DNA of 64,000 nt from Antrihabitans stalactiti (lineage in GTDB: Bacteria; Actinomycetota; Actinomycetes; Mycobacteriales; Mycobacteriaceae), in NCBI RefSeq assembly GCF_012932915.1, contig NZ_VCQU01000009.1, positions 124,001 to 188,000 of the forward strand, in the 5' to 3' direction. The notes below the pieces were generated by a model, which worked only from the letters and a program-made list of their open reading frames with translations, was not told where the DNA came from and did not search any database. Position 1 is the first letter of the stretch; every line of letters begins with the position of its first letter. The translations under genes were made by a program, and so were the position numbers. Of the stretch, positions 1 to 64,000 are shown one piece after another.

Positions 1-634
1 CCTTCTTGGCGGGAGCCTTGGCCGGGGCAGCCTTCTTGGCCGGAGCCTTCTTGGCGACGGCCTTCTTGACGGCGGCAGCGGCCTCTTCGACCTTCTCGAC
101 TGCGTCGTCGGCTGCATCTTCCGCGCGACCGGTCACCTTGTTGGCGAGCTTGGTCGCCTGCTCACGGACGTCCTTGGTGCGCGCAAGCGCATCGTCGACG
201 AGACCTTCGACGCGACCGATGCGCTCTTCGACGACCGGACGGGTGCGGAGACGCTCGACGGTCTCTTCGCCACGCTCGGCAAGATCGGCGTACAGGTCGA
301 GGGCAACCTTGAGGTAGCGCTCAGCAACCGCGCGCAATTCCTCGACGGTGAACTTCTCGCGCAGCTCGGCGAGCTCTTCGGGCAGCTCGGACGGCAGGCC
401 GGCCAGACGCTCGCGCAGGCTCTCGATCTGCTCCTGCAGGTCTGCGGGGAGTGCGGCGAAACGCTCACGAGCTTCTTCGACCCGACCGGAAACGTCGGTG
501 CTGGTGTTCTCGGCACGCTCGCGAGCCTTGGCTACGACGTCTGCAAATGCCTGAACAACCGCGTCGCCTGCGCCAACGGTGGCGTACAGCGGCTTCTTGA
601 CGGTTTCGAGACCCTTTTCAGTGGACTCACTCAT
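1..634 (-). CDS. hbhA: Heparin-binding hemagglutinin HBHA, 3' end missing
   Basis: About 211 codons are visible; the C-terminus runs off the left edge. The protein is a surface adhesin of mycolate actinobacteria that binds heparan sulfate and, in mycobacteria, is also linked to lipid-body handling. The sequence shows an N-terminal region, then a long charged Glu/Arg/Leu-rich helical part predicted to form a coiled coil (about residues 25-160). A Lys/Ala/Pro-rich tail with KKAPAKKAAP-type repeats follows; this tail is the heparin-binding region in the known protein. No signal peptide is seen, as in the family. The ATG at 634 follows a GAGGAG ribosome site and overlaps the stop of the upstream XRE gene by 4 bp, so the two are probably translationally coupled. 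Family assignment is firm; the full tail length is unknown. Confidence 0.9.
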   Translation of the reverse strand, partial: MSESTEKGLETVKKPLYATVGAGDAVVQAFADVVAKARERAENTSTDVSGRVEEARERFAALPADLQEQIESLRERLAGLPSELPEELAELREKFTVEELRAVAERYLKVALDLYADLAERGEETVERLRTRPVVEERIGRVEGLVDDALARTKDVREQATKLANKVTGRAEDAADDAVEKVEEAAAAVKKAVAKKAPAKKAAPAKAPAKK

Positions 635-1131
635 TTTCCGCTCTCCTCTTCTAGGGAATGGGGGGTTTCGGCTGACAACTCGGGCACATCGGTCGGCGCG
701 AGTTCTTCTTGCGTCGAATCGTTCTCGCGACAAAACGATTCGTAGATTTCCAGAAGCACTTGCTTCTGTCGCTCTGTGATAGCGACATCGGCGAGTAGCG
801 CATCCCGGACTGGGCTGTACGGACGTTGCTCGAGATAACCAGCACGTACGTACAACGCCTCCGAAGACACCCGGAGACCTTTCGCAATCTGCCCGAGAAC
901 CTCGGCAGATGGATTTCGCAATCCACGCTCTATCTGGCTGAGATAGGGATTACTGACACCAGCCAGCAGAGCCAACTGTCGCAAGGACACGTGAGCTGCT
1001 TCACGCTGAGCCCGGATGAAGCTGCCGATATCTTGCGCGGCATCTTTGACCTTGACTACGCGTGCAGCCAACTCACCGGTGCCGGCCGAGTCTGGTACTT
1101 CCGCGTCGGAAGCCTCGGGCGTCTGTGGCAT
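631..1131 (-). CDS. XRE-family helix-turn-helix regulator upstream of hbhA
   Basis: A 166-residue protein with a clear XRE/Cro helix-turn-helix at about residues 34-90 (motifs SLRQLALLAGVSNPYLSQIE and GLRNPS) and an acidic C-terminal tail. It matches the Rv0474 position in mycobacteria, directly upstream of hbhA. The ATG at 1131 is preferred over a start at 1194 because AGGAG stands about 9 bases before it; the longer start has no such site. The stop overlaps the hbhA ATG by 4 bp. A 9-bp inverted repeat lies about 50-80 bp upstream and may be its own operator. Regulatory targets cannot be read from sequence; control of hbhA and of itself is inferred. Confidence 0.85.
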   Translation of the reverse strand: MPQTPEASDAEVPDSAGTGELAARVVKVKDAAQDIGSFIRAQREAAHVSLRQLALLAGVSNPYLSQIERGLRNPSAEVLGQIAKGLRVSSEALYVRAGYLEQRPYSPVRDALLADVAITERQKQVLLEIYESFCRENDSTQEELAPTDVPELSAETPHSLEEESGK

Positions 1132-1179
1132 TCTCTGCACTCTCCTGGTTGGTGTTCCGAAATCAACATTAAGTGAGAG

Positions 1180-1209
1180 TGCTAGCTCTTGCAAGCGCTT
1201 GAGCTAGCA
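1180..1209. promoter_or_regulatory. 9-bp inverted repeat upstream of the XRE gene
   Basis: Arms TGCTAGCTC (1180-1188) and GAGCTAGCA (1201-1209) are perfectly inverted around a 12-bp spacer that itself contains the palindrome AAGCGCTT. It lies between the divergent XRE and lipoprotein genes, a fitting place for an operator of the XRE protein. Binding is inferred. Confidence 0.45.
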
Positions 1210-1351
1210 ACATGCGAGGCGTGGATCACAGTTTTGCGATTGCGCACCCCGTCGCACATCCGCAATGTTTGTTCTTGCGTACCACATTCAATGGCGTGTA
1301 TTCCTATCACCAATGCGGCCGAAAATGCGCTGCAGGTCGAAAGGGGGGCTC

Positions 1352-2563
1352 GTGCAATCAGTTACGAAGAGCGGTAGGCGCGCAACGGCGCTGGGGGTAA
1401 TCGTGGCGTCGGCAGCATTCGCAATCAGCTGTTCCTCGGTCCAAGGGTTCCCCAAAGCGTCCGAACTCGACGTTCGCACGCTCGATGTCGGGGCGTACTC
1501 CGCCTCGCCGCCGACAGTCGCCGATCCGAAGACGAAAAATCAGGGCATCGTCATGGAAGGAATGCGCATCGGCGATGTCGTCGCCGACCCCTACGAAGTC
1601 GATCCCACGCTCAAAACCGGCTGGAGCTCGACCGTGATCACGGACGTAGTCGTGGCGACCAGGGCGTTGTTCGCCGATGTCGCCGGTCCGGTACTGACCA
1701 GGTACGGCATGATCACGGGATTCAGCACCACCGCAGGCGACGCACCCGCGCCCGCGAAAGATTCGAAAGCACCCCACCCGGCGAGTCTGACGGTCACGGT
1801 TCTGCGCTTCCCTGACGAGAGCTCGGCACGAGACGCGGCCCGTGAAATCGACGGCACCGATTTCCGCGCAAACAAAGACAACGTCGCCGTCAAAATTCCG
1901 GGGCACCCGGATTCGAATTCGCATTGGCGGCCGAATATAGCCTCGCTTGCTGCCACTACGGCGCACGGACAATACGTCGTCGACCTCTTCGCTTTTACCA
2001 AAAGTCCGGACCTGACCGCTCTCACGGCGGTCATTTCGAAGGCACTCGATCTCCAAATGCCGCTTTTGGACAAATTCGTTCCGACGCCGCAAGACAAGCT
2101 TTCCGATCTGCCGACGAATCCAGATTCGATTCTCAGCCGTACGCTGCCGGCCAAACCCGAAGATATAAAGGTGGACGGCGTCGACACCGCTACCTACGAC
2201 TCGCGCGGGTATTTGCATCTCGGCAACGATCACGAGGAACGAACTCAGCTGATCGAGAAGGCAGGCATCGAACGGATCGCATTCACCGAAGCCTCCTACG
2301 TAATTCGCGCACGAGACTCCCAAGGCGCGGCCGCGGTGCAGGCGTCATACACCGAGAGCGACGACCGGACTGCGGTCGATGGCCCCGAAGGCGTGCCCAC
2401 CGCGCGATGCATCGAGATCAAGGATCCAGCGCCGGATACGTCGCGCTACTACTGCTACATCGCCTATCGCCAGTACGTGGGGATCGTGAACGGCAACGAT
2501 CTGAGCGATCTGCAGCGCAAAGCGGCTGCGCAGTACGCCGTCCTGGCCAACAACGAGATCTGA
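1352..2563 (+). CDS. DUF7373-like lipoprotein
   Basis: A 403-residue exported lipoprotein. The N-terminus has basic residues (KSGRR), a hydrophobic stretch and a lipobox AISC with the acylated cysteine at residue 27. The mature part resembles the nocardial/rhodococcal lipoprotein family I recall as DUF7373 (motif DVRTLDVGAY near its start); no enzyme motif is visible. The GTG at 1352 is chosen because an AAGGGGGG ribosome site lies just upstream and the signal peptide then has normal length; ATG codons further upstream would put about 30 extra residues before the signal. The gene is divergent from the XRE gene and convergent with the DUF445 gene. Function is unknown. Confidence 0.75.
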   Translation: MQSVTKSGRRATALGVIVASAAFAISCSSVQGFPKASELDVRTLDVGAYSASPPTVADPKTKNQGIVMEGMRIGDVVADPYEVDPTLKTGWSSTVITDVVVATRALFADVAGPVLTRYGMITGFSTTAGDAPAPAKDSKAPHPASLTVTVLRFPDESSARDAAREIDGTDFRANKDNVAVKIPGHPDSNSHWRPNIASLAATTAHGQYVVDLFAFTKSPDLTALTAVISKALDLQMPLLDKFVPTPQDKLSDLPTNPDSILSRTLPAKPEDIKVDGVDTATYDSRGYLHLGNDHEERTQLIEKAGIERIAFTEASYVIRARDSQGAAAVQASYTESDDRTAVDGPEGVPTARCIEIKDPAPDTSRYYCYIAYRQYVGIVNGNDLSDLQRKAAAQYAVLANNEI

Positions 2564-2567
2564 GCGG

Positions 2568-3899
2568 CTAGCTACCGAACATGAAGTGCGAAATGGTGTA
2601 GATCGACAGGCCTGCGAGCGAGCCGACGACCGTGCCGTTGATCCGGATGAATTGCAGATCGCGCCCGACCTGCAATTCGATCTTCTTGCTCGCCTCTTCG
2701 GCATCCCAGCGCTCGACCGTGTCGGTGATGATCGTGGTGATTTCGTTCGCGTAGTTGGCGGCGATGTAGCGCGCGCCCGCAAGCAACCACTTGTCGACCT
2801 TGCCCCGCATCTCTGCGTCGTCGCGCAGTCGCTCACCGAGCTGCTGGACGTTGTCGCGAACCTTGTTTCGCAGGGTGCTGTTCGGATCGTCGACGGATTC
2901 GAGGATGAGCCGCTTCGCGACCCGCCAGGTCGCCGCAGCCAGACCCGTAATTTCTTCGCGGCCCATGATCTCGGCTTTGATCGATTCGGCCTTGACGATC
3001 GTCGCCTCGTCGAACTGTAGGTCGCGCGCAAATTCGGTGAGGAAGTTGTTCGCCGCCAACCGCACCTCGTGATCCGGGCGCGTACGGACCTTCCACGTGA
3101 ACTCGACCAGCTCGCGGTAGATCTTCTCCGACAGGAGGATGTCGACGAACTTAGGCGACCACTGCGGTGAATCGCGCAACACGATCCGGTCGATGGTTTC
3201 CTGGCTGCCCAACGCCCACTGATGGGCCCGTTCGGCAAGCATGTCGAGCAACGGGACCTGCCGATTCTCCTTCAGCAGCTCATCGAGGACCTTGCCGATC
3301 GGCGGACCCCATTTCGGCTCGGCGATCTTGCGCACGATCGTGTGATCGATGATTTGCTCGACGTCCTCGTCCCGCAACACGCCGACGATCGCGCGAAGGA
3401 TCGTCGACGTTTCGGCGGCGACACGGTCCGCGTTCTGGGGCACAGCCATCCAGGTGCCGATTCGCAGCGGGACCTGCGCGGACGCGACCTTCGCCGACAC
3501 GACATCGGGGGCGAGAAAGTTCTGGCCGACGAAGTTGCTCAAGCTCTCGCCGAGTTGGTCCTTCTTCTTCTTGATGATCGCGGTATGGGGAATCGGCAAG
3601 CCCAACGGATGCCGGAAGAGTGCAGTGACGGCGAACCAGTCCGCCAACGCACCGACCATTCCCGCCTCCGACGCCGCGCGCACATAGCCGACCCAGCTGC
3701 CTGCGCCGCGAGATTCCTGCCAGCGGCAGAACAGGTAGACGACGCTCGCGAATACGAGAAACCCGGTGGCGACGGCTTTCATCCTGAACAGATCGCGTCG
3801 CTTTTCCTCGTCGGCGAAGCCACCTCCTGGCTGCATTGCGGGCGCAGCCGCCGCTGTCGGGCTTTGCTTCGGCTCGTCGTCGAGCTCAGTTACGGACAC
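2568..3899 (-). CDS. DUF445 membrane-anchored protein (Rv0473-like)
   Basis: About 443 residues. An N-terminal hydrophobic segment (AVATGFLVFASVVYLF) is followed by the DUF445 core with its hallmark region around EAGMVGALADWFAVTALFRH, a long helical middle, and a second hydrophobic stretch at the very C-terminus (GTVVGSLAGLSIYTISHFMF). DUF445 proteins are bacterial membrane proteins of unknown role. The start is uncertain: GTG at 3899 gives about 20 residues before the first conserved part, ATG at 3836 would also work, and neither has a strong ribosome site. It is divergent from a TetR gene, the same pairing as Rv0473/Rv0472c in M. tuberculosis as I recall it. Confidence 0.8.
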   Translation of the reverse strand: MSVTELDDEPKQSPTAAAAPAMQPGGGFADEEKRRDLFRMKAVATGFLVFASVVYLFCRWQESRGAGSWVGYVRAASEAGMVGALADWFAVTALFRHPLGLPIPHTAIIKKKKDQLGESLSNFVGQNFLAPDVVSAKVASAQVPLRIGTWMAVPQNADRVAAETSTILRAIVGVLRDEDVEQIIDHTIVRKIAEPKWGPPIGKVLDELLKENRQVPLLDMLAERAHQWALGSQETIDRIVLRDSPQWSPKFVDILLSEKIYRELVEFTWKVRTRPDHEVRLAANNFLTEFARDLQFDEATIVKAESIKAEIMGREEITGLAAATWRVAKRLILESVDDPNSTLRNKVRDNVQQLGERLRDDAEMRGKVDKWLLAGARYIAANYANEITTIITDTVERWDAEEASKKIELQVGRDLQFIRINGTVVGSLAGLSIYTISHFMFGS

Positions 3900-4010
3900 C
3901 TGCCCATTGTGCCCAATTTGGACAAGGAGACCCACGTACCGACCGAAACACGTTCCCATTCGGCCTAAGCTGTCCTGAACAAGTGCAACACCGTTCTCTG
4001 GAGGCTCCCC

Positions 4011-4718
4011 CTGACTGCCGAAAGCAGCGTCACGCCACGCGCGAAGGTTTCCAAAACCGACGGGCGCAAAAGACGCTGGCGCGAGCACAAGGTCGCTCGT
4101 CGCGAGGAACTCGTCGACGGGACACTGGATGCGATCCGCGTGCACGGCAGCAACGTCGGTATGGATCAGATTGCCGCCGAAATCGGTGTCTCGAAAACAG
4201 TGTTGTACCGCTACTTCACCGACAAGAACGATTTGACGAATGCTGCGATGGAGCGTTTCGTCCAAACGATTCTCGCGCCGCGAATCTACGAAGCGATCGG
4301 TCGGGAGCTGGACGAATACGGTCTTGCTCGCGCTGCAATTTCGGCATACGTCGAGACGATCGCATCCGACACGGCGATCTACCTATACGTGATGTCGAAC
4401 GGCGCAGGTACCGATCGCGATGCAGTCGCCGATTCCGAAAAGATGATCGCCGAACTCGTGCACGTGGTGATCACGCAGCGTCTGGCCGCCCGCGGGCACG
4501 ACACCGAAGGCGCATCGCCATGGTCGTACGGCATCGTCGGCGCGATCCAGCTCGCCGTCCACTCGTGGATCTCCAACCCGGTGATGCCGAGCGAACAACT
4601 CATCGACTACCTCACGATGATGATCTGGAGTGCCATCGAGGGAATCGCGCGATCCGGCGGCTCCCGTGAGGTGTTCAACGCGCAGGACCACCCACTGCCG
4701 CCACCACCGAGCGCGTAG
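4011..4718 (+). CDS. TetR-family regulator with a probable CTG start (Rv0472c-like)
   Basis: A 235-residue TetR protein. The HTH lies at about residues 30-75, with GMDQIAAEIGVSKTVLYRYF the recognition part. The frame is open from 3969 but holds no ATG, GTG or TTG before 4140, and starting at 4140 would delete helix 1 of the DNA-binding domain. A CTG at 4011 has TGGAGG exactly six bases upstream, so a rare CTG start is the best reading. The C-terminal half is a normal ligand-binding region. The gene is divergent from DUF445 and its stop abuts the stop of the convergent esterase with no gap. Ligand and targets are unknown. Confidence 0.8.
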   Translation: MTAESSVTPRAKVSKTDGRKRRWREHKVARREELVDGTLDAIRVHGSNVGMDQIAAEIGVSKTVLYRYFTDKNDLTNAAMERFVQTILAPRIYEAIGRELDEYGLARAAISAYVETIASDTAIYLYVMSNGAGTDRDAVADSEKMIAELVHVVITQRLAARGHDTEGASPWSYGIVGAIQLAVHSWISNPVMPSEQLIDYLTMMIWSAIEGIARSGGSREVFNAQDHPLPPPPSA

Positions 4719-5711
4719 TCAGCCGACGTTGGCACGAACGAACGCGCCGATGTTGTCGATAGCCTTCCGTCCCTCGGGAATCAGGTCCGCCGCAGCCTGG
4801 AACACGTGGAACTGACCTTCGAAAAGTTGGAGTTCGCACGGCACACCCTCTTCGGCGATCTTGGCCGCGATCAGTTCGGCGTCCACCGACAGCAATTCCG
4901 ACGCGCCAGCCTGAATCAGGACCGGAGGCAGTCCGGACACGTCGAGGTAAAGCGGCGAGTGGACGCGGCCGTACTCGTCCGGGTGCCCGTTCGACCGTTC
5001 GAACTCCGTCATCCTCGCGATGAGCGAGACGAGGCCGATCGCAGGGAACAACGGATCGACCATGTCGCCGAGCCATTCGAGCTTTCGGCTTGGATCGGTG
5101 TCGATGAACGGCGACTGACAGACCACCGCGGCCGGCTTGCCGAAGCCGCGCTCGACCACGGCTAGTGCCGTCATCAGCGCAAAGTACCCGCCAGCGGAAT
5201 CACCCGCGACGACGATCTGGTCGGGTGTGTAGCCCTGCTGCAGCAACCACCGATAACCGTCGACGCAGTCGTCGAGCGAAGTGGACACCGGGTGGCCGGG
5301 CAACATGCGGTAATCGACGACCAGGGCGGGTGCGCGACACGCTCTCGAAATGTCGGACACGAACCGTCGGTGGGTATTGGGTCCGCAGCAGATGAACGCG
5401 CCGCCGTGCAGGTAGAGCAGGACGCGATCACTGTGCGCCCCTGGACCGCGGATGAATTCACCATCGCAATACGGCAGCCGGACCTTGTCGACGAGCGTGC
5501 CGGGCAGCGGCCAGAGCGCCTTCGCCGCCCAATCGATAACTCCGTACGGCCATGGGAGATTCGGGGCGTAGCCCCATGCCTGGATAACCGGCCGAACCGT
5601 CACTTGCAGGACAGTTCGCAGAGCGCGGCTCCGTCTGCTCGGACCTGAATAGACGCGGATCATCGGAGCTGAAGCATCGGCGCCGCCGCGCGTAGGTCTG
5701 GCTAGCGTCAT
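4719..5711 (-). CDS. HSL-family alpha/beta-hydrolase (esterase/lipase)
   Basis: A 330-residue alpha/beta-hydrolase of the hormone-sensitive-lipase type. Visible motifs are the oxyanion HGGAF (residues 102-106), nucleophile GDSAGG with Ser172, a likely acid at Glu272 or Asp277, and His302 in GQFHVF. It probably hydrolyses short- to medium-chain esters; the natural substrate is unknown. The ATG at 5711 is chosen because GGAG stands six to seven bases before it; an upstream in-frame ATG (5723) has no ribosome site. There is no signal peptide. It is divergent from the ABC1-kinase gene and convergent with TetR. Confidence 0.85.
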   Translation of the reverse strand: MTLARPTRGGADASAPMIRVYSGPSRRSRALRTVLQVTVRPVIQAWGYAPNLPWPYGVIDWAAKALWPLPGTLVDKVRLPYCDGEFIRGPGAHSDRVLLYLHGGAFICCGPNTHRRFVSDISRACRAPALVVDYRMLPGHPVSTSLDDCVDGYRWLLQQGYTPDQIVVAGDSAGGYFALMTALAVVERGFGKPAAVVCQSPFIDTDPSRKLEWLGDMVDPLFPAIGLVSLIARMTEFERSNGHPDEYGRVHSPLYLDVSGLPPVLIQAGASELLSVDAELIAAKIAEEGVPCELQLFEGQFHVFQAAADLIPEGRKAIDNIGAFVRANVG

Positions 5712-5921
5712 TGCGAACTCCATTGTTCGGGCGGCGACGATGCGAACGTATCGAAGCACCGATTTGGTCGGATGTCCAGCGTCACCCCGGTTCCTTACCA
5801 ACTGTCCTATCAGATAGCCGAGCAGCCTCCCAGCAAACGCGCCTATAAGGTCGGTGACGGAACCGGCCGCACCCTTCGTAGCGCCCGGGGCAGGTGTGGT
5901 CCAGAATGAACACGTCTCGCT

Positions 5922-5948
5922 TTGACAGGTGTGCCCATCTTGTAAACC
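5922..5948 (+). promoter_or_regulatory. Possible promoter of the ABC1-kinase operon
   Basis: A perfect TTGACA (5922-5927) is followed after 15 bp by TAAACC (5943-5948), about 37 bp before the ABC1-kinase ATG. The spacer is shorter than ideal, so this is tentative. Confidence 0.35.
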
Positions 5949-5984
5949 TGCGCATGCGATGACCGGATTTGGAGGAATCCACAG

Positions 5985-7382
5985 ATGGCCAAAGGAGTCC
6001 CGACGTCGCGGCTCAGCAGAGGCTCGAAGCTTGGCGCCGCCGTGGCCGGACAGATCGTCCGCCACCAGCGCACCCGCGTATCGATGCTCGGCCGGTCCGA
6101 GCAAGCGCGGGCACGCATGGCCGAGGAATCGACGATCCAGGCGGCAGAACAGGTGGTCACGGTCCTTGGCGGCATGAAGGGCGTCGCCATGAAGCTCGGC
6201 CAGATGTTGTCCATCCTCGACCTCGACCTCGTGCCACCCGACCATCGAGAGTCGTTCCAGCGCAAGCTCGCTGTGCTGCGCGACAGTGCGCCCAAGACGT
6301 CCTTCACAGCGATGCGCACCGTCATCGAGGAAGATCTCGGCAAGCCGCTCGACGAACTCTTCGCCGAATTCGACACCGAAGCCATCGCAGCTGCGTCGAT
6401 CGGCCAGGTCTATCGAGCGACGCTCCACGACGGTCGCAAGGTCGCCGTCAAAGTCCAGTACCCAGGCATTGCGGCAGCAGTCGAAGCGGACCTGAAGAAC
6501 CTCACCATGTTTGCGAAGTTCTGGCGGGTGGCAATGCCGTGGGTGACGCCGGCGTTACTGGAAGAATTGCAGCTCAATCTGGGTAGCGAACTCGACTACG
6601 TGCGCGAAGCCGAAACGCAGCGGCACATCGCCGCACTCTTCGCCGGGCATCCGTTCTTCGCAGTTCCGGACAGCATTCCCGAGCTGTGCAGCCGTCGAGT
6701 GCTGGTCACAGAGTTCATCGAAGCGACCAGCTTCGAAGACATTCGCGCCATGCCGCAAGCAGAGCGCAACCGCGTCGCCGAGATCATCTACCGTTTCTAC
6801 GTCGGTTCGCTGTACACCTACAACGAGTTCTGCGGCGATCCCCACCCCGGCAATGTGATGCTCTGTCCGGACGGCCGGGTCGCGTTCGTCGACTTCGGCT
6901 TGTTCAATCGGATGGACCCGGCGCACGTCGAGTTCGAACTCGCGTGCCTGCGCGCGGCAGCCGAGGAACGTGGCGAGGATCTGTACGAGTTGATGGTCGA
7001 CCACAACGTGATCGACCCAACGGACGGCGTGTCCGTCAGCGAGTGCCTGGACTACGTGTACGCAGCTTCGGAATGGTGCCTCGTCGACCAAGAACTGGCG
7101 ATCACTCCGGAATTGGCAAGCGGGGCATTCCTTCTCGCGATCGATCCGCGGGCCACCGAGTTCGCCGCGATGAAGCGGCAGAACTTGCCACCGGAGCATT
7201 TGTTCTCCCGCCGCGCCGACTTTCTGACGTTCGGTATCGTCGGGCAACTGGCAGCGACCGCGAACTGGCACCGCATCGCGCGAGAGTGGATCTACGGCGA
7301 ACCCCCGGTAACCGAACTCGGCAGAACCAACCAGCAATGGATTGCCGACAAAGAGCGGAGTAACAATGGCAAGCAAGCGTGA
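5985..7382 (+). CDS. ABC1/AarF (UbiB-like) atypical kinase family protein
   Basis: A 465-residue ABC1-family protein. It has the family KxGQ motif (KLGQMLSI, about residue 71), the Ala-rich nucleotide loop AAASIGQVY, the lysine in VAVKVQYPG, and the catalytic/metal segment GDPHPGNVML...VDFG. Members are atypical kinase-like ATPases tied to quinone and lipid metabolism; actinobacterial substrates are undefined. GGAGGA eight bases upstream supports the ATG at 5985. Its last 17 bp overlap the next gene, so it is the head of an operon with the enoyl-reductase homologue. ATPase activity is inferred from the family. Confidence 0.85.
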   Translation: MAKGVPTSRLSRGSKLGAAVAGQIVRHQRTRVSMLGRSEQARARMAEESTIQAAEQVVTVLGGMKGVAMKLGQMLSILDLDLVPPDHRESFQRKLAVLRDSAPKTSFTAMRTVIEEDLGKPLDELFAEFDTEAIAAASIGQVYRATLHDGRKVAVKVQYPGIAAAVEADLKNLTMFAKFWRVAMPWVTPALLEELQLNLGSELDYVREAETQRHIAALFAGHPFFAVPDSIPELCSRRVLVTEFIEATSFEDIRAMPQAERNRVAEIIYRFYVGSLYTYNEFCGDPHPGNVMLCPDGRVAFVDFGLFNRMDPAHVEFELACLRAAAEERGEDLYELMVDHNVIDPTDGVSVSECLDYVYAASEWCLVDQELAITPELASGAFLLAIDPRATEFAAMKRQNLPPEHLFSRRADFLTFGIVGQLAATANWHRIAREWIYGEPPVTELGRTNQQWIADKERSNNGKQA

Positions 7383-8616
7383 ATTCGATCTGGTTCTTTA
7401 CGGCGCAACAGGTTTCGTAGGCAAGTTGACTGCCCTGTATCTCGCGAAGGCAGCGCCGCCGAAGGCGCGCATCGCGCTCGCAGGCCGCTCGTTGCCGAAG
7501 CTGAAGGCAGTGCGCGACGAAATCGGCGGTGTCGCTGCCAATTGGTCCGTCGTGGTCGCAGACGCAAGCGACCAGAACGACCTCGACGCCCTCGCGAAGC
7601 GGACCAAGGTCGTCGTGACGACCGTCGGTCCGTACCTTCGCTACGGCCTCCCACTCGTACAGGCCTGTGCGCAGGCAGGCACGCACTACGCGGACCTCAC
7701 CGGCGAGCCACCGTTCATTCGCGAGGCCATCGACCACTACGACACGGTCGCCGCAGGGTCCGGCGCGAAGATCGTGAACTCGTGCGGCTTCGATTCCGTC
7801 CCTTCGGATTTGAGCGCCTACCTGATCTACGAGAAGTCGCTGGAAGACAATACCGGCGAACTCGAGGACACCACACTCGTCGCGAAGATCAAGGGCGGAA
7901 TGAGCGGCGGCACGATCGATTCCGGACGCGCGATGATGGAAGCAGCCGCGGAGAACCCCGCTGCGCAGCGCACGATCGCCGATCCCTATTCGCTGAGCCC
8001 GGACCGCTCGCTCGAGCCGAAGGGCAGGCAATCCGACATTGCACTGCGGCGGGCAAGTTCGATCGACCCGAGCCTCGACGGCTGGGTGACGACATTCGTG
8101 ATGGCCGCACACAACGGCAAGATCGTCCGTCGCAGCAACGCGCTGCTTGGCTGGGCCTACGGCAAGAACTTCCGCTACAACGAAGTGATGAGCACCGGAA
8201 GCTCCATTGCGGCACCGGTGATCGCTGCGGGTGTCACGGGCGGATTGGTGGCCGGAATGGCGACTGGAGCATTGTTGTCACGGGTCAGCTTGGGTCGCAA
8301 GGTGCTCGACAAGGTCCTGCCGAAACCCGGCACAGGACCGAGCGAGGAAACCCGCGACAACGGCTTCTTCACCATGAAGACGTTCTCCCGGACCTCTTCC
8401 GGCGCAAAGTATCTCGCCACGTTCTCCGCTCAGGGCGACCCTGGCTACAAAGCGACGGCAGTATTGCTCGGCGAGTCCGGCCTGTGCCTCGCGTTCGACG
8501 ACAAGCAACTCCCGGAACTGTCGGGAATCCTGACCCCCGCGACAGCGATGGGAGAGCCCCTCGCGGACCGACTGAGGGCAGCAGGCATGACCATCACGGT
8601 CGAGAGGCTCACCTGA
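7366..8616 (+). CDS. Saccharopine-dehydrogenase-like trans-acting enoyl reductase homologue
   Basis: A 416-residue NAD(P)-binding protein. A Rossmann motif YGATGFVGKL sits at the N-terminus, followed by TVGPYLRYG, ADLTGEPPF and NSCGFDSVPSD, which mark the saccharopine-dehydrogenase-like family. Its mycobacterial members act as trans-acting enoyl reductases for phthiocerol/phenolphthiocerol-type polyketides. Whether that substrate exists here is unknown, because no polyketide synthase is in the window. The ATG at 7366 follows GCGGAG and lies inside the end of the ABC1 gene. A small hydrophobic stretch at about residues 285-305 may associate with membrane. Confidence 0.8.
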   Translation: MASKREFDLVLYGATGFVGKLTALYLAKAAPPKARIALAGRSLPKLKAVRDEIGGVAANWSVVVADASDQNDLDALAKRTKVVVTTVGPYLRYGLPLVQACAQAGTHYADLTGEPPFIREAIDHYDTVAAGSGAKIVNSCGFDSVPSDLSAYLIYEKSLEDNTGELEDTTLVAKIKGGMSGGTIDSGRAMMEAAAENPAAQRTIADPYSLSPDRSLEPKGRQSDIALRRASSIDPSLDGWVTTFVMAAHNGKIVRRSNALLGWAYGKNFRYNEVMSTGSSIAAPVIAAGVTGGLVAGMATGALLSRVSLGRKVLDKVLPKPGTGPSEETRDNGFFTMKTFSRTSSGAKYLATFSAQGDPGYKATAVLLGESGLCLAFDDKQLPELSGILTPATAMGEPLADRLRAAGMTITVERLT

Positions 8617-8622
8617 CATGTC

Positions 8623-8651
8623 ATACCGCCAGTAGCTAGTACTGGCAGTAT
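8623..8651. promoter_or_regulatory. Palindromic operator candidate for the TetR gene at 8660
   Basis: Arms ATACCGCCAGTA (8623-8634) and TACTGGCAGTAT (8640-8651) are inverted with 11 of 12 positions matching, around the 5-bp spacer GCTAG. The right arm ends 8 bp before the TetR ATG, the usual position for an autoregulatory TetR site. Confidence 0.6.
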
Positions 8652-8659
8652 GCGATACT

Positions 8660-9415
8660 ATGCCTCGTGTGACCCGACTCGCGAGGGGCGTGAAGCGCCC
8701 GCGCACCGACAAGGACCAAGACGGTCCGCGCGTCGATGCGCGCAGCGAGCGGTGGCGCGAACATCGAGTCCAGGTCCGCAACGAACTGGTCGAGGCAGCG
8801 ATCCGCGCACTCGACAAGATCGGGCCCGAAGTAACGATGGACGACATCGCGCGGGAGGCCGGCGCGGCGAAACCCAAGCTTTACCGCCATTTTTCGGACA
8901 AGCTGGATCTCTACTCAGCCATCGTCGAGAACGTTCAGGGGCTGCTGTGGGGCAGAATCATGGCGAGCATCAACCTGCTGGCAGATCCTGCCGGTGAGCT
9001 CGTCACCCGCAGCGCAGCCGAGTATGCGCTCGTCGTCACCGAACATCCCAACGTCTTTCGCTTCCTCGTACACAGCCATTTCACCCGGCAAGCCGACGAG
9101 TCCGAGCGTGCGATTGCGGCCGCGCAGGATTCGGCCCGCCGCATCGCGGCGATGTTCGCCGAGGCGATGGGTGAACAGAATGTCGACATCGAAAGCACCG
9201 AACTCGTCACGTTCGCAATCTTCGGCACCGTCGCGTCGGCGACGGATTGGTGGCTCGGTGCGAATCGGATGGTCGGCCATCCCATGCCCGTCGAAGAGTT
9301 CGTTCGCTATCTCAGCGCACTGATCGAGGGAATGATCGGCGCAACGGCTCGAATCAGCGGCATAGTCATAGACCCGCAGCAACCGCTGCACGCCGCATTC
9401 GCGGCAAAGGAATGA
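8660..9415 (+). CDS. TetR-family regulator
   Basis: A 251-residue TetR protein with an Arg/Lys-rich N-terminal arm and the HTH at about residues 40-85 (EVTMDDIAREAGAAKPKLYR). The C-terminal ligand domain is of the size seen in lipid-responsive TetR proteins of this group. The start at 8660 leaves a near-perfect palindrome immediately upstream, so negative autoregulation is likely. It lies between the enoyl-reductase homologue and an SDR/methyltransferase pair on the same strand, all plausible targets. Ligand unknown. Confidence 0.85.
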   Translation: MPRVTRLARGVKRPRTDKDQDGPRVDARSERWREHRVQVRNELVEAAIRALDKIGPEVTMDDIAREAGAAKPKLYRHFSDKLDLYSAIVENVQGLLWGRIMASINLLADPAGELVTRSAAEYALVVTEHPNVFRFLVHSHFTRQADESERAIAAAQDSARRIAAMFAEAMGEQNVDIESTELVTFAIFGTVASATDWWLGANRMVGHPMPVEEFVRYLSALIEGMIGATARISGIVIDPQQPLHAAFAAKE

Positions 9416-9463
9416 ACGACGTCCCGACCACCCTTGCCGAAGCTTCGGCACAGAAAGCAGAGA

Positions 9464-10444
9464 ATGCCAATGCCCAAGCGTGAAGCATTGCAAAACAAGA
9501 ACTTTCGCCGTTCCGACATCCCCGACCAGTCCAAGCGCACGATCCTGATCACGGGCGCGAACAACGGACTCGGCCTGCAGGCGGCCACTGCGCTCGCCAA
9601 GGCCGGCGCGCAGATTCTGCTGGCGTGCCGCAACCAGGTCACCGGCAACGAAGCCCTCAGCCAGGTCCTCGCGGTCTCGTCACGCACAGACCATCATCTG
9701 ATTCCGCTCGATCTGGCCGATCTTTCTTCGGTCCGTGCGGCCGCGGCACAAGCCAGCAGCCTTGTCCCTCAGATCGACGTGCTGATAAACAACGCAGGTC
9801 TGATGGCGATCCCCCAGGCCCGGACCGTCGATGGCTTCGAAATGCAAATCGGCACAAACCATTTCGGCCACTTCGTCTTGACCGACGCATTGCTGCCCAC
9901 CTTGCTCGCTGCTCCGGTCCCCCGCGTGGTTTCCCTTGCGAGCATCGCGCACCGGCAGGCCAACATGCGGCTGGAAGACCTGAACTTCGACCGTCGTCGC
10001 TACACCCGAATGGGTGCGTACAACCAGTCGAAGCTGGCCAACCTGCTGTTCAGTGCCGAGTTGGCGCGCCGCAGCGATGCCGCACGCACACAGCTCATTT
10101 CGGTTGCTGCCCATCCCGGCGTGGCAGCCACCAACCTGTTCGATTCGATGGTCCCGCCGATCCCCGGTGCGCTGACGATCACCCACCTCGGGCTGCGCGC
10201 TTTCGGCAACAGCGAAACCGCAGGCGCATTGAGTGAGCTGTACGCGGCAGTGATGCCGGATGTCCGTAACAACGACTACATCGGACCCACCAACCTTGCG
10301 GGTGTGCGTGGCCCCGTCCGCCGGTCACCGCGGTCGAGCAAGGCGCGCAACGCCGATCTCGCAAAGGGGCTGTGGGAGAAGTCGGTCGAATTGACCGGTG
10401 CCACTTTCGCCCAACTTCAACCGAAAGCGAACTCCACCAAATGA
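9464..10444 (+). CDS. Short-chain dehydrogenase/reductase
   Basis: About 326 residues. The cofactor motif TGANNGLG, the NNAG motif (LINNAGLMA) and the catalytic Tyr-Lys pair (YNQSK) are all present, so this is a classical SDR, resembling the retinol-dehydrogenase/light-dependent protochlorophyllide-reductase branch often seen in mycolate actinobacteria. Two ATGs, at 9464 and 9470, are equally possible; AGCAGAG stands just upstream. Its stop overlaps the methyltransferase ATG (ATGA), so both are cotranslated. Substrate unknown. Confidence 0.85.
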   Translation: MPMPKREALQNKNFRRSDIPDQSKRTILITGANNGLGLQAATALAKAGAQILLACRNQVTGNEALSQVLAVSSRTDHHLIPLDLADLSSVRAAAAQASSLVPQIDVLINNAGLMAIPQARTVDGFEMQIGTNHFGHFVLTDALLPTLLAAPVPRVVSLASIAHRQANMRLEDLNFDRRRYTRMGAYNQSKLANLLFSAELARRSDAARTQLISVAAHPGVAATNLFDSMVPPIPGALTITHLGLRAFGNSETAGALSELYAAVMPDVRNNDYIGPTNLAGVRGPVRRSPRSSKARNADLAKGLWEKSVELTGATFAQLQPKANSTK

Positions 10445-11196
10445 GTCCAGCTTCCAGCGGCATCGACAACGCCCTCGACCGGGCACGCGAACTTCTGCGG
10501 GCCGAGGTGCGCAATGCACCGGCCGACGAGGGCTTCATCGACACCCTCGGCACGGAAGCTTCCACGCCGACCGTCGCCCAACGAGCGATGAACAACTCGC
10601 TCGTCGCAAAGATCTACGAAAATCTCTGGCGCCCGGCAGGAGTCGCCGCCCTCGGGCTGTGGATGGCGGACGAGCATCAGAAGGCGGCCTACGACCTACG
10701 CCTCGGCGGTCCACAGCGCGTTCTCGACGTCGCCTGCGGACCAGGTAACTTCACTCGTTTCCTCGGCTCGAGGCTGGATGGCGACGGCGTCGCGATCGGA
10801 TTCGACATCTCCCGGCCGATGTTGACCCAGGCTGCGCGGGACAACCGCAGTTCCCATGCTGCCTACATTCGAGGCGATGCTCGCCGGCTGCCTTTCGACG
10901 ACGGCACCTTCGACGCCGTCTGTTGTTTCGCGGCGTTGTATCTGGTGCCCGAGCCGTTCACCGTGGTCGATGAACTGATCCGGGTGGTACGCCCCGGCGG
11001 GCGCGTGTCCATCATGACCAGCTGTGAACGCGGACCGGCGCCTGTTGCCCGTGCCTTCGGATTGATCTCCAAATCCTTCGGCGTCCGGACCTTCGCTCGC
11101 AACGAATTCACGAGCGTTCTCATGCGGGCGGGCTTCGTCGAAATCGAGCAGCAAGTTCACGGTGTCGCCCAATTCGTCAGCGCCACAAAACCCTAG
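10441..11196 (+). CDS. Class I SAM-dependent methyltransferase
   Basis: A 251-residue methyltransferase with SAM-binding motif I VLDVACGPGNF, the acidic loop GFDISRPML, and the later motifs FDAVCCFAAL and VVRPGGRVSI. The methyl acceptor cannot be read from the sequence. The ATG overlaps the stop of the preceding SDR by 4 bp, which suggests the two enzymes modify the same small molecule or lipid. Confidence 0.85.
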   Translation: MSPASSGIDNALDRARELLRAEVRNAPADEGFIDTLGTEASTPTVAQRAMNNSLVAKIYENLWRPAGVAALGLWMADEHQKAAYDLRLGGPQRVLDVACGPGNFTRFLGSRLDGDGVAIGFDISRPMLTQAARDNRSSHAAYIRGDARRLPFDDGTFDAVCCFAALYLVPEPFTVVDELIRVVRPGGRVSIMTSCERGPAPVARAFGLISKSFGVRTFARNEFTSVLMRAGFVEIEQQVHGVAQFVSATKP

Positions 11197-11213
11197 ACCG
11201 CTACCGTCACTGG

Positions 11214-12071
11214 ATGGCGAAAACGAAGAGTGCGTGGAGTAAGCCGGCAAGCGAAGCCCTCCGAGCAACGAAGAAGACCTCGCTTGCAGAATTCAACACG
11301 CGCGCTACTCCCGGTTTCAGTGGTGACTCGAATCAAGCGGCGGAATTGCTGACCGAACGCGGTGCCGTGTTTGCCGCGCTGCAGGAGAAGCTGTACGCGA
11401 ACGGCAGATCGGGCGGCAATCGCTCCGTCCTGCTCGTCCTCCAAGGAATGGATACATCGGGTAAGGGCGGAATCGTCCGCCACGTCATCCGCGCGGCCGA
11501 CCCCTCGGGCATCGATCACACCTCGTTCGGGGTGCCGACCGAAGAGGAGAAGCGTCACCACTATTTGTGGCGCATCAACAGGGCGTTGCCCGCGGCGGGC
11601 CAGATCGGGGTTTTCGATCGCTCGCACTACGAGGACGTCCTCGTCGTCCGGGTACACAATCTCGTACCACCAGAGGTCTGGGGCGCGCGATACGACGAGA
11701 TCAACGGATTCGAGCGAGATCTGGTCGACGGCGGAACGACCGTCATCAAGGTTGCACTCGTCATCTCGCACGACGAGCAAAGGGACCGGCTCGCCGAACG
11801 CCTCGATCGGCCGGACAAGTACTGGAAGTTCAATCCAGGCGACATCGATGAACGCAAACTCTGGCCCGCCTATCAGGAGGCGTATCAGGCGGTGTTCGAC
11901 AGGACGTCGACCGACTACGCGCCGTGGTATCTCGTCCCAGCCGATCACAAATGGTTCAGCCGACTAGCTGTCACCGAACTCCTGATCGGCGCGTTGGAGG
12001 CGATGGAGCTCGACTGGCCCCCTGCCGATTTCGACGTGGAGGCGGAAAAAAAGCGGCTGGCGCAATCCTGA
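11214..12071 (+). CDS. Polyphosphate kinase 2 family protein (short form)
   Basis: A 285-residue PPK2-family phosphotransferase. It has the Walker A loop GMDTSGKGG, the DRSHYED Walker-B-like segment and a basic lid. PPK2 enzymes use inorganic polyphosphate to phosphorylate nucleotides. The sequence resembles the short AMP/ADP-using forms more than the PPK2 at 59240, but the class call is tentative. The ATG at 11214 follows the methyltransferase by 17 bp with a weak ribosome site. It converges on the protease gene with a 9-bp gap. Confidence 0.85.
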   Translation: MAKTKSAWSKPASEALRATKKTSLAEFNTRATPGFSGDSNQAAELLTERGAVFAALQEKLYANGRSGGNRSVLLVLQGMDTSGKGGIVRHVIRAADPSGIDHTSFGVPTEEEKRHHYLWRINRALPAAGQIGVFDRSHYEDVLVVRVHNLVPPEVWGARYDEINGFERDLVDGGTTVIKVALVISHDEQRDRLAERLDRPDKYWKFNPGDIDERKLWPAYQEAYQAVFDRTSTDYAPWYLVPADHKWFSRLAVTELLIGALEAMELDWPPADFDVEAEKKRLAQS

Positions 12072-12080
12072 CCGGCGCCG

Positions 12081-13313
12081 TCAGTTCGGCGGACCACCGG
12101 CAAGAGTGACTCGCACGACCCGGTGACCGCCCGCCTTGTCTGTCACATCCAGCACGACCACGTCGTCGGGGCTGCGGGCAGAGATCTCCGCACGCAGCGC
12201 AGTCGAGGAATCGACGGGCTTTCCATCGATCGCGGTGATGACGTCGCCGGTGTCGAGCCCTGCGGCGTACGCAGGCGAATCGAACACAGCGATCTCGACC
12301 TGCGCGCCCATGAACTTCGGTGACTTACTGTCGGAGACAACGACACCCAGGGTCGCCGTCGGCCCGATGTGTACGGTGTCGGATCGCTGCCCGGACCGGA
12401 TCTGGTCGGCGATTGCCATCGCATCCTTGATGGGAACCGCGTAGCCCTGACCAGGTTCGGGTGCTGCCTGCGGCGTCGGTTCGACAGTGGGCGTGGCGTC
12501 TGGATCCGGAGTCATCGATGCCGCGGTGATCAGGCCGATCACCTCGCCTGCGCTGTTGGCGAGCGATCCCCCGGATTGACCGGGCACGACCGTCGCCTCG
12601 ACCTCGATCAGGCCGTTCAGATACTTGCGCGAGTAGTCCGCCTGGCTGCGCGCAACGATCGTCGCGTCCACATCCGTGACCTTGCCAGCGACGCTCGTCG
12701 GCGTGCCACCCGCGCCGCGCGCATTCCCCGAGGCCAATACCTCATCGCCGAATCGCACCTTGGACGAGTCGCCGACGCGCGCGGTTGCCAGGTCGACGGC
12801 GTTCACTAACTGCAGCACGGCGACGTCGTGGGTGCTGTCGTACCCGACAACGGTCGCGTCGTAGATCAAACCGTTGCCGACATCGGTGACCTGGATTTCG
12901 ATCGCGCCTTTGACGACGTGATGACAGGTCAAGATCTGACCGTTCGAGCTCAGCACGATTCCCGTTCCCGCACCACGCATTTCGAGTGGCCCAACGACGA
13001 CGTCGATGTTCACCAACGTCGGGTTGATGATCGCACTCACAGCGGCGAAGTCCAACGGTGGCGACGGAGCAATCGGCGCAATCGGCGCCGCAGAGGGCGT
13101 GTCGCCCTTCCATGGCAGCGTCCAGTTTCGATCGCCGACGACCTTGCCACCCACCACGAGCGCGCCGACGAGAAGACACACCGCGACCAACGCTCGGACC
13201 GCTCCCCCGCCCCGCGACGGCGCGGGCGGCTGCGCTGGGAGCAGTGGCGGCGGTTCGGCACCACCCGGCGGCACCCACATCCCGCGCAGGTGTGGTGGCA
13301 CGTCGGGCGGCAC
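12081..13313 (-). CDS. Membrane-anchored trypsin-like serine protease with PDZ domain
   Basis: About 410 residues. A Pro-rich cytoplasmic N-terminus is followed by one membrane segment (about residues 39-58), a trypsin-like domain and a C-terminal PDZ domain. The catalytic triad is visible as His in TCHHVV, Asp in STHDVAVL and Ser in PGQSGGS. This HtrA/DegP-like architecture suggests quality control or signalling at the cell surface. The GTG at 13313 is preferred to the GTG at 13319 because AGAGG is 8 bases before the former but only 2 before the latter. The gene follows adhC by a few bases and is probably cotranscribed with it. Confidence 0.85.
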   Translation of the reverse strand: MPPDVPPHLRGMWVPPGGAEPPPLLPAQPPAPSRGGGAVRALVAVCLLVGALVVGGKVVGDRNWTLPWKGDTPSAAPIAPIAPSPPLDFAAVSAIINPTLVNIDVVVGPLEMRGAGTGIVLSSNGQILTCHHVVKGAIEIQVTDVGNGLIYDATVVGYDSTHDVAVLQLVNAVDLATARVGDSSKVRFGDEVLASGNARGAGGTPTSVAGKVTDVDATIVARSQADYSRKYLNGLIEVEATVVPGQSGGSLANSAGEVIGLITAASMTPDPDATPTVEPTPQAAPEPGQGYAVPIKDAMAIADQIRSGQRSDTVHIGPTATLGVVVSDSKSPKFMGAQVEIAVFDSPAYAAGLDTGDVITAIDGKPVDSSTALRAEISARSPDDVVVLDVTDKAGGHRVVRVTLAGGPPN

Positions 13314-13324
13314 GCTCACATCCT

Positions 13325-14365
13325 CTAAAAAGTGCCCGCGTCGATGACGAACCGATAGCGGACGTCGCTGGCAACGACGCGATCGTAGGCCTCGTCGATC
13401 CGGTCGGCCGAGATTACTTCGATCTCAGCTCCGATGCCATGCTCGGCGCAGAAATCGAGCATTTCCTGCGTCTGCGGAATTCCGCCGACCATCGAACCCG
13501 CCAGGCTGCGCCGGTTGTTGGCGAGGAAGAAGGCGCGCACCTCGATCGGGTGTTCCGGCAACCCGAGTTCGACCAGCGTTCCGTCGATCGCAAGCATCGA
13601 CAAGTACCGGTCGATGTCGAGGTTCACGGAGACAGTGTTGATAATCAAATCGAATCGATTGCGCAACTGCTTGAAGGTCTGCGGATCGCTGGTGGCGTAG
13701 TAATGGTGGGCGCCGAGACGTTTGCCGTCCTCCTGCTTGCTCAAGGACTGACTGAGGACGGTCACTTCTGCACCCATGGCGTTGGCGATCTTGACACCGA
13801 CGTGACCAAGACCGCCCATACCGACGATTGCGACCTGCTTGCCCGGACCCGCATTCCAGTGGCGTAGAGGCGAATACAGCGTGATCCCTGCACACAGCAG
13901 CGGTGCGGTGACGTCGAGGGCAAGCCCGTCGGGAATGGACAGGACGAAGTGTTCGGTGACCACGACCTGCGTGGAATATCCACCGAGCGTGTAGCTTCCG
14001 TCCGGCAGGGGCGAATTATAGGTAGCAACAACTCTTTTGATGCAGTACTGCTCCTCGCCCGCCACGCAGGCGCTGCATTCGCGGCAGGAATCGACGAAAC
14101 AGCCGACGCCGACCCGATCCCCCGGTTTGTATTTCGTGACACCGGACCCGACATCGGCGACGAGACCGACGATTTCGTGGCCGGGGACGCAGGGGTACGT
14201 GGTCCCCTTCCAGTCGTTGCGTGCGGTGTGGATGTCCGAGTGACATATGCCGGCGTACTTCACGTCGATCAACACATCGGCTGGGCCGAGCTCACGACGG
14301 TCGATCGTCACTTTTTCGAACTTTGCGTCGGGTGCTGAGACTGCGTATGCGGCTGCGGTGACCAT
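13325..14365 (-). CDS. adhC: Zinc-dependent NAD(P) alcohol dehydrogenase
   Basis: A 346-residue medium-chain alcohol dehydrogenase of the cinnamyl-alcohol/AdhC type. Catalytic zinc ligands are in CHSDIH and GHE; the structural zinc cysteines are in [15 protein letters not shown]; the cofactor loop is GMGGLGHVG. It would interconvert aldehydes and alcohols. The ATG at 14365 has no ribosome site; TACGTT lies six bases before it, so a leaderless transcript is possible. A perfect 16-bp tandem repeat sits 26-57 bp upstream. It is the first gene of a pair with the PDZ protease. Confidence 0.88.
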
Positions 14366-14390
14366 ATATAGAACGTAACGCAGCAGGACC

Positions 14391-14422
14391 GAATTTGGTC
14401 ACGACAGAATTTGGTCACGACA
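14391..14422. repeat. Perfect 16-bp tandem repeat upstream of adhC
   Basis: GAATTTGGTCACGACA occurs twice head-to-tail (14391-14406 and 14407-14422) in the 60-bp gap between the kinase stop and the adhC start. It could be a paired activator/repressor site or a local duplication. Confidence 0.7.
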
Positions 14423-14425
14423 AAG

Positions 14426-15970
14426 TCAGCGCAGCCGTCGTTCTCGCTTCATTCGCTGAACCAGCGCCGAGATGTGGGACTTCACATCATCGAGGCCGGT
14501 GATGTAGGCCCAGTAGTCCGGATGCCGACCGCTCAGCTCGGCAGCGATACGGTCGATCCGTTCCAGCTGCGCGTCGAATTCGGCCTGCCACTGGTCAGCG
14601 GTGCCGTGATTGAGCGCGAGCATCTGCGCATCGTGCACTTTGAAGCGAACCTCGGCGACCTTGGCCTTCGGGTTGGCCCGCACCGCACGCAGCAACGCAA
14701 GCCTGCCGGTGACTGCGTCGACGTTGCGTTCGGCAGTCGACAGGTGAGCCCGGACCGCGCGGGTCAGCTCCAGCGCTCGCTCGGCATCGCCGCGGTCGAG
14801 CGCCTCGACGGCCGAGGTCAGAATCGTTTCTGCCTCCACGATCTCAGCGCTGCTGATGCGTTCGTTGGAGATCAGGTCCGCGGAGCATTGCGCGCTGAAT
14901 TCGCTTTTCAACGACGCGAATGCGGGTTCCAGGCGCTCGGCTCGCGTCTGGACTGCCGACAACCGCGTCGTGACCGAGGCAATGGCAAGCCTTGCGTCGC
15001 GCTCCTTGGGCGAGGGCGGCGGCGTCGTGGCGACGGGACGAGTCCGCACCTCGACGGTGGTCGGCTCCTCTGGTGCGGGCGCAGCCTGCGGCTCCGGTTC
15101 CGGCGGCACGACCAACTGCGACACCGGTGTCAATGCTGCGACCGCGGCGTCGGCGAGCTCACCGCAACTGCGGAAGCGATCGTTCGGCTTCTTCGCCAGC
15201 GCTCGCAGAATCACGTCGTCGAAACCAACGGGTAGCCCATCGCGGACCGCGCTCGGTTGCGGAATCGGCGCCTGCGCATGCCCGTACCAGAGCTGCGGCA
15301 GGGTGCTGCCCGGGTACGGTTGCCGACCGGTCAGCAATCGAAAGAGCGTGCAGCCCAAGGCATAGACGTCCATCCGGGGGTCGGGGTCGAGGTTGTCGAA
15401 CGCCTCCGGGGCCGCGTAGGGCAAGCTCGCGACCATCATGCCGCTGCTGGTCAGCTGCGTCGTCTCTTCGAGCGCTTTCGCGATTCCGAAGTCGGCCAAC
15501 AACACTCGTTCGCGGCGATTCGAACCGCGTCGCTCCAGCAAGATATTGGCAGGTTTGACGTCGCGATGGAGCACACCCAGTTCGTGTGCGTAGTCGAGCG
15601 CTTCGGCGGTCTCGGTGATGATGTAGACGGCCCGCGCAGGCTCCAGCGGACCTTCCGACAGCAGCTTCTCCGCATCGATTCCGGCGACATAGCGCATGGC
15701 GATCCACAGCTGGCCACCGTCGCGTCCGCGGTCCTCGACAGCGACGACATTCGGGTGCTCCAACCGAGCCGCGTGCTCGGCCTCCAACTCGAACCTGGAG
15801 CGCACATAGTCGTCGCTCGTGAGGTTCTGATGCAGCAGTTTCAGCGCGATCTGGCGAGGTAGGCGCGGATGCGCGGCGAGGTACACCGTGCCCATTCCGC
15901 CGACACCGAGCACTCGCTCGATTCGGTAGCCGGCGAACACGGCGCCGGGCCGCAAGACCCCGTTTGCCAT
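14426..15970 (-). CDS. Soluble Hanks-type serine/threonine protein kinase
   Basis: A 514-residue kinase. The glycine loop GVGGMGTVYLA, Lys44, HRDVKPAN with Asp137, DFG (160-162) and APE (187-189) show a complete, active-looking PknB-type domain (residues 14-290). A Pro/Glu-rich linker follows (about 290-330), then a helical C-terminal region with no membrane segment. So unlike most actinobacterial STPKs it appears cytosolic. ATG at 15970 is chosen because GGAGG stands upstream at suitable distance. It is divergent from the alkylsulfatase gene. Substrates unknown. Confidence 0.88.
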   Translation of the reverse strand: MANGVLRPGAVFAGYRIERVLGVGGMGTVYLAAHPRLPRQIALKLLHQNLTSDDYVRSRFELEAEHAARLEHPNVVAVEDRGRDGGQLWIAMRYVAGIDAEKLLSEGPLEPARAVYIITETAEALDYAHELGVLHRDVKPANILLERRGSNRRERVLLADFGIAKALEETTQLTSSGMMVASLPYAAPEAFDNLDPDPRMDVYALGCTLFRLLTGRQPYPGSTLPQLWYGHAQAPIPQPSAVRDGLPVGFDDVILRALAKKPNDRFRSCGELADAAVAALTPVSQLVVPPEPEPQAAPAPEEPTTVEVRTRPVATTPPPSPKERDARLAIASVTTRLSAVQTRAERLEPAFASLKSEFSAQCSADLISNERISSAEIVEAETILTSAVEALDRGDAERALELTRAVRAHLSTAERNVDAVTGRLALLRAVRANPKAKVAEVRFKVHDAQMLALNHGTADQWQAEFDAQLERIDRIAAELSGRHPDYWAYITGLDDVKSHISALVQRMKRERRLR

Positions 15971-16099
15971 CGAACCCACCACCTCCGACGAAAGAGTAGC
16001 CGACCCCTGTGACCCGCGCGGTGGCCCGCGATGCGAGATCGGTTACGGTGAGATTGCCGAGCAGCTTCCAAGTCGATTCCACCTCTCGACGGAGCCACG

Positions 16100-17971
16100 A
16101 TGGAACAACAGTCACCCTCAGCGAACATCGAAGCGGCGCATGCTGCTCACTTGTCCTCGCTGCCATTCGCCGACACCGATGATTTCGCCGACGCCGATCG
16201 CGGCTTCATCGCAAAGTTGGAGCCGGGAGTAATCACAGCCGCCGACGGTCAGGTGGTGTGGGACAACGACGCGTACGGATTTCTGGAAGGTGATGCGCCA
16301 CCGTCCGTGCACCCGAGTTTGTGGCGGCAGTCGCAACTGGTCGCGCGCCAGGGGCTTTACGAAGTCGTCGAAGGTATTTACCAGGTGCGTGGCTTCGATC
16401 TCTCGAATGTGACCTTCGTCGAGGGTGACACAGGCGTAATCGTGATCGACCCGCTCATTTCGACCGAGACAGCAGCGGCCGCCGTGGAGTTCTACCGGGC
16501 GCATCGCGGCGCGAAGGACGTTGTCGCCGTGATCTACACGCACAGCCATGTCGACCATTTCGGCGGTGTCTTCGGCGTCGCATCCCAGGCAGACGTAGAC
16601 GCCGGGAAGATCGCGGTGCTCGCACCCGAAGGTTTCCTAGAACACGCAGTGGCGGAAAACGTCTACGCGGGTACAGCGATGGCGCGACGCGCCGGCTACA
16701 TGTACGGGGCTGCACTCGCGAAGGGACCGCAAGGGCAGGTCGGTGCCGGTCTTGGCGCGACGACCTCCGGCGGCGAAGTCGGACTCATCGTGCCGACCGT
16801 CGATATCAAGACAACCGGCGAGGTCCACACGATCGACGGCGTCGACATCGAATTCCAGATGGCGCCAGGCACCGAAGCGCCGGCTGAGATGCATTTCTAC
16901 TTTCCGCGCTACCGCGCATTATGCATGGCGGAGAACGCGACCCACACGATGCACAACCTGCTGACCTTGCGGGGTGCGTTGGTTCGCGACCCACATGTGT
17001 GGTCGGGCTATCTGACCGAAGCGATCGAAACCTTCGGCGCCAGAAGTGACGTGGCATTCGCCTCGCACCACTGGCCGACCTGGGGTCGCGAGCGAGTCGT
17101 CGACTACCTTGCGACTCAACGAGACCTGTACGCCTACCTGCACGACCAGACGTTGCGGTGCATCAACAAGGGCTTCACCGGCGCCGAGATCGCGGAAATG
17201 ATCGAACTGCCGCCTGCCCTCGAAGCCGCGTGGAGCACGCACGGCTACTACGGCTCGGTCAGCCACAACGTCAAGGCGATCTATCAGCGCTACATGGGTT
17301 GGTTCGACGGCAACCCCGCACGGCTCTGGCCACACGAGCCGACAGCGCTGGCCAAGCGTTATGTTGCGGCCATCGGTGGCCTGGATCGAGTTGTCGAAGT
17401 TGCTCAGCAAGCGTTCGATGAAGGCGACTATCGTTGGGCGGCAACTCTTCTCGACCACGCCATCTTCACCGACGAGGCGCATTCCGGCGCACGGACGCTG
17501 TACGCGAACACGCTGGAGCAGTTGGCATACGGCGCGGAGAACGCAACGTGGCGGAACTTCTTCCTATCGGGTGCAACCGAGCTCAGGGAAGGCAACTTCG
17601 GGACGCCTGGTAAGGCGAGCTCGCCCGCCCTCATTGCCCAGCTCACTCCTGAGCAGATCCTGGATTCGCTCTCGATCTCGATCAACGGGCCGAAAGCGTG
17701 GAACCTCGACTTGACCCTGGACATGACGTTCACGGATCTGGACGTGAATTTTCGGATCACCGTTCGCAACGGTGTGCTGATCTACGTTGCCAAACCGGCC
17801 GATGGGACGGCTGCGGCGACGTTGACGACCACCAAGGGCAGGCTCGTGGGCGTGCTGCTGGGCGACCTCACGTCACCGGGCCTCGAACTCACGGGAGACC
17901 AACACGTCCTGCAAAGTTTGATCGGTGTGCTGGAAGCGCGTGACCCGAAATTCAACATCGTCACGCCGTGA
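16100..17971 (+). CDS. Alkyl sulfatase (SdsA1-like metallo-beta-lactamase fold)
   Basis: A 623-residue class III alkylsulfatase. The metal motif THSHVDHFGG and the second-shell segment AENATHTMHN are characteristic. An N-terminal MBL-fold catalytic domain (to about residue 400) is followed by the dimerisation domain and a C-terminal SCP2-like lipid-binding domain (about 500-620). It hydrolyses alkyl sulfates such as dodecyl sulfate to alcohol and sulfate. CGGAG before the ATG supports the start. No signal peptide is seen, unlike secreted Pseudomonas SdsA1, so activity would be cytoplasmic. Confidence 0.92.
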   Translation: MEQQSPSANIEAAHAAHLSSLPFADTDDFADADRGFIAKLEPGVITAADGQVVWDNDAYGFLEGDAPPSVHPSLWRQSQLVARQGLYEVVEGIYQVRGFDLSNVTFVEGDTGVIVIDPLISTETAAAAVEFYRAHRGAKDVVAVIYTHSHVDHFGGVFGVASQADVDAGKIAVLAPEGFLEHAVAENVYAGTAMARRAGYMYGAALAKGPQGQVGAGLGATTSGGEVGLIVPTVDIKTTGEVHTIDGVDIEFQMAPGTEAPAEMHFYFPRYRALCMAENATHTMHNLLTLRGALVRDPHVWSGYLTEAIETFGARSDVAFASHHWPTWGRERVVDYLATQRDLYAYLHDQTLRCINKGFTGAEIAEMIELPPALEAAWSTHGYYGSVSHNVKAIYQRYMGWFDGNPARLWPHEPTALAKRYVAAIGGLDRVVEVAQQAFDEGDYRWAATLLDHAIFTDEAHSGARTLYANTLEQLAYGAENATWRNFFLSGATELREGNFGTPGKASSPALIAQLTPEQILDSLSISINGPKAWNLDLTLDMTFTDLDVNFRITVRNGVLIYVAKPADGTAAATLTTTKGRLVGVLLGDLTSPGLELTGDQHVLQSLIGVLEARDPKFNIVTP

Positions 17972-18080
17972 AATACCGAGTGGCCGACCGTTGTGACGCA
18001 CGCGGCGCAGCGAACCTGCGCTTCCAGTCGGTCGAGCGTCCATACTGTTATTCGAGGACATCGACCGACAGGAGCGAGAC

Positions 18081-18572
18081 GTGAACAACGGACATGGCTC
18101 GAGGCTCGACCCGGACGTCCGAATGGGCGAAACGCTGGAAGTCGAGGTCGTTCGGGCATTTCTGCGGTCGTTGCAAGCCCTGGACCCTGACGCAGCAGCC
18201 GGCCTACTCGCCGAGACCTTCCGGCTGTCCCATTCAGGACTGCCATCGGTACGCGGAAGGTCGGCGTTCCGGCACGTCTTCGGACTGGTCGCAAGCCTTG
18301 TCACACGATTCGACATCGTCGCTCTCGACATCGCGGGCAACGGCGAGACCGTGCTGACCGCTCGGCGCGAGTTGGTCAAGATCGGCCCGCTCGAAATGCT
18401 GATCTGGGCGTGCGGCACTTTCGAGGTCCGCAGCGGGGAAATCGTCCGAATGCACGACCACTTCGACTGGGCCAACATGACATTCGCCGGCTTGCGGGGG
18501 CTACTCGGCATCGTTGCTCCGCCGCTGCGCCCAAGCCGCGCACTGCTGAAACTCCCGTCGCCCCCGAGCTGA
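18081..18572 (+). CDS. NTF2-like protein, limonene-1,2-epoxide-hydrolase family
   Basis: A 163-residue protein with an NTF2-like cone fold predicted at residues 20-140. The arrangement (helical start VVRAFLRSLQALDPD, strand pairs, conserved RRELV and MHDHFDW) resembles limonene-epoxide-hydrolase-like proteins common in mycolate actinobacteria. Whether the Asp-Arg-Asp catalytic triad is complete cannot be judged by eye. The GTG at 18081 follows AGGAG at good distance. It is probably cotranscribed with the membrane protein 5 bp downstream. Confidence 0.7.
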   Translation: MNNGHGSRLDPDVRMGETLEVEVVRAFLRSLQALDPDAAAGLLAETFRLSHSGLPSVRGRSAFRHVFGLVASLVTRFDIVALDIAGNGETVLTARRELVKIGPLEMLIWACGTFEVRSGEIVRMHDHFDWANMTFAGLRGLLGIVAPPLRPSRALLKLPSPPS

Positions 18573-18577
18573 CCCAG

Positions 18578-19048
18578 GTGAGCAATACCGGCGACGGGGA
18601 GTCACTGCGCAACGAGACGGAAACCGAAGGGCTCGACCGTAATTGGATCAGCCTTCTGCAGGAGCTTCGAGTCGTGCAGACTGGCGTTCAATTGCTCACC
18701 GGATTTCTGTTGACGCTGCCGTTTCAAGATCGCTTCGACGCTTTGAGCGACGCGATGAAGGGCGTCTATCTGGCGACCGTCCTCTGCTCCATCGCATCCA
18801 CGGTGCTGCTGATTGCTCCGGTCGCCACGCACCGGATCCTTTTTCGCAGGCACCGGCTCGACCGGCTCGTCACGGCCGCCCACCGCTATGCAATGGCTGG
18901 GCTCGTGCTACTCGGCCTCGCATTGACCGGAGTCGTCGCGATCATGTTCTACCTCGTGGTCGGTGAGGTCGCCGCTATTTGCGCAGCCGTGGGTGTCGCG
19001 CTGACCTTTGCGCTGGTCTGGCTCGTGGTTCCGCTACGGAGTCGGTAG
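18578..19048 (+). CDS. DUF6328-like membrane protein
   Basis: A 156-residue protein with about four hydrophobic segments, the last pair being AGLVLLGLALTGVVAIMFYL and AAICAAVGVALTFALVWLVV. The N-terminal cytoplasmic part with LLQELRVVQTGVQLLTGFLL matches the family I know as DUF6328, of unknown function. GTG at 18578 is 5 bp after the previous stop; the ribosome site is weak. Converges with the small membrane protein at 19059. Confidence 0.7.
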   Translation: MSNTGDGESLRNETETEGLDRNWISLLQELRVVQTGVQLLTGFLLTLPFQDRFDALSDAMKGVYLATVLCSIASTVLLIAPVATHRILFRRHRLDRLVTAAHRYAMAGLVLLGLALTGVVAIMFYLVVGEVAAICAAVGVALTFALVWLVVPLRSR

Positions 19049-19058
19049 CCCGTGGAAC

Positions 19059-19319
19059 TCAGGCTTCCCGGTCGGCGTCGAGGTGCTTGAAGTTGTGCCG
19101 ACCCGCACGCCACAATAGAAACGCTCCGGCTCCCAATGCCACGACGGTCGCAGCGGCACCGATCGCGCCCCAACCCATGAAGCCATATCCGAGCGCGACC
19201 AAGGTCACGGCAAGTCCGCCGATGCCGACCAGCAGGAACACGTAGCCCGCCCATCCGGCTGGGTCGTTCGGTACGGCCGGTTCGCCGACGTCGATGTCCT
19301 GAATCGCTTTTTCGTCCAT
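19059..19319 (-). CDS. Small two-helix membrane protein
   Basis: An 86-residue protein with a hydrophilic acidic N-terminus, two membrane segments (about residues 25-43 and 48-68) and a charged tail (RAGRHNFKHLDADRE). I do not recognise a named family. It stands alone in a convergent position between the DUF6328 gene and the YbdK ligase gene, the latter also on the minus strand 36 bp upstream. Confidence 0.65.
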   Translation of the reverse strand: MDEKAIQDIDVGEPAVPNDPAGWAGYVFLLVGIGGLAVTLVALGYGFMGWGAIGAAATVVALGAGAFLLWRAGRHNFKHLDADREA

Positions 19320-19355
19320 GACTTTCGGTTACCCCTGGCCACCGGGTCGAAACAT

Positions 19356-20447
19356 CTACGACAACGTCCGCCGCGCGCACTCGGTGATGACGTCACTCAA
19401 CTCTCCTCGGCGCCGCAACGCGCTGAGCTGGCGTGTTGCACCGTTACCGTGGGCAAGCACCTCGGCGACGCCCCGCGCAGCGCTGTCGAACTCGCCGAGT
19501 TCGTCGAGAGCCGGACGAACCCTCGTCAGCAATGTATTCAGCAGGTCGGCGGCTGGCAGTACCCGACCGTCGATGACGTCGATCGCTTCGCCTCCGATGC
19601 CGTCGTGTGCTCCCTTCCAGTAGGCCGCGCGCAGCGCCTGCTCCTCGAACTGCGGTTCCTCTGCGCCTCTGGCAATGTCCTCGGTCGCGGTCATCACGAG
19701 CGCTCGCACGAGGGTCGCGAGCAAGGTGCTCTCCGCGACCGTCGCCGGGACGTCGCTGACCCGAATTTCGACTGTCGGAAAGTTGGCCGAGGGCCGAACA
19801 TCCCAATAGACCATGCCTGGATCGAGGATGGCGCCGCTGTCCACCATCATGTCCACCAGTTGGTCGAAATGACTCGCCGACCGCAGATACGGCGGCGGAC
19901 CAGCACACGGCCAGCGCTGCCAGAGAACCGAACGCCAACTGGCATAACCAGTCTCGGCACCGCGGTACACCGCGGAATTTGCGGTCAAGGCCAGTAGAAG
20001 CGGCAACCAGGGCCGCAAGCGATTGCTCACAGCCACGGCAATCTCTCGATCGGGCACCGAGACGTGGACGTGCGCGCCGCATATCCCCTGCTCGTGGGCG
20101 ACCATGCCGAAACGGTCTGCGATTCTCTTGTACCGCGGGGTGTCGGTGATGGGAAACTTCTCGGAGACTGCCGGCGGCACGGCCACCGCAAGTAGCGAGA
20201 CGCCCGCGTCGGTCGCGGCCTTCGCAGCAGTTTCGCGTAGCTCGCGAAGGTGCTTGCCGAGCTCGATTGCTGTGGTCGAGACGGGTGACGTCGTCTCGAC
20301 CTGGCAACTGGTGAGTTCCAGCTGCAAGTCGACGCCTTCGCGCCGCGCCGATCGGGCTACTTCCTCGTTCTTGGCAACGGGTAGGCCTGTCGCGGGGTCG
20401 ACCAGGAGCAACTCTTCTTCGACTCCGAAGGTCGGGCGATCGTTCAT
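19356..20447 (-). CDS. YbdK-family carboxylate-amine ligase
   Basis: A 363-residue glutamate-cysteine-ligase type 2 family protein. FGVEEELLLVD at the N-terminus, AHVHVSVPD in the middle and VEIRVSD mark the ATP-grasp-independent GCS2 fold. Members join a carboxylate to an amine with ATP; E. coli YbdK has weak gamma-glutamylcysteine ligase activity. Mycolate actinobacteria make mycothiol and ergothioneine, so a gamma-glutamyl ligation is possible but not shown. GGGGGTA just before ATG 20447 supports the start. Confidence 0.85.
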   Translation of the reverse strand: MNDRPTFGVEEELLLVDPATGLPVAKNEEVARSARREGVDLQLELTSCQVETTSPVSTTAIELGKHLRELRETAAKAATDAGVSLLAVAVPPAVSEKFPITDTPRYKRIADRFGMVAHEQGICGAHVHVSVPDREIAVAVSNRLRPWLPLLLALTANSAVYRGAETGYASWRSVLWQRWPCAGPPPYLRSASHFDQLVDMMVDSGAILDPGMVYWDVRPSANFPTVEIRVSDVPATVAESTLLATLVRALVMTATEDIARGAEEPQFEEQALRAAYWKGAHDGIGGEAIDVIDGRVLPAADLLNTLLTRVRPALDELGEFDSAARGVAEVLAHGNGATRQLSALRRRGELSDVITECARRTLS

Positions 20448-20516
20448 TACCCCCGAATACCCAAAGCCACCCCGCTCGAAGCAGGACGAGCCGAGAGCCT
20501 GTCTACGGATCAGCTG

Positions 20517-22139
20517 TCAGAACGGCGCCGGTTCGTCCGGTTGTGTGGTTGGTAGTGCTGGTTGTTCTGGGTTTCGGGTGATGGTGAGTTTCGGTTTGAG
20601 GCGTGCCGGTGGGACTGCGGTGAGTCCGCCTCCCGGTGTGGTGATGAAGTGTTCGCCGTGGCTGCTGGTCCAGCGGATTCGGCTGCCGGGCAGTGCTTCC
20701 GCGCGCCACAGTCTCAATGTTTTGAGGGTGTGGTGGAGTTGACAGAGGCATTGCAGGTTTTCCGGGAGGGTGAGTCCGCCGTCGGGTGGGTTGGTTTGGT
20801 CGAATTCTTCGATGTGGTCGAGTTGGCATTTGGCTGCGGGCACATTGCAGCCGGGGAAGCGGCAGTGCTGGTCGCGGGCGCGGACCAGGGCTGTTGTTTC
20901 GGCGTTGGGTCGGTAGATGAACGCCGTTTTCGGTAGTCGCAGGCTGGTCGGTCCTTGGACGCGGCCCACGTGAGTGGGGCGGCGGAACTCGACCGCCCGC
21001 GCTAGCGCGACCGGTGCCGGTGCCGGTGTCGGTTCGGCAACTACTTCTGGCGCTGTCGGGTCTGGTTGCGCTGCTGTAGGTTTCGGTTCATCGGGGTCGT
21101 GATCGGCCTCGCTCGGCTCAACGGCGGCCGCGGGTTCGGGGATGACGCCGGCGTTGTGTCGCCCGCCGCGGGCGATGAACTGGGTGGCGGGTTCGCGTTC
21201 GATGAGGCCGTGTTCTTCGGCGAGGTGCAGGCATTCGGTGAGCATCACTTGCCAGGTGCCGTCTTCGGCGAGGGTGCGGGCGAGGTCGGGGTCGATGGGT
21301 CCGTGACCGTCGAGGTAGGCGGGGTTGGAGAGCAGTCCGAGCAGGGTGGCGATATCCACGGTCACTTGGACGAGGGGTGTGCGGCGTTTGTCGCTGCGTG
21401 GTTGACCGGCGACAGCGCAGTCGTCGCGTCCGCAGGAGCAGTCGAGGTGGGTTTCGCCGTGCATGAGGGCCATGAACGCGTCGGCCATGCGGTAGTCGCG
21501 TCCGCGGGTGTCGTGTGTGCAGACGGTGTCGGCGATTTCGGTGAGCCGTTGCAGCACGGCTTCGGCTTCGTCGGGGTTGACGTGGGCTTCGATGACCGAG
21601 AGGGCGTCGCCTCGACGGCGCCGCACCCGACGGAACTGTTGTTGTTCTTTGCGGAGGGCGGCGTATTCGTCGGGGCTGGCCCGAATCAGCGTTTTGTCGA
21701 TCGCGCGGGCAAGCGGACCGGGTGAGAGCCGCAACGCCGAAGAGAGGATCTCTTCTTCGGCTTTGTCGACGGTGTCGTGGGTGAATCCGGTGGTGGCGCG
21801 GCAGATCCGGGCGACGCGGGGGTAGTCGAGTTCGCCGGCGGCGAAGGCGGCATTCACCCGAGGGAGTCGCAACCGCAAATCCATGCCGACGCCGGCGAAG
21901 GTTTCGGCGGTGGTTTTGGAGACGCCGAGGCGGACGGCCATTTCGGCGAGGGCGTTGTTGCCGCAGTCGATGATGTCGCCGGTGGCGAGTTCGGCGTCGC
22001 GTTCGATCCAGTCCGACCAGAAGTGCCCGGCGGCGGTGATTTTGGCGTGGGCGGCTTTGTTTTCCGCGACGGATGCGGTGGTCATGTGGTCGAGCAGTGA
22101 AATGGATTGTGTGAGAAACGATCCCCCGATATCGAACAT
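20517..22139 (-). CDS. DUF222 / HNH endonuclease (13E12 repeat family)
   Basis: A 540-residue protein with an N-terminal DUF222 domain (about residues 30-330), a variable Pro/Ala-rich linker and a C-terminal HNH nuclease domain. The HNH core is seen as CRFPGCNVPAAKCQLDHI plus LCQLHHTLK, with a CxxxC/zinc pair. This is the 13E12 repeat family of mycobacteria and relatives, present in many variable copies. The start is at the ATG 22139 or the ATG 22085; neither has a good ribosome site. An SOS box overlaps the first ATG, so a transcript may start downstream and favour the shorter protein. Its nuclease role is inferred from the domain. Confidence 0.85.
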   Translation of the reverse strand: MFDIGGSFLTQSISLLDHMTTASVAENKAAHAKITAAGHFWSDWIERDAELATGDIIDCGNNALAEMAVRLGVSKTTAETFAGVGMDLRLRLPRVNAAFAAGELDYPRVARICRATTGFTHDTVDKAEEEILSSALRLSPGPLARAIDKTLIRASPDEYAALRKEQQQFRRVRRRRGDALSVIEAHVNPDEAEAVLQRLTEIADTVCTHDTRGRDYRMADAFMALMHGETHLDCSCGRDDCAVAGQPRSDKRRTPLVQVTVDIATLLGLLSNPAYLDGHGPIDPDLARTLAEDGTWQVMLTECLHLAEEHGLIEREPATQFIARGGRHNAGVIPEPAAAVEPSEADHDPDEPKPTAAQPDPTAPEVVAEPTPAPAPVALARAVEFRRPTHVGRVQGPTSLRLPKTAFIYRPNAETTALVRARDQHCRFPGCNVPAAKCQLDHIEEFDQTNPPDGGLTLPENLQCLCQLHHTLKTLRLWRAEALPGSRIRWTSSHGEHFITTPGGGLTAVPPARLKPKLTITRNPEQPALPTTQPDEPAPF

Positions 22140-22147
22140 ATGTTCAG
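22132..22147. promoter_or_regulatory. LexA (SOS) box at the DUF222-HNH gene
   Basis: TCGAACATATGTTCAG matches the mycobacterial SOS consensus TCGAAC-N4-GTTCGA at 10 of 12 fixed positions and contains the perfect palindrome GAACATATGTTC. It spans the annotated ATG of the gene on the minus strand. LexA control of 13E12 genes is known in M. tuberculosis. Confidence 0.65.
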
Positions 22148-22336
22148 TGTACCCGTGATGGAGGACACACGCCAGGATTTTCCTCGGCGAACTTGCACAG
22201 AAACCGCAATGTGCGGTGGCCGCTCCGGCGAGTCGTCACGCATCGAGTGGGGACCTGGATGCGCTCGGAACGCCACCAGCCGACATCACCGACCGACCCG
22301 CGACAGTCGTTCAAGATAGGCAACTGACAGCCACAC
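22148..22336. other. Intergenic stretch with no recognised feature
   Basis: About 190 bp between the SOS box and the csbD terminator. I see no convincing gene, RNA or repeat in it. Confidence 0.5.
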
Positions 22337-22367
22337 AAAACGACCCCACTCGAAGCGGGGTCGTTTT
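22337..22367 (-). terminator. Intrinsic terminator of csbD
   Basis: An 11-bp perfect stem, AAAACGACCCC and GGGGTCGTTTT, with a 9-nt loop. Read on the minus strand it ends in a TTTT run and lies 24 bp after the csbD stop. Confidence 0.75.
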
Positions 22368-22390
22368 GGGTACTGCCCTGAAGAATGGGG

Positions 22391-22633
22391 TCAGCGATTC
22401 TGCTCCGCGCGCTGCCGCGCCTCATTCACTTCAGCTTCTGCACGAGCCTTTTCAGCCTGCGCCTCGCGCTTGGCGACCTCGAGCTGGGCCTCGCCCTTGT
22501 CCTGCTGGGCTTCACCTTCACGAGCCAGGTCGTCGCGGCCGAGTACCGAGCCTGCGACCTCCTTGACCTTGCCCTTGATTTCCTCGACTGCGCCCTTGAT
22601 GCCTTCGGCGGGTCCGCTGTTTTCTTGAGCCAC
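22391..22633 (-). CDS. CsbD-family general stress protein
   Basis: An 80-residue, highly charged helical protein. The N-terminal half (GPAEGIKGAVEEIKGKVKE) is the CsbD signature; the C-terminal half is an Ala/Glu/Arg-rich helix. CsbD proteins are abundant stress proteins of unknown biochemical role. GTG at 22633 is the likely start: GGAGGAG lies six bases before it but directly abuts the alternative ATG at 22639. A SigF-type promoter lies upstream and the rsbW-sigF operon is divergent, so this is a probable member of the SigF regulon. Confidence 0.85.
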   Translation of the reverse strand: MAQENSGPAEGIKGAVEEIKGKVKEVAGSVLGRDDLAREGEAQQDKGEAQLEVAKREAQAEKARAEAEVNEARQRAEQNR

Positions 22634-22672
22634 GTGCATCTCCTCCGGTAGTAATTTGCTTGCACTCCAGGC

Positions 22673-22700
22673 CTACCCGAGCGTTCCGAACGTTAAACAC
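22673..22700 (-). promoter_or_regulatory. SigF-type promoter of csbD
   Basis: On the minus strand GTGTTT (22700-22695) and GGGTAG (22678-22673) are separated by 16 bp, matching the actinobacterial SigF/SigB pattern GTTT-N15-17-GGGTA. It lies about 40 bp before the csbD start. Confidence 0.65.
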
Positions 22701-22713
22701 TGCAACCGGGCGA

Positions 22714-22739
22714 GCTTGAGAGTGAAGGCAACTGGGTAA
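22714..22739 (+). promoter_or_regulatory. SigF-like promoter of rsbW-sigF
   Basis: GCTT (22714-22717), 16 bp, then GGGTAA (22734-22739). The -10 is good, the -35 imperfect. Autoregulation of sigF from such a promoter is known in mycobacteria. Confidence 0.45.
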
Positions 22740-22767
22740 CCTGTCCGAAGGCGAGGAGCCGCTATCC

Positions 22768-22806
22768 ATGAGCACGGTCGACTCGGAGGTCCGATGGGCA
22801 AATTGA
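22768..22806 (+). CDS. Putative 12-codon upstream ORF overlapping rsbW
   Basis: ATG at 22768 has its own GAGGAG about 10 bases upstream and encodes 12 residues ending in TGA at 22804-22806. It overlaps the first four codons of rsbW in another frame; the rsbW ribosome site GGAGG lies inside it. It could couple or attenuate translation of the anti-sigma factor. No conservation data are available, so this is speculative. Confidence 0.35.
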   Translation: MSTVDSEVRWAN

Positions 22807-23210
22807 ACGCGATCGAACCCGACACGCAGTCGGGGAACGCTGTTGTCGAATTACGCGTCAGCGCCGATCCAACCCAGTTGTCCGTCGTGCGTGCGGTCGC
22901 AGGCACCATCGCGGGCCAGGACGACTTCGATCTCGACGCGATCGCCGATGTGCGGTTGGCCATGGACGAGGCCTGCTCTTTCCTCATCGTGCGCGCTAAA
23001 CCCGACAGCATCCTGACGTGCAGCTTCCAGCACTCACCCGACCACCTTCGAGTGCGGATCAGCACGCGCACAGTCGACGGCGAAGCCACGACGTCACGCA
23101 CATTCGGTTGGTACGTACTAGAGACTCTCACCGATTCGATCGCTCTGGAGCGCGACGGCGACGTCACGGCGATCGAGTTCACCAAGAGCAAGGTTGGCCC
23201 GGACGCGTGA
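22794..23210 (+). CDS. rsbW: Anti-sigma factor of SigF (RsbW/UsfX type)
   Basis: A 138-residue Bergerat-fold protein of the RsbW/UsfX group, which binds and inhibits SigF. The segment ADVRLAMDEACSFLI corresponds to the N-box helix; the usual Mg-binding Asn is absent, as I recall for M. tuberculosis UsfX, so kinase activity is doubtful. The C-terminal part FGWYVLETL...AIEF completes the fold. GGAGGTCCG precedes ATG 22794. The stop overlaps the sigF GTG (GTGA), giving equimolar coupled synthesis of factor and anti-factor. No anti-anti-sigma gene lies nearby. Confidence 0.85.
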   Translation: MGKLNAIEPDTQSGNAVVELRVSADPTQLSVVRAVAGTIAGQDDFDLDAIADVRLAMDEACSFLIVRAKPDSILTCSFQHSPDHLRVRISTRTVDGEATTSRTFGWYVLETLTDSIALERDGDVTAIEFTKSKVGPDA

Positions 23211-23995
23211 CGCCCACCGCGAACTCCAATAAGAACTCGCGGAATTCCGACGACTACAACAATGTCGGGGCCGCGTTCGAGGAAATCGACGCTCTCCCGG
23301 CCGACGATCCTCGCCGGGCCGCGCTGCGCGACCAACTGGTGGTTCGGTGTCTGCCTCTTGCCGAGCACATCGCTCGACGATTCGACGGCCGTGGCGAACT
23401 ACACGACGACCTCGTCCAAGTAGCCCGTGTCGGCCTGGTCAACGCGGTCGATCGATTCGACGTCAGCCGCGGCTCCGACTTCATCTCGTTTGCTGTGCCC
23501 ACGATCATGGGCGAGGTCCGAAGGCATTTCCGCGACACCGGGTGGGCCGTGCGCGTGCCACGCCGGATGAAGGAGCTCCACCTTGCGCTGAGCAAGACGA
23601 CAAGCGCGTTGTCGCAGCGGCTGGGTAGACCACCCACCGTCAAAGAGCTGTCCGCGGAGCTGGATCTCGACCCCGACGAGGTCAGCCAGGGCTTGGTCGC
23701 CGGTAACGCCTATCAGACCGTCTCGGTCGATACGACGGTCGGCAACCGAGGCGAGGACCTCCCGTTGGTCGAGGTGCTCGGCGATTTCGACTCCGCGCTG
23801 CAGAACGTCGAGGATCACGAAGCATTGCGACCACTGCTCGAGGCGCTCCCCGAGCGCGAGCGGACCGTGCTGCTGTATCGATTCTTCGGCAATCTCACGC
23901 AAACTCAGATCGCCGACAAGTTGGGCATCTCACAGATGCATGTGTCGCGGATTCTCGCGCGCACGCTTGCCCAGTTGCGCGAGAACCTCGAGTAG
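23207..23995 (+). CDS. sigF: RNA polymerase sigma factor SigF (SigB/F/G family)
   Basis: A 262-residue group 3 sigma factor, close to the 261 residues of M. tuberculosis SigF. Region 2 is seen as GELHDDLVQVARVGLVNAVD and FISFAVPTIMGEVRRHFRD, region 3 around SQRLGRPPTVKELSAELD, and region 4 with its HTH at LTQTQIADKLGISQMHVSRI. It lacks region 1, as expected. It directs general stress genes, among them probably the divergent csbD. GTG at 23207 overlaps the rsbW stop. Only 3 bp separate it from the convergent metE-like gene. Confidence 0.92.
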   Translation: MTPTANSNKNSRNSDDYNNVGAAFEEIDALPADDPRRAALRDQLVVRCLPLAEHIARRFDGRGELHDDLVQVARVGLVNAVDRFDVSRGSDFISFAVPTIMGEVRRHFRDTGWAVRVPRRMKELHLALSKTTSALSQRLGRPPTVKELSAELDLDPDEVSQGLVAGNAYQTVSVDTTVGNRGEDLPLVEVLGDFDSALQNVEDHEALRPLLEALPERERTVLLYRFFGNLTQTQIADKLGISQMHVSRILARTLAQLRENLE

Positions 23996-23998
23996 GGG

Positions 23999-26332
23999 CT
24001 ACTGCTCCTGTGCCTTCGCCGCGCGCCGCCGGATACGGCGGGCTGCGGCGACAAGGTTGCGCAACGACGGCTCCAGTTGCCAGCCGTGCCGCGTCTTCAG
24101 CCCGCCGTCAGGGTTCGCCCACAAACGGTCTACGTCGATGGATTCAGCTGCACGAGTGAGCAATTCGTCGAGCTCGTCGATATCGGGAATCCGCGCGGAC
24201 CGACTCTCGTACACACCGGGACCGACGCCACGCGTGAGTCCGGCGCCCTCGGAGACATCGCCCTTGAGAGCCTCGAGGACCCAGTCGATCGAGCGGGTTG
24301 CAACGATTGCCGTGACGTCGGCGTCGAGCTCCTCGATTGCGTCGACCACGATCTGCAAGCCGGAATACCCGATGTGCGTATGTATTTGGGTTTCGGCCTT
24401 GACGCCGGACGTTGCCAGCCGGAACGCACCGACCGCCCACCGCAAGTACTCCTCGCGCCCCTGGTGCCGGAGCGGGAGCAGTTCGCGAATTGCAGGCTCG
24501 TCCACCTGGATGATCTTGACACCGGCGCGTTCGAGATCGACGACCTCGTCTCGGATCGCGAGCGCCACCTGATCCGCTGTATCGAACAACGGCTGATCCT
24601 GCCGGACGAACGATCTCGCCAACATCGTGACCGGACCGGTCACCATGCCTTTGACGGGTTTATCGGTCAGCGACTGGGCGAACGTCGCCCACTCGACCGT
24701 CATCGGCGCCGGACGTGCGACGTCCCCGTAGAGGATCGGCGGTCGCACACAGCGGGACCCGTACACCTGCACCCAGCCGTTATGGGTAAAGGCGAAGCCC
24801 TCCAACAACTCGGCGAAGTACTGGATCATGTCGTTGCGCTCGTGCTCACCGTGCACCAGCACGTCGAGACCGATGTCTTCCTGCAGTCGGATCGTCGCCT
24901 CGATCTCGGCCTTGATGCGGTCGGTGTACTCGTCGTACGCCAACCGGCCCTGCCCTAATTCGTACCGCGCCTGGCGGATCGCGTCGGTCTGCGGGAACGA
25001 CCCCAGAGTCGTTGCAGGGACTAGCGGCAACTGAAGCTTCGCCTGCTGCGCAGCCTTACGCACCTCGTACGGCTCGCGCTCGCGCATCTCCGGCGTGACC
25101 GCGTAGACCCGTTGCCGGACAGCGTGTTTCTGCTTGAAATGCACCGAGGTGGGACGTTTGCGCCACTTGTCCGACGGACCATCGGTCAGCGCTTTGGCCA
25201 GCGAAACGACCTCCGTCGTCTTCTGCTTCGCGAAAGCCAGCCGGTCGGCGACGTTGCCTTCGATCTCGTATTCGACAAGGACGTCGTAGGGCACATGCAG
25301 CAGCGTGCACCCGGTCGATACGACAAGGTCCGGGCAGACCGCAGCGAGCTCATTCAGGTAGGTCAGCGTCACGAAACGGTCTGCGCGCCAGACATTTCGG
25401 CCACTGATAACGCCAGCGTAGAGCCGTTTACGTTTGATACCAGGCACTTTGGCGAGATCGTCGGGCTTGACCCGGTGGGACGCGAGGTCGAGACCGATCG
25501 CTTCGACCTTGGTCTGCGCGAGGATCGTCAACGCCTCCCCGAAGTCGCCGTACGGTCCGGTGACGAGCATTCGCGGGCGCATCGCCGACGTCGAAAGTCG
25601 TTGGTAAGCACGCTCGAACGCGGCCAGCTCTTCGGCTGAGTGATCGCTGGTGAACGACGGTTCGTCCAGCTGAACGCAGGTCGCGCCACGCTTGGCGAGA
25701 ATCTCGAACAGCTCTTCGTAGATCGGCAGCAGTTTGTCGAGCAGGCCGAGCTTGAATGACGCTTCGTCGACCGCACCGCCAGCGGGATTGGCACCTTTCG
25801 GGCCGATCTTGCAGAGCAGCAACAACGACACCGGCCCGAGTACCACCGGCCGAAGTTCGATCCCACGCTCCAACGCACGATCGAACTCGTCGAGCAATGC
25901 CTCAGGGTGCAGCGAGAACTCGGTCGTCTCGTCGAGCTCGGGTTGGCGGTAGTGGTAGTTGGTGCCGAAGAACTTCACCAGTTCCAGCGGCGGAAAGTCC
26001 GGGCGTCCGCGGCACATCGTGAAGTAGAAATCCAGCGGATCGAGGTCAGCCTCAAGGGGTTTGAACCGCGTCGGCACAGCGCCGAACAGCAGCGCGTTGT
26101 CGAGAACATGGTCGTAATAGGAGAAGGTGTTGCCGGGAACTTGAGTGATGCCGGTGGCGGCGAGTTCGCTGAACGCCTGCTCCTGCAGCTCCCGACCGAC
26201 AGCGATGAGCTCTTCTTTGGTCGAGCTGCCGTGCCAGTACGATTCCAGGGCACGCTTGAGTTCTCGATGCGGCCCGATCCTCGGATATCCGAGAACGCTC
26301 GAACCGTATCCCTCGGCCCCTTTACTGGACAT
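23999..26332 (-). CDS. Full-length MetE homologue lacking three zinc ligands
   Basis: A 777-residue protein with both barrels of cobalamin-independent methionine synthase. The N-terminal domain begins LGYPRIGPHRELKRAL; the catalytic barrel has GSFPQT, VHGEHERNDM, YGSRCVRPPI and VDEPAIRE. However, the E. coli zinc ligands His641, Cys643, Glu665 and Cys726 align with His653, Gly655, Val677 and Gly743: HTHMC is HTHIG, IETSRS is IVATRS, and NPDCGLKT is NPDGGLKT. The WSF region is also altered (ARSF for CWSF). As zinc activates homocysteine, normal methionine synthesis is unlikely. It may be a paralogue with a new role. ATG 26332 follows GAGGGAG. No cobalamin riboswitch is seen upstream. Confidence 0.9.
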   Translation of the reverse strand: MSSKGAEGYGSSVLGYPRIGPHRELKRALESYWHGSSTKEELIAVGRELQEQAFSELAATGITQVPGNTFSYYDHVLDNALLFGAVPTRFKPLEADLDPLDFYFTMCRGRPDFPPLELVKFFGTNYHYRQPELDETTEFSLHPEALLDEFDRALERGIELRPVVLGPVSLLLLCKIGPKGANPAGGAVDEASFKLGLLDKLLPIYEELFEILAKRGATCVQLDEPSFTSDHSAEELAAFERAYQRLSTSAMRPRMLVTGPYGDFGEALTILAQTKVEAIGLDLASHRVKPDDLAKVPGIKRKRLYAGVISGRNVWRADRFVTLTYLNELAAVCPDLVVSTGCTLLHVPYDVLVEYEIEGNVADRLAFAKQKTTEVVSLAKALTDGPSDKWRKRPTSVHFKQKHAVRQRVYAVTPEMREREPYEVRKAAQQAKLQLPLVPATTLGSFPQTDAIRQARYELGQGRLAYDEYTDRIKAEIEATIRLQEDIGLDVLVHGEHERNDMIQYFAELLEGFAFTHNGWVQVYGSRCVRPPILYGDVARPAPMTVEWATFAQSLTDKPVKGMVTGPVTMLARSFVRQDQPLFDTADQVALAIRDEVVDLERAGVKIIQVDEPAIRELLPLRHQGREEYLRWAVGAFRLATSGVKAETQIHTHIGYSGLQIVVDAIEELDADVTAIVATRSIDWVLEALKGDVSEGAGLTRGVGPGVYESRSARIPDIDELDELLTRAAESIDVDRLWANPDGGLKTRHGWQLEPSLRNLVAAARRIRRRAAKAQEQ

Positions 26333-26356
26333 CAAGCTCCCTCACAGAGACGAAAA

Positions 26357-26398
26357 AGTGGGTGCACGGTGAGCCTATCGACTCTCCGTGCACCCACT
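26357..26398 (-). terminator. Intrinsic terminator of the aceA-fadB2 unit
   Basis: A 13-bp perfect stem (AGTGGGTGCACGG with CCGTGCACCCACT) and 16-nt loop, followed on the minus strand by TTTTTCG. It lies just after the fadB2 stop and before metE. Confidence 0.8.
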
Positions 26399-26411
26399 CT
26401 TGTGAAGCCCC

Positions 26412-27302
26412 TTATTTCGAACTGCGACCGTTCTTGGCCTCGTAGGTGTAGAAGCCCGCACCGGATTTCTTACCCGTCAAGCCCGCTTCCACCATGCGCA
26501 TGAGGAGCGGCGGAGCCGAGTACAACGGCTCTTTGAACTCCGCATACATGGAGTCGGCGATCGACTTCACAGTATCCAGACCGACGAGGTCGGTCAGTGC
26601 GAGTGGACCCATCGGGTGCGCACAGCCGAGCACCATCGCCTTGTCGACATCGTCCTTGGTGGCAAATCCCGACTCCACCATGCGAATTGCCGACAGCAGG
26701 TACGGCACAAGCAACGCGTTCACGACGAACCCGGACCGGTCCGCCGAGCGAACGACCTGCTTGCCCAGTACATCGCTCGCGAAGGCCTCCGCACGCTCGG
26801 ACACAGCCGTGCTCGTCTTCAACGTGGTCACCAATTCGACCAGCGGCAGTACCGGCACCGGGTTGAAGAAGTGCATACCGATGACGCGGTCCGGCGATTT
26901 GGTCGCGATGCCGAGCTTCATGATCGGAATCGAGGACGTGTTCGACGCCAACACTGCGTTGGGGTCGGTGACGACCTCGTCCAATTCGCGGAAGATCGCG
27001 GTCTTGATCTTCTCGTCCTCGAGAACCGCCTCCACGACGAGCTGTCGATCGGCGAAATCGCCGAGGTCGGACGTGAAGCGCAACCGCCAAGCGGCCTGCT
27101 CCCGCTCCCGCTCGGTGATCTTGCCGCTGCTGACACCGCGGTCGAGCGAGCGCAGAATGCGCGATCGCCCGGCCGCGGCCAGCTCACGGGTCTGCTCGAA
27201 CACCAGCACGTCGATGTGCGCTCGCGCACATACCTCGGCGATCCCGGCGCCCATCTGCCCGGCGCCGATCACGCCGACGCGTTGAATCTTCTCGCTGGTC
27301 AA
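26412..27302 (-). CDS. fadB2: 3-hydroxybutyryl-CoA dehydrogenase
   Basis: A 296-residue 3-hydroxyacyl-CoA dehydrogenase. GAGQMGAGIAEVCA is the NAD-binding loop; ASNTSSIPI and the catalytic His in GMHFFNPVPV are present, followed by the C-terminal dimer domain with LVGLDTVKSI. It oxidises 3-hydroxybutyryl-CoA to acetoacetyl-CoA, or the reverse. TTG at 27302 is taken as the start because AGGAG lies six bases before it. It follows aceA by 55 bp on the same strand, as in M. tuberculosis icl1-fadB2, and shares its terminator. Confidence 0.92.
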   Translation of the reverse strand: MTSEKIQRVGVIGAGQMGAGIAEVCARAHIDVLVFEQTRELAAAGRSRILRSLDRGVSSGKITEREREQAAWRLRFTSDLGDFADRQLVVEAVLEDEKIKTAIFRELDEVVTDPNAVLASNTSSIPIMKLGIATKSPDRVIGMHFFNPVPVLPLVELVTTLKTSTAVSERAEAFASDVLGKQVVRSADRSGFVVNALLVPYLLSAIRMVESGFATKDDVDKAMVLGCAHPMGPLALTDLVGLDTVKSIADSMYAEFKEPLYSAPPLLMRMVEAGLTGKKSGAGFYTYEAKNGRSSK

Positions 27303-27357
27303 CGTCAGCTCCTGTGTTTCGTCATGTAAGCGGTTTCGAGAGAGAAACGGCTCAGCC

Positions 27358-28650
27358 TTAGTGGAACTGACCCTCTTCGGTGGAGCCCTTCAGCGCCGCC
27401 GTGGAGGTGTCCGGGTCGACCGTGGTGGCAACGGTGTCGAAGTAGCCCGCGCCGACCTCACGCTGGTGCTTGATGGCGGTGAAGCCACGCTCGTCGGCTG
27501 CCTTGAACTCGCGCTCCTGCAGGTCGACGAAGGCCGTCATGCCCTCGCGGGCGTAGCCGTACGCCAGGTCGAACGCGGCGTAGTTGAGCGAGTGGAAGCC
27601 GGCCAGGGTGATGAACTGGAACTTGAAGCCCATCGCGGCGAGCTCACGCTGGAACTTCGCGATGGTCGCGTCGTCCAGGTGGGCCTTCCAGTTGAAGGAC
27701 GGGCTGCAGTTGTAGGAGAGCAGCTGGTCCGGGAACTCGGCCTTGACGCTCTCGGCGAACTTGCGCGCGACCTCGAGGTCCGGCACGCCGGTCTCCATCC
27801 AGATGAGGTCGGCGTAAGGGGCGTAGGCCTTGGCGCGAGCGATGCAGGGCTCGATGCCGTTCTTGATGCCGAAGAAGCCCTCGGCGGTGCGGGTGCCATC
27901 GAGGAACGGCTTGTCACGGTCGTCCACGTCGGTGGTGAGCAGCGTCGCGGCCTCGGCGTCGGTGCGCGCGATGACGACGGTCGGCACGTCGGCGACGTCG
28001 GCAGCCAGGCGAGCCGAGGTCAGCGTGCGGATGTGCTGCTGGGTCGGGATGAGCACCTTGCCACCGAGGTGGCCGCACTTCTTCTCCGACGCGAGCTGGT
28101 CTTCCCAGTGCGTGCCGGCGGCACCGGCGGCGATCATGGCCTTCTGCAGCTCGTAGACGTTCAGCGCGCCACCGAAGCCGGCTTCACCGTCGGCGACGAT
28201 CGGGACAACCCAGTTGTCGACCGACTTGTCGCCCTCGACCTTGGCGATCTCGTCGGCGCGCAGCAGGGCGTTGTTGATGCGGCGAACGACGTTCGGCACC
28301 GAGTTGGCCGGGTAGAGGCTCTGGTCCGGGTAGGTGTGACCCGACAGGTTCGCGTCACCGGCGACCTGCCAGCCCGACAAGTAGATGGCGCGCAGGCCGG
28401 CGCGAACCGCCTGGACAGCCTGGTTACCGGTCAGTGCACCGAGAGCGTGGATGTAGTCGTCTTCTTTGTTGACGCCTTCCCACAGGATTTCGGCGCCACG
28501 ACGGGCGAGGGTGTGCTCTTCGACGACGCTGCCCTGCAGCTTCACGACCTGCTCAGCGCTGTAGGTGCGCGTAATTCCCTTCCAGCGAGGGTTGGTGTCC
28601 CAATCCTGCTGGATCTCGGCAGCTGTCTTCGGGGTGCCGGTGGTCGACAT
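27358..28650 (-). CDS. aceA: Isocitrate lyase
   Basis: A 430-residue isocitrate lyase of the short ICL1 type. The catalytic loop KKCGHLGGK, the [10 protein letters not shown] region and YNCSPSFNW are diagnostic. It splits isocitrate to glyoxylate and succinate, the first step of the glyoxylate shunt needed for growth on acetate and fatty acids. GGAG before ATG 28650 fits. The upstream 400 bp carry RamB-like motifs, and ramB lies 13 kb away in the window. Malate synthase is not in the window. Confidence 0.97.
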
Positions 28651-29074
28651 CTCTGCTCCACATCTATTGGTTGATCAAGCCCGCCGCGGATCGGCAGGCT
28701 TCGCATCTTTGCGAGGCATAACGTGCGTACTGTTTAAGAGTGGCACAGCCGAAAAGTGCCGTCTACCTGTTGCTAATGCCAATCTTGGCTAGCTTTTCAA
28801 AGTCGTTTGCTAAGTTTGCAAATCTGCGCGAAGAGTTCACCTCTCTCCTGCGAGCAATTTTTCCGCCGAAAACCGCGCTGGCCTTGTCGTTTGATCGGCC
28901 CAAGCCGAACGCGCGTACTGCTTGATTCGGTGCGACGATAAGGGGTCGCCACGGTTGTCGACGGGCATAGTGTGGCAACTCTCACAGTTCGCCAGACCGC
29001 CACTCGGCCTCCCCCGGAATTTGGGGTACGCCCTTTCGTTCGTTTGATGCCCGCACAGTGGAATAGTCGGTCGC
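28651..29074. other. Long intergenic region between aceA and the receptor kinase gene
   Basis: A 424-bp region, richer in AT than its surroundings, between divergent genes. It holds RamB-like motifs at 28705-28715 and 28812-28822 and an inverted repeat GCCAA-TC-TTGGC at 28778-28789. I see no convincing gene; short open frames there lack ribosome sites. Confidence 0.6.
28812..28822. promoter_or_regulatory. RamB-like operator upstream of aceA
   Basis: AAGTTTGCAAA closely fits the corynebacterial RamB motif with core TTTGCAAA. A second TTTGC stands 2 bp upstream of it, and a weaker copy ATCTTTGCGAG lies at 28705-28715, nearer to aceA. Confidence 0.55.
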
Positions 29075-31093
29075 GTGGAGAGACAGGAGCACTTCGGCCA
29101 ATTCCGGCTGGAGCGGTTGCTGGGAGCCGGGGGCATGGGCGAGGTCTGGCTGGCCTACGACACCCTCACCGAACGCAATGTCGCGCTCAAAGTGCTGCCG
29201 CCGCATCTCTCGACCGACGAGATCTACCGCCACCGGTTCATGCGCGAAGCGAAGATCGTTGCCGCGCTGCGCGAGCCGCACATCGTCCCGATCCACTCGT
29301 TCGGCGCCATCGACGGCCAGCTGTACATCGACATGGCGCTCATCGAAGGACGCGACCTCGGCACCATTCTGAAAGCAGGCCGACTGACAGTTCCGGTCGC
29401 GGTCGACCTCGTCGCGCAGGCCGCCGACGCGTTGGACAGTGCACACGACGCCGGCCTCGTTCACCGCGACGTCAAGCCGTCGAATCTGTTCGTGACCGAC
29501 CGCAAGGGCTTCGTCTACCTCATCGACTTCGGCATCGCCCAGTCGTTGAGCGAGAATCGGCTGACCTCGACCGGCTGGGCGGTCGGGACCTTGGCGTACA
29601 TGGCACCGGAGCGGTTCAGCGGGGACTTCGACGCCAGCGTCGACATCTATGCACTGGCGTGCGTTCTGCACCATTGCCTCACCGGCGAACCGCCGTTCGG
29701 CGCCTCGACGACGCCCGAACGCCAGATGCACGGGCACCTCACTCAGCCGCCCCCGCCCGCGAGCAAGGTCAACGCCAGCGTCCCACCGGCATTGGACGCC
29801 GTGATCGCGCGCGCGATGGCAAAGAATCCCGCGGACCGCTACCCGAGCGCAGGCGAATTCGGTGACGCAGCGCGGGCGGCGCTCACCTCGCCACTGCCGT
29901 TGTCGGGCTCCTCGAGGGTGCTGAAACCGCCTGCGCCGGTTCTGCAACCACCTGCCTCGCCACCGCCCGTCTCGCAGCCCGTCGGCCAGACGACAAGGGT
30001 CACCCGACCCGGACCGCCGCCACTGCCGCCACAGGCACCACCGCTGTCGTCCACGCGGCCGAACCGCTCACGATTCGTCTTCGGCGCACTCGCGATATTC
30101 GCCGTGCTGGCCATTGCGATCGCGGGGTACCTGTTCGTTGCGCGCGACAAGTCGACCGACACGACTGCCAGCCCCGGGGTCTCTCCCTCTGCGGTGGTCA
30201 CGACCTCGCAATTGCCTGCGCCGCAGCGAACCGGCGTGATCGAGGTCGGCAGCAATCCGATTGCGATAGCTATCGACGCCACGACCGGGACCGCTTACGT
30301 GACCAACGGCGGTAGCGGTTCACTGTCGATCATCGATGTCGCCACCGCAACCGTGCGGTCGACGGTCAAGGTCGGAAAGAGCCCTGCAGGAGTTGCCGTC
30401 GACGCCAAACGTCGGGTCGCCTACGTCGTCGACAACGGCGACAATTCGGTGTCGGTGATCGACACAGCCAGCGCGAGCGTGATCGACACGATCGAGGTCG
30501 GCGGAAACCCCTGGGACGTTGCAATCGACGCAGACTCGGGCGTTGCGTTCGTCGCCAATCAGGACGACGCCACATTGTCGGTCATCGAGAATCGCGCTGT
30601 CGTCTCGACAATCCCAGTCGGCGTCAAACCGATTGTGCCGCTGGTCGATACAGCGAATCACACGCTGTACGTCTCGAACTTGGGCGCCGACACCGTCTCG
30701 GCGATCGACACGGTCACGCGCGCGGTCGTCGCGACGATCAAGGTCGGCGACGAGCCCAATGGCGTGGCGCTGGATCCGGCCAACCACGCGCTGTACATCA
30801 CCAACCGCGCCGCGCACACCGTCTCGGTGATCGACACAGCCACCAAGACCGTGACCGACACGATCTCCGTCGGAACCAAGCCTGTCGCAGTCGCCGTCGA
30901 TTCCGAAGCCCACACCGCGTATGTGTCGAACATCGACTCCGACTCGCTGTCGCTGATCGATACCAGCACTCGCACCGTGACCGACTCACTCCCCACCGCG
31001 AAGCTTCCAGTGGGCGTGGCGGTGGATCCTCGCACGCATTCGATCTACCTGAACAGCTTCGACGCCGGCTCGGTCGAGGTGTTCTCGCGCTGA
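29075..31093 (+). CDS. Receptor Ser/Thr kinase with extracellular YVTN beta-propeller (PknD-like)
   Basis: A 672-residue transmembrane kinase. The kinase domain (residues 9-270) has GAGGMGEVWLA, Lys39, HRDVKPSN with Asp131, DFG 151-153 and APE 177-179. A Pro-rich linker (280-330) leads to one membrane segment (333-356). The extracellular part (387-672) holds seven repeats of about 42 residues with YVTN/NGDNSVSVIDT-like blades, giving a seven-bladed propeller. This parallels mycobacterial PknD, whose propeller is NHL type. It likely senses an extracytoplasmic ligand. Start GTG 29075 has a weak ribosome site. Divergent from aceA. Confidence 0.9.
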   Translation: MERQEHFGQFRLERLLGAGGMGEVWLAYDTLTERNVALKVLPPHLSTDEIYRHRFMREAKIVAALREPHIVPIHSFGAIDGQLYIDMALIEGRDLGTILKAGRLTVPVAVDLVAQAADALDSAHDAGLVHRDVKPSNLFVTDRKGFVYLIDFGIAQSLSENRLTSTGWAVGTLAYMAPERFSGDFDASVDIYALACVLHHCLTGEPPFGASTTPERQMHGHLTQPPPPASKVNASVPPALDAVIARAMAKNPADRYPSAGEFGDAARAALTSPLPLSGSSRVLKPPAPVLQPPASPPPVSQPVGQTTRVTRPGPPPLPPQAPPLSSTRPNRSRFVFGALAIFAVLAIAIAGYLFVARDKSTDTTASPGVSPSAVVTTSQLPAPQRTGVIEVGSNPIAIAIDATTGTAYVTNGGSGSLSIIDVATATVRSTVKVGKSPAGVAVDAKRRVAYVVDNGDNSVSVIDTASASVIDTIEVGGNPWDVAIDADSGVAFVANQDDATLSVIENRAVVSTIPVGVKPIVPLVDTANHTLYVSNLGADTVSAIDTVTRAVVATIKVGDEPNGVALDPANHALYITNRAAHTVSVIDTATKTVTDTISVGTKPVAVAVDSEAHTAYVSNIDSDSLSLIDTSTRTVTDSLPTAKLPVGVAVDPRTHSIYLNSFDAGSVEVFSR

Positions 31094-31111
31094 CCTTGGC
31101 ACTCACGAGGG

Positions 31112-31912
31112 TTAGACCAAGTCGACCTCGACACCGGCGTCGCGGAGTGCAGCCACGGATTCGGGGTCGGCAGCGGTGTCGGTGACGATCACGGCCACGT
31201 CGGTGATCGGGCAGATCCGGGCGAGAGCGCTCGAAGTCAGCTTCTCCGCTCCGGCGACGACGAGCACGGTCTCGGATCGCTTCACCATCTCGGCGGAAAT
31301 GCCTGCTTCGCCGAGATGCCTGCATTGTGCACCGCCGTCGGCGGTCACGGCGTTGACGCCCAGGATGAGGACGTCCATGCGGATGTCTTCGAGAAAGCGC
31401 GCCGCGAACGGACCGTGCAGCTCGTAGGACTCCCGGCGTGCCACACCGCCGATGCAGATCGTCCTGATGTGTGGCCGCAGCACCATTTCGGCGGCGATGT
31501 TGAGGGCGTTCGTCACGATCGTCAACGGCTCGCCGCCGGACTGCGCCAGTTGCGGGCGCCCGCCCAACACCCTCGCGATTGCGGTTGTCGTTGTGCCGCC
31601 GTTGATTCCGACGACGGCCCCCGCCGCGATTCGATTGGCTGCAGCATCGGCGATCCGTTGCTTGGCATCTTTGCCGACGACTTGGCGATAGCGCGTGGGC
31701 AAGTCATAGGCGACCGATGTGGCGACGATTCCACCGTGCGTGCGCGTCGCAAGTTGCTGATCGGCGAGCGAGGTGAAATCGCGACGCACGGTCGCCGCCG
31801 AAACCCCGAGCCGCTGTGTGGCGTCCTCGACGGTCAATCGGCCGTTCTCGGCGAGCAGTTCGAGCAATTGGCTCCACCGCAGCGACCGGTCGCTCGGGTT
31901 CGGACCACTCAT
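31112..31912 (-). CDS. DeoR-family regulator of the amino-sugar locus
   Basis: A 266-residue DeoR/AgaR-type repressor. The N-terminal HTH reads LTVEDATQRLGVSAATVRRD; the C-terminal sugar-phosphate-binding domain has GINGGTTTTAIA and a VNAVTADGG segment. Such proteins respond to a phosphorylated sugar. The ATG overlaps the stop of the upstream permease gene (ATGA), so it is the last gene of the ABC transporter operon. The inverted half-sites at 35017-35052 are its likely targets. Confidence 0.88.
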   Translation of the reverse strand: MSGPNPSDRSLRWSQLLELLAENGRLTVEDATQRLGVSAATVRRDFTSLADQQLATRTHGGIVATSVAYDLPTRYRQVVGKDAKQRIADAAANRIAAGAVVGINGGTTTTAIARVLGGRPQLAQSGGEPLTIVTNALNIAAEMVLRPHIRTICIGGVARRESYELHGPFAARFLEDIRMDVLILGVNAVTADGGAQCRHLGEAGISAEMVKRSETVLVVAGAEKLTSSALARICPITDVAVIVTDTAADPESVAALRDAGVEVDLV

Positions 31913-32757
31913 TTCACGCTGCCAGCCGTGAGGCCTGCGACCAGGCGTTTTTCGATCACCGCGAACAAGATGACGACGGGGATGATGGCGACCGCCGAGA
32001 TACCGAACACGTAGTGCCATGCCGTCTGGTATTGACCGATGAATTTCGTCAGCGCCACCGACAGTGGCTGATTCTCGGGTGTGCTCAAAATGATCAAGCT
32101 TGCGGCGAATTCGTTCCAGCAGGCGACGACGGTAAAGATTGTGGCCGTGACGATTCCAGGCCAAACCAAGGGAAGAATCACCCGGATCAGCGTCTGAATC
32201 TTGCTCAGCCCGTCCAGTGCAGCGGCCTCTTCGATCTCCTTCGGAACCGACGCGAAGAAGCTGTGCAGAATCCACACCGCGAACGACAGGTTGAAGGCGC
32301 CGTTCACCAAAATCATTGCCAGCCAGGTGTTGTGCAGTCCCAAGCTGAGGAATTCGCGCAGCAGACCAGCCGCGAGGACGGTCGGCTGCAGCATCTGGGT
32401 CGCGAGCACGAGGAGCAGGAACGGCACCCGTCCGGGGAACCGTCGGCGCGCGGTGTAGTACGCGGCGGGGACTGCGACGAGCAGGACGAGAACCGTTGCG
32501 CACGTCGAAATGACGATCGTGCTGACCAAGTTGTACGGCAGCGGCGTCTCCGGCGTCGACCACATATCGACGTAATTTTCGGGATGCCACGACTGCGGAA
32601 AGTACGTCGGCGGAATGCGCCGAATCTCGGTCTGCGACTTCAACGAACCGAGCAACATCACGATGAACGGGATGAGAAAGACCAGCGCGATGACGACGCC
32701 GACAGCGGTCAGTCCCCACCGCCTGCGCGGACGCTTGTTCCACACGATGTCGGTCAT
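31909..32757 (-). CDS. CUT1 sugar ABC transporter permease (MalG type)
   Basis: A 282-residue membrane protein with six hydrophobic segments and the EAA loop EIEEAAALDGLSKIQTLIRV, the contact to the ATPase. It is the MalG-like half of a carbohydrate importer. ATG 32757 overlaps the stop of the MalF-type gene by 4 bp. Confidence 0.92.
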   Translation of the reverse strand: MTDIVWNKRPRRRWGLTAVGVVIALVFLIPFIVMLLGSLKSQTEIRRIPPTYFPQSWHPENYVDMWSTPETPLPYNLVSTIVISTCATVLVLLVAVPAAYYTARRRFPGRVPFLLLVLATQMLQPTVLAAGLLREFLSLGLHNTWLAMILVNGAFNLSFAVWILHSFFASVPKEIEEAAALDGLSKIQTLIRVILPLVWPGIVTATIFTVVACWNEFAASLIILSTPENQPLSVALTKFIGQYQTAWHYVFGISAVAIIPVVILFAVIEKRLVAGLTAGSVK

Positions 32758-33674
32758 CGATCGACCTCGTCCATCGGCCGGACGGCTACGACGTAGATGC
32801 CGATGATCACCAGGATCAACACGAAGTTCAGCACGCTCATCGCTGCCGCGGTGTCGATGTGGCCGCCTTGGCGAAGCAACTTGAACGTCAAAGTTGTTGT
32901 CGTGTCGGATTTGTAGCCCGCAATGCTGCCTGTGAGGACCTGCAGAATTGGCAGCGAATTGAAGACGTTGATCATGTTCACGATCGTCGCGACCGCAATA
33001 GCCGGACGTAGCTGCGGGAGGATGATCATCCGGTACCGCTGCCACGGACTTGCACCGTCGACCGCGGCGGCCTCCCTGACGTCCGACGGAATCGATTGCA
33101 GGCCTGCAAGAATCGTGTACGTCGTGAACGGAATCGACACGAATACCGCCACGACGATCGCCACCAGGAACGCCTGGACCGGCTGCTTGGTGAAGCCGTA
33201 GCCGCGGTCGAGCACTCCGAGGTCTACAAGGAGCCGGTTCACGATCCCGACGTCCTGGTCGAGCATGTAGTAGAAGATTGTCGTCGTCATGACCACGGAT
33301 GCCGCCCATGGCACGAGAATCGCGAGGCGCACCAGTTTGCGTCCCGGAAACTCCTTGTCCAGGAACTGCGCCAACGCGAGCGACAACAGCAACGTCAGCC
33401 CCACGACCACGACCACCCAGATCGCGGTGTTGACGAAAATCCGTGCAAGCCCGTCGGTGTCGAAGAGCTCGGAGAAATTTTGCAGGCCCGCGTTGCCGCG
33501 ATCGCGCCCGGCCGCCGACAAGTTGCGAGTCGACGTCCAGATCATGAAACCGGCGGGGAACAGCACGATCGCCACGATCAGCGCGATCGCCGGACCGATC
33601 CACGGCAACGCCACAAGCATGTCGAGAAGACGACTACGACGCTTGCGAATGGAATGCTTGGCGAGCGCCGACAA
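32754..33674 (-). CDS. CUT1 sugar ABC transporter permease (MalF type)
   Basis: A 306-residue permease with six hydrophobic segments and the EAA motif REAAAVDGASPWQRYRMI. It pairs with the MalG-type protein. TTG at 33674 seems to be the start; AAGGG lies nine bases upstream and the N-terminus is basic. It follows the binding-protein gene by 33 bp. Confidence 0.9.
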   Translation of the reverse strand: MSALAKHSIRKRRSRLLDMLVALPWIGPAIALIVAIVLFPAGFMIWTSTRNLSAAGRDRGNAGLQNFSELFDTDGLARIFVNTAIWVVVVVGLTLLLSLALAQFLDKEFPGRKLVRLAILVPWAASVVMTTTIFYYMLDQDVGIVNRLLVDLGVLDRGYGFTKQPVQAFLVAIVVAVFVSIPFTTYTILAGLQSIPSDVREAAAVDGASPWQRYRMIILPQLRPAIAVATIVNMINVFNSLPILQVLTGSIAGYKSDTTTTLTFKLLRQGGHIDTAAAMSVLNFVLILVIIGIYVVAVRPMDEVDR

Positions 33675-33707
33675 TCCCTCAGCCCTTCTGTGCGAATGCA
33701 GCCGAAG

Positions 33708-34949
33708 CTACTTGGCGGCGTTCGCTACCTTCGTCAAAACCTCGGCGGGGCTTGCTCCTTGGTCGATCGTGCCTGCGAGTTGTTGCAAAGCTCCCTGCGC
33801 TGCTCCCCATTTCGGGTTGTTGCTGGGGTAGAACTTCGCCGTCGGAAGAGTTGCGACGAACGTCTTCGTGACCGGGTCTCCTGCCAACTTCTCGGCGCCA
33901 GAGATCGTCGTCGGGATGAACCCTTCGGTCTGAACGAATTTCGCATACACGTCGGGTGAGTAGAAGTAGTCGAGGAACTTCCTGACCTTTTCCTGCTTGG
34001 CCGGATCGTTCTTGAACGACATCAAATGGTCGGCAACACCGAGCGTGACCGGCACACCCGTCTTGCTCGGCGTCGGTGCGGTGCCGTACTTCAGCCCGGG
34101 GTTCTCTTTCGCGAGCTGCGCCACGGTGGGCGGGAGGCCTTCGATCATCCCGACCTTGCCTTGGATGAACGCGTTGATGACGTCTTTGCGATCGGTCGCG
34201 CCGGGGTTCGGCTGGGTGGCCTTTTCGTCGATCATCCGCTGCATTGCGGTGACGCCCTCGACATTTGCCGGCGTATCGATCGTCAGCGTCTGATCGTCGC
34301 CCCACGAGCCGCCCGCGCCGAACGTCCAGATCGACGTCTCCCCTTGTGCCTCCTCGCTGCCGAGCGGTAGACCGTAACCCGATACGCCACCGAGGTCGTT
34401 GATCTTCTTGGCGTCGGCGAGGAGTTCGTCCCAGGTCTTCGGCGGCGCTGTGATGCCTGCCTTGTCGAACAACTCCTGGTTGTAGAAGAGCGTGCGAGTC
34501 GACGCGAAGATGGGCAGCCCATACTGCTTGCCGTCGATCGACGCGTTTCGCGCAAAGTCGGGCTGGAAATCAAGGAGTACGCCCTCGGAGACGACGTCTT
34601 TCGCCTCGTAGATCAGCTGCTCCGGCTTGACGTAGCTGGCGTAGGCGTCGATGTTGAGGATGTCCGGCGCCGATCCGCTCTGGATCTTGTCCTGAACGGT
34701 CTTGTTGATCGTCTTCCACGACTCCATTTGCAGCGAAATATCGACATCGGGGTTCTTGGCCTCGAAGTCTTTGATGATCCCGTCCCAGAGAGCCTTCGTT
34801 CCATTTTCGCCGTCGGTGTAGATCGGTGCGAGGAACGAGACCGAGTCCTTGTTGTCTTCGTCGCCACCGAATCCACACGCCGGCGCGCCGAGGGCCGCGC
34901 ACGTCAGCACAGCCGCCAAGCTGAGCGCTCTCCTGGATAGACTTTTCAC
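33708..34949 (-). CDS. Sugar ABC transporter substrate-binding lipoprotein
   Basis: A 413-residue family 1 extracellular solute-binding protein. The signal peptide ends in lipobox APAC with the lipidated Cys at about residue 25. The mature part has the usual two-lobe pattern (ALWDGIIKDFEAKNPDVDI near its start, FVQTEGFIPTT near the end). GTG at 34949 follows GAGAGG. It heads the importer operon and is divergent from the catabolic operon. The ligand is inferred to be an N-acetylated amino sugar from context. Confidence 0.9.
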   Translation of the reverse strand: MKSLSRRALSLAAVLTCAALGAPACGFGGDEDNKDSVSFLAPIYTDGENGTKALWDGIIKDFEAKNPDVDISLQMESWKTINKTVQDKIQSGSAPDILNIDAYASYVKPEQLIYEAKDVVSEGVLLDFQPDFARNASIDGKQYGLPIFASTRTLFYNQELFDKAGITAPPKTWDELLADAKKINDLGGVSGYGLPLGSEEAQGETSIWTFGAGGSWGDDQTLTIDTPANVEGVTAMQRMIDEKATQPNPGATDRKDVINAFIQGKVGMIEGLPPTVAQLAKENPGLKYGTAPTPSKTGVPVTLGVADHLMSFKNDPAKQEKVRKFLDYFYSPDVYAKFVQTEGFIPTTISGAEKLAGDPVTKTFVATLPTAKFYPSNNPKWGAAQGALQQLAGTIDQGASPAEVLTKVANAAK

Positions 34950-35016
34950 GTCGCCGCCTCTCTGAAGACTTCTCCCGCTCAACCTGATCGAAACTTAGGG
35001 CAGCAATCTACCGCCA

Positions 35017-35052
35017 AATATGCTCGAATGTGAGCGATCACCGGCTCATATT
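35017..35052. promoter_or_regulatory. Operator candidate between transporter and catabolic operons
   Basis: AATGTGAGC (35027-35035) and GCTCATATT (35044-35052) are inverted with 8 of 9 matches around 8 bp. A further related half-site AATATGCTC precedes at 35017-35025. The position suits a DeoR repressor controlling both directions. Confidence 0.5.
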
Positions 35053-35059
35053 GACAGAG

Positions 35060-36001
35060 ATGAGCAGACCTGGGCATTCTGTCTTCGTGACCAACAGCGT
35101 CGGTAGGTCGGCGAACGGCTCCTTCCTTGCAGCCGAGGTCGCGAGCCAGCCGCAAGATTGGGCAAACGCGGCGACAACCGCCGAGGTCCATCGTGACCTG
35201 TTACCGGCTCCTGGGGAGCGAGTTGCCGCAATCGGCTGCGGCACTTCCCTTTTCATGGCGCGTACGTTCGCATCAGCGCGGGAATCCGGCGGTCAGGGCG
35301 TGACGGACGCCTGGCCGGCCAGCGAGGTCCGCACAGATCGCAGCTACGACCGCTACCTGTTCATCTGCAGGTCCGGCACGACGACCGAGGTCGTCGATGC
35401 GATGCGGTCCGTCCCGGCGGGATCGCGTTCGACAGTGATCTGCTCCAGCCCGCAGACGCCCGTGCTCGAGCTTGCCGATCCGATTCTCATCGACGAGGTC
35501 GACGAGAAATCCGTCGTGCAGACGAGATTCGCGACCACGACGTTGGCAATCCTGCGCTGGCATCTCGGGGAAGATCTGACACCGGTGATCGAGCAAGGCC
35601 GCGCCGCACTCGCCGAACCGGACGACGCACTGGCCGGTGTGCGAAACGCCGAGCAGATCACGTTCGTTGGACAGGGAATGGCCGGGCCGCTGGCCGACGA
35701 GGCCGCGTTGAAGTTACGCGAATCGTGCCAGGCATGGGTCGAGTCCTACCTGGCGACCGAATACCGTCACGGACCGATCAGCATCGCAGCGCCGGGTCGC
35801 GCGGTCTGGGCGCTGGGACCGCTCGTGGCCGGCCTCGCCGACGACGTGGCCGCGACCGGTGCGCACTGGGAACACCGCGACGTCGACCCGATGGCCGAAC
35901 TCCTTCGAGTGCACCGCCTGTGCCTGCTACGGTCTGCCGACCTCGGACTCGACCCCGACAATCCGCGCAGTCTGCACCGCTCAGTCATTCTCGAACCGTG
36001 A
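35060..36001 (+). CDS. SIS-domain amino-sugar-phosphate deaminase/isomerase (AgaS/NagB-II type)
   Basis: A 313-residue protein with two SIS domains, as in GlmS isomerase-type and AgaS proteins. Sugar-phosphate binding is suggested by AAIGCGTSLFMA, SRSGTT-like CRSGTTTEV and the C-terminal ATEYRHGP. It would convert galactosamine-6-P to tagatose-6-P, or glucosamine-6-P to fructose-6-P, releasing ammonia. ATG 35060 is chosen over GTG 35030 because the longer start lies inside the operator. Its stop overlaps the ROK kinase start (GTGA). No nagB is present. Confidence 0.82.
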   Translation: MSRPGHSVFVTNSVGRSANGSFLAAEVASQPQDWANAATTAEVHRDLLPAPGERVAAIGCGTSLFMARTFASARESGGQGVTDAWPASEVRTDRSYDRYLFICRSGTTTEVVDAMRSVPAGSRSTVICSSPQTPVLELADPILIDEVDEKSVVQTRFATTTLAILRWHLGEDLTPVIEQGRAALAEPDDALAGVRNAEQITFVGQGMAGPLADEAALKLRESCQAWVESYLATEYRHGPISIAAPGRAVWALGPLVAGLADDVAATGAHWEHRDVDPMAELLRVHRLCLLRSADLGLDPDNPRSLHRSVILEP

Positions 36002-36918
36002 CGGACAACGAGCTCGTCCTCGGCATCGACGTCGGTGGCTCCACGATCAAGGGTGAGATCAGCGACGGCTGGGGCAAGGTGGTCGCGGCATCGAGTGTTT
36101 CGACCCCACGAGGCGACGCGGCGGTCACCGCGATTGCGGAATTCGGTGCTGCACTGCTGGATACCCTCGCCGCCGAACCAAGAGCGCGAGTCGGTCGCGC
36201 AGCAGTCCTGCTGCCGGGGATTGTCGACACCGAACACGGAATTGCCGTGTTCAGCGCGAATATCGGCTGGCGCGATGTGCCGGTCGCCGGGGTCTTCACC
36301 GAGCGCTGGGGTATGCCTGTCCTCGTCGATCACGATGTCACCGTTGCCGGTTGGGCCGAATGGCGCTTCGGCGCCGGCCGCGGCTACGACGACGTGTGCA
36401 TCGTCGTTCTCGGCACCGGAATTGCCGGCGCGCTCGCTGTCGGTGGCCGACTCGTCACGGGCGGGCTCGGACAAGCGGGGGAATTCGGCCATGTCGTAGT
36501 TCGCCCGAACGGGATCGCTTGCCCCTGCGGGAACGTCGGCTGTGTCGAGACTGTTGCATCGGCGGCGGCAATTGCGCGCGAATACGCCCGGCGGTCGGGT
36601 CGATCGGTTGCCGGCGCAGCGGACGTCGTTGCACTCCTCGCGACCGATGCTGTTGCGCAGCAAGTGTGGTCGGAGGCGATCGACGCGCTGGCCGACGGCC
36701 TCGCCGGTGTGGTGCACGCCGTGTCGCCGGAACTGCTCGTGCTCGGCGGCGGACTTGCGGCGGCCGAGGACCTGCTCGTGAAGCCACTTCGCTCCGCCCT
36801 GGAGGCTCGGGTGCGAGTGGTCCCGGTGCCCGATGTCGTTGTCGGCAGGTTCGGCTCGCGTGCGGGATTGGTCGGTGCCGGACTGCTTGCCTGCATCGGC
36901 CAGCGGAGCGAAAGCTGA
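35998..36918 (+). CDS. ROK-family amino-sugar kinase
   Basis: A 306-residue ROK kinase. The ATP loop DVGGSTIKG, the ROK signature with zinc ligands (GHVVVRPNG and CPCGNVGCVE) and a catalytic Asp in VDHDVTVA are present. There is no HTH, so it is a kinase, not a regulator. It would phosphorylate N-acetylgalactosamine or N-acetylglucosamine after ABC uptake. GTG overlaps the previous stop, and its own stop overlaps the nagA ATG by 1 bp. Confidence 0.88.
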   Translation: MTDNELVLGIDVGGSTIKGEISDGWGKVVAASSVSTPRGDAAVTAIAEFGAALLDTLAAEPRARVGRAAVLLPGIVDTEHGIAVFSANIGWRDVPVAGVFTERWGMPVLVDHDVTVAGWAEWRFGAGRGYDDVCIVVLGTGIAGALAVGGRLVTGGLGQAGEFGHVVVRPNGIACPCGNVGCVETVASAAAIAREYARRSGRSVAGAADVVALLATDAVAQQVWSEAIDALADGLAGVVHAVSPELLVLGGGLAAAEDLLVKPLRSALEARVRVVPVPDVVVGRFGSRAGLVGAGLLACIGQRSES

Positions 36919-38072
36919 TGAATACCAGCATGTTTGCGATCCGTGGGCGGGTAGTGACGCCGGACGAGGTACTCGGCGACGCGGTCGTGACGATCATCGG
37001 CGACCGTATCGAAGCAGTCGACTCGTTCGAAGAATGGCACGCGGCCAACGCGGGCGCGACAGCGCCCCAGCCGGTCGGCACGCTGCTTCCGGGCCTCGTC
37101 GACATCCATTGCCACGGCGGAGGTGGGCACGCGTTCACGACGGCCGACGTGACCGAAATGGCAGCTGCGGCAAGGCATCACCATGAGTTCGGCACGACGA
37201 CGCTGCTCGCAAGCCTGGTGACAGCGCGCCCCGAGACGTTGACCGAGCAGGTCGCGACACTGATTCCACTTGTCGACGACGGGACGCTCGCGGGAATCCA
37301 TCTCGAAGGCCCGTTTCTGTCCGACGTTCGTTGTGGCGCGCAAGATCCGGCCTATCTGCTGGAGCCCGACCCGGCATTGACGGCCGTGCTGCTCGAAGCG
37401 GGTAACGGGCGGGTCCGGGTGATGACTGTGGCACCCGAACTTGACGGCTACGCCGAACTCGCGGCGCAACTCCGCGCACGCGGAGTCATTGTCGCGATCG
37501 GCCATACCGATGCGGACTATGCAACAACTCGCGACGCATTGCGCGACGATGCCTGCCTGGTCACGCATTTGGCGAATGGGATGCCGCCGCTGCACCACCG
37601 ACGCAGCGGACCGGTCGGCGCGTCGCTGGTCGCGGCAGCTGACGGTGACGCGGTCGTCGAGGTGATCGGTGATGGAATCCACGTCGACGCCGGGTTCGTT
37701 GCGATGGTGTTCGCCGCGGCTCGTGGCAACGTCGCCCTCGTTACCGATGCGATGGCTGCGGCCGGAATGCCCGACGGCACTTATCAACTCGGACCGCAGC
37801 GGGTGGCTGTCGAAGATGGCATCGCGCGCATTGCGAACGGGTCCATCGCGGGCGGTACGAGCCATCTGATCGAAGTGCTGCAGCGTACGGTGCGAGAGTC
37901 GGCAATCCCGTTGGTCGACGCGGTGCGAGCGGCCAGCGAAATACCCGCCGCAGTTCTCGGACTCGACGGGACCTGCGGATCCATTCGGCCCGGTCGGTAC
38001 GCCGACCTGATTGTCGTCGACGACGACCTCGAACTGGGCAGCGTCATGCGGCGTGGCAGCTGGCTGTCGTGA
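36918..38072 (+). CDS. N-acetyl-amino-sugar-6-phosphate deacetylase (NagA/AgaA family)
   Basis: A 384-residue amidohydrolase. Metal and catalytic residues appear in DIHCHGGGG, HLEGPFL, AIGHTDA, THLANGMPPLHH and the catalytic Asp of LVTDAMAAAG. It removes acetate from N-acetylglucosamine-6-P or N-acetylgalactosamine-6-P; sequence alone does not separate the two. It is in the middle of the five-gene catabolic operon, overlapping both neighbours. Confidence 0.9.
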   Translation: MNTSMFAIRGRVVTPDEVLGDAVVTIIGDRIEAVDSFEEWHAANAGATAPQPVGTLLPGLVDIHCHGGGGHAFTTADVTEMAAAARHHHEFGTTTLLASLVTARPETLTEQVATLIPLVDDGTLAGIHLEGPFLSDVRCGAQDPAYLLEPDPALTAVLLEAGNGRVRVMTVAPELDGYAELAAQLRARGVIVAIGHTDADYATTRDALRDDACLVTHLANGMPPLHHRRSGPVGASLVAAADGDAVVEVIGDGIHVDAGFVAMVFAAARGNVALVTDAMAAAGMPDGTYQLGPQRVAVEDGIARIANGSIAGGTSHLIEVLQRTVRESAIPLVDAVRAASEIPAAVLGLDGTCGSIRPGRYADLIVVDDDLELGSVMRRGSWLS

Positions 38073-39004
38073 TCCTCACCGTCACAGCGAATCCCGCCTA
38101 CGACGTGACCTACGAAGTCGGCCAGCTCGTCCGCGGCGAAGTCCACCGCGTACGCGCCGTGTTCGAGCGCCCCGGCGGCAAAGGTGTCAACGTCGCGCGG
38201 GTCCTCGCTCAACTCGAAAAGTCATTCTGTGTCATGGGATTCGGCAACGCCGAATTCTCGGCGGCGCTTCTCGACCTGGGTTCGACCGTCGACCTCGTGC
38301 ATGCACTCCCCCGCATTCGGCGAACCCTCGTCCTTTCGGAAACAGCTGCAGGAGTTACTACCTCGCTATGGGAGCCGGGAGCATCGGTGAACGATCCCGA
38401 CGCCGCGGACCGGCTCGTTGCGCGGGTCCAAAGCCGGTTGGCCGACGCGACCGGCGTCGTGATCTCCGGCAGCCTGCCCGGCGAAACAGCGCCCGACCTG
38501 CCTGCCCGGATCGCGCTGGCCTCGACCGAGGCTGGACTGCCGGTGATCTGCGACATCGACGGCGCGGCACTGGAATTGGTGGCGCGGTCCGTACCCGGGG
38601 TGGTGCTGGTTCCCAACAGCGACGAACTGCAACGGCTGGCCGGATCACCCCTGCCGACCCCTGGAGACGTTGTCGCCGCCGGCCGCCGACTGCGCGCACA
38701 GGGCGTCGGGGCAGTCGTCGCGACGCGCGGCGCAGTCGGGATGATCGCAGTGACCGAGGACGGAGCCTGGCACGCAGCACTTCCAGAGCCGCTGCCCGGC
38801 AACCCGACCGGTGCGGGCGATGCAGCTGCGGCCGCCATCATGGCTCATCTTGCAGAGCCCGGACCTCTCGACTGGTCCGCGCTGCTGACCGACGCGGTCG
38901 CGACATCCGCCGCCGCAGTCACACGGCCCGTCGCCGGCGAGATAGACAGGGCCTTGCGCGATCACTTGCGTCGGACCGTCCGAATCGAAAAGCTCGATAG
39001 CTGA
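38069..39004 (+). CDS. PfkB-family tagatose-6-phosphate / 1-phosphofructo-kinase
   Basis: A 311-residue PfkB kinase of the LacC/FruK branch: the N-terminus ILTVTANPAYDVTYEV, the loop RPGGKGVNVAR and the catalytic GAGD in NPTGAGDAAA are all there. It would make tagatose-1,6-bisphosphate (or fructose-1,6-bisphosphate). With an aldolase next door and no phosphotransferase system, the tagatose route is the better fit. GTG overlaps the nagA stop by 4 bp. Confidence 0.85.
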   Translation: MILTVTANPAYDVTYEVGQLVRGEVHRVRAVFERPGGKGVNVARVLAQLEKSFCVMGFGNAEFSAALLDLGSTVDLVHALPRIRRTLVLSETAAGVTTSLWEPGASVNDPDAADRLVARVQSRLADATGVVISGSLPGETAPDLPARIALASTEAGLPVICDIDGAALELVARSVPGVVLVPNSDELQRLAGSPLPTPGDVVAAGRRLRAQGVGAVVATRGAVGMIAVTEDGAWHAALPEPLPGNPTGAGDAAAAAIMAHLAEPGPLDWSALLTDAVATSAAAVTRPVAGEIDRALRDHLRRTVRIEKLDS

Positions 39005-39013
39005 GGAGATGTC

Positions 39014-39841
39014 GTGCCACTGATAAACATGTCGGCCGCTCTTACGGCAGCTCGACCGGGCGGTCTCGGTTCGTTCAACGTGATCACACTCGAACACGCC
39101 GAAGCCATCGTCGGCGGTGCCGAAGCCGCGAAATCCCCTGTTGTGCTACAAATCTCGGAGAACACCGCGAAATACCACCGCGGTCTCGCGGCTGTCGCCG
39201 CGGCGTGCTTGCACATTGCGGCAGCCAGCACCGCGAACGTCGTCGTGCACCTCGACCACGCGACCTCGCCCGACCTCGTCCGTGAGGCGGTCGACTTGGG
39301 CGTGCGGTCGGTGATGTTCGATGCGTCGATGCTGTCGCACGACGAGAACGTCGAAGCCACTGCGGCAGTGGCAAAGTGGTGCCAAGATCGCGACGTCCAC
39401 GTCGAAGCGGAACTCGGTGAGGTCGGCGGCAAGGACGGGGTACACGCTGCCGGCGCTCGAACCGACCCAACCGAAGCCGCCGAGTATGTGGCCGCCACCG
39501 GCGTCGACGCGTTGGCCGTCGCGGTCGGGTCGTCGCACGCGATGCTCACCCGCGATGCGGTCCTCGATGACGACCTGATCGTCAGAATCGCTGCGGCGGT
39601 GACCGTACCGCTCGTGCTGCACGGCTCGTCGGGCGTGCCGGATGCCGGACTGCAGTCCGCCGTGCGGCACGGGATGTCGAAGATCAACATCGCGACTCAC
39701 CTGAACCAAGTCATGGCGACTGCGGTTCGGTCCGCGCTGACCGACGAACTGCTGGTCGATCCGCGAAAGTACCTCGGGCCAGGCAGGACTGCCGTACAGG
39801 CTGAGGTCGAGCGGCTACTCCGCGTCCTAGCGATCGACTAG
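39014..39841 (+). CDS. Class II ketose-bisphosphate aldolase (GatY/KbaY type)
   Basis: A 275-residue class II aldolase. Zinc and catalytic residues are visible in VVHLDHATS, VEAELGEVGG, VGSSHAM and VLHGSSGV. The length is that of tagatose-bisphosphate aldolases such as GatY/KbaY rather than the longer FbaA. It cleaves the bisphosphate to dihydroxyacetone-P and glyceraldehyde-3-P. GAGGAG precedes GTG 39014. Its TAG stop lies in a CTAG that also supplies the stop of the convergent DUF1345 gene. Confidence 0.85.
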   Translation: MPLINMSAALTAARPGGLGSFNVITLEHAEAIVGGAEAAKSPVVLQISENTAKYHRGLAAVAAACLHIAAASTANVVVHLDHATSPDLVREAVDLGVRSVMFDASMLSHDENVEATAAVAKWCQDRDVHVEAELGEVGGKDGVHAAGARTDPTEAAEYVAATGVDALAVAVGSSHAMLTRDAVLDDDLIVRIAAAVTVPLVLHGSSGVPDAGLQSAVRHGMSKINIATHLNQVMATAVRSALTDELLVDPRKYLGPGRTAVQAEVERLLRVLAID

Positions 39842-40440
39842 CTCTTGAGCCAGTCGATCGCGATGGCGACGACCGCGGCGTTGAAGAAGAAGCTCAGTAC
39901 GCTGTGCGCGGTCACCCGGTTTCGCATCCTTGACGTGACAACGGTGACGTCGGATACGGCGAAGGTTGTACCGATGGTGAATGAGAAGTACACGAATTCC
40001 GCCAGCTGCGGATTGGGACATTCGGGAAATTGCAGTCCGCCGCTGTCGAGGCAGGCGCGCGCGTAGATCTGCGCGAATGTCGTGTGCAGTAGCAACCACG
40101 ACAGCAAGACTGTCGCGGCAGCGACGCCCTCCTCGGTCGGGTTGCTCCCGGTGGCCGAAATCATCACGAAGCCGCCTGCCAGACCAGCACTGCTGGCCAC
40201 AACCGCGAGCACGGCCGTATACCAACGGGGACCGACCAACTCGGACAGCTGAGCAGCGCGGTCGACCTGTAGTTCGCCGCGCAGGGAGTGCCAACCGAGC
40301 ACGACGTAGACACCCACCAGCACGTCCCAGGACAGCATCAGCCCAAAGCCGGTGTAGACCTTGAACACGAGCAACACCAGCCAGATGATTCCTAGACCGG
40401 TGAGGCTGAACTCGAGTGTCCAGAGGACTCGTTGGCGCAT
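39838..40440 (-). CDS. DUF1345 membrane protein
   Basis: A 200-residue protein with five or six membrane segments. The C-terminal YFSFTIGTTFAVSDVTVVTS is the DUF1345 hallmark and resembles a potassium-channel pore-like stretch, but no function is established. ATG 40440 follows AGGTGTG. It converges with the aldolase gene, overlapping by 4 bp. Confidence 0.85.
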   Translation of the reverse strand: MRQRVLWTLEFSLTGLGIIWLVLLVFKVYTGFGLMLSWDVLVGVYVVLGWHSLRGELQVDRAAQLSELVGPRWYTAVLAVVASSAGLAGGFVMISATGSNPTEEGVAAATVLLSWLLLHTTFAQIYARACLDSGGLQFPECPNPQLAEFVYFSFTIGTTFAVSDVTVVTSRMRNRVTAHSVLSFFFNAAVVAIAIDWLKS

Positions 40441-40449
40441 CACACCTAT

Positions 40450-41679
40450 CTAGTTGGTGCTGCAGCCAGGCGCAACAGGCTTGCCTGCGAGCCGGTCGTT
40501 CAGCCAGTCGAACGCTGACGGTAGGCCGGACAGGGCGACGATCAGATGCTCGCCGACCAACTCTTCGAGCCGGACTCTGGCCCCCTTCGAGCACCACTCA
40601 CCGAACAGTCGCTCGGCGCCTTCACGCGGAATCCAGATCTCCTGCTGACCCTGATAGATGAAGACCGGCGCTGTGGGCGCCTGCCCACCCATCCGCGTCG
40701 CGGCCAGAACCTGTTGCACGACAGGCGTATCGACGACGTTCGGAACGTCGGTCAACGCCTCGACCGGAATGGGTGCGACGACACCCGGTGGCGCGAGCGC
40801 GGCCAAACACCAGTCCTTGGCGATCATTCCGAGCCGCCAACCGTTGTCGTTCATCAGTGGGATCAGTTCGGTGTACTCGCGAGCTACGCCCATCGTCGCC
40901 GCAAGGAAAAGGCTCGATGACATGTTCTTGCCGTTCATCGAGCCGAGCAGAATCCGGTAGTCGACTGGCGCTCCGCCCATGACGACGCCTGCAATGTTGA
41001 GCTCCGGAGCGTAGGTCGGCGCCAGCTCGGCCGCCCAACCCGCGGCGATCGCCCCGCCGGAATACCCGCTGATGCCGATCGGCGACGACGGCGCCAGCCC
41101 GAGCCACGGTGAATTCACGGCCGCGCGAATCGAATCGAGTACGGCGTGGCCCGATATCCGACCCGCGGCATAGGCCTGATGTGGGCCCTGATGGTCGGTC
41201 ACGATGACCGCGTAGTTCCGAGCAAGGAGAATTTGCACGGCCGCGAGCTCGATCTCACTGCCCCGAGGCAGGGTCCACGACGGCACGCAGGTCAGACCTA
41301 GCGAGTCGATCGCCGTGTTGTACGCGACCACCGGTCGCGCCCCGGGTCCGGGCCATGGCGTCAGCGGAACCATCACCGTCGTGACCACCGGAATGGGGCG
41401 GTCTTTCGAGTCGGACGACCTGACCAGCAGTTGGGTGGTGGCGACCGGGGTGAGCAGCGGGCCTACCGAGGCGGGGCGCGAACTCAGCACCGTTCCGGGT
41501 GCGGCGTTCTCGAAGCCTGGCGGTGCGTCGAACCAGCGATCGCCCAACGGCGTCGGATACAACGCGGCAGGGTCTCGCGGCGGATTCTGCAAATCCGAGA
41601 TCGGATCCGCTGCGACCGGCGCGGGCACCCCCAGACCGCAGGCCAAAGCGACGATCAGCCCCGCTACCTTTGCGCGCAC
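40450..41679 (-). CDS. Secreted lipase (LIP family)
   Basis: About 409 residues with a cleavable signal peptide (VAGLIVALACGLGVPAPVAA-type hydrophobic start ending near AADP). The nucleophile elbow GYSGGA and the layout match the secretory lipase family (PF03583) found in mycolate actinobacteria and fungi. It should act outside the membrane on acylglycerols. GTG at 41679 is chosen; an ATG at 41706 would overlap a RamB-like site. Divergent from ramB, so fatty-acid supply and RamB control may be linked. Confidence 0.82.
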   Translation of the reverse strand: MRAKVAGLIVALACGLGVPAPVAADPISDLQNPPRDPAALYPTPLGDRWFDAPPGFENAAPGTVLSSRPASVGPLLTPVATTQLLVRSSDSKDRPIPVVTTVMVPLTPWPGPGARPVVAYNTAIDSLGLTCVPSWTLPRGSEIELAAVQILLARNYAVIVTDHQGPHQAYAAGRISGHAVLDSIRAAVNSPWLGLAPSSPIGISGYSGGAIAAGWAAELAPTYAPELNIAGVVMGGAPVDYRILLGSMNGKNMSSSLFLAATMGVAREYTELIPLMNDNGWRLGMIAKDWCLAALAPPGVVAPIPVEALTDVPNVVDTPVVQQVLAATRMGGQAPTAPVFIYQGQQEIWIPREGAERLFGEWCSKGARVRLEELVGEHLIVALSGLPSAFDWLNDRLAGKPVAPGCSTN

Positions 41680-41701
41680 GAGATGCAGCCTACGACTTAA
41701 C

Positions 41702-41712
41702 AACATTGCGAA
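41702..41712. promoter_or_regulatory. RamB-like site in the ramB/lipase divergent promoter
   Basis: AACATTGCGAA matches AACTTTGCAAA at 9 of 11 positions. RamB autoregulation is known in corynebacteria. Confidence 0.4.
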
Positions 41713-41720
41713 TGAGGCAT

Positions 41721-41748
41721 TTGCAGACCCGGCTACGGTCCGTACGCT
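41721..41748 (+). promoter_or_regulatory. Candidate leaderless promoter of ramB
   Basis: TTGCAG (41721-41726), 16 bp, then TACGCT (41743-41748), ending 6 bases before the ramB ATG. With no ribosome site present, transcription starting at the A of the ATG fits. Confidence 0.4.
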
Positions 41749-41754
41749 GGACTT

Positions 41755-43164
41755 ATGTCCAAGACGTATGTCGGAGCACGGTTGCGGCAGCTCCGCATCG
41801 AGCGCGGGATGAGCCAAGTGTCGCTGGCGCAATCCCTCGAAATCTCGGCGAGCTACCTGAACCAGATCGAGCACGACGTCCGACCGTTGACGGTCCCCGT
41901 CCTGCTTCGGATCAGCGAGGTCTTCGGTGTGGACACCACCTTCTTCTCGTCGCAGGACGACACGCGATTGATCGCGGAGTTGCAGGAGGTGGCCCTCGAC
42001 CAAGAAATGGGCATCACAGCCGACGCAAGGGAAATTGCGGACATGGTGTCCACGCATCCGAGCATGGCGCGAGCGATGGTGAACATGCATCGCCGGTATC
42101 GCAACACGAGCGCACAACTGGCAGCCGCCACCGAGGAACGATTTGCCGACGGCGCCGGAAGCGGATCGATCAGCAAGCCGCACGAAGAGGTCCGCGACTA
42201 CTTCTACCAACGGCAGAACTACTTGCACGAACTCGACACCGCCGCAGAGGATCTCACGGCACGGATGCGCTTTCACCGCGGCGATGTCGCCGGCGAGATC
42301 GCGCGCAGGCTGACTCAAATTCACGACGTCCAGATCATCGAACGGATCGATCTCGGTCCGAATGTATTGCACCGCTTCGACCCCGACGCTCGTGTGCTCG
42401 AGATTTCGCCGCACTTGTCCGGAGGTCAGAAAGTATTCAAATTCGCCGCCGAACTCGCGTACCTGGAATGCGGCGACCTGCTCACCAGGCTGGTCGACGA
42501 GGGAAACTTTGCATCCGAGGCGTCGCGGCGCCTGGCGATGCTCGGGTTCGCCAACTACTTCGCCGCAGCCACGGTGCTGCCGTACGGCCAATTCCATGAC
42601 GTCGCCGAGGATTTCCGCTACGACATCGAACGACTGTCGGCGTTCTTCTCCCAGAGCTACGAAACGATCTGCCACCGCCTCTCGACTCTGCAGCGCCCGA
42701 AGCAACGCGGTGTTCCGTGGTCGTTCGTGCGCGTCGACCGCGCGGGAAACATGTCGAAACGCCAATCCGCCACGGGTTTTCACTTTTCGTCGAGCGGCGG
42801 CACCTGCCCGCTGTGGAACGTCTACGAGACGTTCGCCTTCCCAGGCAAGATCATGACGCAGATCGCGCAGATGCCCGACGGCCGCAAGTACCTGTGGGTC
42901 GCCCGGACAGTCGAGCGCCGCGCAGCCCGATACGGCCAGCCGGGCAAGACATTTGCCATCGGCCTCGGTTGCGAGCTACGCCACGCGGGCCGCGTGGTCT
43001 ACGCCGACGGTCTGGACCTGGACGACGCCAAGGCCACGCCTATCGGTGCCGGCTGTCGCGTCTGCGAGCGGGAGAACTGTCCGCAGCGCGCGTTCCCGCC
43101 GCTAGGCAAGGACCTCGACATCAGCGAACACCGAAGCATGGTGTCCCCCTACGTATTACGCTGA
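41755..43164 (+). CDS. ramB: RamB acetate/glyoxylate-cycle transcription regulator
   Basis: A 469-residue regulator with an N-terminal XRE HTH (LRQLRIERGMSQVSLAQSLE), a central ImmA/IrrE-like region (FKFAAELAYLECGD) and a C-terminal domain carrying a cysteine cluster (CRVCERENCPQRAF). The length and order match RamB/Rv0465c. In corynebacteria and mycobacteria it controls aceA, aceB and related genes in response to acetate or propionate metabolism. aceA with RamB-like motifs lies in the same window. The ATG has no ribosome site, suggesting a leaderless mRNA. Confidence 0.93.
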   Translation: MSKTYVGARLRQLRIERGMSQVSLAQSLEISASYLNQIEHDVRPLTVPVLLRISEVFGVDTTFFSSQDDTRLIAELQEVALDQEMGITADAREIADMVSTHPSMARAMVNMHRRYRNTSAQLAAATEERFADGAGSGSISKPHEEVRDYFYQRQNYLHELDTAAEDLTARMRFHRGDVAGEIARRLTQIHDVQIIERIDLGPNVLHRFDPDARVLEISPHLSGGQKVFKFAAELAYLECGDLLTRLVDEGNFASEASRRLAMLGFANYFAAATVLPYGQFHDVAEDFRYDIERLSAFFSQSYETICHRLSTLQRPKQRGVPWSFVRVDRAGNMSKRQSATGFHFSSSGGTCPLWNVYETFAFPGKIMTQIAQMPDGRKYLWVARTVERRAARYGQPGKTFAIGLGCELRHAGRVVYADGLDLDDAKATPIGAGCRVCERENCPQRAFPPLGKDLDISEHRSMVSPYVLR

Positions 43165-43166
43165 CC

Positions 43167-43212
43167 CTCGTGAGTCTTTTAGGAGTCTATGGACTCCTAA
43201 AAGACTCACGAG
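43167..43212. repeat. 21-bp-arm perfect palindrome filling the ramB/fadE gap
   Basis: Two 21-bp arms (43167-43187 and 43192-43212; the left contains GTGAGTCTTTTAGGAGTC) are perfectly inverted around TATG. It occupies nearly the whole 48-bp gap between convergent genes and should act as a bidirectional terminator. A degenerate copy lies at 45273-45300. Confidence 0.85.
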
Positions 43213-45042
43213 TCAGAAGGCGGCTTCGTCGAGATCCATGATCTCGGTGTCGATCGACGCAATGATCGCCTTCGTCGCGGCGAGCTTCGGGAGCACGTTC
43301 TTGGCAAAGAACGACGCGACAGCGACCTTGCCTTCGTAGAACGGGCGGTCCTTGGCTGACACGTCACCGGCAAGCGCGACCTGCGCGATGTCGGACTGCT
43401 TGAGCAGCAACCACCCGATCACCAGGTCGCCGACCGCGTACAGGAACCGAACCGATCCGAGCCCGACCTTGTACAGCTCGGACGGAGTCTGCTGCGCGGC
43501 CATCAGGTAGCCGGTCAACGTCATCGTCATCGCTTGTACGTCGTCCAACGCCGCCGCGAGCAGATCACGCTCCGGCTTCAGGCGGTCGGAGTCGTTGTCG
43601 ATGAACGCCTTGATCTGCCCGGCAAGGTGCCCGAATGCAACACCGCGGTCGCGCGCGATCTTGCGGAAGAAGAAGTCCTGCGCCTGGATCGCGGTCGTGC
43701 CTTCGTACAGCGAGTCGATCTTCGCGTCGCGGATGTACTGCTCGATCGGGTAGTCCTGCAGATAGCCGGACCCGCCGAGCGTCTGCAGGCTTTCGGTGAG
43801 CAGTTCGTAGGCCTTCTCTGACCCGACGCCCTTGACGATCGGCAGGAGTAGATCGTCGACGCGATGGGCGAGATCGTGATCGGCGCCCGAGACGAGTTGT
43901 GCGACATCGTCGTTCTGATGCGCAGCGGTGTAGAGATAGACCGCGCGCAGACCTTCCGCGTACGCCTTCTGCATCGCGAGGCTGCGCCGAACATCCGGGT
44001 GGCGGGTGATCGGAACGCGTGGTGCTGCCTTATCCGTCATCTGCGTCAGGTCCGCGCCTTGGACGCGTTCCTTCGCGTAGGCGAGCGCGTTGAGGTAGCC
44101 GGTCGACAACGTGCCGCTGGACTTCACGCCGACCATCATCCGAGCGTTCTCGATGACCTGGAACATCTGCGCGATGCCGTCGTGCGTCTCACCGACCAGG
44201 TAGCCCACTGCGGGTACATCTGTTGCGCCAAAGGTCAATTCACACGTCGGCGAGGACTTGAGGCCCATCTTGTGCTCGAGACCGGTGACGTAGACACCGT
44301 TTCGCTCACCGAGTTCGAGGGTCTCCGGGTCGAACAGGTAGTTGGGGACGTAGAACAGGCTGAGCCCCTTCGTGCCCGGACCAGCACCTTCCGGACGAGC
44401 CAACGTCAGGTGGAAGACGTTCTCGGCGGTGTCGGAGACGTCGCCGCCCGAGATGAACCGCTTGACTCCCTCGATGTGCCACGTGCCGTCGGGCTGCTGG
44501 ATCGCCTTGGTCCGTCCGGCGCCGACGTCGGAACCGGCGTCCGGCTCGGTCAGGACCATAGTCCCGGCCCAGTTCTTCTCGAATCCTGCTGTTGCCCAAT
44601 GCTTCTGCTGCTCGGTCCCGATGTTGTACAAGACCGAGTTCATCACCGGACCCATGTTGAAGAAGATCGCGGCGGGGTTCGCGCACGTGATGAGTTCCTG
44701 GATCGCCCATGCCACCGATGCGGGAGCGGGCACACCACCCATTCCTTCGGGCAGGCCGATGCGGCTCCAGTCGGAGTCGTGGACCGCCTTGACCGTCTTC
44801 CGCAGTGCATCGGAGATCGTGATCGAGTGCGTCTCGGCGTCGAAGACTGGCGGGTTACGGTCGGCATCGGCAAACGACTCCGCGATCGGGCCTTCGGCGA
44901 GCCGCACGACTTCGGACAAGATGTTGCGGACCGTTTCCGAATCCAAGTCGCCATAGGCGCCGGAATCGAGCAATTCGCCGAGGCCAAGCACCTCGAAAAG
45001 GTTGAACTCGATATCGCGGATGTTGCTCTTGTAATGCCCCAT
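43213..45042 (-). CDS. Acyl-CoA dehydrogenase, FadE5-like
   Basis: A 609-residue large-type acyl-CoA dehydrogenase, near the 611 residues I recall for M. tuberculosis FadE5. It begins [17 protein letters not shown], carries the FAD/substrate segment [12 protein letters not shown] and RFISGGD, the catalytic-Glu region [15 protein letters not shown] and a C-terminal extra domain. FadE5 oxidises a wide range of acyl-CoAs. The gene is convergent with ramB, so it sits among acetate and fatty-acid genes. Confidence 0.92.
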
Positions 45043-45088
45043 GGCGTGACTCCCTCGTCGGCGCAGACCTACGCGCCAGAACCTTGCC

Positions 45089-45238
45089 TTACGGCGTAGA
45101 ACCTGCGCAACCGTAGGTTACCCCCAGCGCTTGCGCCTTCGCCGCACCGGAAGTCGACGACGAACACGCCGACCCGGTCAGTGCCATCATTCCTGCCAAG
45201 ACTGCGGCCAACTTCTTTGCGCGTCGATCGAACAGCAT
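45089..45238 (-). CDS. Small lipoprotein (49 residues)
   Basis: A 49-residue protein with basic start (RRAKK), a hydrophobic stretch and lipobox TGSAC, leaving a mature peptide of about 25 residues with one more cysteine near the end ([10 protein letters not shown]). AGGGGGAAATA directly before ATG 45238 is an excellent ribosome site. I recognise no family. It stands alone between fadE5-like and the urea transporter operon. Confidence 0.6.
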
Positions 45239-45272
45239 TATTTCCCCCTGATCGCCCCCGATAAATCTTCTC

Positions 45273-45300
45273 AGGAGTCTATGCGCTCCTAAAGACGCAC
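45273..45300. repeat. Degenerate second copy of the 43167 palindrome
   Basis: AGGAGTCTATGCGCTCCT and the next ten bases match 43181-43209 at about 25 of 29 positions with one deletion. Inversion symmetry is largely lost. It lies 35 bp upstream of the small lipoprotein. Confidence 0.6.
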
Positions 45301-45329
45301 AACAAGATAGTCCCAACGGCGAGGGCTTT

Positions 45330-45345
45330 GTAACTCAGCGGAAAT
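45330..45345. promoter_or_regulatory. GlnR-like box upstream of urtA
   Basis: GTAAC-TCAGCG-GAAAT fits the actinobacterial GlnR pattern gTnAC-N6-GaAAc except for the last base. It lies 144 bp before urtA. Nitrogen control of urea transport by GlnR is known in relatives. Confidence 0.5.
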
Positions 45346-45488
45346 CCGGGACACATACTCGTCATCGAGATTCATTCGGGCGCAATACTTTCCCTTTAAT
45401 GTCTGCGTTCACGAATACAGCCGCTGTATACAACGGCGGATACGCGGCGTGTTCGATCGTCCCTTCCGGTTGAACGAAAGGCCCGTCA

Positions 45489-46775
45489 ATGCCAGATTCT
45501 TGTGCCAATCCTCGCCAACGGTCCAGACGCTTTCAGCGATTCGTCGCACTCCCCACTGCAGTCGCGGCCGCCGGACTGGTCCTTGCCGGCTGCGGCTCCA
45601 AGGCCGGCGATTCCGAAGCGTCCAAATCGTGTGTCGATACGTCGGGAGACACCGTCAAGGTAGGCGTGCTCAACTCGACCTCAGGGACGATGGCGATCAG
45701 CGAGGTGACCGTCCGCGACTCCATCTTGCTGGCCATCGACCAGATCAATGCCTCGGGCGGCGTACTGGGCAAGAAGATCGAACCGGTCCGCGAGGACGGG
45801 CAATCCGAGCCGAAGGTATTCGCCGAGAAGGCCGAGAAATTGATCAGCAGCGACTGCGTCGCAGCGGTATTCGGTGGCTGGACGTCCTCGAGCCGCAAGG
45901 CCATGAAGCCGGTGTTCGAGGGCAAGAACTCGCTTCTCTATTACCCCGTGCAGTACGAGGGCCTCGAGGACTCGAAGAACATCTTCTACACCGGCGCGAC
46001 CACGAACCAGCAGATCATTCCGGGCCTCGACTACCTGAAGGAGAAGGGCGTCAAGTCGCTCTATCTCGTCGGCAGCGACTACGTCTTCCCGCAGACCGCC
46101 AACCGCGAGATCAAGGCCTACGCCGCCGCGAACGGCATCGAAATCAAGGGCGAGGACTACGCACCGCTGGGTTCGACCGCCTTCGGCACCATCGTCGACA
46201 AGGTTCGCGAGAAGGACGCAGACGCGGTCTTCAACACGCTCAATGGCGATTCCAACGTCGCGTTCTTCAACGAATACAACAACAAAGGCCTCAAGGCCGC
46301 GGACATGCCGGTGATTTCGGTGTCCATCGCCGAGGAGGAAGTCGCGGCGATCGGCGCCCCGGTGCTGCAAGGGCAGCTGGCGGCGTGGAACTACTACCAA
46401 ACGGTCGACACACCCGCGAACAAGTCCTTCGTGACGGCCTACCAGGCGAAGTACCCGGGCAAGCCGACGTCCGACCCGATGGAGGCGGCCTACGCATCCG
46501 TCTACCTCTGGAAGGCAACCGTCGAAAAGGCGAAGTCGTTCGACGTCAAGGCAATTCAGGACAACGCTGACGGCGTGAGCTTCGACGCACCGGAAGGCAA
46601 GGTCACCATCGACGGCAGCAACCACCACATCACGAAGACGGCGCTCATCGGCGAGATCAAGCCGGACGGGCTCATCTACACCGTGTGGGCATCACCCGCG
46701 CCGATCAAGCCGGATCCGTACCTGTGCTCGTATGAATGGGCGAAGTCGCTGCAAGATTCGGGCTCCTGCAAGTAA
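45489..46775 (+). CDS. urtA: Urea ABC transporter substrate-binding lipoprotein
   Basis: A 428-residue branched-chain-amino-acid-type binding protein of the UrtA group. The signal peptide ends in lipobox LAGC with Cys35. The segment LLYYPVQYEGLEDSKNI and GSDYVFPQTANR are typical of UrtA. GAAAGG precedes the ATG. It leads the operon urtABCDE and delivers urea (or short amides) to UrtBC. A GlnR-like box is upstream. No urease genes lie in the window. Confidence 0.94.
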   Translation: MPDSCANPRQRSRRFQRFVALPTAVAAAGLVLAGCGSKAGDSEASKSCVDTSGDTVKVGVLNSTSGTMAISEVTVRDSILLAIDQINASGGVLGKKIEPVREDGQSEPKVFAEKAEKLISSDCVAAVFGGWTSSSRKAMKPVFEGKNSLLYYPVQYEGLEDSKNIFYTGATTNQQIIPGLDYLKEKGVKSLYLVGSDYVFPQTANREIKAYAAANGIEIKGEDYAPLGSTAFGTIVDKVREKDADAVFNTLNGDSNVAFFNEYNNKGLKAADMPVISVSIAEEEVAAIGAPVLQGQLAAWNYYQTVDTPANKSFVTAYQAKYPGKPTSDPMEAAYASVYLWKATVEKAKSFDVKAIQDNADGVSFDAPEGKVTIDGSNHHITKTALIGEIKPDGLIYTVWASPAPIKPDPYLCSYEWAKSLQDSGSCK

Positions 46776-46817
46776 CCGGCTAGGCATCGACGAGACATAG
46801 AAGGGCGGGACATCGGC

Positions 46818-47702
46818 ATGGAAGTCCTGATCGGGCAGTTGTTCACCGGGCTCAGCCTCGGGTCGATCCTGCTGCTCGCAGCGCTGGGCCTATCGCTGAC
46901 TTTCGGTCAGATGGGCGTAATCAACATGGCCCACGGTGAGTTCATCATGGCTGGCTGCTACACGGCCTACGTGGTGCAGAAGGTCTTCTCCAGTGCCGGT
47001 GTCTCGCTTTTCATCTCGCTCTTCGTCGGATTCATCGTCGGCGGAGCCATGGGCGTGCTGCTGGAGGTGACTCTGATCAACCGGATGTACAAAAGGCCGC
47101 TCGACACGCTGCTTGTGACGTTCGGAGTCGGGCTGATTCTTCAGCAGGTCGCTCGCGATATTTTCGGTGCGCCTGCCGTGAATGTCGCATCTCCCGAGTG
47201 GCTTCGCGGCGGCGTCGAGATTCTCGGTGCCGTCATCCCGAAGGCGCGAATCTTCATCATGATCCTTGCGGTCGTGTGTGTGGCGGTCCTTGCACTCGCA
47301 CTGAAGGTGACGCCGCTCGGGCGGCGGATTCGCGCTGTCGTGCAGAACAGGGACCTCGCCGAGACCAGCGGGATATCCAGCCGCAGAACCGACATCAGCA
47401 CGTTCTTCATCGGATCAGGCCTGGCCGGAGTGGCCGGGGTGGCGCTGACCCTGATCGGCGCGACGAGTTCTACCACGGGCCAGTCCTATTTGATCGACGC
47501 CTTCCTCGTCGTGGTGATCGGCGGCCTCGGCCAAGTCAAAGGCGTTGTCATCGCGGCCTTCTCGATCGGACTACTCAATGCATTCATCGAACACGAAACG
47601 ACGGCATCACTGGCCAAGGTGATCGTGTTCCTCCTGATCGTCGTGTTCCTGCAGGTGCGACCCCAAGGCTTGTTCACAGTCAAGACGAGGAGTCTCGCAT
47701 GA
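46818..47702 (+). CDS. urtB: Urea ABC transporter permease UrtB
   Basis: A 294-residue LivH-type permease with about eight membrane segments. GQMGVINMAHGEFIMAGCYT near the start and GGLGQVKGVVIAAFSIGLLN near the end are the family signatures. The operon order and the UrtA/UrtD neighbours identify it as urea-specific. Its stop overlaps the urtC ATG. Confidence 0.94.
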   Translation: MEVLIGQLFTGLSLGSILLLAALGLSLTFGQMGVINMAHGEFIMAGCYTAYVVQKVFSSAGVSLFISLFVGFIVGGAMGVLLEVTLINRMYKRPLDTLLVTFGVGLILQQVARDIFGAPAVNVASPEWLRGGVEILGAVIPKARIFIMILAVVCVAVLALALKVTPLGRRIRAVVQNRDLAETSGISSRRTDISTFFIGSGLAGVAGVALTLIGATSSTTGQSYLIDAFLVVVIGGLGQVKGVVIAAFSIGLLNAFIEHETTASLAKVIVFLLIVVFLQVRPQGLFTVKTRSLA

Positions 47703-48826
47703 GTTTCCTGCGCAGCCGAGGCGGCACGATCATCGGCTTTGCCGTCGCTGTTGTTCTCCTGTTCGCTGCGGCCCCCGCCATGCTCAGCGATTTTCGGCTC
47801 AATCTACTCGCGAAGTATCTTTGCTTTGCCATCGTGGCAGTGGGCATCGGATTGGCTTGGGGCCGTGGCGGAATGCTCACCCTCGGTCAGGGCGTGTTTT
47901 TCGGACTCGGCGCCTTCATGATGGGCATGCATCTGAAGATCGCAGATGCCGAGATCGCGCACAGTGACGTTCCCGACTTCATGGGGATTGCGGGCATTCG
48001 CGAACTACCCGCCTACTGGGAGCCCTTCAGGTCACCTGCCTTCGCTCTGTTCGCGATTGTGGTCATTCCCCCGCTGGTTGCGGTAATCCTCGGCTTCGGC
48101 GTCTTCAAACGCCGCGTCAAAGGCGCCTACTTCGCGATTCTCAGTCAGGCGCTGGCGGGCGCGATCGCGATCTATCTCACCGGCCAACAGAGCATCGGCG
48201 GATCCAACGGGCTCAACGGTTTTCAAACGTTCTTCGGCTTCAACCTCTACGACCCGGTCAACAAGAAGATGCTGTTCTACATTGCCGCAGCAACGCTCAT
48301 CGTCGTCCTTCTCGTGACGTGGCAGTTGATGAACAGCCGCTACGGCGAACTGCTCGTTGCGGTGCGTGATCAGGAAGAGCGCGTCCGTTTCCTTGGCTAC
48401 GACCCCGCCAACATCAAAATCGTCGCTTACGCGGTCGCTGCACTCTTCGCGGGAATCGCTGGGGCACTGTTCGTCCCGATCGTCGGATTCATCACGCCGG
48501 CAGATATCGGTATCGCTCCGTCGATCGCATTCCTCATCGGTGTGGCAATCGGTGGGCGGACAACACTTTTCGGTCCTGTCATCGGCGCAATTGCCGTCGG
48601 TTGGGCTACCAGCACGCTGTCCGAGGAATTCCCGTCGGGCTGGACGTACTTTCAAGGCGCACTGTTCGTCGTCGTCGTCGGCTTCTTCCCCGCCGGCCTT
48701 GCCGGTCTCGCTGCGCTGCGGCTACGCCGAAAAGCCAAGGTCGGTCCCGAATCGCCGCCACCACCGGTGGTGACCGAGGGCGTCGACGATGTGACACCCG
48801 ACTTGGCGAAGGAGCCGGCACGATGA
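47699..48826 (+). CDS. urtC: Urea ABC transporter permease UrtC
   Basis: A 375-residue LivM-type permease with about ten hydrophobic segments (LAWGRGGMLTLGQGVFFGLG is characteristic). It partners UrtB. ATG overlaps the urtB stop by 4 bp and the gene's own stop overlaps urtD. The cytoplasmic tail is Pro-rich. Confidence 0.94.
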   Translation: MSFLRSRGGTIIGFAVAVVLLFAAAPAMLSDFRLNLLAKYLCFAIVAVGIGLAWGRGGMLTLGQGVFFGLGAFMMGMHLKIADAEIAHSDVPDFMGIAGIRELPAYWEPFRSPAFALFAIVVIPPLVAVILGFGVFKRRVKGAYFAILSQALAGAIAIYLTGQQSIGGSNGLNGFQTFFGFNLYDPVNKKMLFYIAAATLIVVLLVTWQLMNSRYGELLVAVRDQEERVRFLGYDPANIKIVAYAVAALFAGIAGALFVPIVGFITPADIGIAPSIAFLIGVAIGGRTTLFGPVIGAIAVGWATSTLSEEFPSGWTYFQGALFVVVVGFFPAGLAGLAALRLRRKAKVGPESPPPPVVTEGVDDVTPDLAKEPAR

Positions 48827-49656
48827 CGACAGCGGTCAGCCACGAGCCCACCTTCGGGGGCAACGTGGGGATGGGGACCGAGTACCTCGAAATACGTGGG
48901 CTGACGGTCAGTTTCGACGGATTCAAGGCGGTCACGGATGTCGACCTCACCTTGTTGCAAGGCGACCTCAGATTCTTGATCGGCCCCAACGGCGCAGGCA
49001 AGACGACCGTGATCGACGCCATCACCGGTCTTGTGCCCGCAACTGGGTCGGTGCGTAAGTCCGGCGTCGAACTGCTCGGTAAGAAGGTGCACCAGATCGC
49101 CCGACTCGGTGTCGGGCGAACCTTCCAGACTGCGAGCGTGTTCGAACAACTCACGGTCCTGCAAAACCTCGACATCGCCGCCGGTGCGCATCGGTCCGTA
49201 CTGACGATGCTGCGCAAGCGTCGCTCGATCTTGCCGAAAATCGAAGAGGCACTGGAAATCACCGGTCTCGGCGATCTCGTCGACAAACCGGCAGGCATTC
49301 TGGCGCACGGGCAGAAGCAATGGCTGGAGATCGGCATGTTGCTGGTCCAGAACGCGTCGGTCCTGCTGCTCGACGAGCCCGTCGCGGGCATGAGCGCCGA
49401 AGAGCGCGACGAGACCGGAAACCTGTTGCGGCGCATCGGTGGCGAACGCACGGTCGTCGTCGTGGAGCACGACATGGACTTCATGCGCGCGTTCGCGACG
49501 TCGGTCACCGTCCTCGCCGGCGGCAAGATCCTCAGCGAGGGAACGGTCGAAGAGGTCCAAGCCGATCCCAAGGTGCAAGCGGTCTACCTCGGCACCGCTG
49601 CGGGCGGCGAAGAGCTGGCCAAGGTCGCCGCCGAGACAGGAGAAGCGAATGCTTGA
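48823..49656 (+). CDS. urtD: Urea ABC transporter ATPase UrtD
   Basis: A 277-residue ABC ATPase: Walker A GPNGAGKTT, Q-loop FQTASVF, Walker B VLLLDEPVAGMS and His in VVVEHDM. The signature reads LAHGQKQWLE in place of LSGGQ, as is normal for UrtD. It energises urea import with UrtE. Confidence 0.94.
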   Translation: MTTAVSHEPTFGGNVGMGTEYLEIRGLTVSFDGFKAVTDVDLTLLQGDLRFLIGPNGAGKTTVIDAITGLVPATGSVRKSGVELLGKKVHQIARLGVGRTFQTASVFEQLTVLQNLDIAAGAHRSVLTMLRKRRSILPKIEEALEITGLGDLVDKPAGILAHGQKQWLEIGMLLVQNASVLLLDEPVAGMSAEERDETGNLLRRIGGERTVVVVEHDMDFMRAFATSVTVLAGGKILSEGTVEEVQADPKVQAVYLGTAAGGEELAKVAAETGEANA

Positions 49657-50341
49657 ACTCGTCGACGTGCGGACCGGATACGGCCGCTCCGAAGTGATTC
49701 ACGGTGTATCCCTTTCCGTTCCAGCGGATGGCGTGGCTGCGGTGATGGGCCACAACGGTGCTGGGAAGACGACCCTGTTGCGCGCGGCAGTCGGCCTGCT
49801 GCCCGCCAAATCGGGGAAGGTCCTCTTCGACGGCGACGACGTCGGCAAGCTGCGTCCCAGCGCGCGGGTGCGCCGCGGCATCGCATATGTGCCGCAGGGC
49901 CAGCAGTCGTTCGGGCAGCTGACCACCATGGAGAACCTGCAGGTCGTCGCCGACGGCCGCAAACGCGGCAAGGCATTGATCGAAGAATCGCTCGAGCTGT
50001 TTCCCGCATTGCGCGACTTGTCGGCCAGACGCGCAGGCCTGCTCTCCGGCGGCCAGCGCCAGCAACTCGCCATCGCGCGAGCGTTGATCACCGAGCCGAA
50101 GTTGCTGATTCTCGACGAGCCGACCGAGGGAATTCAGCCGTCGGTCGTCGCCGAAATCGAACGGACCATCGTCGAGCTCACCGCGCGCGGTGGGCTCAGC
50201 GTGCTGCTCGTCGAACAGCACATCGGGTTCGCATTGCAGGCGGCGCAACGGTATTACGTCCTGCAATCCGGTCGAGTCACCTCCTCCGGCGACGGCGGGG
50301 CTGCGGCCGAATCGACCGTTCGCGCCGCGATGGCAATCTGA
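49649..50341 (+). CDS. urtE: Urea ABC transporter ATPase UrtE
   Basis: A 230-residue LivF-type ATPase: Walker A GHNGAGKTT, YVPQGQQSFGQLTTMENL, LSGGQRQQLA, Walker B LLILDEPTEGIQ and VEQHIGFA. The ATG is 8 bp inside the end of urtD. Last transporter gene; a GntR gene follows after 1 bp. Confidence 0.94.
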   Translation: MLELVDVRTGYGRSEVIHGVSLSVPADGVAAVMGHNGAGKTTLLRAAVGLLPAKSGKVLFDGDDVGKLRPSARVRRGIAYVPQGQQSFGQLTTMENLQVVADGRKRGKALIEESLELFPALRDLSARRAGLLSGGQRQQLAIARALITEPKLLILDEPTEGIQPSVVAEIERTIVELTARGGLSVLLVEQHIGFALQAAQRYYVLQSGRVTSSGDGGAAAESTVRAAMAI

Positions 50342-50342
50342 C

Positions 50343-51047
50343 ATGGTCGGCCGGGGGTCGCGACAGGACCGCCCGCTCGGCGAGAAGGTGTACAACTCGC
50401 TGCGCAGAGATCTCGCGTCAGGGTCGATCTCGCCGAACGAGCGGCTCGGGGAAGAGCGGCTGGCCGAGCTCTACGGCGTGTCGAGGACTCCTGTCCGCGA
50501 GGCATTGGCGCGGCTGCTCGCCGACGGGCTGATCGAGCGTGACCACCATGGTCTGTATCCGTACCGGCCACGCCTGGACGAGCTGGACGGGTTGTACGAA
50601 CTTCGAGTAACGCTGGAATCCAAAGGAATTCAGCGGGTACTCGACGATCCGACGCTCAGTCACGACCACGCTCTGCTGCGGGCAGAACTCGGGACCTGGG
50701 AGCAATACCGAAGCGCATCGCCGAGCGCGGGCTCCGACCTCGTCATCGCCGACGAACATTTCCACATGGTCTTGCTGTCGTCATCAGGCAACCCCGCACT
50801 GGCCGACGCATTGGAGGCGGTGAATGCACGGGTACGGCCCGCCCGAGCGCTCGATGCGTTGTCCGACGAACGAATCACCACGATGATCCGCGAGCACGTG
50901 CACATCGCCGAGCTCGTACTCGAAGGTCGGCTCAGAGCGGCCCGCGATTCGCTGATCTCCCACATCGCAAGCTCACAGACGACCGTCTTGGAACGTGCCA
51001 CACGAGCGCTATCGATGGCGAAGCTTGGGCTCGCGGTCCGGGATTGA
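50343..51047 (+). CDS. GntR-family (FCD) transcription regulator
   Basis: A 234-residue FadR-subfamily GntR protein. The winged HTH (RLGEERLAELYGVSRTPVRE) is followed by an FCD domain with the metal residues suggested by DEHFHMVLL and REHVHIAEL. It is the last gene of the urea transporter transcript and may control it, or the neighbouring CMD gene. Ligand unknown. Confidence 0.85.
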   Translation: MVGRGSRQDRPLGEKVYNSLRRDLASGSISPNERLGEERLAELYGVSRTPVREALARLLADGLIERDHHGLYPYRPRLDELDGLYELRVTLESKGIQRVLDDPTLSHDHALLRAELGTWEQYRSASPSAGSDLVIADEHFHMVLLSSSGNPALADALEAVNARVRPARALDALSDERITTMIREHVHIAELVLEGRLRAARDSLISHIASSQTTVLERATRALSMAKLGLAVRD

Positions 51048-51061
51048 GTAGCGTCGAAGGC

Positions 51062-51613
51062 ATGACGACACCGCAGCAGTCCGAAGCCCCCCGCATATCT
51101 CCGGGGCGACTGAAAGAACTCGGACCGATCAACTGGGTAGTCTGGCAGGTCCTTTCCCGCGGATCGGGCACGCAGGACGCGCATTTGTTCAGCACTCTCG
51201 GCCGCGCAGGTGGCCTGTTTCGAGGGTGGCTGTTCTACAGCGGCAAGCTGATGCCAGGCGGAAAGCTCAAGCGTTACGACACCGAGCTGGTCATTTTGCG
51301 AATCGCGCACCTGCGCAGCTGCGAGTACGAGACGGACCACCACGTCCGGCTGGGCAAGAGAGCCGGAGTGACGCGCGAGCTGTTCGAACAGGTGAAGGTG
51401 GGTCCGACAGCGCCAGAGTGGAGCGACAAAGATCGCGCACTGCTCACCGCCGTCGACGAACTCGTCACGGTCAAGGATCTGACCGACGCGACGTGGGCCG
51501 CGCTCGCCGAGCACTTCGACGAGCGGCGGCTGATCGAGTTCCTGCTTCTCGTCGCTCAGTACGACGGATTGGCGACCACGATCACTACGCTGCGGATTCA
51601 GCGGGATTTCTAG
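51062..51613 (+). CDS. Carboxymuconolactone-decarboxylase-family protein (Rv0464c-like)
   Basis: A 183-residue CMD/AhpD-fold protein. The helix pair around ELVILRIAHLRSCEYETDHH places a single Cys where AhpD has CxxC, so peroxidase function of the AhpD kind is unlikely. Synteny with Rv0464c is apparent. An in-frame TTG at 51044 is an alternative start. Its TAG lies in a CTAG shared with the convergent qorB stop. Confidence 0.75.
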   Translation: MTTPQQSEAPRISPGRLKELGPINWVVWQVLSRGSGTQDAHLFSTLGRAGGLFRGWLFYSGKLMPGGKLKRYDTELVILRIAHLRSCEYETDHHVRLGKRAGVTRELFEQVKVGPTAPEWSDKDRALLTAVDELVTVKDLTDATWAALAEHFDERRLIEFLLLVAQYDGLATTITTLRIQRDF

Positions 51614-52470
51614 CGCGCCAAAGCCGTTCGCAGGACAGTTGCGACGGGGGTAGACGAGCGTCCGAGCAGCCGTTGAAGGTCGCCGCTGTCGGTATCGAGG
51701 GCGCCTGCAGCGGCGCCGACGTCGGAGTCCGCCAGCACGCTCGCGAATCCCGATGGAACGCCGGCCTGTTCGAGCGCGCTCACGTAATCGGCCGCTGACA
51801 GGTTCAGGTAGCGGACAGCTTCGCCACTGACCGCCGAGAGCTGTTGCGCCAGTTCTGCATACGTGAGCCGCTCGTTTCCGCCGAGCTCGTAGACCAACCT
51901 GTCGTGCCCCTCGGAGGTCAGGACAGCCGCCGCCGCTTCGGCGTAATCGGCGCGCGCTGCACCGGCGACCTTCCCTTCGCCCGCACTGCCGATCAGTACG
52001 CCGCGCTCGACGGTTGCAGCCAGTCCGTTGGTGTAATTCTCCCAGTACCAGCCATTGCGAAGCAGTACATAGGGGACGCCGGACGTCGCGAGAATCTCCT
52101 CGGTCGCCTTGTGCTCGGCGGCGAGAGCCAGCGGGCTGCGGGACGCGTCGAGGATGCTCGTGTACGCGATCGACTGCACACCGGCGTCGGCCGCCGCGCG
52201 GATCACGTTGGCATGCTGCTCGACCCGCTGCCCCACATCACTTCCGGAGACCAGCAGCAATTTGTCGACGCCTGCGAGCGCTTCCTTCAGCGCAGCCGGA
52301 TCTTCGTAGGTCGCCTCACGGACGACGACACCACGGTCGGCAAGGTCGGCGACCTTGGCCGAATCCCGCACCACGGCAACAACATCGGCCGGTTCGGTAC
52401 CTCGCGCGAGCACCGCCTCGACGACGAGACGCCCTAGGTTGCCACTTGCTCCGGTGACGGCGATGGTCAT
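51610..52470 (-). CDS. qorB: NmrA-like NAD(P)H:quinone oxidoreductase (QorB/YtfG type)
   Basis: A 286-residue atypical SDR, the same length as E. coli QorB (YtfG). TIAVTGASGNLG binds NAD(P); KLLLVSGSDVGQR, IAYTSILDA and LRNGWYWENY align with QorB. It reduces quinones. GGAG six bases before ATG 52470 decides the start over a longer frame. The divergent HxlR regulator reproduces the ytfG-ytfH pairing of E. coli. Confidence 0.88.
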   Translation of the reverse strand: MTIAVTGASGNLGRLVVEAVLARGTEPADVVAVVRDSAKVADLADRGVVVREATYEDPAALKEALAGVDKLLLVSGSDVGQRVEQHANVIRAAADAGVQSIAYTSILDASRSPLALAAEHKATEEILATSGVPYVLLRNGWYWENYTNGLAATVERGVLIGSAGEGKVAGAARADYAEAAAAVLTSEGHDRLVYELGGNERLTYAELAQQLSAVSGEAVRYLNLSAADYVSALEQAGVPSGFASVLADSDVGAAAGALDTDSGDLQRLLGRSSTPVATVLRTALAR

Positions 52471-52574
52471 GCGCACTCCAAATTTCGTAGTAACTTCCCT
52501 TTCGAATGACACTAACTAAAATGCAGCACTACCGCAATAGCATGTGACCACGGCGACGGTTGTACCATGTATTC

Positions 52575-52970
52575 ATGCAATCGGAGAACGCCGCGTGGGA
52601 TGCCACCACCCTCGAGGCGGACGTCTTCGACCGGAACTGTCCGTCGCGCGAGACTTTGCTCGACGTCACCGGTCGATGGGGCGTGTTGGCTCTCGTCGCA
52701 TTGGACGACGGTCCGCAGCGGTTCAACGCATTGCGGCGCCACGTCGACGGTGTGAGTGAGCGAATGCTGTCGCAGACCCTGCAGGCGCTGGAACGCGACG
52801 GCTTGGTACACCGCGAAGTACTCGCGGCCATCCCGCCGAAGGTCGAGTACAGCCTGACGCCACTGGGCGAGGAAGTCGCCGATCGGCTACGAGGCCTGAT
52901 CGAGCTACTCGAAGGGAAGATGCCGGACGTAACGGCGGCGCAGGCCGCTTACGACGCGCGCCGCCGCTGA
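52575..52970 (+). CDS. HxlR-family redox-sensing regulator (QorR/YtfH type)
   Basis: A 131-residue winged-helix protein with FDRNCPSRETL, the conserved N-terminal Cys22 of thiol-sensing DUF24/HxlR regulators such as corynebacterial QorR. The HTH is RFNALRRHVDGVSERMLSQT. It is divergent from qorB, so it probably represses it until its cysteine is oxidised or alkylated. ATG 52575 is the likely start. Confidence 0.85.
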   Translation: MQSENAAWDATTLEADVFDRNCPSRETLLDVTGRWGVLALVALDDGPQRFNALRRHVDGVSERMLSQTLQALERDGLVHREVLAAIPPKVEYSLTPLGEEVADRLRGLIELLEGKMPDVTAAQAAYDARRR

Positions 52971-52977
52971 CCGGAAA

Positions 52978-54384
52978 TCAGAAGTTGATCATGTGGCCTG
53001 CGAGGCCGTGCAGTGCCTCTTGCAGCGCCTCGCTCAGCGTCGGGTGAGTGTGCACGTTGCGCGTGAGTTCGTTGACCGTCAGGTCCCACTTCTGCGCGAG
53101 CGTCAACTCCGGCAACAGCTCGGAGACGTCCGGCCCGATCAGGTGCCCGCCGATGAGTTCGCCGTACTTCTGGTCCGAGATCAGCTTGACGAATCCAGTC
53201 GGGTCGCCGAGTCCGTGCGCCTTGCCGTTCGCCGTGAACGGGAAGGTCGCGACCTTGACGTCGTAACCTTCGTCGCGCGCCTGCTGCTCGGTGAGGCCGA
53301 AGCTCGCAACCTGCGGCTGGCAGAACGTCGCACGCGGCATCATGCGGTAGTCGTCGATCGGGAGCGTCTCTGCACCTGCAATGGTTTCGGCCGCGACCAC
53401 CCCCTGTGCCTCCGCGACGTGCGCGAGCTGCAACTTGGCGGTGACGTCACCGATCGCATAGATGTGTGGGACGTTGGTCCGCATCTGGTTGTCGATGGCG
53501 ATGGCCTTGGGCCGGTCGCTGAGTTCGACGCCGGTGTTCTCCAGCCCGTAGCCCTCCAGGCGCGGAGCGAAGCCGACAGCCTGCAGCACCTTGTCGACGG
53601 TGACCGTCTCGATGTCGCCGCTCTTGTTGTCCTTGATCGAGACCGTGACCTTCGAGCCGTCGTCCTCGATCGACTGGACCGCAGCGCCGACCTGAATCTT
53701 CACGCCGAGCTTCTTGTAAGCCTTCGTGATTTCCTTCGAGACGTCGGCGTCCTCGTTCGGCAGCGCACGGTCCAGGAACTCGACGATTCGCACGTCTACG
53801 CCGTAGTTGGCGAGGACGTAACCGAACTCCATGCCGATTGCGCCGGCACCGACGATGATGATCGACTCGGGCAACTCGCGCGTCAGGATCTGCTCTTCGT
53901 AGGTCACGACGTTCTTGCTCAAGGACGTGCCAGGCAGGAGTTTCGTCTCCGTACCCGTCGCGATGATCACGTTGTCGAACGTGAGCGTCTCCGTACCGCC
54001 CTTGGACAGCTCCACGCTGATCGTCTTCGGATCGGTGAAACTGCCGAGGCCGTCGAACTCGGTGATCTTGTTCTTCTTCATCAGGAAGTGCACGCCTTTG
54101 ACGCGACCGTCCGCGACCTTGCGGCTACGGTCGAATGCCACGCCGAAGTCGAAGCTCACGTCGCCCGAGATGCCGAACGTCTTGGCTTCCTTGTTGAAGA
54201 TGTGTGCCAGTTCGGCATTCCGCAGCAGGGCCTTCGACGGAATACAACCGACGTTGAGGCACACCCCGCCCCAGTACTGCTTCTCGATAATGGCGGTGTT
54301 CAAGCCCAGTTGGGCCGCGCGGATCGCCGCGACATAGCCACCGGGACCGGCACCGAGAACAACGACATCGAAGTGTGAGGTCAC
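52978..54384 (-). CDS. lpd: Dihydrolipoyl dehydrogenase
   Basis: A 468-residue flavoprotein, the E3 of 2-oxo-acid dehydrogenase complexes. FAD motif [14 protein letters not shown], redox-active Cys42-Cys47 in [16 protein letters not shown] motif [13 protein letters not shown] and the catalytic His-Glu of [10 protein letters not shown] are intact. It corresponds to LpdC (Rv0462), which in mycobacteria also serves the peroxidase system. GTG 54384 gives the normal N-terminus. Confidence 0.95.
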
Positions 54385-54430
54385 GGCGACGAGCCTAGTA
54401 CCGCGCGGTTGCGGCTGCACACGGATCCCC

Positions 54431-55255
54431 TCACGGCTCCTCGCAGACCGACCTCGTTTCGGCGATCAGTTCCTCGGCGACGGCCAGTGCGTCGGCAAGC
54501 TCGGTCGGTGTCGAGCCGAGCTCGCCCATGAGTCGGTGTGCGCGAATCGCGAAATCTGCGGGCGCGTCTGGGAGCGCGCTGGCCGCGGCGATCGCGCCCT
54601 TCTCGTTGATCAGCCACCGACCGGCATGGCCATGTAACGCGTGAGCGCAAACTGTGACCGCCCGAAACAGGCACCCTGCGATGAAAGTCGTGTCCGCACG
54701 GCCGATGGCTTTGCGCGCGATTCGGACGTCGAACGTCGCCTCCCACAGTCGGGCAACCAGACTCTTGCTCAAGGCCTCTGGATAGTCCCGCATCGTCCGG
54801 CGCAGGCCGTCCAACTCTCCCGTTGGGTCGGCGAGAACCAGCGCGAGAGCGAGTTCGCCGGCGTATGCGAAATCCGCGAACCCGAAGGGATGTCCGTTCT
54901 GTGCGTGGAACCCGTACGCACCCTGCTTCGCCCCTGCCCAGACCGCGATCACGCGGTCGAGATCGCGGTACAACCAGTCGACCGCGCCGCCCTCGATCGT
55001 CAACCACGCCCCACCGTCGACCCAGGGTCCCCATTCACCGCGCGCTGTCACCGTGGCGTCCACTCCTGCCACCTCTCGGGCAAGTCCGGCGAGCGCAGCC
55101 GTATCGAGCGGAGGACGGTAGTAGAGCCCTATATCGACGTCGGAGTCCGGCTGATGTGTGCCGCGTGCGCGGCTCCCACCGAGGGTGACGCCGACGATTC
55201 CTTCGACGGTGGTCAGCCGGAACGCCAACTCCCGCAACCGCTCATCGCCGATCAT
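54431..55255 (-). CDS. Nucleotidyltransferase-domain protein
   Basis: A 274-residue protein with a pol-beta-type nucleotidyltransferase core: [20 protein letters not shown] gives the GS-X10-DxD metal site. The C-terminal half is helical, as in aminoglycoside nucleotidyltransferases. The target is unknown. GGAGG seven bases before ATG 55255 sets the start. The ATG overlaps the stop of the dipeptidase gene, so the two are coupled. Confidence 0.8.
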
Positions 55256-56211
55256 TGCCACACCTCCCGCGCGATTCGCATGAAGTTTCCACCCATCACC
55301 GCAGCGATCGCGTCGTCGTCGTGGCCACGAACGCGCAGCACGGCATCGAGGGTCAAGGTGTCTTCCGGCGGGACCCAGTGCAGGGGACCCCAGCTCGTAT
55401 AGGCCGCGGAGAACGCCTCCGGGTTCGTCGCCAGCATCAGATTGAAGTCCGCGTGATCGAAGCTGTAGTCGGACCCGACGCCGACGTGCGAAATGCCGAG
55501 GAGATTTACCCCGTATTCGATTTGGTCGGCCATTGCTTCGAGACGACGAGCGTCGTCGCCGGGTCCGTTGACGCCCAGAAAAATTCCGACGCCGTTGATG
55601 CCCACAACTCCGCCGGTGTCGGCGCATGCGCGGGCTTGGTCGTCGGTGATGTTGCGGGGATGAGCCCACAGTGAAGCGAAATTGGAGTGGCTGTAGATCG
55701 TCGGTCGAGCACTCGTCGCGGCGAGGTCCAAGCCGGTTTGTCGCGAGCAGTGCGAGCCGTCGACGAACATCCCGACCTGATTCATCTCACGGACCAAGTC
55801 GCGACCGTATGCCGTCAGACCAGTGTCGTTGCTGTCCAAGCAGCCACAGCCTGCTGCATTGGCGTGGTTGTACGTCGGCAACAGCGAGCGCACGCCGAGG
55901 TCGTAGAAGTGGGCGACGTTGCTCAGGTCACCTTCCAAGGGTCCGGAATCTTCGAGATCGAAGGCCAGGGCGATCTTGTCGTTCGCGACGGCGCTGACGA
56001 TGTCGTCGACCGTCCGGACCGTGTCGAATCGCCCGTCGCTGGTTGCACGGTCGGCGAAGTCGGTCGCGAAAGCCGTCGAGTCCGCGCGCGTTTGTGGCGA
56101 ATAGCCCACGTTCACAGACAGATACGCGCCAAGGGGGTTGTGGTAGCGCGCGAGCTCGCTGATGTCCGCCGCGTGTATCAGCGGTAGGCAGCAATGCTGT
56201 TCCCAGATCAC
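55252..56211 (-). CDS. Membrane-dipeptidase (M19) family protein with altered metal site
   Basis: About 319 residues, amidohydrolase fold of the renal dipeptidase family. The Glu in AFDLED, His in DGSHCS and His in YSHSNF match Zn ligands Glu125, His198 and His219 of the human enzyme. The first motif DGHNDLP is replaced by EQHCCLPL, so the Asp ligand becomes Cys. No signal peptide is seen, so it is cytoplasmic. GTG 56211 is a tentative start without ribosome site. Confidence 0.78.
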   Translation of the reverse strand: MIWEQHCCLPLIHAADISELARYHNPLGAYLSVNVGYSPQTRADSTAFATDFADRATSDGRFDTVRTVDDIVSAVANDKIALAFDLEDSGPLEGDLSNVAHFYDLGVRSLLPTYNHANAAGCGCLDSNDTGLTAYGRDLVREMNQVGMFVDGSHCSRQTGLDLAATSARPTIYSHSNFASLWAHPRNITDDQARACADTGGVVGINGVGIFLGVNGPGDDARRLEAMADQIEYGVNLLGISHVGVGSDYSFDHADFNLMLATNPEAFSAAYTSWGPLHWVPPEDTLTLDAVLRVRGHDDDAIAAVMGGNFMRIAREVWQ

Positions 56212-56261
56212 GGCTACAAATGTAAGCGGCCGCCGAACTCGGTGAGCGAGGCTCGGACACA

Positions 56262-58319
56262 ATGGGTGCCGTGAGTGACGATCCCTATCTGTGGCTAGAG
56301 GCTGTCGAAGACGAGGAAGCGCTCGGCTGGGTCCGTGAGCGCAACGCCCGCACGACGGCGTTGTTCGCCGCGGGCGAGCAATTCACCGAGCTCGAAGACC
56401 GGCTGCTCGCAATGCTGGATGCCGACGAGCGGATACCGCTGCCTGGCCGTCGCGGCAAATTTCTGTACAACTTCTGGCGCGACGCACAGCACACGCGTGG
56501 GCTCTGGCGCCGGACGTCGCCCGAGGAGTACCGCAAAGACGAACCCGACTGGGACGTTCTGATCGATCTCGACGCGCTGTCCGACGCTGAGGACGAGAAC
56601 TGGGTCTGGGCCGGAGCCAGCGTCTTTCGACCGGATCAGCACCGCGCGCTGGTCGAACTCTCCCGCGGCGGCGCCGACGCCGGCGTCGTTCGTGAATTCG
56701 ATATGGCGACGCGCACATTCATCGATCCCGAGGATGGCGGGTTCTACTTGCCTGAGGCGAAGTCGTCGGTCAGCTGGATCGATCCCGACACCGTCTATGT
56801 CGGAACAGATTTCGGCGAAGGCTCACTCACCGAGTCCGGCTATCCGCGGATCGCGAAACGTTGGCGTCGCGGTACCGCACTGGCCGACGCCGAGACTGTG
56901 TTCGAGGGTCGGGCGGCCGATATCTCCATCTCCGCAGGATTCGACCGTACGCCCGGCTTCGAGCGCCATTACGTTTCCCGTTCGACCGACTTCTTCAACC
57001 ACGAGATCTATATCCAGCGCGCGGACGGTTCGCTCGAGCAGCTCGACACACCCAGCGATGCCGGCGAATCCTGGTACAAGAGCTGGCTCTTCGTTCGAAC
57101 CAAGAGCCCATGGGATGTCGGTGGCAACCAATTTCCGACCGGCGCCCTGCTCGCTATCGATTTCGACTCATTCCTCGCAGGCGAGCGAGATTTCGACATT
57201 CTGTTTCTGCCGGACGCGCACACGTCGCTCTACCAGTACACCTGGACCGAGAACCACGTACTCCTGGTGACGCTTTCGGATGTGCAGACCAAGCTGTTCG
57301 TCGTCACACCCGGAACGGACGGCTGGACGACCGTGCCGCTCACCGATGCACCCGAGATGGCGTCGACCTCCGTCCTGACCGTCGACCCGCTCGAAAGCGG
57401 CGACGAGTTCATGCTGACGAGCAGTGGCTTCACCAATCCCACAACGCTTCTCGCGGGCTCGGTCGGCGCAGACCTCGTTGCCATCAAGCAGCAACCCCAC
57501 TACTTCGACGCCGAAGGTGTTGTGACCGAGCAGTTCTTCGCACAATCGCTGGACGGCACTATGATTCCGTATTTCGTTGTGCGGCAGGCGAACGCAACCG
57601 GTCCAACCTTGTTGGGCGGCTACGGCGGTTTCGAGGTCTCCCGGACGCCGGGGTACAACGGCAGCAACGGAATCGGCTGGCTGTCGCGTGGCGGCATCTC
57701 GGTGACGGCGAACATTCGCGGCGGCGGCGAATACGGACCCGAGTGGCACACACAGGCTCAGAAGGCCGGACGACACAAGGTGTACGAGGATTTCGCCGCG
57801 GTCGCAACGGATTTGGTCACGCGCGGCATCACAACACCTGATCAACTCGGCGCGGTCGGCGGCAGCAACGGCGGACTTCTGATGGGAGTCATGCTCACGC
57901 AGTACCCGAAGTTGTTCGGCGCGTTGGTCTGCCAGGTCCCGCTGCTGGACATGAAGCGCTATCACCTACTCCTCGCCGGAGCGTCGTGGGTGGCCGAATA
58001 CGGCGATCCCGACGACCCCGCCGAGTGGGACTTCATCAAGCAGTACTCGCCGTATCAGAACGTCGCCCGCGATGCGGACTACCCGCCGATCCTGCTGACG
58101 ACCTCCACCCGCGACGACCGCGTCCACCCCGGTCACGCACGGAAAATGGCTGCGCGGCTGGAGAAATACGGTCACCGCGTCTGGTATTACGAGAACATCG
58201 AAGGCGGTCACGGCGGCGCGTCGAACAACGCGCAGATGGCATTCCAGTCGGCGTTGATCTACGAATTCCTGTGGGACCGCCTCAACCCCCGTGCGCGCGT
58301 CTCACCCCCACAGGGGTGA
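56262..58319 (+). CDS. Prolyl-oligopeptidase family S9 peptidase (Rv0457c-like)
   Basis: A 685-residue S9A peptidase with an N-terminal propeller (residues about 60-400) and C-terminal hydrolase domain. Nucleophile GGSNGG, Asp in STRDDRVHPGH and His in EGGHGG form the triad; YGGFEVSRTP and NIRGGGEYG are family motifs. It cuts short peptides after proline or similar residues in the cytoplasm. Start ATG 56262 or GTG 56271. The last nine codons are supplied by the palindromic repeat at 58289. Confidence 0.92.
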   Translation: MGAVSDDPYLWLEAVEDEEALGWVRERNARTTALFAAGEQFTELEDRLLAMLDADERIPLPGRRGKFLYNFWRDAQHTRGLWRRTSPEEYRKDEPDWDVLIDLDALSDAEDENWVWAGASVFRPDQHRALVELSRGGADAGVVREFDMATRTFIDPEDGGFYLPEAKSSVSWIDPDTVYVGTDFGEGSLTESGYPRIAKRWRRGTALADAETVFEGRAADISISAGFDRTPGFERHYVSRSTDFFNHEIYIQRADGSLEQLDTPSDAGESWYKSWLFVRTKSPWDVGGNQFPTGALLAIDFDSFLAGERDFDILFLPDAHTSLYQYTWTENHVLLVTLSDVQTKLFVVTPGTDGWTTVPLTDAPEMASTSVLTVDPLESGDEFMLTSSGFTNPTTLLAGSVGADLVAIKQQPHYFDAEGVVTEQFFAQSLDGTMIPYFVVRQANATGPTLLGGYGGFEVSRTPGYNGSNGIGWLSRGGISVTANIRGGGEYGPEWHTQAQKAGRHKVYEDFAAVATDLVTRGITTPDQLGAVGGSNGGLLMGVMLTQYPKLFGALVCQVPLLDMKRYHLLLAGASWVAEYGDPDDPAEWDFIKQYSPYQNVARDADYPPILLTTSTRDDRVHPGHARKMAARLEKYGHRVWYYENIEGGHGGASNNAQMAFQSALIYEFLWDRLNPRARVSPPQG

Positions 58320-58332
58320 AAATCACGCACGG
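58289..58332. repeat. Palindromic repeat, copy A
   Basis: A 44-bp element with outer arms CCGTGCG/CGCACGG and inner arms CACCCC/GGGGTG. It is an inverted copy of 59197-59239 (38 of the first 42 positions identical). It covers the end of the S9 peptidase gene and of the convergent hydrolase and could terminate both. Confidence 0.8.
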
Positions 58333-59180
58333 TCCCGGAGCCAGGTTTCGATTCGATCGACGGTAGAGGCGGAGTTTCGAATCCAGCCGTTGTGTCCCAA
58401 GGGTTCCGGCTGATGCCACGTCGTCACGTCGGCATTGGGCACCTTGCCGTAGAGGTGCGCCGCCGATTCTGCCGGTGCGACATCATCGCCCTCGATGGAG
58501 ATGGACAGAATGGGCAGCTTCAGCCGCGAGATCCGCTCTTCGTAATCGATGTCGGCGTCGGTGGGGTCGAACTTTCCGGTCCGTGCCAGACGCGCCCAGT
58601 CGGCGATGAGCACCTTCGACTGCCGACCGAAACCGCCGACTCGATCACCCGGCCAGAATCCGGCGATGTTCGCGGTCAACGACATTGCGGCGGAACCGGC
58701 CAGCACCTTCGGCGACCACGGTCCGGTGAAACTCCGGTAATAAGGCGTGCCCGACGCGACGAGGATCATCCCGCCGAGTCGTCCGCGAATACGAGCCGCG
58801 TACAGCAAGCCCACCTGTCCACCGAAGCTGTGACCGAGCAGGTAAGGCGTGCTGTCCGGAAAGCGCTCCCGCACAACCTCGAACATCGCCGGGAAGTCGA
58901 CGGACGCGAGTTCGTGGTAGCCATAGCGGCTGTCGCGCGTCGGCCTCGGTCGGCTGTCGCCTTGACCTCGCAGTTCGACGACGGCGACGTCGAAACCTCG
59001 AGACGCCAGGTCCGTAGCGAAGACGTCGTAGTAACCGCCCGGAATGCCCAGGCCTGGAACCACGACGACCACCGGCCGCGGCGCATCAGGCGTCGGCGGA
59101 TGGCAATGCGGTCCGTTGGCAGGGAAAAGCCAGACCGGAGACGTACTGCCGTCCGGCATTTGGATCTGAACCGTCTCCAC
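58323..59180 (-). CDS. Alpha/beta-hydrolase (serine aminopeptidase/monoacylglycerol-lipase-like)
   Basis: A 285-residue hydrolase. The elbow GHSFGGQ, an early VVPGLGIPGGYY oxyanion segment and a late LGHNGW His are visible; the acid is probably in SIEGDDVAP. Substrate unknown. GTG 59180 is the start. The gene is bracketed by two inverted copies of a palindromic repeat, which may mark it as an inserted cassette. Confidence 0.8.
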   Translation of the reverse strand: METVQIQMPDGSTSPVWLFPANGPHCHPPTPDAPRPVVVVVPGLGIPGGYYDVFATDLASRGFDVAVVELRGQGDSRPRPTRDSRYGYHELASVDFPAMFEVVRERFPDSTPYLLGHSFGGQVGLLYAARIRGRLGGMILVASGTPYYRSFTGPWSPKVLAGSAAMSLTANIAGFWPGDRVGGFGRQSKVLIADWARLARTGKFDPTDADIDYEERISRLKLPILSISIEGDDVAPAESAAHLYGKVPNADVTTWHQPEPLGHNGWIRNSASTVDRIETWLRDRA

Positions 59181-59196
59181 GACACGAGCCTAGAAC

Positions 59197-59239
59197 TGTG
59201 CGCGAATTTCACCCCTGCAGGGGTGAGACGCGCGCACGG
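59197..59239. repeat. Palindromic repeat, copy B
   Basis: A 43-bp element, the reverse complement of copy A with few changes, containing CACCCCTGCAGGGGTG. It ends one base before the stop codon of the PPK2 gene at 59240 and could serve as its terminator. Confidence 0.8.
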
Positions 59240-60205
59240 TTACTCGGCTATGACGTCACGCGCGCGGCCGACGATCAGCGGATCGGCTTGACCGACGATC
59301 TCCTCGTCCCGGTTGTCGTACTCGAACCGATTCAGGACGTGCCGCATCGCGTTGAGACGGGCGCGCTTCTTGTCGTTGCTCTTGACGACGGTCCATGGTG
59401 CGAAGTCGGTATCGGTGGCGCGGAAGTTCTCTTCCTTGGCCGAGGTGTAGCGGTCCCACTTGTCGAGGGAAGCGAGGTCCATCGGGGATAGCTTCCACTG
59501 CCGCACCGGGTCGACCTGCCGGATCGCGAACCGCGTGCGCTGCTCCAGTTGCGACACCGAGAACCAGAACTTGACGAGGTGAATGCCGTCGTCGACGAGC
59601 ATCTGCTCGAAGAGTGGGACCTGACGGATGAAGCGCTCGTGCTGCTCGTCGGTGCAGAAGCCCATGACCCGCTCGACGCCCGCGCGGTTGTACCAAGAGC
59701 GGTCGAAGAACACCATCTCCCCAGCTGCAGGCAAGTGGTCGACGTAGCGCTGGAAGTACCACTGCGTCGACTCCCGGACCGACGGCTTTTCGAGTGCGAC
59801 GACCTTGGCTCCGCGCGGATTCAGGTGTTCCATGAACCGCTTGATGGTGCCGCCCTTACCTGCGGCATCGCGACCCTCGAAGACGATGACCATCCGACCA
59901 CCGGTGGCTTTGATCCAGTTCTGTAGTTTCAGCAGTTCGATCTGCAACAGCCGCTTGCTCATCTCGTACTCCGAGCGCGACATCCGGTGGTCGTACGGGT
60001 AACCCTCACGCCACGTATCGACGATCACGCCGTCGGGATGCGTCAGCAGAACGGGATCGTCGTCATCGTCATCGTCGACCGCGAAGCCGGACGTGTCCGC
60101 GAGATCCACCGCGGTACGCAGATCGGCGATGGCACTCAAGTATTTGATCTCGGCAACGTCGGGTCGCGCAGCAAGCTCGGTCACCAGCGGAAAATTAGTC
60201 GGCAC
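59240..60205 (-). CDS. ppk2: Polyphosphate kinase 2 (class I type)
   Basis: A 321-residue PPK2. Walker A GRDAAGKGGT, FFDRSWYNRAGVERVMGF and the lid with KFWFSVSQLEQ are typical of the class I enzymes that convert polyphosphate and GDP/ADP to GTP/ATP. The N-terminus carries an unusual run of seven aspartates. GTG 60205 is the start. It is the second PPK2 in the window and only distantly similar to that at 11214. Confidence 0.9.
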   Translation of the reverse strand: MPTNFPLVTELAARPDVAEIKYLSAIADLRTAVDLADTSGFAVDDDDDDDPVLLTHPDGVIVDTWREGYPYDHRMSRSEYEMSKRLLQIELLKLQNWIKATGGRMVIVFEGRDAAGKGGTIKRFMEHLNPRGAKVVALEKPSVRESTQWYFQRYVDHLPAAGEMVFFDRSWYNRAGVERVMGFCTDEQHERFIRQVPLFEQMLVDDGIHLVKFWFSVSQLEQRTRFAIRQVDPVRQWKLSPMDLASLDKWDRYTSAKEENFRATDTDFAPWTVVKSNDKKRARLNAMRHVLNRFEYDNRDEEIVGQADPLIVGRARDVIAE

Positions 60206-60314
60206 AGACGTCGCCGTGGTGAACGAGCGATGAACGCGTGGTCGGGAATTTCAGGGTGCAGATCAGGGTCAATCCCGATGTTGCGCGCGGACCGCCCCAG
60301 ACAGACTGGGACAC

Positions 60315-60518
60315 ATGACATTCGAAACGCAACCCGCCCGCCCGTTCGTCCGTTCCAGTTCCGACCGTTGGGTCGCCGGTGTGTGCGCCGGCCTCGCCGA
60401 CTACTTCGGGCTGGACCCTAGCCTGGTCCGCGCAGCTGTTGTCGTCGGTTCGCTGTTCTCGTTCGGAACAGTCGCGCTGCTCTACATCGCAGCGTGGATC
60501 CTGATGCCGGAAGCCTGA
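60315..60518 (+). CDS. PspC-domain small membrane protein
   Basis: A 67-residue protein consisting of one PspC domain: SSSDRWVAGVCAGLADYFGL followed by a membrane helix ending AAWILMP. Related domains act in envelope-stress sensing, but no psp operon is near. It converges with the TetR gene with a 7-bp gap. Confidence 0.85.
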   Translation: MTFETQPARPFVRSSSDRWVAGVCAGLADYFGLDPSLVRAAVVVGSLFSFGTVALLYIAAWILMPEA

Positions 60519-60525
60519 AAGCCGG

Positions 60526-61173
60526 TCAGGTAGTTGCGCCGATCGCGCCGATCAGGGTCCGCGTCAGGACCCTGATCACGTCTTCCAGTGACGGGCGCGG
60601 ATCGGCCATGCTCCAGTCGTACAGGACGTAGTTGACCGCGCCCAGCAGCGCACTCACCCGCATCTCGTAGTCGCCTGCCGGAATTTCGCCATGAGTGGCG
60701 GCATCCTCGGCGGCGTGGGCAATCAATCCGCTCCAGATCTTGCGCTGCTGGAGCCGATACTGCTCGACCCTCGGACTTGCTCCGACGGCCTCGACGATCG
60801 CGACCTTGGCTCGCCGAGGGTCCGTACCAATTGACCTGATGTAGGCACGCGTGCACGCCTCGACCATGCGCGTGACGCCGTCGTTCGCGGTTGCCGCAAG
60901 TGCCATCGCGACCGCCTGTCGCGAGTCTGCCTCGATCGTGTCGAACAGCTCGATGAGCAGCGCTTCACGCCCGGCGAACTCTTCGTAGAACTGCCTCGAA
61001 GACAGTCCGGCAGCTTTGCAGATTGCACCGACCGAACTGTTCGAATAGCCGTCGCGCGAAAACACGGTCAGACCCGACTCGAGGAAACGCTCTCGGCGCT
61101 GCCTTTGTCGGTCTTCGATCGGGAGGCCCGCATAGGTGCGGCCGACTGATACGTGCGTCACACCCAAAACCAT
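60526..61173 (-). CDS. TetR-family regulator
   Basis: About 215 residues, HTH at SNSSVGAICKAAGLSSRQFYEEF. The start may be ATG 61173 or GTG 61161; neither has a strong ribosome site, and a palindrome overlaps the first. The C-terminal domain is typical. It stands alone between pspC and groEL; target unknown. Confidence 0.82.
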   Translation of the reverse strand: MVLGVTHVSVGRTYAGLPIEDRQRQRRERFLESGLTVFSRDGYSNSSVGAICKAAGLSSRQFYEEFAGREALLIELFDTIEADSRQAVAMALAATANDGVTRMVEACTRAYIRSIGTDPRRAKVAIVEAVGASPRVEQYRLQQRKIWSGLIAHAAEDAATHGEIPAGDYEMRVSALLGAVNYVLYDWSMADPRPSLEDVIRVLTRTLIGAIGATT

Positions 61174-61190
61174 ACCCAATGCCCGGTATG
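61171..61190. promoter_or_regulatory. Operator candidate for the TetR gene
   Basis: CATACC and GGTATG inverted around 8 bp, overlapping the TetR start, fit autoregulation. Short arms make it tentative. Confidence 0.35.
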
Positions 61191-61271
61191 AATAGATATA
61201 GCAGTCTTCATGTTTGTCAAGGACGCTCGAAAGATACGGCGAAATAGAGATCCATACGGACCAGAGCCAAG

Positions 61272-61309
61272 AAAAGGGCCGGCCTGCCCAACGGCAGACC
61301 GACCCTTTT
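61272..61309 (-). terminator. Intrinsic terminator of groEL
   Basis: Arms 61272-61288 and 61293-61309 with a 4-nt loop and TTTT end. The two imperfect positions form G-U pairs only in minus-strand RNA, which fixes its direction to groEL. Confidence 0.8.
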
Positions 61310-61326
61310 GTCGTACTGGGGTGGAC

Positions 61327-63063
<1,737 letters not shown>

Positions 63064-63092
63064 TCAATTGCCCGACCTCACCGGTCCCGACC

Positions 63093-63117
63093 TGGCACTC
63101 ACGGTTCGAGAGTGCCA
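63093..63117. promoter_or_regulatory. CIRCE-like element, proximal
   Basis: TGGCACTC and GAGTGCCA with the CIRCE spacing of 9 bp; arms perfectly inverted, differing from the consensus in the outer bases. Confidence 0.65.
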
Positions 63118-64000
63118 ACTGCCTTTTTAGCACTCGGGTGTGGCGAGTGCAAGGTCGGGACCGGGTCCACCTCGACGGAATCGCGTGCCATGGCAATCGT
63201 GGCGGCGACCATCACGATCACGGCGATGATGAGGATCGCGGACACGGCGGCGCCGGCACCGAGGTATTCGCCGAGCACGAGGAATCCCAGCGTGGTGGCA
63301 ACGACGGGCTCGGCAACGGTCGATGCGGGCAGCGAAGCCTGTAGCGAACCTGCCTGATACGCGTTCTGCTGCATCACCGTCGCGGTGAGGCCGACGACGA
63401 CGAGGGCGTAGGTCTCCCCCGACGTGAACAGCGCGCCCAGCCCACCACCGGCATGTGCAACGACGCCCTTGGTCAGCACGGCGGCGACGCCGAACAAGGC
63501 GCCTGCGATGACACCGAGAAGCAACGCCCGCCGCGGACCCGGGTTGCGCCGCGCGATCAGCAAGCAGAACGCGACGACCGGCAACCCGACGGCCCCGATG
63601 ATCGCCCAGTGCTCGGCTTCGGCGTGTTCGCGCCCTGGCTTCGGGTCCCCCAGCACGACCAACATCGCGACCGACGTCGTGAGCGCGGCCGCCCACCCCC
63701 ACTCGGCGACGCTGATCCGGCGTTGGCCGGACAACACACCGAGCAGCAAGGCGAACAGCAGCGACGTGACCAGCAGAGGCTGAACCAGCAGGATCGACCC
63801 CTTGCCGAGCGCTGCAGCCTGGAACACGTAGCCGAAGACGCCGACGATCGTGCCGAACCACCAGATGGGCGAACGAGTGAGTGAACCGACGGCACCGAGT
63901 GCACCGAGATCGTCGTCGGGAATCTTCGCGGCGGCACGTTGCCGAACTACCGCGCCCACGGCGATACACAGCGCCGCTATCAGCGCAAAAGCGACAGCCA
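63099..64000 (-). CDS. DMT-superfamily permease, 5' end at window edge
   Basis: About 300 residues are visible. The frame is open to the last base, where a possible NTG start is cut. About nine hydrophobic segments (for example FGYVFQAAALGKGSILLVQ and TLGFLVLGEYLGAGAAVSAI) mark a DMT/EamA-type exporter as seen in actinobacteria. The substrate is unknown. Its last 18 codons contain the groEL CIRCE elements, and its stop at 63099 lies within one of them. Confidence 0.82.
   Translation of the reverse strand, partial: AVAFALIAALCIAVGAVVRQRAAAKIPDDDLGALGAVGSLTRSPIWWFGTIVGVFGYVFQAAALGKGSILLVQPLLVTSLLFALLLGVLSGQRRISVAEWGWAAALTTSVAMLVVLGDPKPGREHAEAEHWAIIGAVGLPVVAFCLLIARRNPGPRRALLLGVIAGALFGVAAVLTKGVVAHAGGGLGALFTSGETYALVVVGLTATVMQQNAYQAGSLQASLPASTVAEPVVATTLGFLVLGEYLGAGAAVSAILIIAVIVMVAATIAMARDSVEVDPVPTLHSPHPSAKKAVGTLEP
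63127..63152. promoter_or_regulatory. CIRCE element, distal
   Basis: TTAGCACTC, 9 bp, then GAGTGCAAG: a full left arm and 7 of 9 in the right arm of the HrcA-binding consensus. It lies upstream of groEL, inside the 3' end of the DMT permease gene. Confidence 0.75.

Follow-up and report, generated by a model that had tools for sequence, protein, structure and literature searches.

The methionine synthase MetE (TIGR01371, NF003556; PDB: 1u1h, 1t7l) consists of two (beta/alpha)8 domains and carries a zinc set of His, Cys, Glu and Cys. Its N-terminal barrel is itself a precedent: following duplication it gave up zinc as well as homocysteine, along with the residues that bind the latter, and as part of one and the same enzyme it now serves to bind folate (excerpt of PMC539065). 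The core methionine synthases MesA, MesB, MesC and MesD are homologous to the C-terminal barrel, with the same head-group residues, and keep a zinc set but have no N-terminal folate domain (excerpt of PMC7857596). In the MesB-like proteins of Chloroflexales, which belong to the MetE superfamily and have a single-domain core, the zinc residues are not conserved and FSHG, YCDQ or YREQ stands at the ligand positions, and the authors propose another function for them (same excerpt). These zinc-less proteins are the nearest conceptual precedent for the protein described here, which comes from a different phylum, is of the two-domain folate type and reads H-x-V-G at the ligands; unlike the N-terminal barrel of MetE, its C-terminal barrel keeps the head-group residues. 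A literature search, with most subscription journals outside its reach, found neither a full-length zinc-free MetE described nor its linkage to icl and fadB2. The published traces of the locus are two, namely the proteome of Rhodococcus qingshengii IGTS8 discussed below and the genome paper of Nocardia cyriacigeorgica GUH-2, whose available part lists a metE in the same genomic region as isocitrate lyase and makes no remark about zinc (PMC3751702).

A two-domain MetE paralogue with one zinc ligand left

In the window, a stretch of 64,000 nucleotides from the soil bacterium Antrihabitans stalactiti, the MetE-like gene occupies positions 23999..26332 on the minus strand, with a frame open over 777 codons (777 aa, start ATG at 26332, preceding codon TTG at 26335). 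Pfam models PF08267 and PF01717 cover both MetE domains full length, which bears out the original prediction of two complete domains in a clean frame and agrees by sequence with the two-domain fold; the PF08267 domain also sets the protein apart from the single-domain MesA-D. Arabidopsis MetE (PDB: 1u1h) matches at an E value of 8e-191, and the protein is 50-52% identical to canonical copies of the same genus. Its score against the equivalog model TIGR01371 stays below the cut-off (875.9 versus 929.95 bits), while that of NF003556 is passed. TIGR01371 separated all proteins compared, with five of five zinc-free proteins (named here after the missing ligands) below the cut-off and four of four canonical ones above it, whereas NF003556 calls all nine methionine synthase.

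Alignment to 1u1h placed Gly655, Val677 and Gly743 at the Cys, Glu and Cys ligands of MetE, as had been predicted from the letters, so that only the His ligand of the set remains (His653). Residues named in the excerpt of PMC7857596 could be carried over with agreeing spacing: E. coli S433, E484, D599, H641, C643 and E665 correspond to residues 445, 496, 611, 653, 655 and 677 of the window protein. The interval from E665 to C726 is longer by five residues in the window protein, and the match of Cys726 rests on the motif NPDxGLKTR. The segment that reads CWSF in E. coli was also correctly described as ARSF. It lies at a position with Trp in 69/69 canonical rows, which by its spacing from R493 is T. 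maritima Trp539, the pterin-stacking residue (excerpt of PMC539065), and in ARSF the tryptophan stacking on the pterin of folate has been lost. The gap of 3 bp to the convergent sigF is real as well (stop at 23995, next stop at 23999), but sigF adjoins the gene in some relatives only and the gap is incidental; a simple partnership with sigF was rejected, since the two are adjacent only in some genera.

The assembly of A. stalactiti (6.76 Mb, 26 contigs, completeness 100) was searched for a second metE or a metH, as the original prediction had proposed. The catalytic MetE domain was found at two places, the zinc-free gene and a 334-residue single-domain protein, and no canonical metE was present in the genome. 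The single-domain protein (L002; G000:C1, 1086547-1087509, minus strand) lies between genes that resemble mnmA and ligA in sequence; by eye, its sequence contains HNC and a TPTCGL motif, with an Asp close to where the Glu ligand would be, and it may keep a His-Cys-Asp-Cys zinc set. MetH was recovered through an activation-domain match in a 1198-codon frame; a disruption of this gene was considered and rejected, the TGA being its natural stop. Three congeners (G001-G003) carry both a zinc-free copy at 83-86% identity and a canonical metE at 50-52%. Across the group, the metH activation domain was detected in 59/60 zinc-free genomes tested, including 30/30 with the zinc-free copy only, and the exception (G010) has a canonical metE; in these genomes the zinc-free protein was thus never the sole candidate methionine synthase.

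A conserved group within Mycobacteriaceae

To define the group we aligned 213 different sequences, comprising 143 zinc-free rows (140 full-length and three fragments from genomes already in the set), 69 canonical rows and the partial row L230, which was dropped. The named-genome scan retained the best 80 of 147 relatives, all of them zinc-free, from Nocardia, Rhodococcus, Aldersonia, Skermania, Antrihabitans and one metagenome genome. The Cys-Glu-Cys ligands were absent in 143/143 zinc-free rows and kept in 69/69 canonical MetE rows. Because the loss recurs in all 143 relatives scored it is more than chance, and a sequencing or lineage accident was rejected. The old Cys643 position holds Gly, Thr, Pro, Ala, Ser, Asn or Glu, the old Glu665 position Val or Ile, and the old Cys726 position Gly, with Phe once.

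Residue roles were taken from the excerpts of PMC539065 and PMC7857596 and matched by motif and spacing; the latter names E. coli E484 and D599 as head-group residues. The three amino-acid head-group residues (E. coli S433, E484 and D599; Ser, Glu and Asp) were kept in 143/143 zinc-free rows. The T. maritima counterparts of E. coli E484 and D599 are E462 and D577. The folate glutamate-tail residues were kept almost throughout (R23 in 140, K26 in 139, R527 and R530 in 143 of the 143 rows), and the pterin-contacting Glu617 in 136/143. The pterin-stacking Trp was lost in 143/143, with Arg in its place in 135 rows and Phe, Gly or Leu in the others. In 141/143 rows Arg also replaces the candidate acid His (T. 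maritima H672); Lys104 was changed to Arg in 113. The methyl-folate site largely keeps its tail residues and Glu, but has lost its Trp in every row. By these counts the residues that grip both substrates have stayed, whereas the metal that activates the thiol has been lost, together with two catalytic neighbours. The protein is likely not a homocysteine methyltransferase. That neither the stacking Trp nor the candidate acid His is kept weakens the folate reading.

Several residues are new and common to the group: R129, C219, W684 and E709 in 140/140 full-length rows and R711 in 138/140. Substitute zinc ligands were looked for among them. No new Cys or His reached 95% conservation in the C-terminal barrel of the 140 rows; at that level the new Cys and His were C219 and H75 of the folate domain, accompanied by acidic residues. 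Yet His497, beside Glu496, occurs in 119/140 rows and His653 is invariant, and both could still take part in a metal site, which counts against the explanation that we favour.

The arginines gained at 129, 573 and 711 and the lost stacking Trp raise another possibility, since F420 tails, like those of folate, are poly-gamma-glutamate and the tail residues are kept. Folate might have been swapped for another anionic cofactor that carries a poly-gamma-glutamate tail, coenzyme F420 for example, or the extra arginines might bind a CoA- or phosphate-bearing ligand. We consider such a swap improbable: the position pairing with 2-NH2 and N3 of the pterin still holds Glu in 136/143 rows, that of the O4-contacting Lys holds Lys or Arg in 135/143, and Arg can itself stack on a pterin.

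For phylogenetic analysis, 38 zinc-free and 47 canonical proteins were chosen from the alignment, and in a quick search without bootstrap each set fell on one side of a branch with an SH-aLRT support of 100. The separate clade foreseen for homologues with the same ligand loss was thus recovered with full support. Zinc-free copies were carried by 75 of the 121 family genomes sampled, and 45 of the 75 carry a canonical copy also; the copies were classed by identity (zinc-free at least 61%, canonical at most 53%), except for one partial hit at 61% that is canonical by motif. Three genomes (G024, G027 and G095) each have two canonical metE-like copies besides the zinc-free one. Over 394 genomes of the class, only five of which represent the order's other families, the pattern PDGGLKTR, which sees only one ligand position, gave four matches, confined to two genera of Mycobacteriaceae. 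An order-wide protein search (249 genomes, E ≤ 1e-235) returned 11 genomes, five of the same family and six of a second family, f3, whose copies are at 54-56% identity; the three inspected of these six are canonical. Among 25 genomes across the class, seven had a relative, of which six are canonical and one is the partial L230. Zinc-free copies were accordingly found only in the family Mycobacteriaceae among the genomes sampled.

The dN/dS of the zinc-free gene was 0.017-0.121 over nine genome pairs, a sign of strong purifying selection that, with the open frame, rejects decay or a pseudogene; the predicted selection on the frame was borne out at a dN/dS of 0.02-0.12. The value was lower than that of the canonical paralogue in 8/9 of the same pairs, and among 22 genomes with both copies the zinc-free one was more conserved in 172/231 pairs, although these figures come from stop-to-stop frames, in which upstream residues may inflate the canonical values. 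Selection about equal to that on canonical MetE, or tighter, speaks against a pseudoenzyme, that is, a ligand-binding or regulatory protein such as a methionine or folate sensor for the shunt enzymes. Such a role would fit the loss of the catalytic metal and the candidate acid while the binding residues stay. We nevertheless hold it to be unlikely, as the new invariant pocket residues suggest chemistry and the matching R. qingshengii protein stands in the top ten of the sulfur proteome, which is high for a sensor (excerpt of PMC8557817).

Linkage to icl and fadB2 and regulation apart from canonical metE

Upstream of the zinc-free gene on the same strand lie a gene for a fadB2-like 3-hydroxyacyl-CoA dehydrogenase (26412..27302, minus strand; PF02737 and PF00725) and icl, encoding isocitrate lyase (27358..28650, minus strand; PF00463), with gaps of 55 bp between icl and fadB2 and 79 bp between fadB2 and the MetE paralogue. 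Both were found upstream in the same orientation in 40/40 zinc-free loci of diverse genera, whereas neither was found upstream of canonical metE in the 40 loci with upstream sequence (a 41st, L155, has none, and L007-L009 offer only 1.5 kb). In the named-genome loci, the best 80 of 147 relatives, icl and fadB2 were both present in 74/80, and the other six are on contigs that end near the gene. No other neighbour of the zinc-free gene was as constant. Conversely, icl-fadB2 occurs without it in 13 of the 17 family genomes examined that lack it, so that the shunt does not need the zinc-free gene.

The gap between fadB2 and the MetE paralogue shrinks to 0-13 nt in ten loci, a figure that depends on a simple start-codon rule and is firm only where congeners agree (L120-L124). 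In the window, the 79-nt gap contains a hairpin (26354..26401, minus strand), followed by a T run, that ends 21 nt before the ATG, and folds with an MFE of -44.5 kcal/mol (z = -6.2); a terminator scan for loops of 3-8 nt only did not list it. Among the corresponding gaps of relatives, and those gaps only, 44 of 65 distinct ones of 60-170 nt fold with z ≤ -3. Hairpins of up to 23 bp stand at this place in many genera, with varying sequence and little promoter room behind them. In 11 chosen hairpins 84.5% of cells pair and six pairs change on both sides, but sliding these hairpins by +1 gave equal double changes and a higher covariation score (0.273 versus 0.233), and the covariation is not clear of this control. 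The hairpin is consistent with a partial terminator or processing site on a shared transcript, through which expression of the third gene would be reduced or regulated.

Upstream of icl, the candidate site ATTTGCAAA (28815..28823, minus strand) resembles a site of RamB, an acetate regulator. It occurs once in the window, where 0.20 occurrences are expected by chance and 16/100 shuffles contain at least one, and the form TTTGCAAA was present upstream of icl in 28/111 loci versus 0/111 stretches inside icl. Divergently from icl, a frame at 29075-31093 (plus strand) encodes a serine/threonine kinase fused to a beta-propeller-like repeat domain.

The canonical gene is regulated differently. A cobalamin (B12) riboswitch was detected upstream of canonical metE in 20/22 loci (L127 and L134 being without it) and in 0/16 zinc-free loci, with none in the window, and B12 riboswitch control of the zinc-free gene was rejected on this ground. 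Near one canonical metE locus (L131) a SAM riboswitch match was seen at 2751-2845 (minus strand) besides the cobalamin riboswitch.

Published expression and proposed function

Expression data exist for a protein that probably belongs to this group. In R. qingshengii IGTS8, a 'MetE' (IGTS8_peg5907) with two Cys and seven Met was 190- to 273-fold higher with dibenzothiophene than with sulfate and ranked among the ten most abundant proteins of the sulfur proteome, which the authors read as methionine synthesis under sulfur limitation (excerpt of PMC8557817). In one genus that contains Rhodococcus, 21 of 27 zinc-free proteins have exactly two Cys (range 1-3) and six match two Cys and seven Met, while 20/20 canonical MetE proteins of the same genus have at least four Cys for any start. 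The induction therefore probably concerns the zinc-free paralogue, an assignment based on residue counts in related species rather than on the IGTS8 sequence. The medium contained cyanocobalamin, and dibenzothiophene was supplied at 0.5 mM out of a 100 mM stock in ethanol, with no ethanol mentioned for the sulfate cultures in the part of the methods available (PMC8557817); by arithmetic the dibenzothiophene cultures received 0.5% ethanol. A riboswitch-controlled metE should stay low with cyanocobalamin present. Given this and the ethanol, the induction may reflect the icl gene set instead of methionine synthesis.

These data bear on whether the protein is still a methionine synthase, one that has dispensed with zinc or rebuilt its metal site and that perhaps serves when sulfur or zinc is scarce. 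The head-group and tail residues are kept as such an enzyme would need, the two histidines, His653 and His497, could contribute to a metal site, and the fitting protein rises strongly when dibenzothiophene replaces sulfate. We find this unlikely, however. The pterin-stacking Trp and the candidate acid His have been lost too, the only new Cys and His at 95% conservation lie in the folate domain, besides new acidic residues, and the gene is linked to icl-fadB2 and not to sulfur genes; furthermore, it is accompanied by canonical metE and/or metH, and cyanocobalamin was supplied in the experiment (excerpt of PMC8557817).

An old, conserved zinc-free MetE paralogue tied to glyoxylate-shunt genes is a real finding, grounded in the ligand loss, the head-group and glutamate-tail residues, monophyly, selection, gene linkage and regulation apart from canonical metE. 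It is wider than the original prediction, beyond which lie the family-wide conservation, the icl-fadB2 linkage and the role of the lost Trp in pterin stacking; the prediction's reading of a repurposed paralogue that does not make methionine in the usual way is supported, and the in-silico checks favoured it.

Our preferred explanation, which we think probable from these sequence features, is that this MetE paralogue has neofunctionalised: it would have ceased to be a methionine synthase and would act as a zinc-independent folate/amino-acid enzyme of C2 metabolism. The protein would still bind polyglutamylated folate together with the amino and carboxyl groups of an amino acid, and would not bind the thiol-activating zinc, so that its substrate would have to be other than the homocysteine thiol. 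As a best guess, this zinc-independent folate-amino acid enzyme would transfer one-carbon units between folate and an amino acid other than a thiol, its pocket apparently rebuilt with conserved Arg and Trp residues. From its membership in the icl-fadB2 gene set, it would most likely work on C2 compounds or fatty acids, when the glyoxylate shunt is running. Glyoxylate forms an adduct with tetrahydrofolate, and it is conceivable, as a long shot, that the enzyme handles this adduct or moves a glyoxylate-derived unit to an amino acid, with Arg573 and Arg711 holding the extra carboxylate.

For the family, this means that a protein widespread in Nocardia, Rhodococcus and relatives and automatically named methionine synthase through NF003556, despite apparently lacking the metal for that chemistry, is probably a mislabelled enzyme with a different job. 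Counting it as MetE would lead flux models, proteomics and arguments about vitamin B12 astray, and one published proteome conclusion is probably affected (excerpt of PMC8557817). The paralogue would provide a natural example of how an enzyme with a thiol-activating zinc can take up new chemistry while both substrate grips are kept, and its gene is placed at the glyoxylate shunt, a position that makes its function directly testable. If the glyoxylate-folate reading were true, a MetE scaffold would be carrying out C2 chemistry with folate as the carrier, and the neighbouring isocitrate lyase would supply its substrate.
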